Shown piece by piece: positions 1 to 64,000 of a DNA stretch of 64,000 bases (positions within the stretch are counted from its first letter, which is position 1; every line of letters starts with the position of its first letter). Under the pieces are notes generated by a model. The model saw only the letters and a program-made list of their open reading frames with translations, made no database searches and had not been told where the DNA came from. Source of the DNA: Nitrososphaeria archaeon (GTDB taxonomy: Archaea; Thermoproteota; Nitrososphaeria; JACIWG01); NCBI GenBank assembly GCA_026413865.1, contig JAOAKB010000002.1, positions 1 through 64,000 on the forward strand. The letters are read 5' to 3'. The translations under genes were made by a program, and so were the position numbers.

Positions 1-498
1 ACTTAAGACTACTATGACGAAAGTTCATACCTTTCAATTCTCTTTTTGAGATTCTCCCATCAATAGAGTATTTTGCTGATGTTCTTAACCATAATCTTTC
101 AATTCTCTTTTTGAGATTCCTCTAAACGCACTATGCACGCAACCCTCAAAATTACTTTCAATTCTCTTTTTGAGATTCTTATGTCAGAACAAATTTTAAT
201 TGGAAAAGAGATAAACTTTCAATTCTCTTTTTGAGATTCTGCTTGGACACCATCAAACACAACATCAAACTTCCTGAATATCTTTCAATTCTCTTTTTGA
301 GATTCAATTCTATGCTAATCGGTTGGTCAGCCATTCTAACGTAAACTCTTTCAATTCTCTTTTTGAGATTCTAATAGTCTTCAATGGAACATCCAAGCCA
401 TATTTTGTTTTACTTTCAATTCTCTTTTTGAGATTCTTATGTTAGACCAAAATGCACGTGGGCTCAAGAGAGAGCTTTCAATTCTCTTTTTGAGATTC
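1..498 (-). CRISPR. CRISPR array (leader-proximal end; continues beyond left edge)
   Basis: Eight identical 24-bp repeats CTTTCAATTCTCTTTTTGAGATTC at 31-54, 96-119, 155-178, 216-239, 282-305, 348-371, 413-436, 475-498, separated by 35-42 bp unique spacers. The reverse complement ends in ATTGAAAG, the typical crRNA 5' handle, so transcription is on the minus strand. Confidence 0.98.
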
Positions 499-625
499 CG
501 ACCCTATTTTATGGTTTTTTGGGCTTATAAACTTTATTTTTTAGGCTTTTTTAACAAGAATTTTCCGCTACCCTCCAACTTGCAAAAGGGTATATAAAGG
601 GTAGAAAAAAATTTAATGAAATATG
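499..625 (-). promoter_or_regulatory. CRISPR leader with candidate pre-crRNA promoter(s)
   Basis: AT-rich non-coding stretch between the last repeat and the CARF gene. On the minus strand there is a TATA-like TTTATAAG at 524-531 (predicted TSS near the leader/repeat junction) and a second TTTATATA at 591-598. Confidence 0.75.
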
Positions 626-1420
626 TTATATTTTTATGAGTAGTTTTTGTAGTGGTGTTAGTGCTTTTGCAAGTTTTTTTCCTTTTTCTTTTATGTATAT
701 TCTTTGTGTTCCCTCTTTTATTAAGCCCATTTGGTTTAATTTTCGTATTATATCGTATTCTAGCATAACGTCCTTTTTTTCTATATAATTTTCTTTGTCT
801 AGTATTCCTAGTATTTTGGCTAGTGTTGTTTTGGGGTATGGTAGTATTGGGATTTCGATTGCTGAATATGATGTTATGTTTGGGAACATTATTTTTTCGA
901 ATTTGTCTTTGTGTTTTTTGTAGTGTTCGCTTTTGTTTTCTGCTTCGAGTATGTCTTCTATTTCTTTTTTTATTCGCTCTAACTCTATGTTATATGTTCT
1001 TATGTCTTCTATTATAAAGTGCATTATTGTGTTTACTCCTACTAATTGTCCTAGGAGTGTTAGGAGAACGCTTTCTTCTTTTCTTCCTCCTGCTATACAT
1101 AAATGTATTATGTCTGTTTTATATTTTATTTTTTGGTCTACTAGAGCTTTACATGCTACATGTAGGAAACTGTACATTTTGTTTTCGTCATTGACATCTT
1201 CAAAATTTAAAAATGTTGGATGAACTCTTACACGAGGATATCTGTCTTTTAATGCTTCTATAACAAGATATACTCCTGCTTTCACAAATTTATGGGATGT
1301 TGCTATTAGAATGAGGTGATTCATTTTTTCATTTCTACATTCTTGAACATATTGGACGAATTCTGTTGCAACAGGGGGGCTGAAACCTATTGGAATTACG
1401 CCCACAACATTTTTTATCAT
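626..1420 (-). CDS. CARF-domain protein with C-terminal winged HTH (CRISPR-associated; Csx/ring-nuclease-like)
   Basis: 264 aa; N-terminal Rossmann-like GVIPIGFSPPVATEF..LILIATS and IHLCIAGGRKEESVLLTLLGQL; C-terminal wHTH-like segment; adjacent to the CRISPR leader. Confidence 0.65.
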   Translation of the reverse strand: MIKNVVGVIPIGFSPPVATEFVQYVQECRNEKMNHLILIATSHKFVKAGVYLVIEALKDRYPRVRVHPTFLNFEDVNDENKMYSFLHVACKALVDQKIKYKTDIIHLCIAGGRKEESVLLTLLGQLVGVNTIMHFIIEDIRTYNIELERIKKEIEDILEAENKSEHYKKHKDKFEKIMFPNITSYSAIEIPILPYPKTTLAKILGILDKENYIEKKDVMLEYDIIRKLNQMGLIKEGTQRIYIKEKGKKLAKALTPLQKLLIKI

Positions 1421-1509
1421 ACATCAAATTATTTTTAATTCAAGTAGATAAACTTTTGTAAGAAAGTAAATGATAAACTTTTAGCAAAATGTTATTTAAA
1501 GGATAATCT

Positions 1510-1756
1510 ATGAGATTTGTAAAGGTTAAGGCTAAAGTTTGGGACATCGAAAATCCTGATAATGTGTGGGATGATACTCTTAGGTGAAATTGGTGTAGAG
1601 ATATATGGCATTAGAGATACAGCAAAACCGGTCGTATTTTGGGAAGAAGATGTTTATATTTTGGGCACAGTTAATATGGAGCAGCTTGGACTAGTATCAG
1701 ACCCTATTCAAAAACGTCTAAAATCAGTTAAAGCATTTCTAATGAATAAAAATTGA
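1510..1756 (+). pseudogene. Degraded clan AA (retropepsin-like, AF_0612-type) aspartic protease
   Basis: MRFVKVKAKVWDIENPDNVWDDTLR* at 1510 followed in another frame by LLGEIGVEIYGIRD...EEDVYILGTVNMEQLGLVSDPIQKRLKSVKAFL. This matches the N- and C-terminal parts of the family; the central DTG region is missing. Confidence 0.55.
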
Positions 1757-1767
1757 AAATTGTATAA

Positions 1768-2565
1768 TTAAATAAATTGGATTGTTGTGAAATAATTGTT
1801 ATAGTAGTCTTCTAATGATTGATGAAAAATACTTTTTGAGGGCCCTCTTTTTATTGAGGCACTCATGTTATCGGCAACTAAAAGTATATTGAGTAATAAT
1901 AATGAAAATATTTTATTATTTTTGTTGTTCCATACATTTTTCCAAACATCTATTAATTCTTGTTCTACTTCTTTTCTTAAATTAGCTATGAAAAACTCTT
2001 TTTGGCTTAGTATATCTTTTTTTATACTTTCTAATGCCTTCTTAAATGGTGTTCGGTCTTCTGGCTCAAGAAAATTTTCTACATCTATTACAAGAAGATC
2101 AAACAGACTTGTATTTTTAATTAGATTATTTATGGATAATTCTCTAAGCGTTTCCTCTCTTTGGCGAATATTCATTGCATGATGATGAAATAAAATTGCA
2201 AATTTTATAGGATCAACTACATCTAATCCAAATATTTCATTAAAAAACCATAATCTTTTATTGTACGAATTAAATTTTTTAAATATGAAGGTGGATAAAA
2301 ATTCGTGACCTTTGAAAGATAAGTGTGTGTATATCTTATTTGGTTCTATTTGGTAAAAAACTTTACCTAAATCGTGGAACACTATGAGAGTCTTTGATAT
2401 CTGATAAAAATTTTTTACATTGGGAAACCTTTTTTGCAAATATGTGCCTAATTTTGATCTTTCTATATACTTTATAATGTTTAGAGCATTTTTAATATGC
2501 TCATGTAGAGATTCCTCTATTATGTTGCCATTATTTTTTGAGTAATATGCATAGATTTTGTCCAA
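1768..2565 (-). CDS. cas3'': CRISPR-associated HD nuclease Cas3''
   Basis: 265 aa; HEHIKNALN, FHDLGKVF (HD), FKGHEFLS, LFHHHAMN; directly downstream of the Cas3' helicase. Confidence 0.85.
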   Translation of the reverse strand: MDKIYAYYSKNNGNIIEESLHEHIKNALNIIKYIERSKLGTYLQKRFPNVKNFYQISKTLIVFHDLGKVFYQIEPNKIYTHLSFKGHEFLSTFIFKKFNSYNKRLWFFNEIFGLDVVDPIKFAILFHHHAMNIRQREETLRELSINNLIKNTSLFDLLVIDVENFLEPEDRTPFKKALESIKKDILSQKEFFIANLRKEVEQELIDVWKNVWNNKNNKIFSLLLLNILLVADNMSASIKRGPSKSIFHQSLEDYYNNYFTTIQFI

Positions 2566-2573
2566 AACTTATT

Positions 2574-4367
2574 TCACCTTAAAATTAAACCGTACTCACT
2601 ATCATATTCACCTTCAACAGTTAATGCTATTATCTGATTTTTTAGTATAAATTCGAATAACCTTTTAGAATTGTTTAATTTGTAAGTTTCTATAGGAATT
2701 AGTTTTAAATTTAAATTATCTGTTTCTTTTTCCTTTTCTATTTTTATAGCCCATTTAACTTTTAAGCTCTGTAATCGTTCTATAGAAATGGGCATAATAC
2801 TATTTATTAGGTTTCTAATTTTATCTTCATTTGATTGGTTGATTAAATTACATACAATATTTTCTGTAATTACTGAAACTTGCATTTCATCCCTTACAAA
2901 ACTACCTTCGATTTCCAAATATTTATCAAAAGATTTTTTTGATAGCGTTTCCAAATTCATAAAAATTTTTAGAAGATCTCTGATTCCTTCACCTATTATT
3001 TCAAAATCTGAAAATTGGTAGATATTATCTAAGAATTTTTGGTAACTTTCAGGATTATGGAAGCTTATTTTTGCACTTGTTGTAAACCATCTAAATTTAT
3101 ATGCTGAATCATGTTCACAATAACTTTTTAGTACTTGTAGAGTTCTATCTGTAAGACCATAATCATAAACTTTATACCTATTCTTATAACATATAGGACA
3201 ACCATTTTCATCAGCTTCGTACCAAATTAATACTTGTCCAAGATTTTCTTTATCATATCTTAGAAAACGTCCAAGTCTTTGAACAAGTGAATTAGCTGGT
3301 GCTATTTCAGTAATAAAAAAGTTTGAAGAAATGTCTATTCCAGCCTCTATTACCTGTGTCGAAACTATTACGTAATTATCGCTTTCTTTTAACATTTTAA
3401 ATTGCTCATGCTTACTAACACGGTCATTCTCATTAAATCTTGAATGCAAAAGTATAGTCTTTTCTATAATATTTTCATTATTAAGTCTTGTATAAAATGT
3501 TATAGCATCTTCAACTGTATTAAAAACGATGATGATTTTTGTAAAACCTTTTCTTACACCTTCCTTAACATATTCTATTATCTTGTCGAATTTTTCATTA
3601 ACATTCAATCCTATTAATGTAATCTCATATTTTTTATTTTTTCGCTCATTAATGAAATCATCATCACAAAATCTGTAATCCGTAAACCTTATTATCTCTA
3701 ACTTATCCTTTAATTTTATACCACTAAATGACAATCTATATTCTTCAAACTTTTTTAAGAGGGCTGAAGGTAATGTTGCTGACATAAGTATTAGCTTTTG
3801 ACCATTTTCTATAGCATGCTCTATAAGCAAAAATAAAAAATTCAACGATTTAGTGGAATCAGATAATAAATGAACTTCATCAAGAACTATATTTGAAAAT
3901 ATTATCGAAGAATATGAAAAAAGGTAGTGACCCAATGAACCAGAGGATGTGCCACTCCATAATTTTACTACCTTTTCAAAATCTTCTGGAGGAATACCGA
4001 AAAGTGTTAAGGAAAGTGTGTCAATTGTTGTTAGTGTTACTGGTTTAATTAGATATAATGAACCCATATTATGCATATACCTTTTTCCTAATAGTCCAGA
4101 TTGTGTAATAAGCTTATTGAACTTACTATATTGATCTTCTAGAAGTGTTCTAAGTGGAAAAACGATAATTGATTTCATCTCTTCATTAAGGGAATATAGT
4201 GATATTGTTTGAGAAATACTACTTTTTCCGTATCCAGTAGGTGCTTCTATTATGAAAACGTTTTTGTTAGACCATTCTTTTTCGAGTAGTGAAAGTACTT
4301 CTTCTATAAATTTTCTTGAGGACCAATTATTCTTTGCCAAAACATATTTGTAATATTCACATAACAT
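2574..4367 (-). CDS. cas3': CRISPR-associated helicase Cas3'
   Basis: 597 aa; Walker A APTGYGKSS, LDEVHLL, MSATLP, VIEAGIDIS, QRLGRFLRYD. Confidence 0.93.
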   Translation of the reverse strand: MLCEYYKYVLAKNNWSSRKFIEEVLSLLEKEWSNKNVFIIEAPTGYGKSSISQTISLYSLNEEMKSIIVFPLRTLLEDQYSKFNKLITQSGLLGKRYMHNMGSLYLIKPVTLTTIDTLSLTLFGIPPEDFEKVVKLWSGTSSGSLGHYLFSYSSIIFSNIVLDEVHLLSDSTKSLNFLFLLIEHAIENGQKLILMSATLPSALLKKFEEYRLSFSGIKLKDKLEIIRFTDYRFCDDDFINERKNKKYEITLIGLNVNEKFDKIIEYVKEGVRKGFTKIIIVFNTVEDAITFYTRLNNENIIEKTILLHSRFNENDRVSKHEQFKMLKESDNYVIVSTQVIEAGIDISSNFFITEIAPANSLVQRLGRFLRYDKENLGQVLIWYEADENGCPICYKNRYKVYDYGLTDRTLQVLKSYCEHDSAYKFRWFTTSAKISFHNPESYQKFLDNIYQFSDFEIIGEGIRDLLKIFMNLETLSKKSFDKYLEIEGSFVRDEMQVSVITENIVCNLINQSNEDKIRNLINSIMPISIERLQSLKVKWAIKIEKEKETDNLNLKLIPIETYKLNNSKRLFEFILKNQIIALTVEGEYDSEYGLILR

Positions 4368-4376
4368 GATCTTATT

Positions 4377-5555
4377 TCAATAAGGAAAATTTTTTAGCAA
4401 ACGTAAATATGGGCTTTCACCACGATCGTTCTTTGTCTTATCGTGAGCAATAAGGAGGTTTCTAACAAAAGTTAGAAAACCTTGAGTATCGCCAAAAGTG
4501 ATAAATTTATACAAATTTTGAATTGCAACAAGGATATTATCTGCTTCATCTTTTTTCTTTCTTAAATTAAAAGATGCAAGAGCTCTTCTTACATTAACAT
4601 CGTATAGAAATTTTTGAGCAGCTTCGAAAAAAGATTCATATCTTTCCCTAAAATAATCTTTAATTCTGTAATTATAGAGTGTATCTTTAAATATTGTTAA
4701 TGGTATTACTTCATATATTTTATAAGTTTGGCCTTCAGGACAAACTTTAAACATTATAGTTGAAAGTTTATCGAGGTTCTCTTTTTCTAAACTTTTTTGT
4801 ATTCCTGTGTTTAATATTAGCTCTAAAAGTAGAATTTCATTAAATTGTGAATATGATATTACATCTTTAACTAAATTTCTAATTGCATTTTTTACTTCAA
4901 TAAACTTGCCTAAAGATGTTTGGTCTTCCTTTAAAAGTAGGCTTAATATTTCATCAGGAGAAAAAAATAGAAAATAATATGTTGACATAGGTCCTTTTGA
5001 AGTCATAACATTAACTGTTGTAATATAAGAAGAATATATTCCTAATAATGAAATTAGAATCAGTTCTTTTGAAAAGTAGGAGGTTAATTGTTTAGTAGTA
5101 TATTGTAGGTCTATTGTTGTTAAACCAGTGTATCTGTCAAGCTTTAGAAGCTGTAGTGAAAGACCGTCTTTTTTATTATTCACATCAAATAATACAGTAG
5201 AACCTTTTACTTCCTGCTTTAGATTTATCACATTTTTTGAATCCAAATATATACTGTTTTCCTTTAATTTTCTAAAAAGATCATAGAGCACTTTCTTACT
5301 TATAACATTAGGAATGTTAAATTTCTTAAAGATTTCAGTGTTAATGTTATCATTTCCAGTTAAAACAACTCTAATATCTTCATAAACTTCAGGTTCAATA
5401 TTTTCAAAACAACCTTTAAGGAAAGAGTCATCAACAACAGCTTCTCTAGAATTAAATTGTATACCATATTTTGAAATAGAATAAAGTAGCCCTTCGTACA
5501 TAACCTCACTTAAAAATGTTGAATCGACTGGCAAACTTAAGTTTATTTTAACCAC
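4377..5555 (-). CDS. cas8a: Type I-A large subunit Cas8a candidate
   Basis: 392 aa; position between cas5 and cas3' in an otherwise canonical I-A operon; no unequivocal motif seen by eye. Confidence 0.65.
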   Translation of the reverse strand: MVKINLSLPVDSTFLSEVMYEGLLYSISKYGIQFNSREAVVDDSFLKGCFENIEPEVYEDIRVVLTGNDNINTEIFKKFNIPNVISKKVLYDLFRKLKENSIYLDSKNVINLKQEVKGSTVLFDVNNKKDGLSLQLLKLDRYTGLTTIDLQYTTKQLTSYFSKELILISLLGIYSSYITTVNVMTSKGPMSTYYFLFFSPDEILSLLLKEDQTSLGKFIEVKNAIRNLVKDVISYSQFNEILLLELILNTGIQKSLEKENLDKLSTIMFKVCPEGQTYKIYEVIPLTIFKDTLYNYRIKDYFRERYESFFEAAQKFLYDVNVRRALASFNLRKKKDEADNILVAIQNLYKFITFGDTQGFLTFVRNLLIAHDKTKNDRGESPYLRLLKNFPY

Positions 5556-6363
5556 ATCCTATCACCTTTTCCTCTTCAAATTTATAGCAAACACAACCTT
5601 TTTCTAAACCAACACAATATTTTGGATCAGTTAGGTAACTTATCCTTATTGGGATCATGTATTCAACAAAATTTTCACCAAAACCGTAATCTTTTACTGG
5701 AACATATAATTTTATTTTAAAAGGATCTACATAGTTTTCGACATCCCATCTTTTATAAATTTCATTTATTAACTTAACACCCAACCTTGGAAAACTATAA
5801 TTTGTATCTATTTCGCCTTTAATAATTTCTAAGTCTAATAATTCTTTTACACTAATAGTTGAGACGATACTTTCTTTTGAGCCTATTCGATGAATTTTCC
5901 AGAAAATATCTTCATTAAGCTTAATTTGCGTATTATTAACGAAAATACTATTGTTTTTAAAAACTAAGAAAAGTCTAAGAGTTGGAGGATTGTTATCAAA
6001 AACCGAAAATATTGTTTTACCTATAGCAGGAGAATCAAATGATCCCTTGAGCCTTTTTGGGTCAGGATATAGTTCACCACCAGTCACCTTCAAAGAAATT
6101 ATTCGGTTTAAATCCTCGTACTTAATAGGTATACAGTTAATAGGCCTAATTCCTATCGCAAGCAAATTTTCTGAAAGCTTTGTTATAATTTCTTTTCCTT
6201 TAAATTCTCCAATATTATGTTCTTTTGCAGCCGATTCTGCAATTGCGCCCAATATTGTAGTTGGTGGTGGATAATAAAAAGAGGGAGATGTTTTAGATAA
6301 GCCTACGATTTTTGATTGAAATCCCCATGCGAATTCAATGTCAAAAATGTATCCTATAGGCAT
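5548..6363 (-). CDS. cas5a: Cas5a (type I-A RAMP)
   Basis: 271 aa; FAWGFQSKIVGLSKTSPSFYYPPPTTILGAIAES is the Cas5 N-terminal signature; operon context. Confidence 0.88.
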   Translation of the reverse strand: MPIGYIFDIEFAWGFQSKIVGLSKTSPSFYYPPPTTILGAIAESAAKEHNIGEFKGKEIITKLSENLLAIGIRPINCIPIKYEDLNRIISLKVTGGELYPDPKRLKGSFDSPAIGKTIFSVFDNNPPTLRLFLVFKNNSIFVNNTQIKLNEDIFWKIHRIGSKESIVSTISVKELLDLEIIKGEIDTNYSFPRLGVKLINEIYKRWDVENYVDPFKIKLYVPVKDYGFGENFVEYMIPIRISYLTDPKYCVGLEKGCVCYKFEEEKVIGCG

Positions 6364-6372
6364 AGTAGCTCA

Positions 6373-7335
6373 TTAAGCTTGAATTCTTTGCATCCCTTTT
6401 TCTATTGCATTTATTATAGCTTCTTCTATATTATTTTCTTCTGCACGTCCAACAAATACTTCAGTATTATAGTTAATCTTCTCTTTTTTCTTTAGAGTAT
6501 TTTCAATATATTTGTTTGTAAACGGACTGCTCGCCGTCCACGTCTTATCCGATATACTTATTACAATTGAATTCCATTCTCCTTGTGGCAAAAATCTAGT
6601 TTTCTTTGCACCGAAAGGCTGTTCTAAAAGGAATACTTTCAAAGTATCTAAAACTGTTTCAAGCCTCCTTTGCCTTTCTCCTGTTTCGAAAACATCTTTT
6701 CCAGCATTGTCATATTGGAAAGTTAGTCTTCCTATGTACTTAGTATCGATATCCATACTAAAGGTATATAGAGCTGAAGAAAGTTCTACATAATATATCA
6801 TTTGACCTTGCTCAGCAACAAATGATGTTCCAAGTGCATATCTTGAGTGAAGTTGAGGGTCTACAACAACATGTTCTAATGCGTCTTTAACAGGAATCAT
6901 GTACCCAACATAGAAGTTTGACGTTCTTTTCACATTTTCTGCTTCAGCATACATGAATCCACCTACATCTTCTACGAAGCAATTCTTTACAATGAACTCT
7001 TCAATATTTGTTTGTGGAGGGTTGACGAATGCTTCATTTATAACCTTGTTATTTGTACTTTTTAAGAAAATGCCTTTACTACATAATTTACAGACTGCAA
7101 TTGATCTTTTCTCAGCCTCCTCCGCTAATGTTTTTTGGAAACCGTGTGCGATACTTTCTCCTGATACTGCTGGAACAAAATATGTTACAAATCCATTTTC
7201 TTCTGGCACTAATACTGGAACTTTTCTGTGCTTGACATAATTTCCAACAGATTCGGTCATGTTTAATGCTTCAACGTTTAAAAGAAGCCTTCCTCTTATT
7301 GATATGAATATGTCTTTCATAATCCTATCCCTCAC
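6373..7335 (-). CDS. cas7: Cas7 / Csa2 backbone subunit
   Basis: 320 aa; ISIRGRLLLNVEALNMTESVGNYVKHRKVPVL, VPAVSGESIAHGFQKTLAE; Csa2/DevR family. Confidence 0.93.
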   Translation of the reverse strand: MRDRIMKDIFISIRGRLLLNVEALNMTESVGNYVKHRKVPVLVPEENGFVTYFVPAVSGESIAHGFQKTLAEEAEKRSIAVCKLCSKGIFLKSTNNKVINEAFVNPPQTNIEEFIVKNCFVEDVGGFMYAEAENVKRTSNFYVGYMIPVKDALEHVVVDPQLHSRYALGTSFVAEQGQMIYYVELSSALYTFSMDIDTKYIGRLTFQYDNAGKDVFETGERQRRLETVLDTLKVFLLEQPFGAKKTRFLPQGEWNSIVISISDKTWTASSPFTNKYIENTLKKKEKINYNTEVFVGRAEENNIEEAIINAIEKGMQRIQA

Positions 7336-7672
7336 TTTTTGGAGCTAATTTTAATCTTGCCGCCATTGTTAAAGCTTTAGCCCCAATTAATGACACAATT
7401 TCCTTTAACTCTTTTCGATCACTTATTTTAGATATGAATGTTATTTGCTCTTCTAGTCCTTTAAAATATAAGTTGCCAATTTCCTCTTTAGCCTTTGGAT
7501 TATCAAATTTTTCTTTTGCCATAAGTGAATTAAAGTCTCTTAGTGCTTCACGTATGTGGAAAATTGCAAGTTCTTTTGAAGGAGCATTCCCAAGCTTGTC
7601 CACATATGTATAATTATTTTGTTCTGCTATAAGTATTGCAAGTACACGCGCTAATTCATCAACTTCTGGCAT
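7325..7672 (-). CDS. csa5: Small subunit Csa5 / Cas11a
   Basis: 115 aa helical protein at the first position of the I-A operon; LAILIAEQNNYTYVDKLGNAPSKELAIFHIREALRDF. Confidence 0.8.
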   Translation of the reverse strand: MPEVDELARVLAILIAEQNNYTYVDKLGNAPSKELAIFHIREALRDFNSLMAKEKFDNPKAKEEIGNLYFKGLEEQITFISKISDRKELKEIVSLIGAKALTMAARLKLAPKSEG

Positions 7673-7693
7673 GCTTTAAGATTCTTTAAAAGA

Positions 7694-7770
7694 ATATTTA
7701 AATGTTTCTTTTTATTGAAATTAGTTTAATTTTTTTGTTATTGTTTCTTTTTTTAGAAACATTTAAATAT
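7694..7770. promoter_or_regulatory. Divergent csa5/csa3 promoter with a 16-bp perfect inverted repeat
   Basis: ATATTTAAATGTTTCT (7694-7709) and AGAAACATTTAAATAT (7755-7770); each arm carries a TATA-like TTTAAAT about 25-28 bp from a start codon. Confidence 0.75.
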
Positions 7771-7792
7771 ACTGTTTAGAGGAACAAACGTC

Positions 7793-8413
7793 ATGATATT
7801 TGTTATAACTTTGGGTTTTGATGAAAAGTTTGCTTTGAGGTCTGTGGCGAGGAGGGGGTTGAAGGGTGACGATGAAGTTTGGGTTATTTTGCCTAAGCCT
7901 GTTGACGAGAGGGCTGAGAGGGCTTATATGCATTTTAATGAAATTTTGTTTAAGATGTTTCAGAATCTTAAAATATTTCGTTTTGAAGTTGATTGTAGAA
8001 ATTTTTTAGATAGCTTACTTGAATTATTAAATATTTTTAATAAAAATAGGGATGAAAGATTTGTTTTTTGTTTAAGTGGTGGTTTTAGAGCTCTTATTTT
8101 GGAGGTTTTGTTGGCTGCTAATTTTTTGAATCTTGATGGTGATGTTGAAGTTGAGTTTGAGGATTCGTCGTCTGTCGTTTCTTTTCCTTTGAAGTGGTGT
8201 AGGAATATTGTTTTGGATGATATTGAAAAGAAGGTTTTAGCTGGTGTTAGGGATGGTGTTGGTACTGTTTCTGGTCTTGTTAGGGCTACTGGTTTGAGTA
8301 AGGTTACTGTCTGGAGGAAGGTTAGGGGTCTTGAATTGAGGGGTTTTTTGGAGCGTAGGGGTAGGGTTTATGCTCTTACTGGGCTTGGTTTGATTGCCTT
8401 ATCTGTTGGTTAG
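7793..8413 (+). CDS. csa3: Csa3-type CARF-HTH transcriptional regulator
   Basis: 206 aa; FVITLGFDEKFALRSVARRGLKGDDEVWVI, FCLSGGFRALILEVLLA, C-terminal HTH TVSGLVRATGLSKVTVWRKVRGLELRGFL; divergent from the cas operon. Confidence 0.9.
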   Translation: MIFVITLGFDEKFALRSVARRGLKGDDEVWVILPKPVDERAERAYMHFNEILFKMFQNLKIFRFEVDCRNFLDSLLELLNIFNKNRDERFVFCLSGGFRALILEVLLAANFLNLDGDVEVEFEDSSSVVSFPLKWCRNIVLDDIEKKVLAGVRDGVGTVSGLVRATGLSKVTVWRKVRGLELRGFLERRGRVYALTGLGLIALSVG

Positions 8414-8566
8414 AAAAGAATTCAGGCTTGTAGTTGACTATTGTATTTTTTAAATTTTAATATAGTTTTTGGATTTATTTTAGGTTCATAATTTTTTTAT
8501 ATTTTTAATAATTTAATTGTGGTTGCAGAGTATAAATAAAAATGGAATAATTTAATGTATGATATA

Positions 8567-8609
8567 TTTTGTGTCATGTATGACACAAAAATTTATAAAT
8601 TTGTGTCAT
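8567..8609. promoter_or_regulatory. Palindromic operator plus TATA box of the AAA ATPase gene
   Basis: Perfect 11-bp arms TTTTGTGTCAT-GT-ATGACACAAAA (8567-8590), TATA-like ATTTATAAAT (8591-8600), third half-site GTGTCAT (8603-8609). Confidence 0.8.
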
Positions 8610-8618
8610 ATACATACC

Positions 8619-9956
8619 ATGTTGATGAAGAAAGAAGAAATAATTTCAGTACTCTCGGAATGGAATTTTTGGGGTAAGGGGCTTGATACTGGAAGAGATA
8701 GGATGTTCTACTTGGACAGAATTTGTGGTTTTCTGGAGGGTGTTGAAAAGGTGATTTCAGTCTATGGTGTTAGGAGATGTGGTAAGAGTTTTTTACTTAG
8801 GCAGGTTGCTAAACGCTTTTCTGATAAGCTTGGTAAAGATAGGGTTCTTTACGTGAATTTTGAAGAAGCCAGATTTGCTGGCAATGAAGTTAAGGCCCTT
8901 TTTGAAATATATGATGCCTATAAGGAATTCATAAGACCGAGTGAGAGACCGATAGTAATATTGGATGAAGTTCAAGAAATAAAGGGTTGGGAAAAGTTTG
9001 TCAGAAGCTTGCATGAGAAAGGCGAAGCTAGACTTGTTGTTTCAGGCTCCTCAGCCAAGTTGATGAGTGAAGAGCTTGCTACATTACTATCTGGAAGAGA
9101 TATTCCGATCGAAATTTTTCCTTTAAGTTTTAGCGAATTTTTAGAATTTAAGGGAATAGAATTGAATGATGAAAAAAGTGTGTTCATTAGAAAGTTTGAA
9201 ATAATTCAGAGGTTGAGAGAATATTTGGAATTTGGAGGATTTCCTGAAGTCGTTTTAGAAGATAATGTGGAAAAGAAGAAGGCAGTCCTTAAGAGATATT
9301 TTGAAACTATAATAGTTAAGGATGTGGAGAGAAGATTTAACATAAGGGAGAGAGAGAAGCTTGAATTCTTAGCAAACTTTTATATAACAAATATTTCTTC
9401 TCCAATAACTTTTAGTAGCATTTCTAAAATATTGAGAATACCTAAGAAGACTGTTGAAAGATTCTCATTATATCTAGCAACATCTAGAGCGTTATTCTTT
9501 GTCTCCCGCTTTTCACCAACCTTAAAGGAGCAAGAAAAAGCTGCAAGAAAAGTATACTCCATAGACACTGGTATGAGCAATGCTGTTGGCTTCAAGATTT
9601 TTGAGAATTATGGAAAAATGGTTGAAAACGCTGTAGCAATTGAGCTTTTAAGAAGGTTCTCGACCTCACCTTCAACTAGAATTTATTATATTAAAGTTAA
9701 TGAAAAAGAGGTTGATTTCGCTGTAAAGGAGGGTCTTGAATTCAAGCAATTAATCCAGGTAAGCTACGTTTCTCACGTGGAAGAGATACCTAAAAGGGAA
9801 ATTGAAACTCTTCTAAAGGCTGGCTTAGAGTTGAGATGCAACAATCTTATAATAGTAACTTGGGATGTGGATGAACAGCTCAAATTTGGTGATAAAATAA
9901 TAAAATTAGTTCCCTTATGGAAATGGCTTCTAGAAAATAAGGTGGCTAATGCTTAA
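8619..9956 (+). CDS. Archaeal AAA ATPase (AAA_14 + DUF4143 type)
   Basis: VYGVRRCGKSFLLRQVAKRF (Walker A), PIVILDEVQEIKGWEKFVRSL (Walker B), SGSSAKLM, C-terminal FAVKEGLEFKQLIQVSY nuclease-fold-like region. Start reassigned to the ATG at 8619 because the annotated start at 8559 would lie upstream of the promoter palindrome. Confidence 0.9.
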   Translation: MLMKKEEIISVLSEWNFWGKGLDTGRDRMFYLDRICGFLEGVEKVISVYGVRRCGKSFLLRQVAKRFSDKLGKDRVLYVNFEEARFAGNEVKALFEIYDAYKEFIRPSERPIVILDEVQEIKGWEKFVRSLHEKGEARLVVSGSSAKLMSEELATLLSGRDIPIEIFPLSFSEFLEFKGIELNDEKSVFIRKFEIIQRLREYLEFGGFPEVVLEDNVEKKKAVLKRYFETIIVKDVERRFNIREREKLEFLANFYITNISSPITFSSISKILRIPKKTVERFSLYLATSRALFFVSRFSPTLKEQEKAARKVYSIDTGMSNAVGFKIFENYGKMVENAVAIELLRRFSTSPSTRIYYIKVNEKEVDFAVKEGLEFKQLIQVSYVSHVEEIPKREIETLLKAGLELRCNNLIIVTWDVDEQLKFGDKIIKLVPLWKWLLENKVANA

Positions 9957-10268
9957 AAATTTAATTTAAAGTTTGATTTAAATGAATGATTTATCTGCAA
10001 TGTAAAAAGGTTTAGAATAGCACAATTAAATCTATGAAAGGGGCGTAAGAAAATTATGCTGTCTCCAATTGCATAAATTAATCAAAATCATTTAGTAATA
10101 TGCTTTTTCATTGTCTTGTAAAAGATTTATAAAAAATTTTTTAGTTTATGAGCTCAATACTCAATCATAATCTTTTACTTTTTGAAATGCATGCTCAATA
10201 TTTAATTAAATATATTTTTTGTCAAATAAAGGCTAACATAATTAATTGGATAAGGAATTTTATTCTAT

Positions 10269-11174
10269 TTATCTTTTTTTGGGATAATATTTTATCATAC
10301 CTAATCCTGCTGTTCTTCCTCCTCCTACGTTTGTGTATTCTGCAAACTTTAGAAGGGTGTCAGCAATCCTTGCTTTTTCTGAATTATAGATGTCTTTTAC
10401 TATACTAAAGTGTACTGTTCCAGTGAAGCCTACACACCATTTTTTTGTTGTAGGATGTTCGTGTACTATATGTGTTCTTATTCCTTTTGGATAGCCTGAT
10501 ATTGCAATACCTCCAACTTCAAGCCATTCTATGAATTCTTGTAGGTTTAGGTTATAGTTAGAGAATTTTCTCCATATTCTTGCGACGCTTTTGAAGAATA
10601 GTACTGGGTCTGGTAAGGGTAGGAAGCGATATGGTGAAACTGTAATTTTTTTGTCAAACTGTTTACCATATCTTTTCATTATATCTCTTGGTGTCTGTCG
10701 AAAGTATGTGGGTGTCATAAAGCTTACTTTAAATGAGTGTATTTCAACTGAATTTTTGTAGAATTTTTCATAGTCTAATTGTTGAAATGATATACTGTTT
10801 GGTATAATCTTAGTTTTTCCTATGGGAAGACCATTTTCGCCTAAGCCTTCTTGAATAAATTTCATAAAAATTTCGTTTAATCTGTTTTCAAGTAATGTAA
10901 AATTTATTCTCAGTATACCCTTTCCAGCTCTTTCAAAGCATGGGTGAAAACTGTTTCCTCTTATAGCATATATTGGGGAAACGCTGAAGGGTGCAAGCAG
11001 TCTAGAATTATGTAGTTGGGAAGCATATTCTTCGTCAAAACTTTTAACAATATTATAGAATAGGCCTCTTGTTGAGTAGCCTGAAAAACTTTGGAAATGA
11101 ATGTCTTCTTGAGAATATAGTTCTAGTAGTATGCTTGTGAACGGCAACTCTAAATTTATGGTAAATGCTTGCAT
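10269..11174 (-). CDS. cas6: CRISPR RNA endonuclease Cas6
   Basis: 301 aa RAMP; C-terminal FAEYTNVGGGRTAGLGMIKYYPKKR glycine-rich loop; PFSVSPIYAIRG. Confidence 0.92.
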   Translation of the reverse strand: MQAFTINLELPFTSILLELYSQEDIHFQSFSGYSTRGLFYNIVKSFDEEYASQLHNSRLLAPFSVSPIYAIRGNSFHPCFERAGKGILRINFTLLENRLNEIFMKFIQEGLGENGLPIGKTKIIPNSISFQQLDYEKFYKNSVEIHSFKVSFMTPTYFRQTPRDIMKRYGKQFDKKITVSPYRFLPLPDPVLFFKSVARIWRKFSNYNLNLQEFIEWLEVGGIAISGYPKGIRTHIVHEHPTTKKWCVGFTGTVHFSIVKDIYNSEKARIADTLLKFAEYTNVGGGRTAGLGMIKYYPKKR

Positions 11175-11342
11175 TTAAAGATTATATTTTGAACTTATGA
11201 TGGAAGTTTATCGTTATAAGAAGGATCTATTAAGGTGGCACTTTAATCTTTGCCAAAATGTTTTATTGTATTTGAAATCATAGTTAATTTTGGCAGACAT
11301 TTTGATAATTTGGATATGTTTGTTTTAAAATGATTTAATTTT

Positions 11343-11792
11343 TTATGGGGTTTTATAGTCTTTTAAATGTTTTATTTTCATTTTATAATTTCCTTTTAAG
11401 CTTTGTAACAACTTTGTATCTGATGTATATAGGCTTGTGTCAAGGTATTGTGCTAATGCAATATAGCTGGCATCGTATACTGTTATGTTATTTTCTATGG
11501 CTATGTCTATGGTTAAATTTGCATATTCTCCCTTTAATTCATATAAGTCGAAACCATATTTTGCTAAGCTTTCGCATATTGCCTTCAACTTTTCTGGCTG
11601 AATATCTTTTCGAGAGTATCTTACTGCATTAACTACCTCATACACCATTAGTGAAGGTGCTGCAAGCCTAAACAGTCCATTCAAGTAATCGTCACGGATG
11701 GCTAGTGCCTCACTTCTAAATTCTTCAAGGACATACCATTTAACAACAACAGACGAGTCAACTACTAGAATATTTAATGTTCTTCTCTCCAT
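11343..11792 (-). CDS. vapC: PIN-domain toxin VapC (first pair)
   Basis: 149 aa; LVVDSSVVVKWYV, NNITVYDASYIALAQ, YTSDTKLL. Confidence 0.92.
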   Translation of the reverse strand: MERRTLNILVVDSSVVVKWYVLEEFRSEALAIRDDYLNGLFRLAAPSLMVYEVVNAVRYSRKDIQPEKLKAICESLAKYGFDLYELKGEYANLTIDIAIENNITVYDASYIALAQYLDTSLYTSDTKLLQSLKGNYKMKIKHLKDYKTP

Positions 11793-11995
11793 TTTCTTAT
11801 AACCTCAACGCTTGAGAAACCTTCATCAGGAGTTATAACATTCTTTTCGTTTAAAAGTAATGCTATAGCAAGATTTCTTTCTTCCTCTCTTTTTAAAACA
11901 TCTAAAATTGCCTTTCTAATAACTTCACTCCAGTTCACATTCTTAAATCTACTCATTCTCCTCTTCAATTCATCATCAACACGTACTGTGATCAA
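11774..11995 (-). CDS. vapB: VapB-type antitoxin (first pair)
   Basis: 73 aa; MITVRVDDELKRRMSRFKNVNWSEVIRKAI ribbon-helix-helix-like; overlaps vapC. Confidence 0.88.
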   Translation of the reverse strand: MITVRVDDELKRRMSRFKNVNWSEVIRKAILDVLKREEERNLAIALLLNEKNVITPDEGFSSVEVIRKWREEH

Positions 11996-12104
11996 GGCAA
12001 TAATACTTCTACCTCTATTTGATAGGAGAGTTAACTTACATATATAAATTTATATACATATATAATGTTTTAGACAATGACATTAAACTGATCATCAAAG
12101 ATGT

Positions 12105-12917
12105 CTATTCACATATTTTTATTACCGCAACTTCTGGAGGACATAAAAATCTTATGTTTGCTATTGATGTTCCGATACCACGGTTTACGTACATTATTGT
12201 ATCACCAACTTTATATAATCCTGAAACATATTTTCTATATTTTTCTGGTAATGGTATGAATGGAGAACCTATTAAAGGTATGCTAACTTGGCCACCATGT
12301 GTGTGTCCAGCTAATACAAGGCTTATCTTGTTTGATACTGCCTCATCTATTATTTGGGGTGAATGTGCAAGAAGTATTATTGGCTTTTCTCTCTCAATGT
12401 TATTTAATGCTTTTTGGATATCATGATTTCCTGTATAAGGGTCATCTACACCTACTATATATAACTCGCTTGAGCCTACTGTTTCTTTAATGTTTTCGTT
12501 TACCAAAAGTTTAATTTTATAATTTTCTAGTACGTTTATTAATTCGTTTAAGCTGTTGCTCCAGTAATCCCAGTTTCCTAGGACTGCATAAACTGGCTTA
12601 TTATTTTCTAGTTCACTTAGGAACATTTTTAGATATTTTATACCATCTCTATTTTCTATAAAATCTCCTGTTATTACTGTTAGGTCCTTTTTTATGCTGT
12701 TAATTCGTTTTATAGCCTCCTTTTCTCTTAAACTAAATTCTTTTAGATGTAAGTCAGTTATGTGAACTATCGTGATACAGTCTTTTATATTATTAATTTT
12801 AACAGATACTTCGCTTTTTAATATCATATTTGGTTCTATAAGAAAAGGATAGGATAAAGTGCTTCCTAAAATTATTCCAGCCACTGCAACCTTTTTTAGA
12901 AAATTTCTTTTATCCAC
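12105..12917 (-). CDS. Calcineurin-like metallophosphoesterase
   Basis: ITDLHLKEF, GDFIENRDG, VLGNWDYW, LAHSP, LVLAGHTHGGQ; N-terminal hydrophobic anchor. Confidence 0.93.
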   Translation of the reverse strand: MDKRNFLKKVAVAGIILGSTLSYPFLIEPNMILKSEVSVKINNIKDCITIVHITDLHLKEFSLREKEAIKRINSIKKDLTVITGDFIENRDGIKYLKMFLSELENNKPVYAVLGNWDYWSNSLNELINVLENYKIKLLVNENIKETVGSSELYIVGVDDPYTGNHDIQKALNNIEREKPIILLAHSPQIIDEAVSNKISLVLAGHTHGGQVSIPLIGSPFIPLPEKYRKYVSGLYKVGDTIMYVNRGIGTSIANIRFLCPPEVAVIKICE

Positions 12918-13004
12918 GAACGTATTTATTCATGTTTTAAATTTTAAATTTTTTTAATATTCTATTTTTATAAGCTTAAAAATGACCCTAATTTTAGGAT
13001 ATGT

Positions 13005-13634
13005 ATGTCTAACGAGATTCGTGATTGGTTTAATAGCCAGTTAGCATCTAAAACAGTTGAAGCTTTAAAGAGAAACGGCTTCAATGCATATTATTTTAAA
13101 AGCCGCTCTGAGGCAATAGATACGGTTTTAGGCCTTATTCCTGAAAATGCTGTTATAGGCATAGGTGGATCTATAACAATTAGGGAACTTGGATTGCCAG
13201 AATTATTATCTAAAAAGGGTTATCAGGTCATCTTGCACGATTCACCAGGTACATTCGAAAATAGGCGAAGAACACTTTTAGCTGATGTTTTTCTTTCTAG
13301 TGTTAATGCATTGACCTTAGATGGGAAACTTGTTTGCCTCGATGGTGTTGGAAATCGTGTTGCAGCCTTAGCTTTTGGGCCTAAAAAGACTATAGTAGTT
13401 GCTGGAATAAATAAGCTTGTTAGAAGTTTAGATGAAGCCCTATGGAGGGTTAGGAATGTTACTGCACCTATGAATGTGAAAAGGCTTAATAGGAAAGCAC
13501 CTTGTAATTTAAATGGCTTATGTGTAGACTGTGATTCTAAGGAAAGGTTATGTAGAATATTATTGATACTGGAAAAGGCGCCTGCACTTTCAGATTTTAA
13601 TGTGATTATTGTTGGAGAAAATCTTGGCTTTTAA
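13005..13634 (+). CDS. LUD-domain protein (lactate utilization family)
   Basis: LIPENAVIGIGGSITIRELGLPELLSKKG, VFLSSVNALTLDGKLVCLDGVGNRVAAL. Confidence 0.88.
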   Translation: MSNEIRDWFNSQLASKTVEALKRNGFNAYYFKSRSEAIDTVLGLIPENAVIGIGGSITIRELGLPELLSKKGYQVILHDSPGTFENRRRTLLADVFLSSVNALTLDGKLVCLDGVGNRVAALAFGPKKTIVVAGINKLVRSLDEALWRVRNVTAPMNVKRLNRKAPCNLNGLCVDCDSKERLCRILLILEKAPALSDFNVIIVGENLGF

Positions 13635-13657
13635 CAGAAGCTTTTGAATTTTCGAAT

Positions 13658-14248
13658 CTAGGACTTATACACATCTATTACGTTAAACTTTACATTAAAT
13701 TTATCTAAAATTTCTTTTATAATTTTAAATGAGTCTTCAGGTATAAGTAGACAGCCTTCACTTATTTTAATTCCATCCACTTTTTTAACAAGGCCGACGT
13801 TATTGGAACCACTTTTGCCATAAAGTTTGTAGTAAAATTTCATTTTATCCCCCTGTTTTAGGCCACTCATATCGTATACAATTAGCTTAAAAGGTCTAAG
13901 GGATAATGGTTTCATATAGGCTTGAAATGGATATTTTGTGTATAGAAGTTTCCCGTTCCTAAAAATTTCGCTTAAAAATGTTGGCTCACTTTTTAGAAAT
14001 TCTTCAAAACTTTTTGGAATACAGTGAACTAGTAGGTTGAGTTTTCCAACTCTTCTGAAAAGTTCATCCCAGTTCCTCCACATGCTTTCTCTATCTTTAA
14101 AAATCACAAGAATGTCGTAGTCTGAATATTCATCGAAGTCGCCTCGTGCAATACTGCCGAACAATATTACCGCTAAAACTTCTTTTATTGAAGATATCGT
14201 TTCCACTAAATCATTTAAATCGTATTCCAGTTTCTCTTTCAAATTCAC
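13658..14248 (-). CDS. MNT-like nucleotidyltransferase with extra C-terminal region
   Basis: ILFGSIARGDFDEYSDYDILVIF (GSxxRG..DxD). Confidence 0.88.
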   Translation of the reverse strand: MNLKEKLEYDLNDLVETISSIKEVLAVILFGSIARGDFDEYSDYDILVIFKDRESMWRNWDELFRRVGKLNLLVHCIPKSFEEFLKSEPTFLSEIFRNGKLLYTKYPFQAYMKPLSLRPFKLIVYDMSGLKQGDKMKFYYKLYGKSGSNNVGLVKKVDGIKISEGCLLIPEDSFKIIKEILDKFNVKFNVIDVYKS

Positions 14249-14579
14249 TTAAGATCACCTCCATTGCTTCTAAAACCTTTTTTGCCCTATCCCCATCTTC
14301 TCCCTCATAACCTAGTGTCCCATAGGCACCCCATAACATATCAATATATCCTGAAAGTTGTGGAAACTTTTTCTTAATCCAATTAATTCTATTGGCATGA
14401 GCGCTTCTTGGATTTATGTGAAAATGTAGATTTTCCTCTGATGCAAGAGCATCAATAGCCTGTTCTACACATTTTATAGCCAAATCGCCTACAACAGTAT
14501 ATCTTCTTCGATTATATTCTTCAATTGCAGCAGCCCTTTTTTCTTCAGCCAATTTACTATGATGCCTAAAATCACCCAT
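14211..14579 (-). CDS. HEPN-like partner protein
   Basis: 122 aa helical; RRYTVVGDLAIKCVEQAIDALA, RSAHANRINWI; overlaps the MNT gene. Confidence 0.7.
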   Translation of the reverse strand: MGDFRHHSKLAEEKRAAAIEEYNRRRYTVVGDLAIKCVEQAIDALASEENLHFHINPRSAHANRINWIKKKFPQLSGYIDMLWGAYGTLGYEGEDGDRAKKVLEAMEVILSEFERETGIRFK

Positions 14580-14652
14580 ACTTATACATATGATTTTTCT
14601 TATATATAAACCTAAAGCAGGGTCCTATTAACTTAAATCATAAAGTTTTAAA

Positions 14653-15198
14653 TTACCACCATTTCTTTTTTAATGGCATAGCTATTATTTCTTTCACTTC
14701 AAGCTTTTTCTTAACATCTCTACTAAAAATTTCTTTGCTTGTTGTCGCTCTCGCTACTATCGCTGTATCGCTTCCTTCACCACTACCTGCTACACCTATA
14801 ACATCTTTGTAAGGCTCTATTAACTTCTTATCACAGGCTATAAGAATTACTTCTATTGCAACCTTAAAACCTTGTCCTAGGGTATAGAAAGCGTTTCTAA
14901 CGTCATCAACACCCTTTTCATGTAAGGGCAAGTGTGTTTCATCAGCAGCTACGCAACCAACTTCTAAAATCTTTCCTTTAAACTCCTTCTCCATCTTTTC
15001 ATGAGACACTACTATTACCTTTGCTTTGCCTTTTAAGGCTTCTGCAAACTTTAAGCCCGTTTTACCAGAAGTACTCGCAACAACCACTGTACTAATGTCC
15101 CCCTCCTCAAGCCTTTTAGCAACCGCCTTTATCACATCATCTGTATTTTCTGGACCGGGTTCTTTAAAGTAGATTGTAGTCTTCTCTAATTTAACCAT
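14653..15198 (-). CDS. Pyruvate kinase alpha/beta (C-terminal)-like domain protein
   Basis: GDISTVVVASTSGKTGLKFAEALKGKAKVIVVSHE, VGCVAADETHLPLHEKGVDDVRNAFYTLGQGFKVA. Confidence 0.8.
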   Translation of the reverse strand: MVKLEKTTIYFKEPGPENTDDVIKAVAKRLEEGDISTVVVASTSGKTGLKFAEALKGKAKVIVVSHEKMEKEFKGKILEVGCVAADETHLPLHEKGVDDVRNAFYTLGQGFKVAIEVILIACDKKLIEPYKDVIGVAGSGEGSDTAIVARATTSKEIFSRDVKKKLEVKEIIAMPLKKKWW

Positions 15199-15304
15199 AT
15201 GATCACCTCTTTTATAGTTATAAAATTTTTAGAATTTAACTATTTTGCTTTACATATTTGTTTAAAAATTTTAAGATGATTCGTGTTCTAACGTGTGCAG
15301 AAAA

Positions 15305-16069
15305 TTATAATATTAGATATGCTATAAAGAGGTCAGCTACTCTTCCTGAACACTTGCAACCTATTCCAGCCATCCTTTTAATATAAACTTTTTTAAAAAA
15401 TTGTTTTGCCTCTTTTTCTATAAAGGATGGATCAAAGCCCAGGTGTATGTCACCCATTTCTTCTTTAAATTCTTTGAAGGGATGTGTACAAAGGTCTATA
15501 ATTATTGCCTTCCCATTTTTTCTTAAAACATTTTCTATACTTTCAAATACTCTTTCTACTTCCCTACAATGGTGTAAGGTTAAAGTTGAGAATATTGCAT
15601 CAAATTTTCTAGGTATCTTCACATATTTTCTTGCAAGGTTTATACTTCCAGAAATATTTTCTGCAACACCTATAAACGGAATTATTTCATCCGTTTTGCT
15701 CACTAATGTAGACAACATTGCAGGGGTAACATCCATTGCATAAAATGATGCTTTGGGCAACTGTTCACGAACTTTTTTAGCAACATTTATTGTGAAATAG
15801 CCTGAACCACATCCTACATCAAGGATTTTTGACTTAGCCTCAAGTTTTGGTGGAGCCAGTAAATATCCTGTTATAGATTCTATGATACGAGATAAACCTT
15901 CTTCGCCAAAGTAACTTAATATGATATTGTCTCTTTTAGCTGCTTCATTTTCGCTAAAATATTTAATGCCATTTATAAGATCATCAAAATCTTTAACATC
16001 AAGCTTTTTCAAATATTCTATTATATCTATGTTTTGTAAATATTCTTTTAAATTTGGTTTGATGGACAT
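15305..16069 (-). CDS. Class I SAM-dependent methyltransferase
   Basis: ILDVGCGSGYFTINVAKKV, YAMDVTPAML, STLTLHHCREVERVFESIENVLRKNGKAIIID. Confidence 0.9.
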   Translation of the reverse strand: MSIKPNLKEYLQNIDIIEYLKKLDVKDFDDLINGIKYFSENEAAKRDNIILSYFGEEGLSRIIESITGYLLAPPKLEAKSKILDVGCGSGYFTINVAKKVREQLPKASFYAMDVTPAMLSTLVSKTDEIIPFIGVAENISGSINLARKYVKIPRKFDAIFSTLTLHHCREVERVFESIENVLRKNGKAIIIDLCTHPFKEFKEEMGDIHLGFDPSFIEKEAKQFFKKVYIKRMAGIGCKCSGRVADLFIAYLIL

Positions 16070-16177
16070 TATACATTAGTATATACATGTGGTATTAAAA
16101 TAGTCTTCTGAACAACGCAATACTACTTGTATGGTTATCAAATTTTAAGTTTTTATAAACATTTATGTGATATTTGA

Positions 16178-16399
16178 ATGATGAGTTTGTATCAGAGTAT
16201 CGTTGAACAAAATATTGGAATACTTAAGGAACTTGATGAGCTTGATAAAATTAGGCTTTCAGTAATGAGTCAACTAGGAATTTTAGAGGACAATTTAAGA
16301 TTAAAGGCAGCACTAATATTCCAATGGATATTCCGTTTATACACTCAAAAAATGGGGGAAGCATATACTATTAAGATGGTTAGAAAAATGATAAAGTGA
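16178..16399 (+). CDS. Small helical protein upstream of nucleotidyltransferase
   Basis: 73-aa ORF 4 bp upstream of, and co-directional with, 16404. Confidence 0.6.
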   Translation: MMSLYQSIVEQNIGILKELDELDKIRLSVMSQLGILEDNLRLKAALIFQWIFRLYTQKMGEAYTIKMVRKMIK

Positions 16400-16403
16400 T
16401 AGT

Positions 16404-17015
16404 ATGAGCCTAATTGAGTTAACTGTTAAGGTTGCAATGATTCTTAACAGAGTAAATTTAAGGTATGCCCTTGTAGGAGGACTTGCATGTATACTTATGG
16501 GCGTTAGAAGAATGACAGAAGATGCTGATTTTATAATTGAGGCCAAATCCTTTGATGATGCAAAAAGATTGTTCTTAGAACTGAAGAAGGAGGGGTTTAA
16601 TATAAGTTTTAACGAAGTAAAAGGTGCTTTCCGTAATAGTGGACATTTTACAATAATAGTTAATGGGTTTAGGCTTGACTTTAAGTTTGCTACATCCAAG
16701 CTTGATTTTGAAACTTTAGACAGAGCAGTTGAAGTTGAAATTGGGAAAGAGAAAGTTAAAATTGCACAACTTGAAGAAAATATTGCTGCTAAAATAGTTG
16801 TCCTGTCATCAATAAAGGATCTTGAAGATGCCTTATGGCTTATGATTCATCATGGCAATAAAATAGACTGGAATCGACTAAAGTTGCTTCTTGGTGGAGA
16901 AACAAAAGATGTGATAGAAAAAATATTATTGGAAATTGAAAAAGAATTTGAAGGAGAAGAGGCTGTATATAAAAAACTTGGGGAACTTAGAAAATTGCTT
17001 AAATCATTTAAATAG
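16404..17015 (+). CDS. Nucleotidyltransferase (DUF6036/AbiEii-like)
   Basis: LRYALVGGLACILMGVRRMTEDADFII: GGxAxxxxGxxRxTxDxDF signature. Confidence 0.85.
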   Translation: MSLIELTVKVAMILNRVNLRYALVGGLACILMGVRRMTEDADFIIEAKSFDDAKRLFLELKKEGFNISFNEVKGAFRNSGHFTIIVNGFRLDFKFATSKLDFETLDRAVEVEIGKEKVKIAQLEENIAAKIVVLSSIKDLEDALWLMIHHGNKIDWNRLKLLLGGETKDVIEKILLEIEKEFEGEEAVYKKLGELRKLLKSFK

Positions 17016-17075
17016 CATATAATTTAATTAAAAATGTTAAATAATAGTTTTAATAAAATTTTGATGTGAAAATTA

Positions 17076-17657
17076 ATGAAATTGTATATTAGGGTTGGTG
17101 AAAATTTTAAACCTTCTCCGAAACTTAAAAGCCTTTATTATACTTACTTATTTTTAACGTTAGTGCTAGGTATTCTGTCATGGTATATTCCCGTTTTAAT
17201 TTTTGCACCCATTGAAGTTAGTGTTGGAATCTTTATACCACTTATGGCTATCTTAGCTTTTATAATTTACTGGATTCCAAAATACTATGAGTCTATAACA
17301 TACACTCTCACAGAGAATGAGATTATATGGAAAAGGGGAGTTTGGTTCAAGAACATGGGCATCGTACCATATAACAGGATAACAAATATTGATATAGCTC
17401 AAGGACCAATTTCTAGGAAGTATGGTATTGCTTCCTTATCAATTCAGACAGCAGGCTATTCGGCTGCTTCAACTGGAAAATTGGCTGAAATAAAAATTTT
17501 GGGTATAGAAGATTTTGAAGAATTACGTAATATGATATTAGAGTTTGTAAAAGGTAAGAGGCCAGTGGCAGTTGAAACCTATGAAGAGGATATTAACCTT
17601 AAAATTCTAAAAGAATTAACAAGAATAAGGGAGCTTCTAGAGAAGACACTAAAATAG
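17076..17657 (+). CDS. PH-domain (bPH2/DUF304-like) membrane protein
   Basis: Two TM segments then YTLTENEIIWKRGVWFKNMGIVPYNRITNIDIAQGPISRKYGIASLSIQTAG. Confidence 0.85.
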   Translation: MKLYIRVGENFKPSPKLKSLYYTYLFLTLVLGILSWYIPVLIFAPIEVSVGIFIPLMAILAFIIYWIPKYYESITYTLTENEIIWKRGVWFKNMGIVPYNRITNIDIAQGPISRKYGIASLSIQTAGYSAASTGKLAEIKILGIEDFEELRNMILEFVKGKRPVAVETYEEDINLKILKELTRIRELLEKTLK

Positions 17658-17703
17658 TAATAACTTAAATATTTTATATAATAATGTTAACATGACATAA
17701 ACT

Positions 17704-18288
17704 ATGAGGACAGCGTCTAATATTATAGCAGGCACATTAATTTTTCTTGGATCAACTCAATTCATATTACTTACAATAGTCGCCGAAGCACTATATCCTG
17801 GATATAGTATTTCAGAAAATTATATAAGCGATTTGGGTGTTGGCCCTTCTGCACTAATTTTTAACTCTTCTATCTTTGTTTTAGGAGTTACAGCTGTAGT
17901 TAGTGTACATTATTTAAGACAATTTATTTTAGATAGGAAATCTTTTCATATTGCTCTATTTTTATGTGGTGTTGGAACAATGGGAGTAGGTATATTTCCA
18001 GAAAATTTTGGCATTATTCACCTCATATCTGCACTTACTGCATTTATTTTTGGAGCATTATCTGCTATATTCTCTTTTAAAATTCAGAAAAGGCCAATTT
18101 CATATATTAGTCTTATTTTAGGCTTATTTTCTATCATTGCTCTAATCTTCTTTGTCGTTTTTGAATACTACATCTATTTTAACTTTAATTATTTTGGGCT
18201 TGGTAGAGGGGGAATGGAGCGTATGATAGTTTATCCTGTTCTTGTTTGGGCTCTTGGATTTGGCAGCTATTTAATAGGTCAAAAATAA
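17704..18288 (+). CDS. DUF998-like integral membrane protein
   Basis: FILLTIVAEALYPGYSISENYISDLGVGPSALIFNSSIFVLG; multiple TM helices. Confidence 0.75.
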   Translation: MRTASNIIAGTLIFLGSTQFILLTIVAEALYPGYSISENYISDLGVGPSALIFNSSIFVLGVTAVVSVHYLRQFILDRKSFHIALFLCGVGTMGVGIFPENFGIIHLISALTAFIFGALSAIFSFKIQKRPISYISLILGLFSIIALIFFVVFEYYIYFNFNYFGLGRGGMERMIVYPVLVWALGFGSYLIGQK

Positions 18289-18335
18289 GTTATTTTCTTT
18301 CAAATCCTACTGCTATTGAATTTAAGCTTAAATTT

Positions 18336-19547
18336 TTAGTTTAGGCACATTTTCCTAATCTCTTCTATTACATTCTTATTTAATGGTATTATGGCTTTTT
18401 CCATTACTTCCGCCATGGCTAATAAATTTTCTTCTGGCACATAATTTTCTGTTGACGCTATAACCATTATTCTATTACAATATGGTATGCTTTTTTCTAG
18501 CAGTTCTATTAGGTATCTTTTAACATATTGTGGATTTGGACCTTGTGCTGTCGAAATTGCTGATGGAAAGTTTATCCATATTATTTTGTCTTCCCATTGT
18601 GCTAATGCATCCTCTATTGGTAAGTCTCCAGTTGGTGGTGGAGTAAACGCTTCTATGATGTCAACCTTTGATTTTGAAATAAGATTAGATAATGCTTTTA
18701 GTTTTCCATCCATATGTACGTCTAATAGTTTACCTTTTGCATGCAATATATTTGCTAGCTTTTCATATGTTGGAAGATAGTATTTTTCAAACATTTTTGG
18801 GTTAACTATAAGGCTGTCTATGTTTCCTCCATACAATATTACCTTAGATGGTGCTTCAGCAGCAATAGGAAAAAGTTCCTTTTCATACTTTTCTTCAAGA
18901 ATATTATATATCTCTTCAACGATTTCTTTATTTTTTACCATATCAAGGTAAATTCTATGGCCTATCCATTCAATTATAAGCCGCTGCATAGGCTCATATG
19001 GTAAAGTTGATATGACAATACCATCGTTGCCCAAACGTTTCGTCTGATCCTCTACTGGATAATAGTATGGTTTAAAGTGTAGGTTTTCAGCAATAAACTT
19101 TAGAATTCTATAATCTTCTAAACTTTTTACCATAAAACTTGTTCTTATAGGCTGTAAGCCTTTCCAGTCCCTGCCAAAGCAAGCTTGACCATAGCCTACA
19201 CCAACTTTTAGCCGCTCAAATAGGCTTCCAAAACGAGTTTCATACTTTCTAATTATATATTCTCCTTCATATTTTACAGTCAATTCAACATTTGGAATGT
19301 ATTCTATATAACATGGTCTGTAGCAAAGTAAAGCCATGCCCATGTTTCTTGCAATCCGCTCAAGTTCTCCACGTGGAAGATGTCTGTCACAGTGGGCGAA
19401 AGGAATTCTATCATGACTTTGTTTATTGAGAAAAGAAAGTACGAGTTCTTTTTGGCTCATATTATACACTTTAACCTTAGAACAATTTTTTGAACTTAAA
19501 AACATTTCAGTTATAGTATGTCTATAATTTGAGGTTATAGCTATCAA
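18336..19547 (-). CDS. Uroporphyrinogen decarboxylase-family protein
   Basis: SQKELVLSFLNKQSHDRIPF, YGGNIDSLIVNPKMFEKYYLPTYEKLANILHAKGKLLDVHMDGKLK; probably starts at an internal Met (about 19458). Confidence 0.8.
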   Translation of the reverse strand: MIAITSNYRHTITEMFLSSKNCSKVKVYNMSQKELVLSFLNKQSHDRIPFAHCDRHLPRGELERIARNMGMALLCYRPCYIEYIPNVELTVKYEGEYIIRKYETRFGSLFERLKVGVGYGQACFGRDWKGLQPIRTSFMVKSLEDYRILKFIAENLHFKPYYYPVEDQTKRLGNDGIVISTLPYEPMQRLIIEWIGHRIYLDMVKNKEIVEEIYNILEEKYEKELFPIAAEAPSKVILYGGNIDSLIVNPKMFEKYYLPTYEKLANILHAKGKLLDVHMDGKLKALSNLISKSKVDIIEAFTPPPTGDLPIEDALAQWEDKIIWINFPSAISTAQGPNPQYVKRYLIELLEKSIPYCNRIMVIASTENYVPEENLLAMAEVMEKAIIPLNKNVIEEIRKMCLN

Positions 19548-19662
19548 ATTGCTTTGCTAAAATTTTTGATTAGAAAATGTACAAAAGTTAGTACAAGCTT
19601 TTCTTTTCTGTTCAAAATTATAGTATTATAAAAGTTGGTATGCAATAGAGAGATGATGTTAA

Positions 19663-20172
19663 TTGAGTAAGGAAAAAAAGATTTTAGTTTTAACAATAAT
19701 ATCTGCAACAGCAGTTATAGCATTCACAATAACATCTTTAATGAACTTTCCCCCTTCACAAAATAAATTGACAAAAGAGTTTAGGGGAACATTTTTTGTA
19801 AGTGATGCTGGACAGTCTCATGGTGGATTCGAATATAATGCAGAATGGAACGCTACACTATCTATCATGGACAAAAAGGGGGTCCTAACTCTAGAGCTGA
19901 ATATAGGATTAGGTGATGCCCTAAAAAAACACAAATATGATATAACAGATTTCAGTATAGATTCAAAAAAGATTAGCATGAAAATTGATAATAGTGAGGT
20001 AGTTTTAGAGTTTGTTGAAAAAGATAAGATTTGGAATGGACAATATGACAACCACTATATTGCTTCATGGGGCAGTGAAGCGCCACCAGAAGAAGTTATT
20101 GGAAAAATTTCTCCAACAATCTTCCCTGGACTTGCACCACATTATTATGTTGAATTAAGACTTAAAGAATAG
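19663..20172 (+). CDS. Membrane-anchored hypothetical protein
   Basis: TTG start with purine-rich RBS; N-terminal TM then a beta-rich exported domain. Confidence 0.6.
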   Translation: MSKEKKILVLTIISATAVIAFTITSLMNFPPSQNKLTKEFRGTFFVSDAGQSHGGFEYNAEWNATLSIMDKKGVLTLELNIGLGDALKKHKYDITDFSIDSKKISMKIDNSEVVLEFVEKDKIWNGQYDNHYIASWGSEAPPEEVIGKISPTIFPGLAPHYYVELRLKE

Positions 20173-20187
20173 AATTTTTTAAGAATA

Positions 20188-21579
20188 TTATTGTATGTTT
20201 TCTTTTAGTTTATTTGACTTGAAATCTTTTATTAAGTTTATGAAAGTGTCTCTTACTGGTTTATATGCTTTTTCAAAAAATTCTCTTTGACTTTCTAACA
20301 CATTCTTTGGAAAACTTTTAAGATAATTTAGTGCTGTATCCCATGCAATTTCAAATGAGACTATCGGTTTAATTTTTTGAACTATTTGATGGTCAAAATC
20401 TTTTGGCAACTGAATTGTGTCACCTATAGTAAACCATCCATCTTCTGTAACTGGCGCCTCTTCATCTCCAATTTTTTCGAATTTTAAAGCTTTCTTTTCT
20501 AACACATATTTTGTTATCGAAGTAGCCTTTGCACGATAGTGTATTGGTTTAGAATGTTTAGCCCATGCATAGAAAATTGCTCTGTTCAATCCAAATGATT
20601 TAGCTCTATCAAGATCCCCTTTTAATAGATAGTATCTTGCTGCCTGTAGTAAGGCCATAACCTGAAAACGGCCAATTTTTTCAGACACAATCGGCGTTTT
20701 AACAGCTTCTATGCTTTTCGGTTTAGAGGATATTTCGGTAATCTTTTCTTTATATTTTTGGAAGTAGCCTCCAACTTCTGCTATCGCTTTTAATGCAAGT
20801 TGATCGCCTTCGCCAATAACATAATTCTTCCAACTACTATCATGTTTTGGTGATTGTGGATTACACCATTCTAAATCAAAATTATTGATAGAATTCGGTT
20901 TAAAGCATACTGCAACCAAGTCTAGTTCTCTATGAAGTGATAATGGAGTTGTGAAGACCCTTTGAATGTCTATTTTATTTTCAACCTTAAAGGGCCTTTC
21001 TAATGAAGTAGATTCTTTGGATAATGCACTAATTTTATTCCAAACCCTTTTTAGTACATATTCTACAGTAGAGTATGCTATGTCGAGGGGATGATATTTT
21101 TTTAAAAGTTCTTCTGAAAAGGCGTTTTCATTAACATGAACATGTAGGCCTCGACCAGACCATTTTAGGTAAACGGACTCTCTTAAACCATACTTTCCAA
21201 GTTCGTCTACAATAATATTTGCAGCCTCAAGCGTTAGTTTTATGTTCGATAGTGAGCCGTCAATGTCCCAAACAGGAGTTGCTTTAAAAATATTATCCAA
21301 TTTTTCTACATCATCCCTCTTAACTAAACTTCTATACACATTTACTGAAGCGTAAAATGTTCGTGGATAAAGTTTAGAATATTTTCTAATAAAATTCTTT
21401 AGAAAATCTTTTTTAGAAAATGATAAAGGTGGACCGTTTCTCCAAAGGTATCTGAAAAAGATTCTTTCTTTACTTGATTTGATTTCAAGCGCAACCCATC
21501 TATTTCTACAATATTCGAAGATTTCATCTACTACAAAGTCTCTTAAATAGTATTCTTGTACTTTTTCTAAATCCAACAT
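20188..21579 (-). CDS. Archaeo-eukaryotic primase (PriS-like) superfamily protein
   Basis: WDIDGS (DxD), LKWSGRGLHVHV (sxH-type motif), TTPLSLHRELDLVAV. Likely start at internal Met (21579) just before LDLEKVQEYYLRDFV. Confidence 0.75.
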   Translation of the reverse strand: MLDLEKVQEYYLRDFVVDEIFEYCRNRWVALEIKSSKERIFFRYLWRNGPPLSFSKKDFLKNFIRKYSKLYPRTFYASVNVYRSLVKRDDVEKLDNIFKATPVWDIDGSLSNIKLTLEAANIIVDELGKYGLRESVYLKWSGRGLHVHVNENAFSEELLKKYHPLDIAYSTVEYVLKRVWNKISALSKESTSLERPFKVENKIDIQRVFTTPLSLHRELDLVAVCFKPNSINNFDLEWCNPQSPKHDSSWKNYVIGEGDQLALKAIAEVGGYFQKYKEKITEISSKPKSIEAVKTPIVSEKIGRFQVMALLQAARYYLLKGDLDRAKSFGLNRAIFYAWAKHSKPIHYRAKATSITKYVLEKKALKFEKIGDEEAPVTEDGWFTIGDTIQLPKDFDHQIVQKIKPIVSFEIAWDTALNYLKSFPKNVLESQREFFEKAYKPVRDTFINLIKDFKSNKLKENIQ

Positions 21580-21679
21580 TAGTATAATTGTGTATAGTTC
21601 CTTAAAAGTTTTAGTCAAATAACTATAGCCGATTCAAAAATATTAAAATTCATATACAAATTATACTTGTATTACATGT

Positions 21680-21922
21680 ATGACAATAATTACAGTCAGA
21701 GTTAGTGAGGAAACAAAAAAGAAAATGAAGGAGGTTAATATTAATTGGAGCGAGTTTATAAGAAAGGCAATAGAAGATAAGATTTATGAGGAAAAAAGAA
21801 AAAATTTGGCTAAAGCAGTCTTGATAAATGAAAGAGTTAAGAAAAAGAGTAAGGGCGAAGAAAAAGCTGAAGAAATAATAAGAAGGTTTAGGGATGAAAG
21901 ATATACAGGAAGTTGTGATTGA
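21680..21922 (+). CDS. vapB: VapB-type antitoxin (second pair)
   Basis: MTIITVRVSEETKKKMKEVNINWSEFIRKAI; paralogous to 11774-11995. Confidence 0.87.
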   Translation: MTIITVRVSEETKKKMKEVNINWSEFIRKAIEDKIYEEKRKNLAKAVLINERVKKKSKGEEKAEEIIRRFRDERYTGSCD

Positions 21923-22301
21923 TGCAAGCGTTATAGTTAAGTGGTTTGTAAAAGAAGAATCATCTAATAAGGCTATAATAATTAGAGACAAGTATATTGA
22001 TGGGGAAATAAAGATTATTGCACCCGAAATTCTCCCCTTTGAAGCCCTAAATGCACGCTACAATAAAAAACTTTTTTCAAAGGACGAATTAAAAGAAATT
22101 TCTGAAGCCCTAGAAAAATTTTCCTTCGAACTTTATCCCTTAAAGGGAGAATATGCAAAAAAGATTGTAGAAATTACTGTTGAAAATAATATAACAGTTT
22201 ATGGCGCCTCTTACATTGCTTTAGCTATACTCAAAAACACACAAGTTTATACTTCAGATAGAAAACTTATAGAAAGATTAAATAAAGAATTTTTGGCTTA
22301 A
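21894..22301 (+). CDS. vapC: PIN-domain VapC-like protein with altered catalytic motif (second pair)
   Basis: VVIDASVIVKWFV, PFEALNA, NNITVYGASYIALAI, YTSDRKLI; paralogous to 11343-11792 but YDAS->YGAS. Confidence 0.88.
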   Translation: MKDIQEVVIDASVIVKWFVKEESSNKAIIIRDKYIDGEIKIIAPEILPFEALNARYNKKLFSKDELKEISEALEKFSFELYPLKGEYAKKIVEITVENNITVYGASYIALAILKNTQVYTSDRKLIERLNKEFLA

Positions 22302-22506
22302 ATTAGAGACATAGAATATTTAGGTGCTGGTAAGCCCTCTCCATAAGGGAATAAATTTAATTAATTTATTTTCAACCTTTAACACATCTTCACATAACTT
22401 TTCTTAAAATATGTTTCAAATCTTATGTATTATAGTACAATAATTTAAATTTTTGGACTATAACATAGAATAATATTTGAACATAATTTTTGGAAGATTT
22501 CTAATT

Positions 22507-23499
22507 TTATTTTCGAACAGAATATTTTAATATACTTTTGAAATAATGTGAAAATGCTATTAAAAACACGAGTAATATCGTTAGTGCTGTTATAGATTGT
22601 ATTTGGTCCAGATTGGGTTTTCTGAACCTGCTTATCAGTTCATCATTGTATGCTAGTAGGATTATCGATGTTGTTTCAACATTTGCTGTACCACATATTG
22701 TACCATTTAAGTAACTGTGTGTAGCTATTCCACCATTTTCCTTTTGATAAGACCAAGCAACTCTTTCAACCTGATCATAGATTGTGGAATTGTATTCCAG
22801 TGCCTTTACTGTAAAAAGGTATAAGCCTAACTTATAATTTTGATATAAGCTCTTTTCTTTTGCAGCCTTATCAAAAAAACCATAGCCATTCCACATTGAA
22901 TCTACAATTTTGAGCAGTCTAGTCGCATTTTCTTTGTTGCCATAAAGGTATTCGTTTAATGCAAGGTACAAGCATAGGTCAGCATATTCTATTGCATCAT
23001 AAAATATTCCACCATCATCCTTTTGATGTCTATCAATCCATATAGTATAGTTTATACCATCAAATAAGAAATAGTTAACGCAAATATTCTCTTTATCATA
23101 TCTAATTCTAGTTATTTTTTCACCAAATACTATTTCGAAAAGATTTGGTTTTCCAAAGTTTTTGATATAAGGTGATATTGTTCTACTAATATTTTTTGCA
23201 ATAAAATAATTGTATGGTTCAAGAGCTTTTGCAGCCCACAAATTGTCACTGTAAATCCAGAAAGTTCTGTAGCATGGTGTACTATCTGGCACGTTACTGC
23301 CAGTATCTTCTGATTCGCTTACAAGCCCTATTCTTGGGTCATATCTGTTAATAATATATTCTGCAGCCCTATTTAGGCTCATAACTTTACTGCCATTTTT
23401 TGATGTTATCTTCACATCTACGATTACTTGTATTGCTAAGAATATAATAAGAATAGTTAAGATTAGGCTGCTTAAGCGAACATTTTTCCTCATTATCAA
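22507..23499 (-). CDS. Membrane-anchored exported protein, alpha/alpha-toroid-like
   Basis: N- and C-terminal TM segments; repeated helical WSYQKENGGIATHSYLNG-type segment. Confidence 0.55.
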   Translation of the reverse strand: MIMRKNVRLSSLILTILIIFLAIQVIVDVKITSKNGSKVMSLNRAAEYIINRYDPRIGLVSESEDTGSNVPDSTPCYRTFWIYSDNLWAAKALEPYNYFIAKNISRTISPYIKNFGKPNLFEIVFGEKITRIRYDKENICVNYFLFDGINYTIWIDRHQKDDGGIFYDAIEYADLCLYLALNEYLYGNKENATRLLKIVDSMWNGYGFFDKAAKEKSLYQNYKLGLYLFTVKALEYNSTIYDQVERVAWSYQKENGGIATHSYLNGTICGTANVETTSIILLAYNDELISRFRKPNLDQIQSITALTILLVFLIAFSHYFKSILKYSVRK

Positions 23500-23529
23500 A
23501 AAGGATATCTTTTTCCAAGATTTATAATT

Positions 23530-24225
23530 TTAGTCAAGCTTCTTTAATGCATTAATAAGTGCTTGGGATCTTGAACCAAATCTTGTAGCACCAGCTTCAT
23601 GTAACTTTAGTAGGTCTTCCAGATAGTTTACTGAACCCGAAGCCTTCACTTTTATATCCTTCCCCACAGTCTCATAAAGTAGTTTTATATCATGTATAGT
23701 TGCAAAGCCCGGCCCGACACCTGTACACGTTTTAACAAAGTCAGCTCCAGCATTTCTTGAAAGCTTAGCGGCTACAATCTTTTCCTCGTCAGTTAAATAT
23801 CCTGTTTCAATAATTACTTTGACAATAATATCTTTACTTTCCTCTTTAGCAGCCTTAACAACTGCCTCAATATCCTTTTTTACAGCCTCATAATCACCAG
23901 ATTTTAGTAAGCCTATATTTATAACCATATCAATTTCTTTCGCGCCATTTCTAATCGCTTGTTTTGTTTCAAAAACTTTGGTTTCAGTTGTAGTTGACCC
24001 CCATGGAAAACCGATGGCAGCTAAAACCTTTACCCCAGTACCCTTAAGTTGTTCTACTGCCAATGGAACATAGCATGGAGTTACTGAGACTGCATTAAAG
24101 CCGTTTTCTATTGCGTCCATACAACTTTTTATTACATCTTCTTTTGTAGCATTCGCGTTTAAGGCTGAAGCATAGTCAACCATTTTAGCAATCTCATACC
24201 GTGACAATTTCTTTTCATCCATCAA
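23530..24225 (-). CDS. deoC: Deoxyribose-phosphate aldolase
   Basis: VKVLAAIGFPWGSTTTETKVFET, EIDMVINIGLLKSGDYEAV, VKVIIETGYLTDEEK, ADFVKTCTGVGPGFAT, VKASGSV. Confidence 0.96.
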   Translation of the reverse strand: MMDEKKLSRYEIAKMVDYASALNANATKEDVIKSCMDAIENGFNAVSVTPCYVPLAVEQLKGTGVKVLAAIGFPWGSTTTETKVFETKQAIRNGAKEIDMVINIGLLKSGDYEAVKKDIEAVVKAAKEESKDIIVKVIIETGYLTDEEKIVAAKLSRNAGADFVKTCTGVGPGFATIHDIKLLYETVGKDIKVKASGSVNYLEDLLKLHEAGATRFGSRSQALINALKKLD

Positions 24226-24312
24226 ATTTCACATTATAATTTATTGACTTAAAAATATATTAATTTTTAATTTTTTAAGAAAGTTTATATAAACGAATTT
24301 TAATTATAGTTT

Positions 24313-25089
24313 ATGACCATTATGTCCAATCTATCTGAACTAAAAGAGAGAGTAATGAAAATTATACAGCCGAAAGGGGAGCCCGTAGCATTTAAATTAT
24401 ATACTACATTGAATGAAGTTAAAAAACTGAATGTGCCACCTTTGGAAAAAAATCTTGCACTTTGTCAACTACTAAAATATTGTGCAATATTTGGAAAAAC
24501 CAGATATGTTACTTTTGAAAATGTGGACGCATGTGTTGTTGGAAGCTATGTTTTAGGATTAGGTCTGCCTCCAGAAGATGTTAAGGAAAGATGGGTAAAA
24601 GGCTTTGCATATGAGCCAAAAATATTTGATAAACTTGTTGAGAACATAGAAAGTATATCTTTAGGAAAATATTCTGCAGCAGTTTTTGGAACTCTTGAAT
24701 GGTTTAATAAAGTGGGAGAAAAGCCTGATGGAATAATATTGATAGTTAACTCAACACAAACATATCTTCTAAGCGTAGGTTTCTTTGATGCAACAGGAAA
24801 GAAGATTGTTTCAGCATTTAATGGACATGCTGCTTGTGAAATTGTTGCAGCACTTGAAAAGGGCAAGAGTCCTTGGGTTACAATTCCTTGTGGTGGTGCT
24901 AGAGGAATCGCAGAAGCACAAGATGACGAGATTTGGGTTGGCATGAAAGTTGAAGAGCTTAAAACGACAATAGATAGATTAGAAAGTGTTGGCTTAAAGT
25001 ATCCTCCATTCGTCTATGAAATGGTTAAAGCGGATTTGAACCCAGATCATCCATTAACAGGCCTGATAACAAGAAAAGCTAAAGAGTAG
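24313..25089 (+). CDS. DUF169-family protein
   Basis: PVAFKLYTTLNEV, KNLALCQLLKYC, IPCGGARGIAEAQDDEIWVGM. Confidence 0.75.
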   Translation: MTIMSNLSELKERVMKIIQPKGEPVAFKLYTTLNEVKKLNVPPLEKNLALCQLLKYCAIFGKTRYVTFENVDACVVGSYVLGLGLPPEDVKERWVKGFAYEPKIFDKLVENIESISLGKYSAAVFGTLEWFNKVGEKPDGIILIVNSTQTYLLSVGFFDATGKKIVSAFNGHAACEIVAALEKGKSPWVTIPCGGARGIAEAQDDEIWVGMKVEELKTTIDRLESVGLKYPPFVYEMVKADLNPDHPLTGLITRKAKE

Positions 25090-25150
25090 GCTAACTCAAT
25101 CCTTCTATTTTTTTAACATTTATTAACTAAAAAATTAAATTTTATGGTAC

Positions 25151-25627
25151 ATGAACTCATTAATAGTATACTATTCAAGGACTGGAAAAAATGAAGAACT
25201 AGCTAAAATTTTACAGAAAAAATTAGGTTGTGAGATTGAAAGGATTGAAGAATATGTGAGTAGAAATGGAGTTTTAGGCTTCTTACGTAGTGGGATGCAG
25301 GCTACTTTTAAGAAAATGAGTGAAATAAAGCCTACAAAAAATGATCCGAAAGACTATGATATAATAATTGTTGTTTCCCCCATTTGGGCTGGACATATTC
25401 CACCACCTGTTAGAACATACATTTATAAAAACAAGGAAAAGATTGGAAAAATCGCTTACGCTTCAGTATCGTATTCGGGTTACGGAAACACTAGGGTTTT
25501 AAAAGATTTAGAACACTTGGCTTCAAAGAAGGTTAGTGCACATTTACTTTTAAAAGAAAAAGAGATGGCTTCAAAAGCTCACTTAAATGCGATAGAATCT
25601 TTTTTGAACAATCTAAATAAATTATAA
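25151..25627 (+). CDS. Flavodoxin-family protein
   Basis: LIVYYSRTGKNEELAKIL, IIVVSPIWAGHIPPPVRTYIYKNK. Confidence 0.9.
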   Translation: MNSLIVYYSRTGKNEELAKILQKKLGCEIERIEEYVSRNGVLGFLRSGMQATFKKMSEIKPTKNDPKDYDIIIVVSPIWAGHIPPPVRTYIYKNKEKIGKIAYASVSYSGYGNTRVLKDLEHLASKKVSAHLLLKEKEMASKAHLNAIESFLNNLNKL

Positions 25628-25667
25628 GAGTAAGTAGGTCTTGATGGAGATTAAAATTTTATAGTGT

Positions 25668-26432
25668 TCATGATATGTAGCCTAATTTTTCCGAATCTGT
25701 TTCCTCACTTTTTTCTCTCTTAACATATTCTGAAAACTTTTTATGGAATGATAGTGCAAGGTCCTCCATTTTCCTTAAATCTATCTCAACATTAACAATT
25801 TTAGAAAATACTCTTAGTAGTGATAGTGGCGCTATAAGGTCTCTACCTGCCGTCAAATAGGTTTCTCCCAAGAGTATTATACCGTCTATGCCAAACCTTT
25901 TACCATACCCTACAAGGAGGCCGTTTACACCTGATATCACTCCTTCACCCTTAAACGGTATAACACCATATAGCCTAAGTTCTTCTAAAAGATCTCTTCT
26001 GGTGGCTATTCCATAAACGTTGACAGCCCATCTGTAAGAATATATTGGTGTTGCAGCAAATGTATAGATAATTTTTGGCCTATAAACTCTAATTTGATCA
26101 ACTATTTTATATGAAAGGTGATGTTGCCATTCTGGAGAAGAAGGTTGTGTTATTCCAGTAAATATTAGAAAACTTTTTTCTCCAACATCAGCATAATATA
26201 ATTGGAAAAGTTCATTCATAAGGTCTTCGACAACACCGTCATGTGATGATATCACAGGTGAAGCTAGATGTGATGCTTTTATGCATCCAACTTTGCTTGC
26301 ATTAAACTGTTCTATTAGATAGTCGGCAGCCTGCTTTCCAGTTAAACCCATACCTGGAAGACCGGCGACAAAAATCAGATTATCTTTGACTCTATTAGGG
26401 TCCAAGTTTATTTTTAAATCTAATCCAATCAT
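25668..26432 (-). CDS. PAC2-family (proteasome assembly chaperone-like) protein
   Basis: LIFVAGLPGMGLTGKQAADYLIEQF, FLIFTGITQPSSPEWQHHLSYKIVDQ. Confidence 0.88.
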   Translation of the reverse strand: MIGLDLKINLDPNRVKDNLIFVAGLPGMGLTGKQAADYLIEQFNASKVGCIKASHLASPVISSHDGVVEDLMNELFQLYYADVGEKSFLIFTGITQPSSPEWQHHLSYKIVDQIRVYRPKIIYTFAATPIYSYRWAVNVYGIATRRDLLEELRLYGVIPFKGEGVISGVNGLLVGYGKRFGIDGIILLGETYLTAGRDLIAPLSLLRVFSKIVNVEIDLRKMEDLALSFHKKFSEYVKREKSEETDSEKLGYIS

Positions 26433-26497
26433 AGCTTATACACTTACACTTTAAGAAAATTTTATTGTCACATAAATAGTTTTAGCGAAACAATTTT

Positions 26498-27775
26498 TTA
26501 CTGCTTTTGTTTTTTAAGTTCTTCTACAATTTCTTTTGCACGGTCAAAACGTATTTTACCCTCTTTAACCATAATTTCGACGGCCTTGTCAACAATATCT
26601 GGTGTAGCACCAGCCATAATAGCTATATTTCTAGCATGTAACTTCATGTGACCTCTCTGTATACCTTCTGTTGCAAGAGCCTTTAATGCAGCCAAATTTT
26701 GTATAAGGCCAACAGCACCCATAACTTCACCAAGTTCATCAGCTGTCTTTACATCAAGAATCTTTAACGCTATCCTAGCAACTGGATGGGTTTTCACTGC
26801 ACCACCAACAAGGCCTACGGCCATAGGCATTTCTAAAGATCCTACAAGGTCGCCTTCTTCATTCTTTTCCCAAACACTTAATGGAGAATATCTTCCAAAA
26901 CGTGAAGCATAAGCGTGTGCTCCAGCCTCTATAGCTCTATGGTCTTGTGCTGTAGCCAATGCCACAGCAATTACACCATTCATAATACCCTTATTATGTG
27001 TAGCAGCCCTATAGGGGTCAGCTGAAGCAAAAGCCCATGCGTCAACAATCCTGTCAACAACATCTTCACCACCAATCTCATTCTTATCTATTATTGTTCT
27101 TGCACGAACAAGTCGCCTGTCAGCCAAATTAGATATTATCCTCAACAAAACCCTTCCACCAGAAATATCTTCTAAATATGGTGCTATTGCTTCAGCCATC
27201 GTATTAACTGCATTTGCACCCATAGCATCCCTAACATCAACGATAACATGGGTTATAACCATAGGTCCTCTTAAAGTATCTATTATCCTTACTTCAATAT
27301 CTTTTGCACCACCACCCAAGCTTACGAGTGTTGGATCCTGTTCATTTGCAATCCTAATAAGTTCACTCTTATGCTCTAGAATCTTTAGCTTTGTACCCCA
27401 AGGATCTTTTATGTGAGTTAACTGTATTTGACCTATCATAATAGGACCTGTACTCGATGTAAATATGCCTCCTTTTGCTCTAGCCCATTTAGCAGCATTA
27501 CTTGCTGCGGCAACAACAGAAGGTTCTTCAATAACCATAGGAATAAGCTTATCCTTTCCATTAATCATAAAATTTACTGCAATAGCAAATGGATAAGCCA
27601 TAGTGCCAATAACATTTTCAATCATTCTGTCAGCAGTAGAAAGGTCAAGGTTGCCTATCTTTTTCAAAATCATCACTTCTTCTTCTGTAAGATTAGCGAA
27701 TTCAGATACTATTTTCAGCCTTTCTTCTAATGATAGCTTATAAAATCCTGAAATTCTTGATGTCTTATCAGACAT
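26498..27775 (-). CDS. Hydroxymethylglutaryl-CoA reductase, class II (degradative-type)
   Basis: SGFYKLSLEERL, ADRMIENVIGTMAYPFAIAVNFMING, MVIEEPSVVAAASNAAKWAR, HNKGIMNGVIAVALATAQDHRAIEAGAHAYA. Confidence 0.95.
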   Translation of the reverse strand: MSDKTSRISGFYKLSLEERLKIVSEFANLTEEEVMILKKIGNLDLSTADRMIENVIGTMAYPFAIAVNFMINGKDKLIPMVIEEPSVVAAASNAAKWARAKGGIFTSSTGPIMIGQIQLTHIKDPWGTKLKILEHKSELIRIANEQDPTLVSLGGGAKDIEVRIIDTLRGPMVITHVIVDVRDAMGANAVNTMAEAIAPYLEDISGGRVLLRIISNLADRRLVRARTIIDKNEIGGEDVVDRIVDAWAFASADPYRAATHNKGIMNGVIAVALATAQDHRAIEAGAHAYASRFGRYSPLSVWEKNEEGDLVGSLEMPMAVGLVGGAVKTHPVARIALKILDVKTADELGEVMGAVGLIQNLAALKALATEGIQRGHMKLHARNIAIMAGATPDIVDKAVEIMVKEGKIRFDRAKEIVEELKKQKQ

Positions 27776-27925
27776 TTATCATCAAGAAACCGTACAATTA
27801 TAAATTTATATAGTTATAATTTATTTAAATAAATTTTTAGGCAAAGATTTAATATAAGAAAAATTTGATATTACTTTTTGCGATACCTTTATTTATAATT
27901 GTAAAACATTTTACTGTGACATTTT

Positions 27926-28681
27926 ATGATATTTAACATATTCTTTTTAGGAAATGCTGGATGTGGCAAAACAAGGTTAGCTTATGCTTTCAATAGATGG
28001 CTTAAAGGAAGAGGGTTTAAGTCTATTGTATGTAATCTTGATCCTGCCGCAGAATATTTTCCTTATACACCCGATTTTGACATTAAAGGATATGTTGATG
28101 CTAGGAAGCTTATGGTTGAAGAGGGTCTTGGTCCTAATGGGGCAATACTTTCTAGTGTTGACCGAATGCTTAAAATGTTTAGAGTCTGGTTTAATGATAT
28201 TCTAAATTATGATGTTGATTTCAGAATCTTTGATACACCAGGACAGCTTGAGATACTTCTTTACAGGAATAGTGCTATATCTATTATAAGCAAGATTGGA
28301 GAGAAGGGAAGAAATGTTGGCGTATTTCTGGTTGAAGCTAAGCTTGTTAGGGACCCTGTTTCTTTAACTGTTTTATTAATGCAGGCTAATATTACAAAGG
28401 TTAGGCTTGATATGCCAACAGTTCTTGTAATAAGCAAATCTGATTTGAAGCTAAGGAATGATTTGGAAATGCTTTTGTCTAATAGCGAGTACCTTGAGAA
28501 TAGGGTTGTTGTGGAAGGTGTTGGTGGCCAGAAGAGTGCTGCAATTTTGCTCTGTAAGGCTTTGGCTCAAATGCCTTGGCGTCAGAGAATCATTAAAGTT
28601 TCTTCTTCAAAGAGGAGTGGTTTTAAGAACCTTTACGAGATTATTAATGAGGCTATGTGTGTCTGTGGCGATTTAACATAA
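27926..28681 (+). CDS. GPN-loop GTPase (XAB1/GPN1-type)
   Basis: FFLGNAGCGKTRLAYAF, NLDPAAEYFPYTPDFDI, LGPNGAI (GPN loop), FDTPGQLEI, VISKSDL. Confidence 0.95.
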   Translation: MIFNIFFLGNAGCGKTRLAYAFNRWLKGRGFKSIVCNLDPAAEYFPYTPDFDIKGYVDARKLMVEEGLGPNGAILSSVDRMLKMFRVWFNDILNYDVDFRIFDTPGQLEILLYRNSAISIISKIGEKGRNVGVFLVEAKLVRDPVSLTVLLMQANITKVRLDMPTVLVISKSDLKLRNDLEMLLSNSEYLENRVVVEGVGGQKSAAILLCKALAQMPWRQRIIKVSSSKRSGFKNLYEIINEAMCVCGDLT

Positions 28682-28683
28682 GA

Positions 28684-29466
28684 CTATTTTTGGAAAACTT
28701 TTTGAAAGAATTCTATTGTACGATTAATAGCCTGCCATTGCCAATCCCACTTATTAAACGTATGGTCTGAACCTTCTATGTAATATTTTTCTTTTGGTTC
28801 TAGAGCATTTTCGTAGAGTTTTTCAGCATGTGTTATTGGTACAAGCTGGTCTTTAGTTCCGTGAATTATTAAAATTGGCCTTGGAGAAATTTTTGAAACA
28901 CTTTTTAGAACATTATGCTTTAGCGCATCTATAACAAACTTTCTTCCTATCCTATCCCCTGTAGGCAAGTCAATATACGATTTTAAAAGAATTCTGTTTA
29001 AGCTCATTTCTCCAAACATGTTCTTAATACTTGATTCCATTTCCCTCAAATCTCCTGGACTACTCCATGTACAGACAGCCTTAATTCTTTCATCATCAGC
29101 AGCCTTTAAAATAGATATAACACCACCTAAACTTAATCCTATGACACCAATCTTATCTTTCAAGACCTCATTCCTGGTATAGAGGAAGTCTAGTGCACTA
29201 CCCAAATCTTTGACTTCGTCTGAAATTGTTATCGAATCATATGAGCCCTCACTTTCACCACAGCCTCTAAAATCAAACCTTAGCACAGCAAATCCTTTTT
29301 TACATAATTCTCTTGCAGCGTAAACGAATAGGCGATGAGCTTCAATTCTGTTTCCAGTGAAACCATGACATAATATTATTGATGGAGCAGGAATTTTATC
29401 TGGCACGTGAAGCATGCCAGCTACCTTTTCACCTTCACTTAGAAAAGTTACAAAAATTTCTTCCAT
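28684..29466 (-). CDS. Alpha/beta hydrolase
   Basis: IILCHGFTGNRIEAHR, IGVIGLSLGGVISI, ILIIHGTKDQLVPI, GSDHTF. Confidence 0.92.
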   Translation of the reverse strand: MEEIFVTFLSEGEKVAGMLHVPDKIPAPSIILCHGFTGNRIEAHRLFVYAARELCKKGFAVLRFDFRGCGESEGSYDSITISDEVKDLGSALDFLYTRNEVLKDKIGVIGLSLGGVISILKAADDERIKAVCTWSSPGDLREMESSIKNMFGEMSLNRILLKSYIDLPTGDRIGRKFVIDALKHNVLKSVSKISPRPILIIHGTKDQLVPITHAEKLYENALEPKEKYYIEGSDHTFNKWDWQWQAINRTIEFFQKVFQK

Positions 29467-29542
29467 AAATAGAACTTCTTTTTAGATAAATAAAAAGTTT
29501 TTGCAAACATTTAAAATAGCGTATTTTAATAGAATATAGTGT

Positions 29543-30664
29543 ATGAAGATTGCATTTCTTAGAAGTTTTACTTTAAAGAAAAGCGATTCTATGGCAACGG
29601 ATATGATAGGCTATGGTGCTACAATACCAGATGCAATTGTAGAAGAAATGCGAAAAAAGGGTGTTGAAGTTATCGACATAATTCCTTATGTTGAAGAGAC
29701 TTCACCAACAGTTTCTAAGCTTCAATGGATTTACGAGGGCTATAAGCAGTTAATTGATATTATATCAAAGGATAATTTTGACTACATCTTTATATTCCAT
29801 ATATTTCACCATTTTCCAAGTGAAATAAAGAGAATTTTATGTGATTTTAAAAGCAAGATAAGGTTATGTGGATACACGCATGGAAGCCACTGGAATCCTA
29901 CAGATGTCTTCAGGTTCATAAACTATCCTGACATGGAGATAACGGATTTAGCAAATCTATATGTTATGGACATGATATTTCAGGTTTCAGAATATGCTGT
30001 TAAGGTTATGGATGATGAAATTAGAAAATTTAATGAAAACATAGCTAGAAAGTTGTATGAGAAGTATAGGGTTGTAGGCTTACCAATTAATGCTAAACTT
30101 ATAGAAAGATATAGAACTGACAAAAAATTCGAAAAACTCACTATAGTATTTAATCATAATCTTATTTCAAGCAAAAATCCTATAATGTTTGTAAGAGTAA
30201 TGGATAAACTTTTAAAAAAGTATGATATTCAAGTAATTTTCACTCGAAGCATTTGTGACGACATGCAAATTGACTTAGCGCTAAAAGATTTTAAGAAAAA
30301 ATATTCTGATAAAGTGTTTTTTATAGAAAAACCTGGGGCAGACCCATATTATCCTATATTATGGAAATCACATATACAAGTTTCTACTGCAACACATGAA
30401 ACATTTGGAGTAGCAACCGTTGAAGCAATGTATACAGGAAACTGTTGTATACTTCCAAACCATTGTAGTTATCCAGAAATAACAAGAGGATATGAAGAAT
30501 GTCTTTACGAGTATAATGAGGAAGAGCTTTACAGAAAACTTGTTTATGTAATAGAAAATGAAAATATAAGAAGAAAGATTGGAGACGAATTGAGCAAGAG
30601 AGCAAAAACATATGTTCCTGAAACTGTTGTCTCAAAGATAGTTGATTATATGGAAAAATTTTAG
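29543..30664 (+). CDS. Glycosyltransferase (GT-B-like)
   Basis: FNHNLISSKNPIMFVRVMDKLLKKYDIQVIFTRS, IQVSTATHETFGVATVEAMYTGNCCILPNHCSYPEI. Confidence 0.8.
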   Translation: MKIAFLRSFTLKKSDSMATDMIGYGATIPDAIVEEMRKKGVEVIDIIPYVEETSPTVSKLQWIYEGYKQLIDIISKDNFDYIFIFHIFHHFPSEIKRILCDFKSKIRLCGYTHGSHWNPTDVFRFINYPDMEITDLANLYVMDMIFQVSEYAVKVMDDEIRKFNENIARKLYEKYRVVGLPINAKLIERYRTDKKFEKLTIVFNHNLISSKNPIMFVRVMDKLLKKYDIQVIFTRSICDDMQIDLALKDFKKKYSDKVFFIEKPGADPYYPILWKSHIQVSTATHETFGVATVEAMYTGNCCILPNHCSYPEITRGYEECLYEYNEEELYRKLVYVIENENIRRKIGDELSKRAKTYVPETVVSKIVDYMEKF

Positions 30665-30734
30665 AAAAAGAGAACATCACTTTTATAAAATATTTAAATA
30701 TAACCTTATATCATCTATTTTATTGTAGATAATT

Positions 30735-31367
30735 ATGGAAGTTGATAAAATTTATCAACTTGCTATGGAATTTAAACCTTTTGAAGTCGAAAACGAGGTG
30801 AAAAGGCTTCTTTCTGAAGGTGTGGATCCAGAACTAATTTTAATACAACTTCGTAAAGCTATGATAGATGCCTGTGAAAGGTTTGGTAAAGAGTTTGCAT
30901 TACCGCAACTTTCTGCAATAATAGCTGCCTTTAACATGGGATACAATATCTTGAAGGATAAAGTAAAGGTGAATGTGAAGGGTAAAATTCTTATGGGTAC
31001 ACTTGGTTCAATGCATTATATTGGCAAGGATATTATTAAGGTTCTTTACATGGCTGATGGATTTGAAGTTATAGACTTGGGTGAAAACCTGATGGCAGAA
31101 AATTTTATAAAAGGAATTATAGAACATATGCCTCATTTAGTTGGAATTTCAATGTTTTTAACTAATGCGATTTTTGAGCTTGGTAAGATTGTAGATTTCT
31201 TGGAAAAGGAGGGCTTAAGGGATAGGGTTAAAGTTATAGTTGGAGGAGTTCAAGGTAATAGGTATATTGCGGAAAAGTATCGTTTAGACGGTTGGGGACA
31301 TGATCCTAAAACTGCTTTAGAACTTGCTAATAGACTTGTTTCGGAGGCGCGTGCAAAATATGGCTGA
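30735..31367 (+). CDS. Corrinoid (B12-binding) methyltransferase-associated protein
   Basis: Helical cap LIQLRKAMIDACERFGKEFALPQL then GKILMGTLGSMHYIGKDIIKVLYMADGFEVIDLGENL; co-directional with the methyltransferase. Confidence 0.9.
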   Translation: MEVDKIYQLAMEFKPFEVENEVKRLLSEGVDPELILIQLRKAMIDACERFGKEFALPQLSAIIAAFNMGYNILKDKVKVNVKGKILMGTLGSMHYIGKDIIKVLYMADGFEVIDLGENLMAENFIKGIIEHMPHLVGISMFLTNAIFELGKIVDFLEKEGLRDRVKVIVGGVQGNRYIAEKYRLDGWGHDPKTALELANRLVSEARAKYG

Positions 31368-32478
31368 AGTAACAGGTCTTGAAAGAGCCTTAACATACTT
31401 ACGTGGTGAAAAACCTGATAAGATGCCGATATGGTTAGAGTCTGTCTATTTGGCTTGGCAATATTCTGGCACATCAAGCCTAAAAGAATACATTTACGAC
31501 TCTAAGGCAATAGCTTTAGGACATATCAGGGTAGCTGAAAAGTTTAGGGTAGACATTACTGGCGTTAACACTGACCAATGGGTTATGTACGAAATATTGG
31601 GTGCAGAGGTTGAAATTTTAGACCATGTTGTTCAAGCAAAGATACCACCCTGGCGTTACAGGCCTGACAGAAGCGTTTACGACAGATTTTTTGAGAAGGT
31701 TGAAAGAATTGAAAAGAATTTGAGTGAATTTGATCCAAGAAGATGTAGGAGAGCGAAGACACTATTTGACGCCTGGAAGATTGTAGCGGAAAAGATTGGG
31801 AAGAAAGTTCTTTTGAGACAAGGAATTCTTGGACCAGCTGCAACGTTAGCGCTTACAATTGGAATGACAGAGGTTATGAGGGATGTTATGATATTTCCAG
31901 ACCTTATGGGTACTTTAACTAGAATGGTTAGGGGGCCTTTGATGGAATGGACTGTTGATGTAGCCTATAAGATGGTTGAGGCTGTAAACTTTACGAATTT
32001 TTGTATGGGATTCAGTGGCTATGATAGGTCTCTTTTAAATCCTGAGTTAAGAGAATGGCTTGCCCAACTAGATTTAGAATACTTGAGTAAGGTTAGAGAA
32101 AGGATAGGCAATGATGTGCCTATAACGACTCACGTATGCAGTTGGGACCCAGACTTAGACTTTATTTATGAAAAATTCGGTAAACCTAAGCTCATTAACG
32201 AACTACAATTTTATGCTCCAGGTTCAACATATCCTCTTGAAAGGGCTGTTGAAAAATTTGGGGACAAGATTCCATTATGCGCTGGAATAGACCATCTGGG
32301 ACCACTTTTTACAGGTACACCGGATGATGTTGAAATGATGGTCAAACATTCTATAGAATTGGGTAGAAATTGTATAAGTTTCGCTTTAGGTCCAGGATGT
32401 GGTTTAAGTCCAAATACACCAGAAGAAAATCTTCTAAAAATTTCAGAAGCTAGAGACAAGTATGGAAGGTATAGGTGA
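31360..32478 (+). CDS. UroD/MtaA-family corrinoid methyltransferase
   Basis: MAEVTGLERALTYLRGEKPDKMPIW, THVCSWD (HxC), FALGPGCGLSPNTPEENL. Start adjusted to the ATG at 31360 overlapping the corrinoid gene stop. Confidence 0.88.
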   Translation: MAEVTGLERALTYLRGEKPDKMPIWLESVYLAWQYSGTSSLKEYIYDSKAIALGHIRVAEKFRVDITGVNTDQWVMYEILGAEVEILDHVVQAKIPPWRYRPDRSVYDRFFEKVERIEKNLSEFDPRRCRRAKTLFDAWKIVAEKIGKKVLLRQGILGPAATLALTIGMTEVMRDVMIFPDLMGTLTRMVRGPLMEWTVDVAYKMVEAVNFTNFCMGFSGYDRSLLNPELREWLAQLDLEYLSKVRERIGNDVPITTHVCSWDPDLDFIYEKFGKPKLINELQFYAPGSTYPLERAVEKFGDKIPLCAGIDHLGPLFTGTPDDVEMMVKHSIELGRNCISFALGPGCGLSPNTPEENLLKISEARDKYGRYR

Positions 32479-32499
32479 AAGATTCTAGGTTGATCGATT

Positions 32500-33831
32500 T
32501 TGCCACTTATTGGTAGATTTAGTGGGAAAAAAGAGAAGATCTCCTATAGTCTAGGTGCATTTGGAGAGTCACTGATATTCGCTATTATTGCAACTTACCT
32601 AACATACTTTTATATTGATATTGTTCATCTTGATGCTATTTTAGTTGGAATAGGTTATATGACAGCTTATGGTATATGGAATTCAATAAACGATATGATA
32701 GCAGGATACCTTTCTGATAGAACAAAAAGTAGTTGGGGGCGAAGGATACCATACGTTCTTTTCTTTTCACCTTTAATGATCTTACTCTTTACTTTGATGT
32801 GGTCTCCTCCACTTGGAGGACAAGCATTATCTGACCCTACAAATTTCTATATATTTGGATATTTTATATTAGTTGTATTTTCTTTTGAGTTTGTTTACAC
32901 ATTAGTTGATGTTGGATGGAATGCACTTTTTCCAGAAATGTATACTAGCTTAAGTGAAAGAAGTGAGGTTGCAGTTTATAGGCAGGTTTTTGCAACAATA
33001 GGAGTAATAATAACCTTTATTCTCGCACCACAGATTATAACACAATTTACTAAAATTTTTGGACAATTTCAAGGATGGATTATTGTTGGTTTAACATTAG
33101 GCTTCATGGGAGGATGCTCATTTCTTCTTTCACTTTTAGGAAGCAAGGAAAAAAAGGAGTATGTGGCTAAAGGATCTTTACCAATCAAAGAAACATTTCT
33201 GATAACCTTCAAGAACAAATCATTTATTACAGCAGCATTTCTAATCCTAACCACAAGCTGGATTTGGAGTATGTTAGAGGCTATGACACCATTTATTGTA
33301 AAACATTTTTTGGGAGGAGATATTGGCGATATAACGATAGTTGGCGCACCAATGATAATCTGTCCAATATTATTTTATCCCGTTTGGAGAAAAATTTGTG
33401 TAAAATTTGGTTCCAGAATCACACTTGCTCTTGCCACAATATTGATGACTTCAGGACTACTTGTTCTAACACTTTGGGCACACTCTATAATAGAAGGAGT
33501 AATTTTAACAGCCTTTTTCGGCGCAGTAAATGGTGGTGTACAACTTTCTAGGGAACTTTTGATACCTGATGTAATAGACGAGGATGCAATGAAGACAGGT
33601 TTTAGAAGGGAGGGCGTATATTATGGTGCTCGCACTTTTGTAGACAGATTTGCTCTAGCACTCACTGGATTAGGTACCGCTTTTATCTTTGGATTAAGTG
33701 GGTATGTTGCAGGCGAAGTACAGTCAATTGAAGTTATTTGGAGTATGCGTTTAGGAATGGCATTTATTATAATTGTTGCATTAAGTGTTTTCCTTATTGC
33801 AGTAAAATATTATCCTCTAGGAAGAAAATAA
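32500..33831 (+). CDS. GPH-family (glycoside-pentoside-hexuronide:cation) MFS transporter
   Basis: TTG start; KKEKISYSLGAFGESLIFAIIATYLTYFYIDI, IWNSINDMIAGYLSDRTKSSWGRRIPYVLF. Confidence 0.92.
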   Translation: MPLIGRFSGKKEKISYSLGAFGESLIFAIIATYLTYFYIDIVHLDAILVGIGYMTAYGIWNSINDMIAGYLSDRTKSSWGRRIPYVLFFSPLMILLFTLMWSPPLGGQALSDPTNFYIFGYFILVVFSFEFVYTLVDVGWNALFPEMYTSLSERSEVAVYRQVFATIGVIITFILAPQIITQFTKIFGQFQGWIIVGLTLGFMGGCSFLLSLLGSKEKKEYVAKGSLPIKETFLITFKNKSFITAAFLILTTSWIWSMLEAMTPFIVKHFLGGDIGDITIVGAPMIICPILFYPVWRKICVKFGSRITLALATILMTSGLLVLTLWAHSIIEGVILTAFFGAVNGGVQLSRELLIPDVIDEDAMKTGFRREGVYYGARTFVDRFALALTGLGTAFIFGLSGYVAGEVQSIEVIWSMRLGMAFIIIVALSVFLIAVKYYPLGRK

Positions 33832-33880
33832 AAATAGTTTCAATATCCCCTTATATTTGTTGATAATAATTTAAAATTTT

Positions 33881-35257
33881 TTAGCCTAACATTGTTGTAG
33901 GATTGAGAATGTTATTTGGGTCAAAGAGTTTCTTGATTCCAGATAAAAGTTCTATAACCTTCGGATCCACATACTTATAGAATTCCTTTACTCTCGCCTT
34001 ACCAACCCCATGCTCGCCAGTAATAACACCACCCAAATTTAGTGTAGCCTCATATATTTCGTTCCTTATCTTTTCACAGTTTTCAAGGTCTTTCCTTAAA
34101 ATATGTGGATGTATGTTTCCATCACCAGCATGACCGTAGGCGGGTATTTCAGTATTATATTTTGAAGCTATCCTATCAAGCTCGTCGGCAAGTTTTCCCA
34201 TTTGAGCTGGTGGAACGGTAACATCGAGCACATCTGAAGAGAGAGGCTTTAATGCTGCTAGAACATTTTTTCTAATCTTCCAAACCCTATTTTCTTCACT
34301 TCCTTCAGCTATTCTAGGTTCTAGACTATTATGTTCTAAACAGAAGTCGCTTGCCTTTTCTGCTTCACTAAAAACAATATCTTTTTTTCCAGCCAACTGT
34401 ATAAGTAAAAGCACAGGACCAGGAATATCAGTATACCATGTTTCACCCAAATCTTTTGCAGAAATATCCATACACTTGTTCTCCACATACTCGAGCGAGA
34501 GTGGTTCTATTCCACTAGATAGTATTGGTGCTACCGCACTGAAAGCATCATGCCTATTATTGAATGGAACAAGAAGTGTTAACTGATATTCTGGCTTAGG
34601 CAAGAGCTTTACAGTAGTCTTTGTAACTATTCCAAGTATTCCTCCACTTCCAACAATCAATTGGATAAGGCTTGATGTAACATTATCCTTTATAAGTTTA
34701 CCACCTAAATTTAATATTTCACCTGTGGGTAGAACAACTTCCAAACCCTTAACATGATGTCTCATAACACCATGCTTTACAGCCCTAGCACCACCAGAAT
34801 TGTTTACGGTTATAGCACCCATAGAAGCCTGCTCGTTTGCAGGATAGGGTGGAAAGATGAATCCAGCTGAAGTAACTATCCGCCCAAACTCCTCTAAAGT
34901 AACACCCGGCTCAACCAAAGCCATCATGTTATCCTTGTCTATGATAACATTCTTCATCCTCTCCAAAGAGATTATGATACCATCTTTTGTTGGAACAGCT
35001 GCAGCTACAACACCAGTCCCTCCACCCCTTGGATAAATGGGTATCCTTTTTTCATTTGCAAGTTTAACTATCTTTGAAACCTGCTCTGTACTTATAGGTT
35101 TTACAACAATACAGTTTGTTGAAGGCTTTATCGAACTTGCAACAAAAGTTTCATCATACAAGTATGGTTCAATCTGCTCCTTTTTAGACAACACATAATC
35201 CTTTCCAACAATATTTTCAAGCTCCAAAATCAAACTATTAGGAAACGTCATAAACAA
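33881..35257 (-). CDS. FAD-binding oxidase (GlcD/D-lactate dehydrogenase type)
   Basis: IPIYPRGGGTGVVAAAVPTKDGIIISLERM, MGAITVNNSGGARAVKHG, YGHAGDGNIHPHIL, GGVITGEHGVGKARV. Confidence 0.95.
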   Translation of the reverse strand: MFMTFPNSLILELENIVGKDYVLSKKEQIEPYLYDETFVASSIKPSTNCIVVKPISTEQVSKIVKLANEKRIPIYPRGGGTGVVAAAVPTKDGIIISLERMKNVIIDKDNMMALVEPGVTLEEFGRIVTSAGFIFPPYPANEQASMGAITVNNSGGARAVKHGVMRHHVKGLEVVLPTGEILNLGGKLIKDNVTSSLIQLIVGSGGILGIVTKTTVKLLPKPEYQLTLLVPFNNRHDAFSAVAPILSSGIEPLSLEYVENKCMDISAKDLGETWYTDIPGPVLLLIQLAGKKDIVFSEAEKASDFCLEHNSLEPRIAEGSEENRVWKIRKNVLAALKPLSSDVLDVTVPPAQMGKLADELDRIASKYNTEIPAYGHAGDGNIHPHILRKDLENCEKIRNEIYEATLNLGGVITGEHGVGKARVKEFYKYVDPKVIELLSGIKKLFDPNNILNPTTMLG

Positions 35258-35358
35258 TCGTATAATGGTTTAACATGCTTATAAGATAAAGGTTTTGCTG
35301 TAACAAAAATTTTTTATATAATACTACTATAATAATTTAATGCGATGGTGACTTAGGC

Positions 35359-35754
35359 ATTAGAAGAAAATCTTATCCACTGTCTCTGATTTTAGTTTTT
35401 ATTGCAACTTTTTCTTTAGCCATAAGAAAGTATTTAGAAAATGATCCAATTTTTGCTATATTCAGCTGGTTTTCGGCTTCAGTATGCACTTACATGATAA
35501 CCGCCTTTTTGGAAAGTAAAGGAATATTTTTGAACCAAAAGATAATTTTGTCGATTATCCTTTTTGTCACATTAGGTGGAGGTATAGTAGCTAACTTCTA
35601 CATTTTTGTTAATTGTAATGTATTTTTTATAAGGATATTTTCTCTATCAATATTGCTTCTAATAGCTTTAGTTTACAGCATTGGCATAATAGCATATTTA
35701 ATGGGAAGAAGAGGGTGGTCTAAGAAAATTTTAGACTGGATATTAAACAAATAA
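35359..35754 (+). CDS. Small multi-TM membrane protein, possible non-ATG (ATT) start
   Basis: The annotated ORF begins at ATG 35494, but the frame is open upstream and encodes another TM segment (SYPLSLILVFIATFSLAI). GGTGA SD-like sequence at 35347-35351, 7 nt before ATT 35359. Confidence 0.5.
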   Translation: MRRKSYPLSLILVFIATFSLAIRKYLENDPIFAIFSWFSASVCTYMITAFLESKGIFLNQKIILSIILFVTLGGGIVANFYIFVNCNVFFIRIFSLSILLLIALVYSIGIIAYLMGRRGWSKKILDWILNK

Positions 35755-35830
35755 AATCTATTATTTTAATGTTTATATAATTTTGAAAAATCTTTATAAG
35801 CAAGAAACTTTAAGACCTCCAACGAACCTT

Positions 35831-35929
35831 ATGGAAGAAGAGTTCGAAGAAGAATTTGAGGAGGAATTTGAGGAAGACTGGGAAGAAGAAGGATGGGAAG
35901 AAGAGTGGGAGGAAGAAGAGGAGTTTTAG
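35831..35929 (+). CDS. Hyperacidic 32-aa microprotein MEEEFEEEFEEEFEEDWEEEGWEEEWEEEEEF
   Basis: ATG...TAG ORF below the ORF-track length cut-off; TATA-like TTTATAAG at 35793-35800 preceded by the BRE-like GAAAAATC; T-rich tract after the stop; mixed GAA/GAG codons. Confidence 0.6.
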   Translation: MEEEFEEEFEEEFEEDWEEEGWEEEWEEEEEF

Positions 35930-35959
35930 ACTAGACTTTCCTCCTTTCTTTTTTTAATT

Positions 35960-36952
35960 TCAGACGGTTATTGATGGTGTCGTCAGGTCTGTTATATCCG
36001 CTAAAGCTTTTCTAGTAAAGTTTATTGCTGAAATTATAGATGAGATTTTAGAAATTTCCTTTATAGACCTATTCAATGTTAGAGTTCTTATTAAGTTAAT
36101 CTTTTCCTCTATAGAGTCAGATATAGTTAGTATGCTCATTTTTAAAGTAATATTTTTAGACATGTACGCTTTATAAGCTATATCAAACATTTTCTCAAAA
36201 GACAATTTGATTTCATGCAAAACATTTGATAACCCATTATCCAATGTGATGCCTACACTATTTATAACATTCGATGCAATCATGCTAGAATAGTCGCCTA
36301 TTGATTCGATGAGGCTTGCATAAAGTCTATGGTCTAAACATTCTATTGCACTAAGGTTAAACTTTCTCATAATATCTGGGCTTTGAATTGCACTTCTAAT
36401 AAGTCTAACAAAAAGAAAATACAGTCTATCAACTTCATCATCAACCTTAATAACATCTTCAGCAAGTATATTATCATGATTTAGTAGAGAGGAAAATGAG
36501 TCAAGAAACATTGTTTTAACAAGTAAACTCATCCTATTTAAAATCTTATTAGGATTCAATAAGCTTATGTCTGTAACAAACTCTACCAACATTGAATCTT
36601 TATCTTCTTCAACAATTTCTAAGCCAGCAAGTTTAGATAAGAATGTCTTAACATCCTTTCTATCACCATTTTCTATGAAAGATAAATTTACAACTTTTAT
36701 TAGATTGTAGCCTAAAAGATATGCACCAGTAATATCGTCCAAGACAGCCTTTAAACTTCTTTTCCTACAATCTACTACCGACAAATTTTCTGTAAACTTC
36801 TTTTTTGTAGAAAATAATATTAGATTACCGAATTGGTCGACCTCTAAACCCAATACGTCCCCTTTGCAGACACCATACTTTTTTACCCAATCTTTAGGTA
36901 AAGAAATTAATAGTGTTCCTTTTCCAACTTCTTGAACCTTTCTATACTCCAT
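35960..36952 (-). CDS. AbrB/SpoVT-like N-terminus plus PhoU-domain regulator
   Basis: MEYRKVQEVGKGTLLISLPKDWVKKYGVCKGDVLGLEVDQFGNLIL then PhoU-like helical repeats. Confidence 0.88.
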   Translation of the reverse strand: MEYRKVQEVGKGTLLISLPKDWVKKYGVCKGDVLGLEVDQFGNLILFSTKKKFTENLSVVDCRKRSLKAVLDDITGAYLLGYNLIKVVNLSFIENGDRKDVKTFLSKLAGLEIVEEDKDSMLVEFVTDISLLNPNKILNRMSLLVKTMFLDSFSSLLNHDNILAEDVIKVDDEVDRLYFLFVRLIRSAIQSPDIMRKFNLSAIECLDHRLYASLIESIGDYSSMIASNVINSVGITLDNGLSNVLHEIKLSFEKMFDIAYKAYMSKNITLKMSILTISDSIEEKINLIRTLTLNRSIKEISKISSIISAINFTRKALADITDLTTPSITV

Positions 36953-37005
36953 ATAACTATAAATATTCTATATACCTATTTAAGTTTTCTATAGAAAATA
37001 TTGAT

Positions 37006-37815
37006 ATGCAATTTTTTAGGGGATATAAGAATATGGTAATACATAAGACTAAATCAATAGTTTTAATAGCATTATGTGCAACATTATATGCAGCACTTAT
37101 TGCACTTACTGCAACGATTCCAACACCTTGGGGTGTTGGCCATTTTAGACCAGCAGTAATTATTCCAGCACTTTTCGCATTAATTGCAAACCCTTGGATA
37201 GCAGACTGGGGAGTCGCATCGGGTAAAAAGAGAGGAAGCTTCATACTACCAACAGGTCTAGGCCCGATCGGCAGCCTTGTTTCAGGTGTACCAGGAAACT
37301 TTTTCGGTTTCCTATTATATGGTTTTATCGTACATAAGCATAGGTCGTGGACAAAATTTGTTATTGGAACAGTAGTTGGAACTTTGGTAGGCAATTTTAT
37401 TGCCGCATCAGGAGTAGCATTTTGGTTAACAGTTATTGTCCCAAAATGGATTGAAATATCAAATGAAGCATTACTTTTGACAATATTTGGTCTTACTATA
37501 TTTTGGGAAGTGACCATGGTACCATTTATTTTGATTATTGTACCACCAATGTTAGTTGCATTAAAAGGGCTTGAAAACAGGACCATATTTGATTTAAACT
37601 TAAAGCCTCTTGTTCGCACAAAAAGTGATAAAATAGCCGTATTTTCTATAACTAGTTTATTTTGCACACTCTATCTATTATTAACTTTCTCACCTTTAAG
37701 TGCAATAATGTTTTCACAAGTTCAACCATTATATGCTGAAATAACAAGAATATTTACTTTAATGTGCGGAATATCTATAATAGTAATTTATTTAATTAGT
37801 GCCCAAAGAATTTAA
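37006..37815 (+). CDS. ECF-type transporter S-component-like membrane protein
   Basis: IALCATLYAALIALTATIPTPWGVGHFRPAVIIPALFALIANPWIADWG; start placed at internal Met (37006 or 37033). Confidence 0.65.
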   Translation: MQFFRGYKNMVIHKTKSIVLIALCATLYAALIALTATIPTPWGVGHFRPAVIIPALFALIANPWIADWGVASGKKRGSFILPTGLGPIGSLVSGVPGNFFGFLLYGFIVHKHRSWTKFVIGTVVGTLVGNFIAASGVAFWLTVIVPKWIEISNEALLLTIFGLTIFWEVTMVPFILIIVPPMLVALKGLENRTIFDLNLKPLVRTKSDKIAVFSITSLFCTLYLLLTFSPLSAIMFSQVQPLYAEITRIFTLMCGISIIVIYLISAQRI

Positions 37816-37864
37816 TATTATTAAAGCACTTGCAAAATTTTGGCTAAATAAATCAAAGCAGAAT

Positions 37865-38470
37865 CTATTTAGGTTTTTGATTAAAATATTTGAGAAAAAT
37901 GTACATTACAATCAAGATTATGCCTAATATTATCGTAAACAATTCAAATTGCGAGAAAAAGTACTCAAGTATTTGATTTCCATAAAGCATTATTAGATAT
38001 GATTCAGGTAAGAATCGGGCGGCTCTACCAATCATTGAGGCAACAATATAGCCAAGAAAGTTTTTAAGCCTAAAAAGGCCGGCAGTGATAGTAAAAACCT
38101 TAAATGGTATTGGTGTAAAAGCTGCAATTCCTACAGCCAATACACCATATTTTTCATAAAAATATTCAACTTTCTTAAGTTTAGATTCGCTGACAAATCG
38201 TTTTAAAATTGGTCTACCTCCCTTAAGGCCAATATAATATCCTACTACAGCCCCGGCTACAGATGAAATAGTTGCCACTAGGCCATAAAAAAGACCGTTA
38301 GCGGGATCTAGTAATACAAGAGGAATTAACATTGCGTCAGGTGGGATAGGAAAGAAGATCGCCTCTATAAAAGAGAGTATAAACAGGCCAGCTGGACCCC
38401 AAGGTAATAAGTATGCATTCACGTAATCTAAAAATCCGTCTAACAATGCATTCATGCTTATCAAGAGCAT
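37865..38470 (-). CDS. DedA/VTT-domain membrane protein
   Basis: GPAGLFILSFIEAIFFPIPPDAMLIPLVLL, GAVVGYYIGLKGGRPIL, KYGVLAVGIAAFTPIPFKVFTITAGLF. Confidence 0.9.
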   Translation of the reverse strand: MLLISMNALLDGFLDYVNAYLLPWGPAGLFILSFIEAIFFPIPPDAMLIPLVLLDPANGLFYGLVATISSVAGAVVGYYIGLKGGRPILKRFVSESKLKKVEYFYEKYGVLAVGIAAFTPIPFKVFTITAGLFRLKNFLGYIVASMIGRAARFLPESYLIMLYGNQILEYFFSQFELFTIILGIILIVMYIFLKYFNQKPK

Positions 38471-38572
38471 GAATAGGTTAAATATATATCATTTTTGAAT
38501 TAAGCATTTATATTTGTAATTTGAGCTCTTTTGATTCCATAAAATCTCTGATATTTTTAAAAGTTTAAATAC

Positions 38573-38595
38573 CGTTATGTTTTTTTACCATAACG
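38573..38595. promoter_or_regulatory. ModE-box-like operator of the tungstate transporter operon
   Basis: Perfect CGTTATG-N9-CATAACG immediately downstream of TATA-like TTTAAATA and just before the first gene. Confidence 0.7.
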
Positions 38596-38601
38596 TTGAG
38601 T

Positions 38602-39534
38602 ATGTTAACTGGTAAAAAAGTTTTTACAGTAATGATATTCATTATAACAATATTAAGTCTAATAACAATAAATTTTCCAAAATTTTATGCTCAAAAGACA
38701 ACCCTAAGAATAGCTACTACAACAAGTTTGGATGCTTCAGGACTACTAGATAAGATAAAGATAGAATTTAAAAAAAGTAACCCTAACATAGATGTCACTT
38801 GGATTGCAGTTGGAACAGGTCAAGCAATAGAGGTTGGAAAAAGAGGTGACGTAGACATCATCCTTGTTCATAATCGTCAACTTGAAGAGAAGTTCATCTT
38901 GGACGGGTATGGAGTACATGGCATTACATTTGCATGGAATGATTTCATATTAGTAGGGCCAAAAGATGATCCTGCAAGAGTAAATACTTCAAAAAATGTT
39001 ATTGAAGCATTTAAAAAAATTTATGAGGCAGGAGAAAATGGAAATGCCCTATTTATTTCACGTGGAGACATGTCTGGTACATATTTGAAGGAAATGGAAA
39101 TATGGAATTATACTGGTTTAAAGGTTGACAAAAAGAAATGGTATATTGAAATTGGGCAAGGTATGGAGCAGGCTTTAATAATAGCAAACGAGAAACAAGC
39201 ATATACTTTATCTGATAGGTCAACTTTCCTAACAATAAAAGACACAGTAGGTTTTTCGTTAACAATACTTTTTGAAAGAGACCCTAGGCTTTTGAACCTT
39301 TACAGGGCTATAATCGTTAACCCAAAAAAGCAGCCTAGCATAAATTATGAATGTGCACAAAAATTTGTAAGTTTTCTAGTTTCGTCAGAGGGACAAAATA
39401 TTATAGCCAATTATACAAAAAATGGTCAAAAACTCTTTCATCCAGCTTTTGGAAGATTAAGTGAGCTTGGAATAAACGATTCCTATGAAGAAGAGGAGGT
39501 TAATTATTGGAAAAAGATAATAGAAGGTGGATAA
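38602..39534 (+). CDS. tupA: Tungstate ABC transporter substrate-binding protein
   Basis: LRIATTTSLDASGLLDKIKIEFKKSNPNIDVTWIAVGTGQAIEVGKRGDVDIILVHNR; start chosen at ATG 38602. Confidence 0.9.
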   Translation: MLTGKKVFTVMIFIITILSLITINFPKFYAQKTTLRIATTTSLDASGLLDKIKIEFKKSNPNIDVTWIAVGTGQAIEVGKRGDVDIILVHNRQLEEKFILDGYGVHGITFAWNDFILVGPKDDPARVNTSKNVIEAFKKIYEAGENGNALFISRGDMSGTYLKEMEIWNYTGLKVDKKKWYIEIGQGMEQALIIANEKQAYTLSDRSTFLTIKDTVGFSLTILFERDPRLLNLYRAIIVNPKKQPSINYECAQKFVSFLVSSEGQNIIANYTKNGQKLFHPAFGRLSELGINDSYEEEEVNYWKKIIEGG

Positions 39535-40243
39535 GTTGGAGGTTTTTCCACACCTAATTTTTAACGATGAAATAATCCATATAACTCTTTTGTCGTTTCA
39601 AATATCGTGTACTGCTGTTGCATTAGCAACTTTAATATCCTTACCCTTAGGAATTATTCTTGGATTGAAAGAGTTTAGGGGAAAACAGCTTGTGCTATCT
39701 ATTGTTAACACTTTAATGGGATTACCTCCTGTTGTAGTAGGATTGATACTTTATCTTTTATTGTCCACTTCAGGACCATTTGGGCCACTAAACCTCTTAT
39801 ATACACCTTCTGCAATGATTTTGGCACAACTTATTATGGCTGTACCTATTGTAATAGGACTTTCTTATTCTACCATAGCCGCTGTTCCAGAAAAGGTTAT
39901 AGAGCAAACACTTTCATTAGGTGCGACAAGATACCAACTATTCTTTATACTTCTAAAGGAAGCTAGAGTTGGAATTTTAGCTAGTATAGTAGCCGCATTT
40001 GGTGGTGCAATTTCTGAGGTTGGAGCTATAATGATCGTCGGAGGAAATATAAGATATTTTACTAGAACACTTACGACTGCAATATTGTTGTATACGAGCA
40101 TGGGAGAATTTGATATTGCATTAACTTTGGGCATCATACTTTTGGTAACCGCATTTTTCATAAACATTTTCTTAACATATTTGCAATCAAAGCAGAATAC
40201 AACATTTAGAAAAAAGCTTAGAAGATTAAAATTTGGTGATTAA
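39527..40243 (+). CDS. tupB: Tungstate ABC transporter permease
   Basis: SFQISCTAVALATLISLPLGIILGL, NTLMGLPPVVVGLILYLLLS, FGGAISEVGAIMIVGGNI. Confidence 0.93.
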   Translation: MDKLEVFPHLIFNDEIIHITLLSFQISCTAVALATLISLPLGIILGLKEFRGKQLVLSIVNTLMGLPPVVVGLILYLLLSTSGPFGPLNLLYTPSAMILAQLIMAVPIVIGLSYSTIAAVPEKVIEQTLSLGATRYQLFFILLKEARVGILASIVAAFGGAISEVGAIMIVGGNIRYFTRTLTTAILLYTSMGEFDIALTLGIILLVTAFFINIFLTYLQSKQNTTFRKKLRRLKFGD

Positions 40244-40973
40244 GATGCTTCGAGTGGAGGATTTGTGGAAAAGTTACGAGGGAAGAAAAGTGTTACAAGG
40301 TGTTTTCTTTGAGGCTGAAAAGGGAAAGATATTATGTATTATAGGTCCAAATGGGTCAGGAAAGACAACATTGCTTAGAATATTAAACCTCCTTGAAACA
40401 CCGGATAGAGGAAAAGTTTTCTTTGACCAAATATGCCTAACAGGATTGGTTGGTGAAGAAAAACGATTTCATATTAAAAAAATGGCGATGGTTTTCCAAC
40501 AGCCAGTACTATATAATTCAAGTGTCTTCGATAATGTGTCAATTGGTTTAAGAATAAGAGGGTTTGGAAAAAATGAGATTATTGAGCGAGTAAATGATAT
40601 TCTAAAAACTATTGGCCTACTCGAGTACCGTGATGTGCATGCATACACTTTATCTGGTGGAGAAGCACAGAGAGTATGTCTTGCAAGAGCACTAATATTA
40701 AAACCTGAAATACTTTTATTGGATGAGCCTACATCAAATCTTGACCCATTCAACACACAAATAATAGAAAATATAATAAAAGAATATTGTATAAAGGAAA
40801 AGCCAATTGTGATATTAACAACACACAACATGTTTGAGGCAAAAAAGTTAGCTGACAAAGTAGCATTACTTTACAATGGAAAAATAGTTGAGGAAGGAGA
40901 TGTTAAAAGTTTCTTTGAACATCCAAAAAATGATATAACATCAAAGTTTGTTAATGGTGAAATAATATTTTGA
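40233..40973 (+). CDS. tupC: Tungstate ABC transporter ATP-binding protein
   Basis: IIGPNGSGKTTLLRIL, LSGGEAQRVCLARALILKPEILLLDEPTSNLDP. Confidence 0.94.
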   Translation: MVIKMLRVEDLWKSYEGRKVLQGVFFEAEKGKILCIIGPNGSGKTTLLRILNLLETPDRGKVFFDQICLTGLVGEEKRFHIKKMAMVFQQPVLYNSSVFDNVSIGLRIRGFGKNEIIERVNDILKTIGLLEYRDVHAYTLSGGEAQRVCLARALILKPEILLLDEPTSNLDPFNTQIIENIIKEYCIKEKPIVILTTHNMFEAKKLADKVALLYNGKIVEEGDVKSFFEHPKNDITSKFVNGEIIF

Positions 40974-42064
40974 ACAGCTTAAAGGAAAAGATAGGTTTTA
41001 TAAAAATGTTGAATGTTAAGACCAGCTTCTCAATAAAATTAGAAAACAGGCTAGAGGGAATTGATGAAAAGAGTGCAAAACTATTACATGGAATTAGAAA
41101 ATTTGGTTCTATAATGATGGCGGCAAAATATGTTGGAGAAGACTATAAACTTGCTTGGACAAGAATAAATGAGCTTGAAAAAGAGTTTGGCTGTAAACTT
41201 GTAGAACGCAGCTTTGGTGGATTAGGTGGAGGTAGTGCAAAATTAACGATTGAAGGGGAAACATTACTTCAAAAATATCTGTTAGTGGAAAAAAAGTTTA
41301 AAATGATCAACAAAAAAGAACTTCTTAAAGCAGACCTTTCAATTTTTGGAAGTCACTGTCCTACACTAGAAATTTTAATCGAAACACTTGAAAAAAAATA
41401 TAGAGGTTTTTTTGTAGAATATGTTAATGTAGGCTCCTACGAAGGATTAACCCTTGTCCTTAAAGGCTTTTCAGACATTTCAGGAATACACTTGTTTGAT
41501 GAAAAAACTGGAGAATATAATACATATCTGTTAAAGAATAAAGTTTTTGGTGAAAAGATTTCGATAATCAGAGGCTATAGGAGGACCCAAGGTATTGTTA
41601 CAAAAAAGGGGAATCCTAAAAAAATATTTTCTATAAAAGACCTTTTAAGAAAGGATGTGACATTTATAAATAGGAATAAAGGTTCTGGAACAAGGTTTTT
41701 AATAGATAGACTAATAATGAATTTTGCATCAAACGAGAAAATGCAATTTGATGACGTGATCAAGCAAATTAGAGGTTACAATAATGAGGTAAGATCACAT
41801 TTAGAGGTTGCTGTTGCTGTAAAGGAGGGGAAAGTGGACTGTGGCTTTGCAATAAAAGCTGTGGCAAAACTTCTAAACCTAAACTTTATACCTTTTACAG
41901 AAGAAGTCTTTGACTTTGTAATTTTAAAAAAGAATATTGGAAAAGACAATATACAAAAATTTATTTTAACACTCTCATCAAAAGACTTTCAGGAAAAAGT
42001 TTTGGAAAAAGATTTTGGTATAAGATTTTTTGAGAATACAGGAGAATTAGTAAAAGAACAGTAA
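40970..42064 (+). CDS. ModE-like HTH fused to PBP-like domain regulator
   Basis: LLHGIRKFGSIMMAAKYVGEDYKLAWTRINELEKEFGCKLVERSFGGLGGGSAKLTIEGETLL then a PBP-like domain FINRNKGSGTRFLIDRLI; last gene of the tup operon. Confidence 0.88.
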   Translation: MNSLKEKIGFIKMLNVKTSFSIKLENRLEGIDEKSAKLLHGIRKFGSIMMAAKYVGEDYKLAWTRINELEKEFGCKLVERSFGGLGGGSAKLTIEGETLLQKYLLVEKKFKMINKKELLKADLSIFGSHCPTLEILIETLEKKYRGFFVEYVNVGSYEGLTLVLKGFSDISGIHLFDEKTGEYNTYLLKNKVFGEKISIIRGYRRTQGIVTKKGNPKKIFSIKDLLRKDVTFINRNKGSGTRFLIDRLIMNFASNEKMQFDDVIKQIRGYNNEVRSHLEVAVAVKEGKVDCGFAIKAVAKLLNLNFIPFTEEVFDFVILKKNIGKDNIQKFILTLSSKDFQEKVLEKDFGIRFFENTGELVKEQ

Positions 42065-42122
42065 TGGCATATACGTGGAAAAGGAAAAAGTTTTAAGGAA
42101 ATTAATTTAGCATAGGAAAACA

Positions 42123-43169
42123 ATGTCCCTACTTCCAAATGACCTATTAGACTTACTACTGCTTGAAAAAATCTGTTCTGGAGAAGGAATAGAAATTAAT
42201 ATAGCATCACTTTCTAGGTTGCTTAAAAAGCATAGAAAGACTATAAAAGAAAGAGTCGATATGCTTCTATCAAATAGGATTATAGATCGTCCAGTAGCAC
42301 CTTTCAAAGCCTTATTTAAGGAGTTACCTCTTTTAGTAGTATCCTATGCTGACCTCCCCTATGATTCTAGAATTATAGAATGGCTAAAGGAGGATAAAAA
42401 CATCTTTGCAGCATATAGAATTAGGGAGGGAGAAAGTAATATGCTAATATTTGAGTTTCATAAAAGCATTTGGGACTATCATGTTTGGAGGGAAAATATT
42501 GTTGCTGACGGAAAGATTCCAGAAAGAGGAAAAAGAGCGCCATCAAATAACTTTTACTTTTCAAATCAAGGAATTTTTAAGTACGAGCCAAGTGTAGGAT
42601 TTAATTTAATTAAAGAAGAGTACGAGAAAAAAGGATATGTTGAAATTAATGGATGTAGACTAGACAATATTTCTCTTAGAATTTTAGAATGTCTGTTGAA
42701 AGGCGAGGGCATAGTAGTAAACGAGAATGAACTAGCGAGAAAACTTAATGTATCAAGAAGAACAGTCCTTAAAAAAATACAAAGGCTAAAAGAAACCGGA
42801 ATAATTTTGAAACCATTATGTAGGTTTCCAAATTTTTTTGTACCACCAAATTATTTACTATTTTTATCCCTAGTTGAAGTAAGGTCAAACAAGGATAGGA
42901 TAGTAGAAGATATTCTAAAAGATGATCACATAAGCTTAGCATATCATATTAGCAATGGCCGATATAATTTGCTACTATTCCAAAACCATAAAGATATTGA
43001 AGATTATTTAACATGGGAAGACATGTACACGGAAAAGTATCCTGAAAGCCTGGGGTCAATAAAAATTACCTTACTTTCACCAAAGATGACAATCTTGATA
43101 GACCAGCAGAAGGTTTCATTAGGAATAATTCGCTCAAAAATAGAAGAAATAAAGACTAAAATGACTTAG
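42123..43169 (+). CDS. Duplicated Lrp-like HTH regulator
   Basis: Two HTH-type segments (IASLSRLLKKHRKTIKERVDMLLSNRII; ARKLNVSRRTVLKKIQRLKETGII), each followed by a similar domain. Confidence 0.7.
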   Translation: MSLLPNDLLDLLLLEKICSGEGIEINIASLSRLLKKHRKTIKERVDMLLSNRIIDRPVAPFKALFKELPLLVVSYADLPYDSRIIEWLKEDKNIFAAYRIREGESNMLIFEFHKSIWDYHVWRENIVADGKIPERGKRAPSNNFYFSNQGIFKYEPSVGFNLIKEEYEKKGYVEINGCRLDNISLRILECLLKGEGIVVNENELARKLNVSRRTVLKKIQRLKETGIILKPLCRFPNFFVPPNYLLFLSLVEVRSNKDRIVEDILKDDHISLAYHISNGRYNLLLFQNHKDIEDYLTWEDMYTEKYPESLGSIKITLLSPKMTILIDQQKVSLGIIRSKIEEIKTKMT

Positions 43170-43287
43170 GAACTATTAAAATTCTATATTTTCAAAGTGT
43201 ACCTACTATTTTTCTATAGCATTATTTAACATAATTAATGTTATAAAATGACACCATAGTATAAAAGTAGGTTACATCCAATTATAT

Positions 43288-43327
43288 AAAACTTAATAAA
43301 AAATGTAATAATTTTTTATTAAGTTTT
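43288..43327 (+). terminator. Long AT-only-type hairpin (17-bp perfect stem, 6-nt loop)
   Basis: AAAACTTAATAAAAAAT (43288-43304) / ATTTTTTATTAAGTTTT (43311-43327), followed by T-rich sequence; intergenic. Confidence 0.5.
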
Positions 43328-43412
43328 TTATTTTATAAAATTTAGTGGCTTTTTATAAAAAATATGTTAAAAAAGTTTATAAGGTAAGGAAATGATGCGA
43401 ATAGCTTAGGCC

Positions 43413-44432
43413 ATGGAATTAAAAATAAACATAGAAAAGACAAGCCAATATACAGGTAAAAAAGTGGCAATAATAGGAGGGGGGCCTGCAGGTCTTTCTG
43501 CAGCAAAAGAATTAATCCAATTAGGACATGAGGTTCATGTTTATGAGAAAATGTGTGAACCCGGAGGCCTCTTAATATTTGGTATTCCATCATATAGGAT
43601 AAATAAAGAAAAGGTCAGAGAGAATATAAGGAAGCTTGCGGAGTCAGGTGCAACTTTTTATACTAACACAGAAGTAGGAAGAGATATCCTTCTTTCTGAT
43701 ATTATCAAAAAATATGATGCGGTACTGATAGCAACAGGAGCATGGACATATAAAAGGATGGGAGTTCCTGGAGAAAATTTAAAAGGAATATATTATGCTT
43801 TAGATTATATTATAAATTATAATTTTTGTAAATTAGGTTATCTAAAAAATGAAAATTTGCCTAAGCTTAGTGGCCATGTTGCAGTTATAGGAGGAGGGTT
43901 GACGGCTGTAGACGCATGCCATATTGCACTACAAAATAATGTTGAGAGAGTTTATTTAATTTACCGTAGAGGAAAATGGCAAGCTCCAGCTGGAAAAAAG
44001 ATTATTGAAAATTTAGAGATCTCAGGTGTTCATGTTATGGACTTCACTCAACCTATAGAGTTTATTGGTGAGGATGGAGTTGTTAAGGCAATAAAGGTGG
44101 TGAAAACTGTAATAGAAAAAGATAATGGTAAATTTGAATTAAAAATTGTTCCAGACTCCCAACATCTTATTCAAGTAGATAATGTACTTATAGCGGTTGG
44201 ACTTGCACCATCAATTCCAAATGATGGTGGAAAACTTAATATAAAAGTTGAAAAAGAGTTCAGAACTAATAATGAAAAAGTTTTCATAGCAGGAGACGCG
44301 TTACTTGGCCCATCCTATATAGGATTTGCAATTCAAAGTGGAATAAGGGTGTCAAAAGAAATACATGCTTACCTAACACAAATTCAAAAGGAAGTAGAAC
44401 AAAAAATAGATAGAAAAATTAGCACAATTTAG
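43413..44432 (+). CDS. FAD/NAD(P)-dependent oxidoreductase (GltD/small-subunit-like)
   Basis: KKVAIIGGGPAGLSAAKELIQLGHEVHVYEKMCEPGGLLIFGIPSYRINKEKV, AVIGGGLTAVDACHIAL, VFIAGDALLGPSYIGFAIQSG. Confidence 0.94.
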   Translation: MELKINIEKTSQYTGKKVAIIGGGPAGLSAAKELIQLGHEVHVYEKMCEPGGLLIFGIPSYRINKEKVRENIRKLAESGATFYTNTEVGRDILLSDIIKKYDAVLIATGAWTYKRMGVPGENLKGIYYALDYIINYNFCKLGYLKNENLPKLSGHVAVIGGGLTAVDACHIALQNNVERVYLIYRRGKWQAPAGKKIIENLEISGVHVMDFTQPIEFIGEDGVVKAIKVVKTVIEKDNGKFELKIVPDSQHLIQVDNVLIAVGLAPSIPNDGGKLNIKVEKEFRTNNEKVFIAGDALLGPSYIGFAIQSGIRVSKEIHAYLTQIQKEVEQKIDRKISTI

Positions 44433-44476
44433 AAAAATAATAGATATTTTGACAATAGACAAACTTTTTATCTCTT

Positions 44477-44770
44477 TTATCCAAATATTCCGCCAAAGCC
44501 TTCAAGAGAACGTTCACTTTCTTCATAAAGTTTTTTAAGCACCATTTCCCTTTCTTCACCAGTTACTTCAACACCCAAATCTTTTGAAAGCTCTAAAGCT
44601 CTTTTACACTCTTCTTCATCACCTAACACCCTTATATAAAATCCACCTTCTTTACCAAATGATTGTGCTTCATGGGTTAGTAAATTAGCTCTGGAAACTA
44701 TGTTATCTCCAAAAAGTTTTTGCTTTAATTTTTCAAAGTTTTTTTGTTCCACATACAATACTATTTCCAT
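44477..44770 (-). CDS. Conserved small protein, function unknown
   Basis: 97-aa ORF filling an intergenic gap, VLYVEQKNFEKLKQKLFGDN. Confidence 0.6.
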   Translation of the reverse strand: MEIVLYVEQKNFEKLKQKLFGDNIVSRANLLTHEAQSFGKEGGFYIRVLGDEEECKRALELSKDLGVEVTGEEREMVLKKLYEESERSLEGFGGIFG

Positions 44771-44867
44771 TTTTCCTCATGAAGGAGTCTTAAACCACTT
44801 TATTTAAACATTATTTATTTTTAGAAAAGAGAAAGAAATATCTTTTTATATAAGAGTTAGGAAATGA

Positions 44868-45254
44868 TTGTTGACGAATGATATGATTAGTTGGAGTAAA
44901 GCATTTTATAAGGGATTTATTATATTATTATGGAGTATTCTTTGGGCGATAGTAGGTTTCCTACTATTCTCATTCGCCATTTCCTCAATTTTAGCAAGCT
45001 TTATCACAGTAGTTGAAGACCCTACCCAGATAATTAATAACCCACAAATTCTCCAGGAAATTGTTACAAATTATATGTGGCCAATAATGTTATCATTTAT
45101 TGTGATTTCAATTTTTGTTGGAGTTGCAGTATATGCTACCATGATTAAGGTTATAGGAAACACAATATTAGAGGAAATTAAGAAAATGCCGTCAGCCCAA
45201 ACTTTACCAGTACCCCCTCCACCACCTCCTCCTACAGAGCCAGAAAAGTATTAG
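44868..45254 (+). CDS. Small membrane protein with proline-rich C-terminus
   Basis: TTG start; two TM segments; tail QTLPVPPPPPPPTEPEKY. Confidence 0.65.
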   Translation: MLTNDMISWSKAFYKGFIILLWSILWAIVGFLLFSFAISSILASFITVVEDPTQIINNPQILQEIVTNYMWPIMLSFIVISIFVGVAVYATMIKVIGNTILEEIKKMPSAQTLPVPPPPPPPTEPEKY

Positions 45255-45292
45255 AAAAAATATTTTTATACAGTGTTAATTTTTTCTTTAAT

Positions 45293-45652
45293 GTGCCGAA
45301 GCAGCCTCATAGAATGGTCTTGGGTGTTCTAGATGAAAACTCTTATACTATAATGAATGCTTTAAACATGTCAGATGGCAAACCTAAATCTTTTCTCCAA
45401 CTTCTTACAATAACAGGTCTTCCAAAATCCTCACTTTATGTTACGTTAATGAAAATGCTTGAAAATGGTTTAGTTGAAAGAATAGAATTTAATTATAGAC
45501 TTTCTAATAATGGCCAAATAATATATAACACATTTAAGCAAATATTAGAAAAAAGAACATTAAAAACTGATGTTACAAAACTTGAAAAAGAAGAAAAAAG
45601 AGGTGCATTTCAGAAGTTAATTGAAGGTTTTAGAAAAATTTTTGGAAAATAG
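45293..45652 (+). CDS. Winged-HTH protein
   Basis: SFLQLLTITGLPKSSLYVTLMKMLENGLVERIEFNYRLSNNGQIIY. Confidence 0.75.
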   Translation: MPKQPHRMVLGVLDENSYTIMNALNMSDGKPKSFLQLLTITGLPKSSLYVTLMKMLENGLVERIEFNYRLSNNGQIIYNTFKQILEKRTLKTDVTKLEKEEKRGAFQKLIEGFRKIFGK

Positions 45653-45727
45653 TGTGTTGGCATAAAAACAAAAATATTTGTGAAAAGTTTATATTTTCTT
45701 AACTTTTTGGTTTAGGGAGTTTAAAAA

Positions 45728-47080
45728 ATGACAGATAACATAGGACCAAAAATGGAAGTTGATGGAAAAATTAATCTTTTTAGAGACATATTCCCCTTCG
45801 ACTCACCTCCAAAAATAAAGTTAAATAAGGTTCCAGAAAATATTTGGATAACAGATACAACATTACGTGATGGACAGCAAGGTTGGAAAACATTTTCGGT
45901 AGAAGAATCCTTAAAAATTTATGAAATCCTTAGTGCTCTAGGAGGAAAGAAAGGTGTAATACGTTCTACCGAGCTATTTCTTTATACTAAAAAGGATAAG
46001 GAAGTTGTTAGAAAAATAAAGGGATTAGCATTCGATTATCCTAAACCAGTAGGATGGATTAGGGCAACATTATCAGACGCACAACTTGTTTTGGAGGAAG
46101 GTTTAGAAGAAACCACAGTATTATGCTCTATATCAGATTATCATATATTTAGCAAGTTTAATATGAGTAGAAGTCAAGTTTTAGAAAAATATTTGGAAGT
46201 TGTAGAATTTCTTTTGAAAAACGGTGTTATACCAAGATGTACTTTAGAGGATGCTACCAGAGCAGACATAGAGAATGTGGTAGTACCATTTGTGTCTAGG
46301 CTTATGAAACTTTCAGAAAAGTATAGGTTACCAGTTAGAATAAAGATTGCCGATACACTTGGTGTGGGACTTCCTTTCAGAGAAGCAGGTTTACCTAGAA
46401 GTGTACCTCTTATGATAGAAACTTTGATTAGAGAAACTGGTATAGAGGAAGAGAATATTGAATTTCATGGCCATAATGACCTTTTTATGGTTACTGCAAA
46501 CCATCTTGCTGCGTGGTTAAGTGGTGCAGCACTTTCAAATTGTACACTCTTTGGAATAGGAGAACGTGCAGGTAACTGTCCACTTGAGGCAATGTTGCTA
46601 GAATATTCTATGATACATGGTATTGAAGGAATAAATTTGAAAGAGATAGTAAAGGCTGCTGAACTTTTTAAGAGCATGGGTCTAATATTCCCTGAACATT
46701 ATCCTTTAGTTGGCCCAAATGCTTTTAGAAGCAAGGCTGGAATACATATTGACGCTTTTCTTAAAAATCCTGAAGTCTATTTGCCCTTTGACCCAGTAAA
46801 TGTTCTCGGAATCTGGCCTCAAGTGACAATAGACCAGTATTCAGGTAGGGCAAGCGTCGCATACTGGATAAAAACACACCTTAACCTTAACGATGACGAC
46901 ATAAAAGATGATCCAAGAGTAAATGACATACATAAGGAAATCTTAAAAATGTATGATGCTGGTAGACAAACACCAGTATCGGATATCGAAATGTTTAATT
47001 TAGTTAAAAAATACTATCCTGAGCACATAAAACAAGAAAATGGGTTAAAGGTAGGTGATGAGCGTGTCAACATTAGTTGA
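45728..47080 (+). CDS. Re-citrate synthase / homocitrate synthase-family enzyme
   Basis: WITDTTLRDGQQGWKTFSVEESLKIYEILSALGGKKGVIRSTELFLYTKKD, PVGWIRATLSDAQL, SISDYHIFSKF, IPRCTLEDATRADI, FHGHNDLFM, GERAGNCPLEAM. Confidence 0.85.
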   Translation: MTDNIGPKMEVDGKINLFRDIFPFDSPPKIKLNKVPENIWITDTTLRDGQQGWKTFSVEESLKIYEILSALGGKKGVIRSTELFLYTKKDKEVVRKIKGLAFDYPKPVGWIRATLSDAQLVLEEGLEETTVLCSISDYHIFSKFNMSRSQVLEKYLEVVEFLLKNGVIPRCTLEDATRADIENVVVPFVSRLMKLSEKYRLPVRIKIADTLGVGLPFREAGLPRSVPLMIETLIRETGIEEENIEFHGHNDLFMVTANHLAAWLSGAALSNCTLFGIGERAGNCPLEAMLLEYSMIHGIEGINLKEIVKAAELFKSMGLIFPEHYPLVGPNAFRSKAGIHIDAFLKNPEVYLPFDPVNVLGIWPQVTIDQYSGRASVAYWIKTHLNLNDDDIKDDPRVNDIHKEILKMYDAGRQTPVSDIEMFNLVKKYYPEHIKQENGLKVGDERVNIS

Positions 47081-48317
47081 AAAAATTATTGCAAAATCCT
47101 CTGGAAAAAATAGTGTTTCACCAGGCGAGTTTGTTCTAGCGGATGTTGATGTAGTTTTTGCACACGATGGTACAGCTTTACTTGCAATAGAGTCAATGCA
47201 GGAAATTGGTATAGAAAAAATTTTTGACAAGAATAAAGTAGTATTTTTTATAGACCATGCGTCACCTAGCCCTTCACCTCAAATATCGAACATACATTCT
47301 GCAATGAGAAAATTTGCTAGAAAACATGGCATCAAAATATATGATGCTGGATCAGGTATATGCCACCAAGTTTTGCCTGAAGAGGGATATGTTAAACCTG
47401 GTTCAGTAGTAGTTGGTGCAGACTCTCATACTGTGACACATGGTGCTTTTAATGCGTTTGCAACAGGCGTTGGAAGCACAGATGCAGCAATCGCTATGGC
47501 CACAGGAAAATTATGGTTCATGGTACCAGAATCTGTGAAAATTGTGGTTGAAGGCGAATTTAGAGATATGGTTATGTCAAAGGATCTCGTATTATATGTG
47601 TTAGGAGAGGTTGGAGCTGATGGACTAACTTATATGTCTGTAGAATATCATGGAAGTTGTATTGATCGCTTAAGTGTTGATTCACGGATGACAATTGCAA
47701 ACATGGCTGTTGAAATGGGTGCAAAATGTTGCCCAATGGAATTAAATAGTGCAACAGAAGAATGGTTAAAAGAAAGAGTAGGCAACTTTAAGCCAGTGAA
47801 AGCGGATAAGGATGCAAAATATTTTGATGAGCTTAATGTTAATGCATCAAAACTTGAGCCACTTGTTGCAGCACCATCAAATGTGGATAATGTGAAAAGT
47901 GTTAGGGAAGTTGAGGGTACAGAAGTGGATCAAGTGTTTATAGGCTCCTGTACAAATGGTAGACTTGAAGATATCAAAGTAGCATGTAGAATATTGGATG
48001 GAAAACAAGTTAAAACACGATGTATAGTTATACCAGCTTCAAGAAAAGTTTACTATGAAGCACTCAATAAAGGGTTCATAGATAAACTTGTTAAAGCAGG
48101 ATGTATTATAGGATTTCCAACATGTGGCCCATGTATTGGAGCACACATGGGCTTATTAGGAGATGGGGAAGTCGCAATATCAACAAGTAATAGAAACTTT
48201 ATTGGCAGAATGGGTTCAAGCAGTTCAAAAATTTATTTAGCAAGTCCCGCTACTGCAGCAGCGTCTGCCTTAGAAGGAAAAATTGTTGACCCGAGAAAAT
48301 ATGGTGAAAGTATATGA
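47055..48317 (+). CDS. Aconitase/3-isopropylmalate dehydratase family, large subunit
   Basis: VVGADSHTVTHGAFNAFATGVGSTDAA, VFIGSCTNGRLEDI, FPTCGPCIGAHMGLL, STSNRNFIGRMGS. Confidence 0.94.
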   Translation: MMSVSTLVEKIIAKSSGKNSVSPGEFVLADVDVVFAHDGTALLAIESMQEIGIEKIFDKNKVVFFIDHASPSPSPQISNIHSAMRKFARKHGIKIYDAGSGICHQVLPEEGYVKPGSVVVGADSHTVTHGAFNAFATGVGSTDAAIAMATGKLWFMVPESVKIVVEGEFRDMVMSKDLVLYVLGEVGADGLTYMSVEYHGSCIDRLSVDSRMTIANMAVEMGAKCCPMELNSATEEWLKERVGNFKPVKADKDAKYFDELNVNASKLEPLVAAPSNVDNVKSVREVEGTEVDQVFIGSCTNGRLEDIKVACRILDGKQVKTRCIVIPASRKVYYEALNKGFIDKLVKAGCIIGFPTCGPCIGAHMGLLGDGEVAISTSNRNFIGRMGSSSSKIYLASPATAAASALEGKIVDPRKYGESI

Positions 48318-48832
48318 AGATAAGTGGCAAATGTGTTAGATTGGGAGATCACATAAACACAGATTTAATAATTTCTGGAAAGTACAAGTATAGGACACAA
48401 GATATAAAAGAACTTGCAAAATATGTTTTTGAAGATCTTGACCCAAAACTTAAGGAAAGACTTTATGGAGGAAGTATCATTGTTGCACAGAAAAATTTTG
48501 GATGCGGTTCAAGCAGAGAACAAGCGCCTAGAGTACTAAAGGCTGCAGGAGTCAACGCTGTTATTGCAGAATCTTTTGCAAGAATATTCTTTAGAAACGC
48601 AATAAATGTTGGACTCCCAGTAATTATTTCAGAAGAAAAATTTATAAAAATGGTCAAAGATAATGAACCATTAACCATCGACCTTTCATCAGGAAAAGTT
48701 TATGCTCTAGAAACAGGTTTAGAAGCAAATATTAAACCTTATCCCCATTTCATGTTGAAGATTGTTGAAGCAGGAGGAATAGCGGAATACTTTAAAATTC
48801 ATAGAATGTTTCCTTGGGAAACAAAACTATAA
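48314..48832 (+). CDS. Aconitase/3-isopropylmalate dehydratase family, small subunit
   Basis: [83 protein letters not shown]. Confidence 0.94.
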
Positions 48833-48916
48833 AATCTTTTAAAACAAAATTACTTTAAATTTTAATTAATTTGATAATATTTAAATAGATGTGGCCCTAA
48901 AAAAATTTGATAAAAA

Positions 48917-49384
48917 ATGAATGTTAAAGATGTTTCAAAGGAGATGGTTAAAGAAGAATATGAACTTTCCCAAAGACTGCTGAAACTTGCTGAGACAATA
49001 GATAGTGGTGTCATAAAAGCACTTTTGACAACTGTAGCATTTGATTCAGAAAAACATTCACATCTTTATATTGCAATACTAGATTTATTGGACAAAAGTA
49101 GGAAAATGGTACCTGAAAGTGATATTGAAAAAATTCAAGATGAAATAGAATTACATATAAAAATTGAAAGCAAAATGTATCAGACAGTAAAAAGCTTGCT
49201 TGAAGATATTGATGACCCAAAGATAAAAATGATACTTCAGCTTATAATGGAAGATGAAATAAGACATCATAAAATATTTCAAGAATTAAAAAATGTTATT
49301 ATGTCCAAAGAGGCTTTAACAGAAGATGTGGTCTGGGACATGGTCTGGAAAGATGCAGTATTCCATGGGGGGCCAGGAGGATAA
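48917..49384 (+). CDS. Ferritin-like/rubrerythrin-fold protein
   Basis: EEYELSQRLLKLAE, FDSEKHSHLY, IELHIKIESKMYQTVKSLL, IMEDEIRHHKIFQEL. Confidence 0.7.
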   Translation: MNVKDVSKEMVKEEYELSQRLLKLAETIDSGVIKALLTTVAFDSEKHSHLYIAILDLLDKSRKMVPESDIEKIQDEIELHIKIESKMYQTVKSLLEDIDDPKIKMILQLIMEDEIRHHKIFQELKNVIMSKEALTEDVVWDMVWKDAVFHGGPGG

Positions 49385-49445
49385 AGAACATAATTAATTT
49401 TTTTATATTAAAAATATATATTCACCTGTTTGGTCTTAGTGTTGG

Positions 49446-50672
49446 GTGGTAAATCTAACAAGCAAAAAAAATATTAATGATAGAGAAACCAATTCAACTA
49501 AACAATTAAAAGGCTTTTCCACTAAAAGTATCCATGGACACGAATTTTATGATCCAGAATTAGGTTTATTTAAGGTTCCAATCTATCAAACAGTAGTTTG
49601 GGAACAATTTGATAAAATAACTGGATTGCCAAGAAAAACATCCAGAGAGACTGAATTAAAATATTCGAGAGAAGAGAATCCTACAGTCTATGCGTTGGAA
49701 AAAGTTTTAGCAAAACTTGATGATACAGAGGATGCGCTTGCCTTCAATTGTGGTATGGCTGCTATTTCAACCATTTATCTTTCGACCCTAGAAAGTGGTT
49801 CCACCATTCTAATATCTAAAGAAGCATATGGTGTCACACAGCAGCTTGCTTTAAATTTAGGCAAATATGGTGTAAAAACATTATTTGGTGGACCAAATAC
49901 TGAGGAAATAATTGACCTGATAGATGATAAAGTGAGTCTTGTTGTAGTTGAAACCATAACAAATCCTTTACTCAAAGTTATAGATGTAAACGAGGTTATA
50001 AAAGTATGTAAGGAAAACAATGTAAAGATTGTTGTCGATAACACATTTGCAACACCAATACTTTATAGACCAGTAAAGAATGGTGCGTGGCTGGTACTCT
50101 ACAGTCTAACTAAATATCTTTCAGGCCATAATGATGTAATTGGAGGATCAGTTGCAGGAGACAAAGAAACAATTAAAGTACTATGGGACTGGCGCAAGAA
50201 TCTTGGAACAATAATGAATCCATTTGAAGCATATCTTGTAATTCGTGGGCTGGAAACGTTAGAAGTTAGATTTATTAAACAATGTGAAAACGCTTTAGAA
50301 ATCGCTGAATTCTTGAAAGATAATCCTAACGTTGAGGAAGTCTATTACCCAGGTTTAAAAGATAACGCCTACCATTCTATTGCAAACAAGGTCTTTGAAC
50401 ATCAATTATACGGTGGAGTAGTAAGTTTCAAGGTTAAGGGAGGGAAGGAGTCAGCATTCAATTTCTTTAAAAAGATCAAAGTAATAAAGTCTACACCAAG
50501 CCTTGGCGGAGTAGAAACATTAGCAACATATCCAATATTAAGTGCATCAAAGAGTATGCCTCAATCTTTAAAAGAGGAATTGGGTATAACGGATAATTTG
50601 ATAAGATTGTCCGTAGGATTAGAGGATATTGAAGATTTGAAGGAGGATATAGAGCAAGCCTTAAAAAGTTAG
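49446..50672 (+). CDS. PLP-dependent trans-sulfuration enzyme (cystathionine gamma-synthase/lyase family)
   Basis: TKSIHGHEFYDPELGLFKVPIYQTVVWEQ, LKYSREENPTVYALEKVLAKLDDTEDALAFNCGMAAI, VDNTFATPILYRP, YSLTKYLSGHNDVIGG. Confidence 0.94.
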   Translation: MVNLTSKKNINDRETNSTKQLKGFSTKSIHGHEFYDPELGLFKVPIYQTVVWEQFDKITGLPRKTSRETELKYSREENPTVYALEKVLAKLDDTEDALAFNCGMAAISTIYLSTLESGSTILISKEAYGVTQQLALNLGKYGVKTLFGGPNTEEIIDLIDDKVSLVVVETITNPLLKVIDVNEVIKVCKENNVKIVVDNTFATPILYRPVKNGAWLVLYSLTKYLSGHNDVIGGSVAGDKETIKVLWDWRKNLGTIMNPFEAYLVIRGLETLEVRFIKQCENALEIAEFLKDNPNVEEVYYPGLKDNAYHSIANKVFEHQLYGGVVSFKVKGGKESAFNFFKKIKVIKSTPSLGGVETLATYPILSASKSMPQSLKEELGITDNLIRLSVGLEDIEDLKEDIEQALKS

Positions 50673-50845
50673 AGGACATATAAATTTAAATAATACAATT
50701 TTTTGACTGAAGATGTTGAGGCTGAAATGGGTGGATTAGTTCATCTGTTCAAAGATTGAATATAGACAACCATTTTTAAATATAGAAACAGTTTTCGTGA
50801 ACAAACATTTTATAGAACTAACAAGATGTTTTGAGGTGAAAAATT

Positions 50846-51829
50846 TTGGCTAATATTTCATTTGCGATACCTAAAGGGTCTCTTGAAAAAGCAACTTACG
50901 ATTTTATAGAAAAAGCGTTCATCAAACTATATGGCAAAGAAAGAAGCTACAGGCCAACATCAAGTGATACGGAAATCAAGTTTAAAATTTTAAGACCACA
51001 AGAAATACCAATATATGTTTCTGATGGATTATATGATTTAGGGATAACAGGCTTAGACTGGGTTCAAGAAACATCAGCAGATGTCAAAGTTCTTTTAAAC
51101 CTTGAATATGGTCAAACAAAACTTGTTTTTGCAGTTCCAAAAACATTTGAAGCAAACAATATGAATGAAATGATTAAAAAATACTGGTCTGAAAATAGGA
51201 CACTAAGAATCTCGACAGAGTATCCTTTATCTATTTCAAAATATCTTATGTCACTCTCTGAATACAAGCAGATTTATGGCGGAATAAAGCCTATTATTAT
51301 CACCCCATGGTGGAAGACTGGCGAAAATAAGAATATACAAATATATCTTTCATTTGGTGCTACTGAAGCAAAACCTCCAGAAGAGGCAGACGCAATTGCA
51401 GACGTTTCAGAAACAGGCACAACACTAGAACAGAACGGATTAAAGCCATTAGACTTAATAATAGATTCACAAGCTGTACTAATAGCAAACAAAAGTTCTT
51501 TATCTAATGAATTGAAGAGAGAAAAAATATATGACATTATAGCACTCTTTAGAGGAGTTATAGAAAGTGGGAAAAAATTGCATATATTCGTTAACGTTAA
51601 AGAAGAAAACCTTCAACCACTTGTTTCACTCTTGCCTGGACTAAAGGGGCCAACTATAAGTAAACTTTCTAAGCCCGGATGGTACGCAGTTAACACAGTA
51701 ATATCACGTTCAGAATACATGAAGCTTCTTCCAAAACTAAGAAAACTGGCTCAAGGTCTAGTGGTACATGAGCCACAACTGATAATGCCCTTAGAGGATA
51801 TAGCGAAGGAAGAAAACGGTGAAAAATAA
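50846..51829 (+). CDS. hisG: ATP phosphoribosyltransferase
   Basis: TTG start; FAIPKGSLEKATYDFIEKA, DGLYDLGITGLDWVQE, ADAIADVSETGTTLEQNGL; first gene of the his cluster. Confidence 0.93.
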   Translation: MANISFAIPKGSLEKATYDFIEKAFIKLYGKERSYRPTSSDTEIKFKILRPQEIPIYVSDGLYDLGITGLDWVQETSADVKVLLNLEYGQTKLVFAVPKTFEANNMNEMIKKYWSENRTLRISTEYPLSISKYLMSLSEYKQIYGGIKPIIITPWWKTGENKNIQIYLSFGATEAKPPEEADAIADVSETGTTLEQNGLKPLDLIIDSQAVLIANKSSLSNELKREKIYDIIALFRGVIESGKKLHIFVNVKEENLQPLVSLLPGLKGPTISKLSKPGWYAVNTVISRSEYMKLLPKLRKLAQGLVVHEPQLIMPLEDIAKEENGEK

Positions 51830-51831
51830 GA

Positions 51832-53109
51832 TTGAAAACTTACTACATTAACAGAGAAAATATTAGAATGGTATTATCTAATATAAAAGAAAAGAGAACT
51901 TACATGAAAGATAGGGAAGAGATGGTGTTAAAGGTAATAGAGGATGTAAAAAGAAGAGGGGATGACGCATTAATTGAATACACTAAAATTTTTGATGGTA
52001 TTATACTGTCAAAGGATAAGATTCCCGTTAAAAGTGAGGAAATAAAAAATGCATACAGTTATATTAGTGAAGAACAGATTAAGGCATTAAAGATATTAAA
52101 AGAAAATATAGAGAAAGTTGAAAAAGAAACCTTCAATAGAATGTTCTTTAAAATTGAAAATGATGGCTTCCAAATTATACAAACTTTAAAGCCAATAAAT
52201 AGTGTTGGATGCTATGTACCTGGCGGTGAAGCGTCTTATCCTTCTACAGTGTTAATGGCAGCTATACCAGCAAAAGTTGCTGGAGTAAAGAGGGTTATTG
52301 TTGTTTCTCCACCAAAAAATTTGAGCGCACCACTATTGGTTGCGGCAGACATAGCAGGTGTTACAGAAATCTATCGTATAGGTGGTGCACATGCTATTGC
52401 AGCACTAGCCTACGGAACCGAAACAGTTAAGCCTGTGGATAAAATTGTTGGCCCTGGAGGAAAGTATGTGACTTTAGCGAAGGCTGCTGTAGCATGTGAT
52501 GTTGCAATAGATATGCTAGCAGGTCCTTCAGAACTTGTTATATATGCTGAGGGGGAAAGTTATGCTGAACAGATCGTGCTCGACCTTATTGCGCAAGCAG
52601 AACATAGCTCAGACACAATATGTGGACTTGTGACAACCTCTTCTAATCTCATTAAACGGGTTGCACAGCTTCTACCAGAGTATATTATGTCAGCACATAG
52701 ACGTAATATTGTTAATTTGTCTATCGAAAACAATGGCTTTCTAGCTTTAGCTGAAAATGAGGAAGTTGCAGTAGACTTCATCAACGAGCTTGCACCAGAA
52801 CATTTAGAAATATTCTCAAAAGATTATGAAAAAATTCTTGATTCGATTAAAAATGTGGGTGCGATTATGATAAATGGTTCAAGTGTGGTAACAGACTATT
52901 ATTGTGGAATAAACCATATACTCCCTACAAGTGGACAGGCAAGATATAGGGGGGGATTATCTTGTCTAGACTTTGTTAAAATCGTGAAAGTTATTGTAGC
53001 GTCAGAAAAATATTCTGAAAAAACACATTTTGTAATAGAACAACTCGGAAAATGTGAGGGATTACTTAATCATGTAAATAGTTTAATGTATAGAAAAGAG
53101 ATAAGGTGA
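51832..53109 (+). CDS. hisD: Histidinol dehydrogenase
   Basis: VGCYVPGGEASYPSTVLMAAIPAKVAGV, IYRIGGAHAIAALAYGTETV, IVGPGGKYVTLAK, AGPSELVIYA, DYYCGINHILPTSGQARY. Confidence 0.97.
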   Translation: MKTYYINRENIRMVLSNIKEKRTYMKDREEMVLKVIEDVKRRGDDALIEYTKIFDGIILSKDKIPVKSEEIKNAYSYISEEQIKALKILKENIEKVEKETFNRMFFKIENDGFQIIQTLKPINSVGCYVPGGEASYPSTVLMAAIPAKVAGVKRVIVVSPPKNLSAPLLVAADIAGVTEIYRIGGAHAIAALAYGTETVKPVDKIVGPGGKYVTLAKAAVACDVAIDMLAGPSELVIYAEGESYAEQIVLDLIAQAEHSSDTICGLVTTSSNLIKRVAQLLPEYIMSAHRRNIVNLSIENNGFLALAENEEVAVDFINELAPEHLEIFSKDYEKILDSIKNVGAIMINGSSVVTDYYCGINHILPTSGQARYRGGLSCLDFVKIVKVIVASEKYSEKTHFVIEQLGKCEGLLNHVNSLMYRKEIR

Positions 53110-53155
53110 TTATAAATTGTATCTTTTATTCAATTAAATTTTTGAGGGAAACTAA

Positions 53156-54232
53156 ATGCCTGGAAACTATATTAAATTAGAGGACAAGAGAATATATTTG
53201 CATAAAAATTTTATAGAAGTTAAGAATAGTATAGAAAAACTGGTTTTTGATTGTGATGGCGTTCTAATAAATACAAACAATTCTTATAGAAAGACTATAA
53301 GAGAGACACTTTCAATAATCTTTAAGCCCTTTCCTCAAAGAAGATTTATTGGATATAGGGAAATTGAAAAGCTAAAGTTTACAGGAATTTACAACAATGA
53401 CTGGGATACAACATACGCTTTAGCACTGTTTCTCTTTACAACCCTATCAGAGGAGCAGACTAAAGAATTAGTTAAATGGTTGACACTACAGAAAAATGAT
53501 ACTAGTTCTAAATCTTGTAAAAAGGGGTTTAACATAGAACTTCAAAGCTTCTTAAATAGCATAGAATCTGATCCAATTAAAGACCCTGAAAAATATGCAA
53601 CAAAAGTATGCAAAGAAAAGGGAACATATAATGAACTAGAAGAATTTATTAAGATAATTGGAAAGCCAACTAATGTTCGAGAAAGTCTGCTAGCAAAAAT
53701 CTTTGATTCAATATATTATGGAGAAAAACTCTTTCAAAAAATATATAATATTGTTCCTCCAATCAAGATTCCAAAAGGAAATATTGAAACAGAAAGATTG
53801 TATATCAGTAAAAGAACATTATTATTTTTAAAAGAAACTTTCAATTCAAAAATATATCTACTTACAGGCAGATCTAAAATTTCAATTCAATACAAAATGA
53901 GATATATGGAAGAATATTTTGATACAAAAAAATCATATTTTATAGAAGATATAGTTAGGGATGGTGTTGGAAACATAAATTTATTTAAAAAGCCTTCTCC
54001 AATACCATTAATAAATTTGGCAGACAATCAACCAACATTATATATTGGAGATTCAACAGAAGATTTGATATTGGCTAAAAAGGCTAAGGATGTTTCAAAC
54101 AAAATATATTTTGCCGGAATAGTTAATCCAAATGATAAAATGGTAAGAAGATATTTTATGGAATCAAATGCAGATTTAATCGTTTTATCAGTTAATGACT
54201 TACCAAAAGTATTTAAGAACAAGATAAAGTGA
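53156..54232 (+). CDS. HAD-superfamily phosphatase-like protein inside the his cluster
   Basis: LVFDCDGVLINTNNSYRKT (HAD motif I), IYLLTGRSK, LYIGDSTEDLILAKKA (motif IV). Confidence 0.82.
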   Translation: MPGNYIKLEDKRIYLHKNFIEVKNSIEKLVFDCDGVLINTNNSYRKTIRETLSIIFKPFPQRRFIGYREIEKLKFTGIYNNDWDTTYALALFLFTTLSEEQTKELVKWLTLQKNDTSSKSCKKGFNIELQSFLNSIESDPIKDPEKYATKVCKEKGTYNELEEFIKIIGKPTNVRESLLAKIFDSIYYGEKLFQKIYNIVPPIKIPKGNIETERLYISKRTLLFLKETFNSKIYLLTGRSKISIQYKMRYMEEYFDTKKSYFIEDIVRDGVGNINLFKKPSPIPLINLADNQPTLYIGDSTEDLILAKKAKDVSNKIYFAGIVNPNDKMVRRYFMESNADLIVLSVNDLPKVFKNKIK

Positions 54233-54240
54233 TTTAGTTT

Positions 54241-54816
54241 ATGAGAATAATGAAATTGGAACGTAAAACAAAGGAAACAGAAATAGTTATCACATTAAAT
54301 TTAGACGGAAGTGGCAAATATGAAATTGACACACCAATAGCCTTTTTAAATCACATGTTAAGTGAACTAGCGGTCCACTCCTTAATGGATCTACAGATTA
54401 AAGCAAAGGGTGACCTTAAGCATCATATTATTGAAGATGTCGCAATAGTTTTAGGAAATGCAATAAAAGATGCTTTAGGAGATAGAATAGGATTAAGAAG
54501 GTTTGGTTACGCTATGGTCCCAATGGATGATGCACTTGCATTAGCGAGTGTTGACCTTGTTAATAGACCGTATGTGTCAATAAAAATGAAGCTTGAAAAG
54601 CAAAGAGTTGAAGATGTAGCCTGTGAAGACATAATACACTTTATTGAAACTTTTGCTAAAAACATTCCCTGCACATTACATGTGGAAATTTTAAAGGGTG
54701 AAAATGTCCATCATAAGATTGAGGCAGCATTCAAGGCAATAGCGCTTTCATTAAGGGAGGCATGGTCCTATGATGAAAGAAGAGTGGGCAGTCCGAGCTC
54801 TAAAGGACTGATGTAA
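54241..54816 (+). CDS. hisB: Imidazoleglycerol-phosphate dehydratase
   Basis: PIAFLNHMLSELAVHSLMDLQIKAKGDLKHHIIEDVAIVLGNAI, MDDALALASVDLVNRPY. Confidence 0.96.
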   Translation: MRIMKLERKTKETEIVITLNLDGSGKYEIDTPIAFLNHMLSELAVHSLMDLQIKAKGDLKHHIIEDVAIVLGNAIKDALGDRIGLRRFGYAMVPMDDALALASVDLVNRPYVSIKMKLEKQRVEDVACEDIIHFIETFAKNIPCTLHVEILKGENVHHKIEAAFKAIALSLREAWSYDERRVGSPSSKGLM

Positions 54817-55419
54817 ATGATTTTTGCAGTTATAGATTATGGAGCAAGTAACATGTTCAGTCTTATAGCATCCCTTAAACGAGCAAATGTACAAGTAAAA
54901 ATAGTTGATGAAAGAGAAAGATTAGAAAAATATTCTGCTATAATATTACCTGGTGTTGGAAATTTCACTTCAGCTGTTCAAAAGATATCTAATCTTAAAA
55001 ATGAAATTTTAGACGCAGTAGCTAAAGGAACATACATTTTTGGAATATGTTTAGGCATGCAGTTACTATTTAATGAAAGCGAAGAAGGACAAGGGGAAGG
55101 TTTAAGCATATTTAGAGGAAAAGTAGTAAAGTTTCCAAAAACAATAAAAGTACCGCATATGGGCTGGAATCTTGTAGAACCTCAAGGATATAGCTTACTG
55201 TTATCAGATTTTGAGAGAGAAAGGTGGGCTTACTTTGCACACTCCTATTATCCAAACCCTTCCAACAACAATATTGTTAAAGGGATAACACATTATGGTA
55301 TAAAATTTGTTTCTGTTGTAGAAGAAGGAAACATATTTGGGACACAATTTCATCCGGAAAAGTCTGGAGAATTTGGTAGACGAATTATTAAAAATTTTGT
55401 AGAATATGTTAGAAGGTGA
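54817..55419 (+). CDS. hisH: Imidazole glycerol phosphate synthase, glutaminase subunit
   Basis: VIDYGASNMFSLIASLKRA, GVGNF, YIFGICLGMQLLF, FGTQFHPEKSGEFG. Confidence 0.96.
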   Translation: MIFAVIDYGASNMFSLIASLKRANVQVKIVDERERLEKYSAIILPGVGNFTSAVQKISNLKNEILDAVAKGTYIFGICLGMQLLFNESEEGQGEGLSIFRGKVVKFPKTIKVPHMGWNLVEPQGYSLLLSDFERERWAYFAHSYYPNPSNNNIVKGITHYGIKFVSVVEEGNIFGTQFHPEKSGEFGRRIIKNFVEYVRR

Positions 55420-55425
55420 GAGTTT

Positions 55426-56145
55426 TTGGAAATATTGCCTGCAATAGACTTGATGGATGGTAAGGTTGTAAGATTAATAAGAGGGCAACCATCAAACATT
55501 ATTGTATATTCGGATAATCCTTGTAAAGTTGCATTAGAATGGGAGAAAAGTGGAGTCCCAGGAATACACGTTATCGATCTTAATGCAGCATTTGGTTCAG
55601 GAAATAATCGAAAAATAGTCAAAAAAATATGTGAGAATATAAGGTTGCCAATAAACTTTGGAGGGGGATTGCATACAATTGAAGATATAGAGGAAGCATT
55701 TAGTATAGGAGTTAGTAGAGTTATTGTTGGATCAGCAATCTTTACAAGAAAACTTGAGTTAGAGGAGGTACTATCTTTTGGAAAAGATAAGGTTATTGTA
55801 GCAATTGATCACAAGAACGGTAAAGTTACAATAGATGGATGGAAAACAGTTTTATCTATAGACATATATGATGCAATGAAAAGTCTCTGGTCTAGGGGTG
55901 CAAGACTCTTTCTTACAACCAATACACAAACAGATGGAACGTTAGAGGGTATAGATATCCAATACCTAAAAAAGGTAGAAGAATTTTTAAAACAAGTCTA
56001 TGTAGCAGGAGGAATATCCTCAATAAGTGATCTATTAATCTTGAAGCAGATGAAGGTTAAAGGTGTAGTTTTAGGAAGAGTATTATATGATAAGATTATA
56101 GATATTAAAGAGGCTTTAGAGGTTGCTAAAGATGACTGTAGCTAA
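55426..56145 (+). CDS. hisA: ProFAR isomerase
   Basis: [64 protein letters not shown]. Confidence 0.96.
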
Positions 56146-56899
56146 AAGAATAATACCATGCTTAGACGTTGATAATGGTAAAGTTGTAAAGGGCAGACAT
56201 TTTGTCGAACTAAGAGAGGCAGGGGAGCCAGTTGAACTTGCAACAAGATACAGGGACGAAGGTGCAGACGAACTAGTCTTTCTCGATATTACTGCAACAG
56301 TTGAATCACGGAACACATTATATGATGTGGTGAGGAATGTTGCTGAAGTTTTAGACATACCTTTTACAGTAGGAGGAGGAATAAGAAGTATAGAGGACGC
56401 TTACAAAATATTAAGAAATGGCGCTGACAAAATTTCAATAAATACAATGGCTGTTGAAAAACCTGAAATAATCAAAGAACTTTCTATAAAATATGGAGCA
56501 CAGTGTGTTGTTGTAGCAATAGATGCAAAAAGAACATATAGGACAAAATCAGGATTTGAAGTATATACTCATGGTGCAAGAGTTCCAAGAAATATAGATG
56601 CACTAGAATGGGCTAAAAGAGTTGAAGAATTAGGTGCAGGAGAAATTCTTTTAACCTCAATTGATAGAGATGGAACAAAGGAAGGATACGACCTAGAACT
56701 AACTTCACTTATTTCCTCAAATGTTAACATTCCAGTTATTGCTAGTGGTGGTGGAGGCACACTTGAGCACATTTATGAGGCACTAACTTTAGGAAAAGCT
56801 GATGCTGCACTCGCAGCATCTATTTTCCACTACAAAGAATATACAATTAGAGAAGTTAAAGAATATTTGAAAAGAAGAGGAGTGATGGTTAGATTATGA
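56123..56899 (+). CDS. hisF: Imidazole glycerol phosphate synthase, cyclase subunit
   Basis: [67 protein letters not shown]; likely starts at 56132 (MTVAKRI). Confidence 0.97.
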
Positions 56900-57237
56900 A
56901 ATTTGATATAGAGTATGTTAAGTTAGAAGATTTAATGTTTAAGGAACAATGGCTATTACCTGTGGTGGTTCAAGATGTCAACACTAAAGAGGTTCTTATG
57001 GTAGCGTATGCGAACAAGGAGGCAGTATCTAAAACTTTGGAAACAGGATATGCACATTTTTGGAGTAGAAGCAGAAAGAAACTTTGGAAAAAGGGTGAAA
57101 CTTCAGGCAACTTTATAAAGGTAGAAAAGATTCTTGTAGACTGTGACAACGATACACTGCTATATTTGGCTTTTCCAACTGGACCAACATGTCATACAGG
57201 AAGAGTTTCATGCTTTTTTAAAGAATTAACTGTTTAA
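56896..57237 (+). CDS. hisI: Phosphoribosyl-AMP cyclohydrolase
   Basis: [83 protein letters not shown]. Confidence 0.97.
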
Positions 57238-57243
57238 GCGTTA

Positions 57244-57825
57244 TCATTCTAAGCTTCTTTTTATCAAATATTTTATAAGCTTATGACTTATTACTGGCCT
57301 CCCATTTTCTATAGGATAAGCGTAGGGTAGAACTATGTAATGGTGATAAGGCTGTTTTTCCAACTTAATCTTTATTCTAAGCCCACGCTTAACAGGAATA
57401 TCCTCTAACTTTTTACCATTCATCACCATATAGGAAACATATACAGCACCGTCTATAGGAAATTGCCAAACACCAATATTTCTCAACAAAGCACCCTTTG
57501 CATATGAACTTAACATTTTAGACGTCCTACCTTGAGGAGGATTATCGCCTAAAATGCCTCCAATCACAACAGCCTTTTTATTAACCATATCTTCATAGCA
57601 AAGTCTTAATTCAGCTTGAGGATCTAATATTATAATATCTTTTGGGTCAAAAATTTCCCAAACATGTGATTGAACGACTTTACCAAGTTTAGACAAAACT
57701 TTAACCCAACCAGATGGAACATTTGTAAAAACAATATTTTTTCCAGTAATTTTTGAAGCATTCTCATATTCATAATAAAGCCATTTACTTAGTTCATTCT
57801 CCAAATTTTCTATAATAATTTCCAA
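57244..57825 (-). CDS. SPOUT-fold methyltransferase (Sfm1-like)
   Basis: IENLENELSKWLYYEYENASKITGKNIVFTNV, ILDPQAE, VIGGILGDNPPQGRTSKM, LEDIPVKRG. Confidence 0.75.
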   Translation of the reverse strand: MEIIIENLENELSKWLYYEYENASKITGKNIVFTNVPSGWVKVLSKLGKVVQSHVWEIFDPKDIIILDPQAELRLCYEDMVNKKAVVIGGILGDNPPQGRTSKMLSSYAKGALLRNIGVWQFPIDGAVYVSYMVMNGKKLEDIPVKRGLRIKIKLEKQPYHHYIVLPYAYPIENGRPVISHKLIKYLIKRSLE

Positions 57826-57844
57826 CCTATATCACATTCAAACA

Positions 57845-58429
57845 TTATACCAGTTGATTAAAGCTTGCCAATCTTGCACCAGCATTAACCATTTCATTAA
57901 GGGCTTCCTCACTATCCTTTGGTTTCAAGTTAACACCCTTTACTGCATCCACTAGAACATAAACTTCATACCCAAGTTTTAGAGCATCACGAACAGTGGC
58001 CTTAACACAATAATCTGTGGCTAAACCAGCAACAAAAAGTCTTCTTACATTATTCCTCCTAAGTATTTTATCTAATTCTGTTCCCTGGAAACCTGAGTAT
58101 GCTTCAATTTCAGGCTTAAAAGCTTTAGAAATTACAATAACATTCTTAGGCAATTTTAGCATCGGATGAAACTCTGCACCCCAAGTATTTTGCACACAGT
58201 GTACAGGCCAAAGACCACCATACTCTTTAAAAGAAATATGATTTTTGGGATGCCAGTCTCTAGTTGCAACAACAATAGCATTTTTTGAAACAAACTTCTC
58301 AATATACTTGTTTATAACAGGAACTATCTTGTCCCCCTCTGGTACTGCAAGTGCACCACCAGGACAGAAATCATTTTGTACGTCTACAATTATAAGTGCA
58401 TCATTTCCTACAATATTGACATATTCCAT
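57845..58429 (-). CDS. pncA: Nicotinamidase/isochorismatase-family hydrolase
   Basis: ALIIVDVQNDFCPGGALAVPEGD, TRDWHPKNHISF, WPVHCVQNTWGAEFHP, FVAGLATDYCVKATVRDAL. Confidence 0.95.
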   Translation of the reverse strand: MEYVNIVGNDALIIVDVQNDFCPGGALAVPEGDKIVPVINKYIEKFVSKNAIVVATRDWHPKNHISFKEYGGLWPVHCVQNTWGAEFHPMLKLPKNVIVISKAFKPEIEAYSGFQGTELDKILRRNNVRRLFVAGLATDYCVKATVRDALKLGYEVYVLVDAVKGVNLKPKDSEEALNEMVNAGARLASFNQLV

Positions 58430-58727
58430 ACTTCTAAAACTATTTAAAAGGAATATAATAAATTTTTTTGGTTAAGAATATAGTTTCAATAAAGGTTAAA
58501 GCAAGCATAATTGTAAGAAAACTATTGCTCTGGATTCTTTAATTTAATATAGAATTTTTAATCAATATAAAGCTAGAGAATAAAAATCCGCCAAGTATAT
58601 ATGGGCTGACCTTATAACATTCCAAGCTTCTTAAAATAGAAAGGATTCTACTTTTCTATAAAGATTAGTAATTTTGTGTAAAAAGCTGCCAAAAAATTTT
58701 ATATTCAATTAAAAAATTTGCCTATAC

Positions 58728-58751
58728 ACTTATATAAAAGTTTGTATAAGT
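58728..58751. promoter_or_regulatory. Palindrome overlapping TATA box upstream of GYD/RAM-like gene
   Basis: ACTTATA-TAAAAGTTTG-TATAAGT, 7 bp before ATG 58759. Confidence 0.45.
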
Positions 58752-58758
58752 TATTTGT

Positions 58759-59046
58759 ATGCCAGTTTATGTTCTACTTTCAACATTAACGGACGAGGGT
58801 GCCAAAACAATTAAAAGTAAACCTGAAAGGATCAAGGAAGTTAATAAAGAGATAGAGGCTTTTGGAGTAAAGGTTTTACACCAATATGCTGTACTTGGAC
58901 CATATGATTTTGTTAACATTGTAGAGGCGCCGAATAATGAAACAATTTTTAAACTTTCTGTAGAATTATCCTCACGTGGGACAATTAAGATAATGAGTAT
59001 GCCAGCTATTCCAACAGATGAACTCATAAAAATGATCAAAAAATAA
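58759..59046 (+). CDS. GYD-domain protein
   Basis: MPVYVLLSTLTDEGAKTIKSKPERIKEVNKEIEAFGVKVLHQYAVLGPYDFVNIVEAPNNETIFKLSVELSSRGTIKIMSMPAI. Confidence 0.92.
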   Translation: MPVYVLLSTLTDEGAKTIKSKPERIKEVNKEIEAFGVKVLHQYAVLGPYDFVNIVEAPNNETIFKLSVELSSRGTIKIMSMPAIPTDELIKMIKK

Positions 59047-59098
59047 TATAGGCACCCTTACCACAAAATTTTTTTAGTACATCAATAATTTAGGAAAA

Positions 59099-59974
59099 TC
59101 ATATCTTATCAATAAAAACTATGTCTTCCTGAAAATGATGTTCTGCTTTATCCAAATATCTTCCTTCACTATCTATTATTGAAGATATTCCTTCAAATTG
59201 GAAACCAAGAATTTTTCCTACACCCATGGGATTAACACCATACTTGAAACCATATTTTTTAGTCATACTATAACATCCTTTCCACCATATTTCCTTAGCC
59301 TTATCCCAAGTTAGTTCAGCATTGGCAGACGGTTGAATAAGTATTTCAGCACCATCTTTTCTAAGTTTAGAAACTACATCATCAAAAAATGAATCATAAC
59401 ATATGGCTACACCAATTTTTCCAAACTCTGTTTCAAAGGCATTAATTTTTTCAATACTAGAAGGATGAAGACCTAGCTCATATTCGGGTGGAGTTATGTG
59501 AACCTTACGTTGTACACCTATAATTTTTCCTTCGGGGTCAAAAGTATATGAAATATTTCTTACCTTACCCTCATATTTAACAAATGTTGAGCCTGCAACA
59601 ACATAGCATCCACTTTTTCTAGCAACTTCCTCGAAAGTTTTAACGTAGGTTTCAAGCATAGGTTTGCTTTTCCAAATTAGTATTGCTTCCGTCCACTTAT
59701 TTGTCAAATTAGTTAACATTATTGAAACCAGCTTGGGAAAATTTTTTATTACAAGCTTTTTTAATGTACTTGAAATGTCTTCACTTTCAAAAGCTTTTGT
59801 ACCTTCAAGCACTAGAAAAACACCTACATTTTCTGGATAGACGATAATTCCTTCGCTTCCAATTAATTTGGAGGCTTCGACACCAAGTTTAATCATTTTT
59901 TCCTTAAATCTATAAGACTCCAAATAATCTAAAGTTTCAAACTTGTATTGTATTGCCGCGATACCGGCCATCAT
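59099..59974 (-). CDS. Carbon-nitrogen hydrolase (nitrilase superfamily)
   Basis: YPENVGVFL, RKVHITPPEYELGL, GKIGVAICYDSFFDDVVSKLRKDGAEILIQPSANAE. Confidence 0.88.
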   Translation of the reverse strand: MMAGIAAIQYKFETLDYLESYRFKEKMIKLGVEASKLIGSEGIIVYPENVGVFLVLEGTKAFESEDISSTLKKLVIKNFPKLVSIMLTNLTNKWTEAILIWKSKPMLETYVKTFEEVARKSGCYVVAGSTFVKYEGKVRNISYTFDPEGKIIGVQRKVHITPPEYELGLHPSSIEKINAFETEFGKIGVAICYDSFFDDVVSKLRKDGAEILIQPSANAELTWDKAKEIWWKGCYSMTKKYGFKYGVNPMGVGKILGFQFEGISSIIDSEGRYLDKAEHHFQEDIVFIDKI

Positions 59975-61260
59975 TCATCAGTCTCCAACTTTTTTCTTTC
60001 GAGCATTGCCCTTTCTCTCATTAAATTTCTTAGTTTATCCATATCCTTTACCACAAAAAGTGAGGCTATAAAAAGGAAGATTCCACAAAAAAGCCATGCA
60101 GTTGATGATATGGAGGCAATGGCTACACCTAAACCGTAAACATCAGCTATAATTCCAGCCGCCAGAGGAGAAAGAGAACTTCCTACATTCCCAAAGAATT
60201 CGTGAATGGATATTGCTAAACTTCTTGCCTCCGGCTCTGTCACATCGTTTATTGTAGCAATAACATTGGCTGACGCCATAGGAATTACCGAAGCAGTAAT
60301 GATAGCAAAATACTGGAAAATATCCTTAGAGCCTGCATAAATTGTTAAAGTTATCAAAATTGCACTTGCAAACACAATTAGAGTAGAAAATAGAAGCCTA
60401 CCACGTCTATATTTTTTAAAAAGAAAGTCACCAAAGACACCACCTACAATATATCCAATGGTCATTAAAACCATTAAAATTATCATAAAAAAGGTGGCTT
60501 CATCATTTGGATAATTTCTTACATTTACAAGATAACTGAACATCCAGTATATAATGGCCTGCCAAGCAAACATTGCAGAAAAACATTGAATATATAATAG
60601 TAACAGTGTCCTTTTTCTCAGAACATTAATAATATTTTCTCTACTAATCCTATATACAGTTATTTTACTGAATGATTCTAGTTCTGGTTCAGAAATGCCT
60701 CTTTGAGGGTCTCTTACAAAAAGGTATATCATTAGCGCAATAATTATTCCAATAGAACCTGTAAAGAAATATGCATACCTCCAACCATACTGTGAGCCAA
60801 TAAAAAGTGATATCAGACTTCCTAATATAGTTCCAGTAACATTCGAGGCATAAAGCAAGCCCATTGCTCTTCCTCTCTCTGCAGGTTTAAAATAGTCTGA
60901 GACAACACTATATATTCCAGGATAACATGAATCATCTACACCAGTAGCAGATCTTGATATTAGAAAATTGAAAAAGTTTCTTGCAAGAGCACTAATCCAA
61001 GTTGTAGCACCCCATATAAATGAGGCTAAAGAAATTAATTTTGTCCTAGAATATTTGTCATAAAGATAACCCCAAGTTGGATAAAGTATAGAGGCAACAA
61101 TTAAACTACCAGTAAGAACCATACCCATTTCCGTATAAGATATTTCAAATTCATTCATAATAGAAGGAGTTAGAAAACTTATCATAAGTTTGTCAGCATA
61201 GTGGAAGATTACAAAAGACATGAATATTGATAAAACAAGCCAACGATATCTTTTCCCCAT
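59971..61260 (-). CDS. MFS transporter
   Basis: YADKLMISFLTPSIMNEFEISYTEMGMVLTGSLIVASILYPTWGYLYDKYSRTKLI; overlaps the nitrilase gene by 4 bp. Confidence 0.93.
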   Translation of the reverse strand: MGKRYRWLVLSIFMSFVIFHYADKLMISFLTPSIMNEFEISYTEMGMVLTGSLIVASILYPTWGYLYDKYSRTKLISLASFIWGATTWISALARNFFNFLISRSATGVDDSCYPGIYSVVSDYFKPAERGRAMGLLYASNVTGTILGSLISLFIGSQYGWRYAYFFTGSIGIIIALMIYLFVRDPQRGISEPELESFSKITVYRISRENIINVLRKRTLLLLYIQCFSAMFAWQAIIYWMFSYLVNVRNYPNDEATFFMIILMVLMTIGYIVGGVFGDFLFKKYRRGRLLFSTLIVFASAILITLTIYAGSKDIFQYFAIITASVIPMASANVIATINDVTEPEARSLAISIHEFFGNVGSSLSPLAAGIIADVYGLGVAIASISSTAWLFCGIFLFIASLFVVKDMDKLRNLMRERAMLERKKLETDE

Positions 61261-61394
61261 ATATTAAGAAGAAACGAAAATATTATAAAAATTTTACCAC
61301 AATTAAAAAATATGGCTTACCTTTTAATAAAAAGTTGCTAACAATTGAACATACTAAAATAAAATTTTTATACACAAGTTGGAAACAAAGTATT

Positions 61395-61646
61395 ATGGGA
61401 AAAGAATTTTTAGAGATAACTTCACTTGACGCACTCATTAAGGTAGCAGAAGAGGCCAAAGTTGTAATCAGAATGGATCCCATAATTATAATACCATTAT
61501 ATGGCTTAACATTTTTTCTCGATCTAAGGAAAATGAATGAAGGAGAAGTAAAAGAAATTTTTATTAAACTTAGGGATAAAATTGTTCTAGTTAATAGAAT
61601 AGTTATGGAAGACTCTTTAAGTGATTTAATAAAAAAAGTTGTTTAA
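61395..61646 (+). CDS. Small conserved-looking protein (about 83 aa)
   Basis: ATG at 61395 preceded by TATA-like TTTTTATA; the annotated upstream extension (61227) lies inside the divergent promoter region. Confidence 0.6.
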   Translation: MGKEFLEITSLDALIKVAEEAKVVIRMDPIIIIPLYGLTFFLDLRKMNEGEVKEIFIKLRDKIVLVNRIVMEDSLSDLIKKVV

Positions 61647-61668
61647 AAAAAAGGTTATAGAAAGTTAT

Positions 61669-62415
61669 TTACTTTTGACTCGCTTTCCACTTTAAATAAT
61701 CAAAGTTTGGAGCTTTAAACACTTTCTGTTGCTCTATTTCTCTTCTCCTAAGTTCTCTAGCATATTCTAGAACCTTAGGTAAAAATCGCTCCGGAAACTT
61801 TGCAGCACCACATACGTCCATGTGCACAATGTCTCCTGGAGAAACAGCCATTCCAGCAACATTAACTGGAATATTTGCACCTCTTAACATTAGTGGACCA
61901 TGACCTGATGTTAGTCCTGTTGCCAAATATTGGACTTTCATTTCCTTAATTTCTTCAAAGTCCCTCATTGGGCCGTCTGTTACTACACCTACAACACCCA
62001 TAGCTTTAAACTGTGCAGTCATATTACCTCCAAAAAGTCCAGAAAGGTTTCTTAGCTCTGGTGGATATGTTTGTTTGGCAACTAAAATTATTGGCTTTTT
62101 TGTTTCATATAAGTGGTCTAGTAATATAAACTTGTCGAGTTTCGTATAGTTTAGAGATTCTTCAGAATACCATGCTGTTGCAGCATAGCCACATACAGGC
62201 CCAAGTTCAGGATACATACATTTTAGTGTCTGGTCTGTATAATATTCTCCATACCATGCATCATACAATTTTAGACATATATCGCTACCAGGATATGTTG
62301 CAACAACATTACATATTGTAGCAGTATCAAAGTTTCTCAATTCTTGAATTATTTCTTCATTTGTCATTTCATTAATTTCTTTAACTTTCTTACTACTCAT
62401 GATTTTTAACTCCAA
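61669..62415 (-). CDS. RraA-family protein (HMG/CHA aldolase-like)
   Basis: LRNFDTATICNVVATYP, GVVGVVTDGPMRDFEEIKEMKVQYLATGLTSGHGP, VSPGDIVHMDVCGAAKFP. Confidence 0.88.
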   Translation of the reverse strand: MELKIMSSKKVKEINEMTNEEIIQELRNFDTATICNVVATYPGSDICLKLYDAWYGEYYTDQTLKCMYPELGPVCGYAATAWYSEESLNYTKLDKFILLDHLYETKKPIILVAKQTYPPELRNLSGLFGGNMTAQFKAMGVVGVVTDGPMRDFEEIKEMKVQYLATGLTSGHGPLMLRGANIPVNVAGMAVSPGDIVHMDVCGAAKFPERFLPKVLEYARELRRREIEQQKVFKAPNFDYLKWKASQK

Positions 62416-62550
62416 TTTTAATATTATTAAACTTTTATATTAGAAATGGGAACAATCAAGTTAAAAATTAAAAAAGTTTAATAAGAATACTTTTGAAACC
62501 AATTACACCTTCTGATAAAAGAATGTGATTGTATCAAGAGGGAGTAAAAT

Positions 62551-63453
62551 ATGAACATGGAAATTTTGAAAGCTATGGAACTTACAAAGATATACAAGGG
62601 TGGAGTAAAAGCTTTGGATAATGTTAGTTTCGATTTTTATGGCCAAGGAGTTTTTACAATATTGGGAAGAAATGGTGCAGGAAAGACTACATTTTTAAGA
62701 ATAATTGGAACACAACTTTTACCATCTAAGGGTAAAGCTTATGTTTTAGGATATGATGTTGTAAAAGAAAGTAAAAATGTTAGAAAAAATATTACGGTTA
62801 TGCCTCAAGAAGGTTCAACTTTACCACCTCTTACTCCATGGGATCATGTATACTATACTCTTAGAATTAGAGGATTTAGCAAGGAAGAGGCTAGAGAAAA
62901 TGCATTAGAAGCTTTATCAGCACTTGAACTGCTCGAATACAAGGATGTACATGCTGACCAACTTTCTGGAGGATTAAGACAAAGAACTTTGGTTGCAATG
63001 GCAATGGCTACCAAGTCAAAACTATTACTCTTAGATGAACCAACGTTAGGACTAGACCCATTAAGTAGGAGAAATATTTGGAAAGTTATAAGAGAATATT
63101 GCAAAAAATATGGTTCAATAATTTTGACAACCCATTACTTAGATGAGGCTGAAATCTTGTCTGATGATATCGTTATATTGAATAATGGTAAGGTTATTGC
63201 TAAAGGAAGTGTAGAACAGTTGAAAAGTGAAGTTAGAGAGAAGGTTAAAGTCGAGGTGTATAATGGTTTTACAGAGGAAGAATTAAGGTCATATGGTCGA
63301 ATAGTTGTTGTTGGTGACAGAAAAAGAGTTTTAACAGATGAAAAGTCAGCACAGGAGCTTGTAAAAATTTCTATAAAACGGGGTGTCAGAGTACAAACAT
63401 CGCCTATAACTTTAGACGATGTTTTTGTAGACCTTGCAGCCGAAGGTGAGTAA
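62551..63453 (+). CDS. ABC transporter ATP-binding protein
   Basis: ILGRNGAGKTTFLRIIG, LSGGLRQRTLVAMAMATKSKLLLLDEPTLGLDPLSRRNIW. Confidence 0.95.
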   Translation: MNMEILKAMELTKIYKGGVKALDNVSFDFYGQGVFTILGRNGAGKTTFLRIIGTQLLPSKGKAYVLGYDVVKESKNVRKNITVMPQEGSTLPPLTPWDHVYYTLRIRGFSKEEARENALEALSALELLEYKDVHADQLSGGLRQRTLVAMAMATKSKLLLLDEPTLGLDPLSRRNIWKVIREYCKKYGSIILTTHYLDEAEILSDDIVILNNGKVIAKGSVEQLKSEVREKVKVEVYNGFTEEELRSYGRIVVVGDRKRVLTDEKSAQELVKISIKRGVRVQTSPITLDDVFVDLAAEGE

Positions 63454-63456
63454 AAG

Positions 63457-64000
63457 ATGGGAATAATGTCTGTTCTAATTTTAGGTTACATGTATGGTTT
63501 TCTTTGGCTAAGAAGAAACCTTCTTTCAATGGTATGGCTTTTTTCAACACCCTTTACCATTCTCTTCCTCTTTTACACTATTATTGGTGAAAAGGCTTTA
63601 CCTACAGCATTTGTAGGCTCATATATTATGATATTTGTTGGAGCAGGTGTTAGTGTGATGGGAGACATTGTGTGGATAAAACGTGAAATAAAACTTCAAG
63701 ATATATTTGTGGCTTCACCATTGTCTGCTTTAGAATATATGGCAGGTATTGCTTTGGCGGAACTCTTTTTCTCTGCACCCGGAATAATTCTACTTTTTAT
63801 ACCACTCATGATAATGAATTCGAGCCTTAGTGGTATAATAACAATAATTGTGGTGCCTATATTTACATGGGTAATAGTATCAGCAATAAGCTTTTATATT
63901 TCAACATATGTTCCAAACGCTAGAAATGGATGGCAAATAAGTTCGATTTTGAGCCTCATACTCACAATTTTACCTCCAATATTTTATCCAATAGAAATTA
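63457..64000 (+). CDS. ABC-2 type permease (truncated at window end)
   Basis: Open frame MGIMSVLILGYMYGFLWLRRNLLSMVWLFSTPFTILFLFYTIIGEKALPTAFVGSYIMIFVGAGVSVMGDIVWIKREIKLQDIFVASPLSALEYMAG... with several TM helices, running off the edge. Confidence 0.85.
   Translation, partial: MGIMSVLILGYMYGFLWLRRNLLSMVWLFSTPFTILFLFYTIIGEKALPTAFVGSYIMIFVGAGVSVMGDIVWIKREIKLQDIFVASPLSALEYMAGIALAELFFSAPGIILLFIPLMIMNSSLSGIITIIVVPIFTWVIVSAISFYISTYVPNARNGWQISSILSLILTILPPIFYPIEI

Follow-up and report, generated by a model that had tools for sequence, protein, structure and literature searches.

Bacterial SSB and the phage proteins gp2.5 and gp32 have acidic C-terminal tails, often with a terminal aromatic residue, and these tails belong to OB-fold proteins. 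In APLF, histone chaperoning requires the aromatic anchors of a disordered acidic domain (PMC9328677). DSS1/SEM1 (PF05160) is a small, disordered, acidic protein bearing Trp and Phe that binds an OB-fold of BRCA2 (PMC8881015). Gon7, the fifth KEOPS subunit, is a small KEOPS-associated protein in eukaryotes, and its archaeal counterpart has been described as the Pcc1 paralog Pcc2 (PMC9889334). The locus studied here lies in a window of 64,000 nucleotides (the whole stretch of DNA that was analysed) from a Nitrososphaeria archaeon, and it encodes a protein that we name AAM (acidic-aromatic microprotein). We call the gene in the window copy A; copy B (MPYLEEEFEEEFEEDFEEDWEEDWDEEWEEEEEEF) is its paralog in the same genome. 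AAM and the APLF acidic domain are alike as acidic segments with aromatic anchors, which in AAM would also serve a basic DNA-binding protein. The APLF domain is the tail of a larger eukaryotic protein, whereas AAM is a free-standing archaeal protein of greater acidity and regularity, whose histone binding is putative. AAM is mostly free-standing, unlike the tails of SSB, gp2.5 and gp32. It shares with DSS1/SEM1 a small, free-standing acidic chain with spaced Trp/Phe, but differs in gene context and aromatic spacing. AAM lies near Sua5 and Cgi121-like genes, but it is far shorter than Gon7 or Pcc2 and resembles neither; at about 32 aa, it is too short for a Pcc1 fold.

The initial annotation described copy A as coding for an unannotated microprotein that is under selection and has a promoter of its own. 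Re-reading the sequence confirmed the 32-aa translation with 22 Glu, 1 Asp and no basic residue (net charge near -23), the Phe/Trp positions (5, 9, 13, 17, 22, 26 and 32) and the promoter element, and a recount of GAA/GAG gave the same 14/8. The T-rich tract reported after the stop is also present, is near-identical in G003, a genome of the same genus, and is a possible terminator of copy A. An in-frame TTG at 35783 would extend the protein to 48 aa. This codon is upstream of the TATA-like box, so a better start is the ATG at 35831, which lies 38 bases downstream of the first base of TTTATAA. The product of the convergent neighbour matched PhoU at 1.8e-13 and MazE at 3.8e-4, the latter below the Pfam cut-off, and we claim no role for it in AAM function. 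In family f45 (L343, L344), the microprotein gene likewise lies beside a relative of this PhoU/AbrB-like gene, in a different orientation.

Table 1. Coordinates of features at the copy A locus and of histone-fold genes near copy B.
Feature	Location	Strand	Basis
Microprotein gene copy A, MEEEFEEEFEEEFEEDWEEEGWEEEWEEEEEF	35831..35929	+	Sequence, ortholog codon comparison, wider-family membership
BRE/TATA-like promoter element GAAAAATCTTTATAAG (putative)	35785..35800	+	Read from sequence, conserved in G003
Pyrimidine-rich tract CTTTCCTCCTTTCTTTTTTTAATT 3' of stop, possible T-rich terminator	35936..35959	+	Sequence
Convergent neighbour, PhoU domain and weak MazE/AbrB-like N-terminus	35960..36952	-	Pfam
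Histone-fold gene near copy B	G000:C48:97795-97977		
Histone-fold gene near copy B	G003:C3:41518-41700		
Histone-fold gene near copy B	G001:C24:9924-10106		
Histone-fold gene near copy B	G004:C3:487872-488054		

Conservation in close relatives had been set beforehand as a test of this gene, and it was found. The copy A ortholog in G003 encodes an identical protein, with six synonymous codon differences, all at third positions, and no nonsynonymous difference. Around the promoter element, G003 matches a 24-base stretch exactly, and TTTATAA is conserved in G001, which has a 31-aa relative at the position of copy A beside the PhoU-domain gene and carries a third copy. Copy B was kept in 5/5 family genomes examined, located between the triosephosphate isomerase (TpiA) gene and a Sua5-type gene in G000, G001, G002, G003 and, in another genus, G004. 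Synonymous and nonsynonymous drift were not equal here either: between same-genus pairs of copy B (four genomes), 3-8 codons differ synonymously and 0-2 change the amino acid, the latter Glu/Asp only and all at third positions. A TATA-like box lies about 33-46 bases 5' of the start in copy B genes and several relatives. In five family genomes, matches to the back-translated pattern EE-aromatic-EEE-aromatic-EE were limited to AAM genes, and the reversed control gave none. Elsewhere in the phylum, the gap-free pair L318/L319 has 10 synonymous and no amino-acid changes, and changes in other related pairs that align gap-free are likewise mainly synonymous; pairs of unequal length compared without gaps are uninformative on this point. 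The codon-change pattern, the family-only pattern matches and the shared TATA box support the description in the initial annotation. By these codon comparisons, copy A is a real protein-coding gene under purifying selection, and AAM is presumably expressed.

DNA patterns found AAM relatives across Nitrososphaeria, ammonia-oxidising archaea among them, as well as in many Thermoproteota families outside that class; the free-standing relatives are about 22-60 aa long. Among the public-genome matches listed, free-standing archaeal relatives occurred in Nitrosothermus (class Nitrososphaeria according to NCBI), a Geothermarchaeota genome, Caldarchaeum, a Thermoprotei archaeon and Thermococcus, of which the one Thermococcus record is the basis for a spread beyond Thermoproteota. 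The acidic-aromatic pattern matched 58/201 class genomes and 132/400 phylum genomes with a nearly empty reversed control; these are not carrier counts, because a match is not in every case a free-standing AAM and the strict pattern misses members caught by relaxed criteria. Examples among the pattern matches are MPILYREEEEWEEEEELWEEFEEEWEEEEEW and MVLYEEEWEEEWEEEEWEEEEWEEEEWEEEEW, and copy A is closest in sequence to the f13 protein. Copies A and B matched no Pfam family, and ten AAM members no NCBIfam family, at E up to 10, in searches whose HMMER filters may suppress low-complexity matches. A tblastn search of genome contigs for relatives returned nothing, probably because of low-complexity filtering; the DNA patterns succeeded instead. 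A profile search of the class did not recover AAM beyond its own genus, and a PDB profile search was empty. The family therefore matched no family model searched, and our literature searches found no paper describing it. AAM was probably overlooked because it is short and of low complexity. Orthology is argued for the syntenic subset, and the case for homology across the phylum comes from synteny and composition rather than from alignment scores; for such low-complexity peptides, sequence homology over the entire set cannot be proven. Beyond the initial annotation, our analysis adds the paralogs, the phylum-wide family, a conserved locus and the C-terminal aromatic residue.

The spacing of the aromatic residues is not that of a random acidic chain. 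Residue shuffling of copy A gave equally many four-residue aromatic gaps in about 0.2% of cases. In 66 AAM representatives, two aromatic residues stood side by side in 4 places, where shuffles predict 62, and the C-terminal residue was aromatic in 43 against 11.5 expected, a feature for which the search pattern does not select. Gaps of four were strongly enriched when aromatics and aliphatics were pooled (200 against 51), although part of this is built in, since the pattern demands one such gap. The proposal that the aromatics of copy A occupy one face of an alpha-helix was not borne out (resultant 0.14 at 100 degrees per residue, shuffle p 0.85), and the value for copy B was 0.36 (p 0.28). 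The family mean of helix-face clustering was mildly above shuffles (z 3.2), with a peak at 85-90 degrees, which the i+4 search pattern favours. AlphaFold predicted a confident single helix (mean pLDDT 94, pTM 0.54); the net charge makes a stable free helix doubtful. The pattern may amount to anchors at even intervals, with charged residues as spacers between them.

As the best-supported reading, we tentatively propose that AAM is a flexible polyanion that acts as a nucleic-acid mimic or chaperone for basic nucleic-acid-binding proteins, with a rough probability of 0.38. We infer its disorder, its mode of binding and its client. The evenly spaced Phe/Trp and the C-terminal aromatic would anchor the disordered chain on positively charged nucleic-acid-binding surfaces, and AAM would keep basic proteins soluble, store them or pass them to DNA or RNA. 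Basic chromatin proteins are candidate first clients. The general idea of an acidic mimic or chaperone was already in the initial annotation; the composition fits it and APLF is a precedent, and it is supported to that extent, with the mechanism put forward conditionally. AAM has the strongly acidic segment and the spaced aromatics of acidic histone chaperones, and the same organism has a histone-fold protein. A histone-fold gene (PF00808 over cut-off) was present in 20/21 genomes searched, the window genome included, and in four genomes it lies about 3-4 kb from copy B (Table 1). Nearly all of these relatives have histone-fold genes, and the nearness may just reflect a conserved gene block, so these genes lend the chaperone reading little weight. 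AAM shares no operon with a chromatin gene, which counts against chromatin chaperoning, and the helix predicted by AlphaFold, rather than disorder, counts against a flexible polyanion. If the proposal is true, archaea would have in AAM an acidic chaperone of a type that has been described from eukaryotes. It is rather unlikely, though conceivable, that AAM is an ancient, phylum-wide general chaperone of chromatin or RNA-binding proteins and a free-standing archaeal counterpart of eukaryotic acidic-aromatic disordered regulators.

AAM might instead act like DSS1 and regulate OB-fold proteins or different single-strand-binding proteins, its acidic-aromatic chain lying along an OB groove and tuning the loading and release of SSB/RPA or a partner. 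AAM copies terminate inside the acidic run, usually with F, W or Y, and a C-terminal acidic run ending in Phe resembles the bacterial SSB tail, which together with the general build of DSS1 speaks for such a role. We consider it unlikely, because PF05160 found no AAM: there was nothing above the curated cut-off in 151 phylum genomes and no match in the window genome, and none of three weak matches in the 151 was a known AAM gene. AAM also lacks the C-terminal basic/hydrophobic helix region that follows the acidic part of DSS1, its aromatic spacing is different, and it was rejected as a member of DSS1/SEM1. DNA mimicry by DSS1 itself is disputed (PMC8881015).

The copy B locus (FBPase-TpiA-microprotein-Sua5-THUMP-Cgi121) is recognisable across families, which indicates that much of the AAM set is inherited. 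The order is TpiA-AAM-Sua5-THUMP-Cgi121 in f14, TpiA-AAM-Sua5-Cgi121 in f1, TpiA-FBPase-AAM-THUMP in f4 and TpiA-FBPase-AAM in f13; f3 and f9 have AAM and Sua5 in head-to-head orientation, with THUMP next in line. Outside the class, f73 has THUMP-AAM-RPB9/RpoM-like zinc ribbon-ABCE1-like-FBPase, where the ABCE1-like gene is what we take it to be from our own reading. Pfam was used to check representatives of Sua5, TpiA, THUMP, FBPase and the zinc ribbon, and sequence clustering to assign the other members; Cgi121 in the copy B locus scored 4.6e-4, below the Pfam cut-off. In f2 (L279-L283, L080), the microprotein gene and a KaiC-type ATPase gene are arranged head-to-head, and a Sua5 or helix-turn-helix gene comes next.

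This neighbourhood invites the reading that AAM binds Sua5, the THUMP protein or KEOPS, modulating how tRNA is handled when t6A or ac4C is made. AAM is head-to-head with a Sua5 or THUMP gene in eight families (f1, f3, f4, f9, f12, f14, f38 and f73), and a Cgi121-like gene is nearby. TpiA and FBPase are in the same block, however, so that shared descent of the locus explains the position of AAM beside Sua5 and THUMP. AAM is found elsewhere in f6, f13, f25, f26, f30, f43 and f45, as is copy A, and the fifth KEOPS subunit of archaea has already been described (PMC9889334). A tRNA-modification accessory is therefore quite improbable. Slightly further down the scale, AAM could be a soluble protein that buffers or chelates cations or polyamines. 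About 70% of its residues are Glu/Asp, and in f26 (L332, L333, L336) the microprotein gene is just 5' of, and in the same direction as, the gene for S-adenosylmethionine decarboxylase, a polyamine enzyme, which hints at a polyamine link there. The conserved aromatic spacing and the C-terminal aromatic are left unexplained by chelation, however, and the polyamine neighbour occurs in one family only, so we give this reading little credence.

In bacteria, ribosomes can become unstable while they translate acidic runs, and AAM might thus be a regulatory nascent peptide, an acidic leader that, while itself being translated, acts on a downstream gene. This is very improbable, since the copy A locus, with a convergent next gene and a T-rich tract after the stop, offers no downstream gene to regulate, and AAM copies occur in varied contexts. 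The probability that copy A is no protein gene, but a purine-rich repeat that arose by chance or slippage or else a non-coding element, is practically negligible: the low-complexity, purine-rich sequence would suit it, but the codon-position pattern of change, the conserved length class and the conserved locus contradict it.

Acidic-aromatic segments of this kind also occurred in other proteins. Bacterial and viral pattern matches (Lachnospiraceae YAVYRFFTPDYLEDFEDDFDDDF proteins, Planctomycetes and viral contigs) were for the most part acidic segments within, or at the end of, larger proteins, and we did not count them as AAM. L053, L055, L057 and many Lachnospiraceae loci encode a recurrent bacterial small protein ending in TPDYLEDFEDDFDDDFDDDFFED, a similar acidic-Phe repeat that is probably unrelated to AAM. 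Small cysteine-rich, zinc-ribbon-like proteins with acidic-aromatic tails are encoded at L350 (G488) and in the Nitrososphaeraceae-like f10 (L292, L298, L307). The 90-aa f10 proteins were set aside as a different protein, and their genes adjoin a gene resembling the replication factor C small subunit. In G223, two paralogs of about 103-106 aa with no Pfam match (L334, L335) have the same kind of tail (ELWEEFEEEWEQEDEWEEEWEEEEEW), which indicates that the acidic-aromatic segment also exists fused to another domain.
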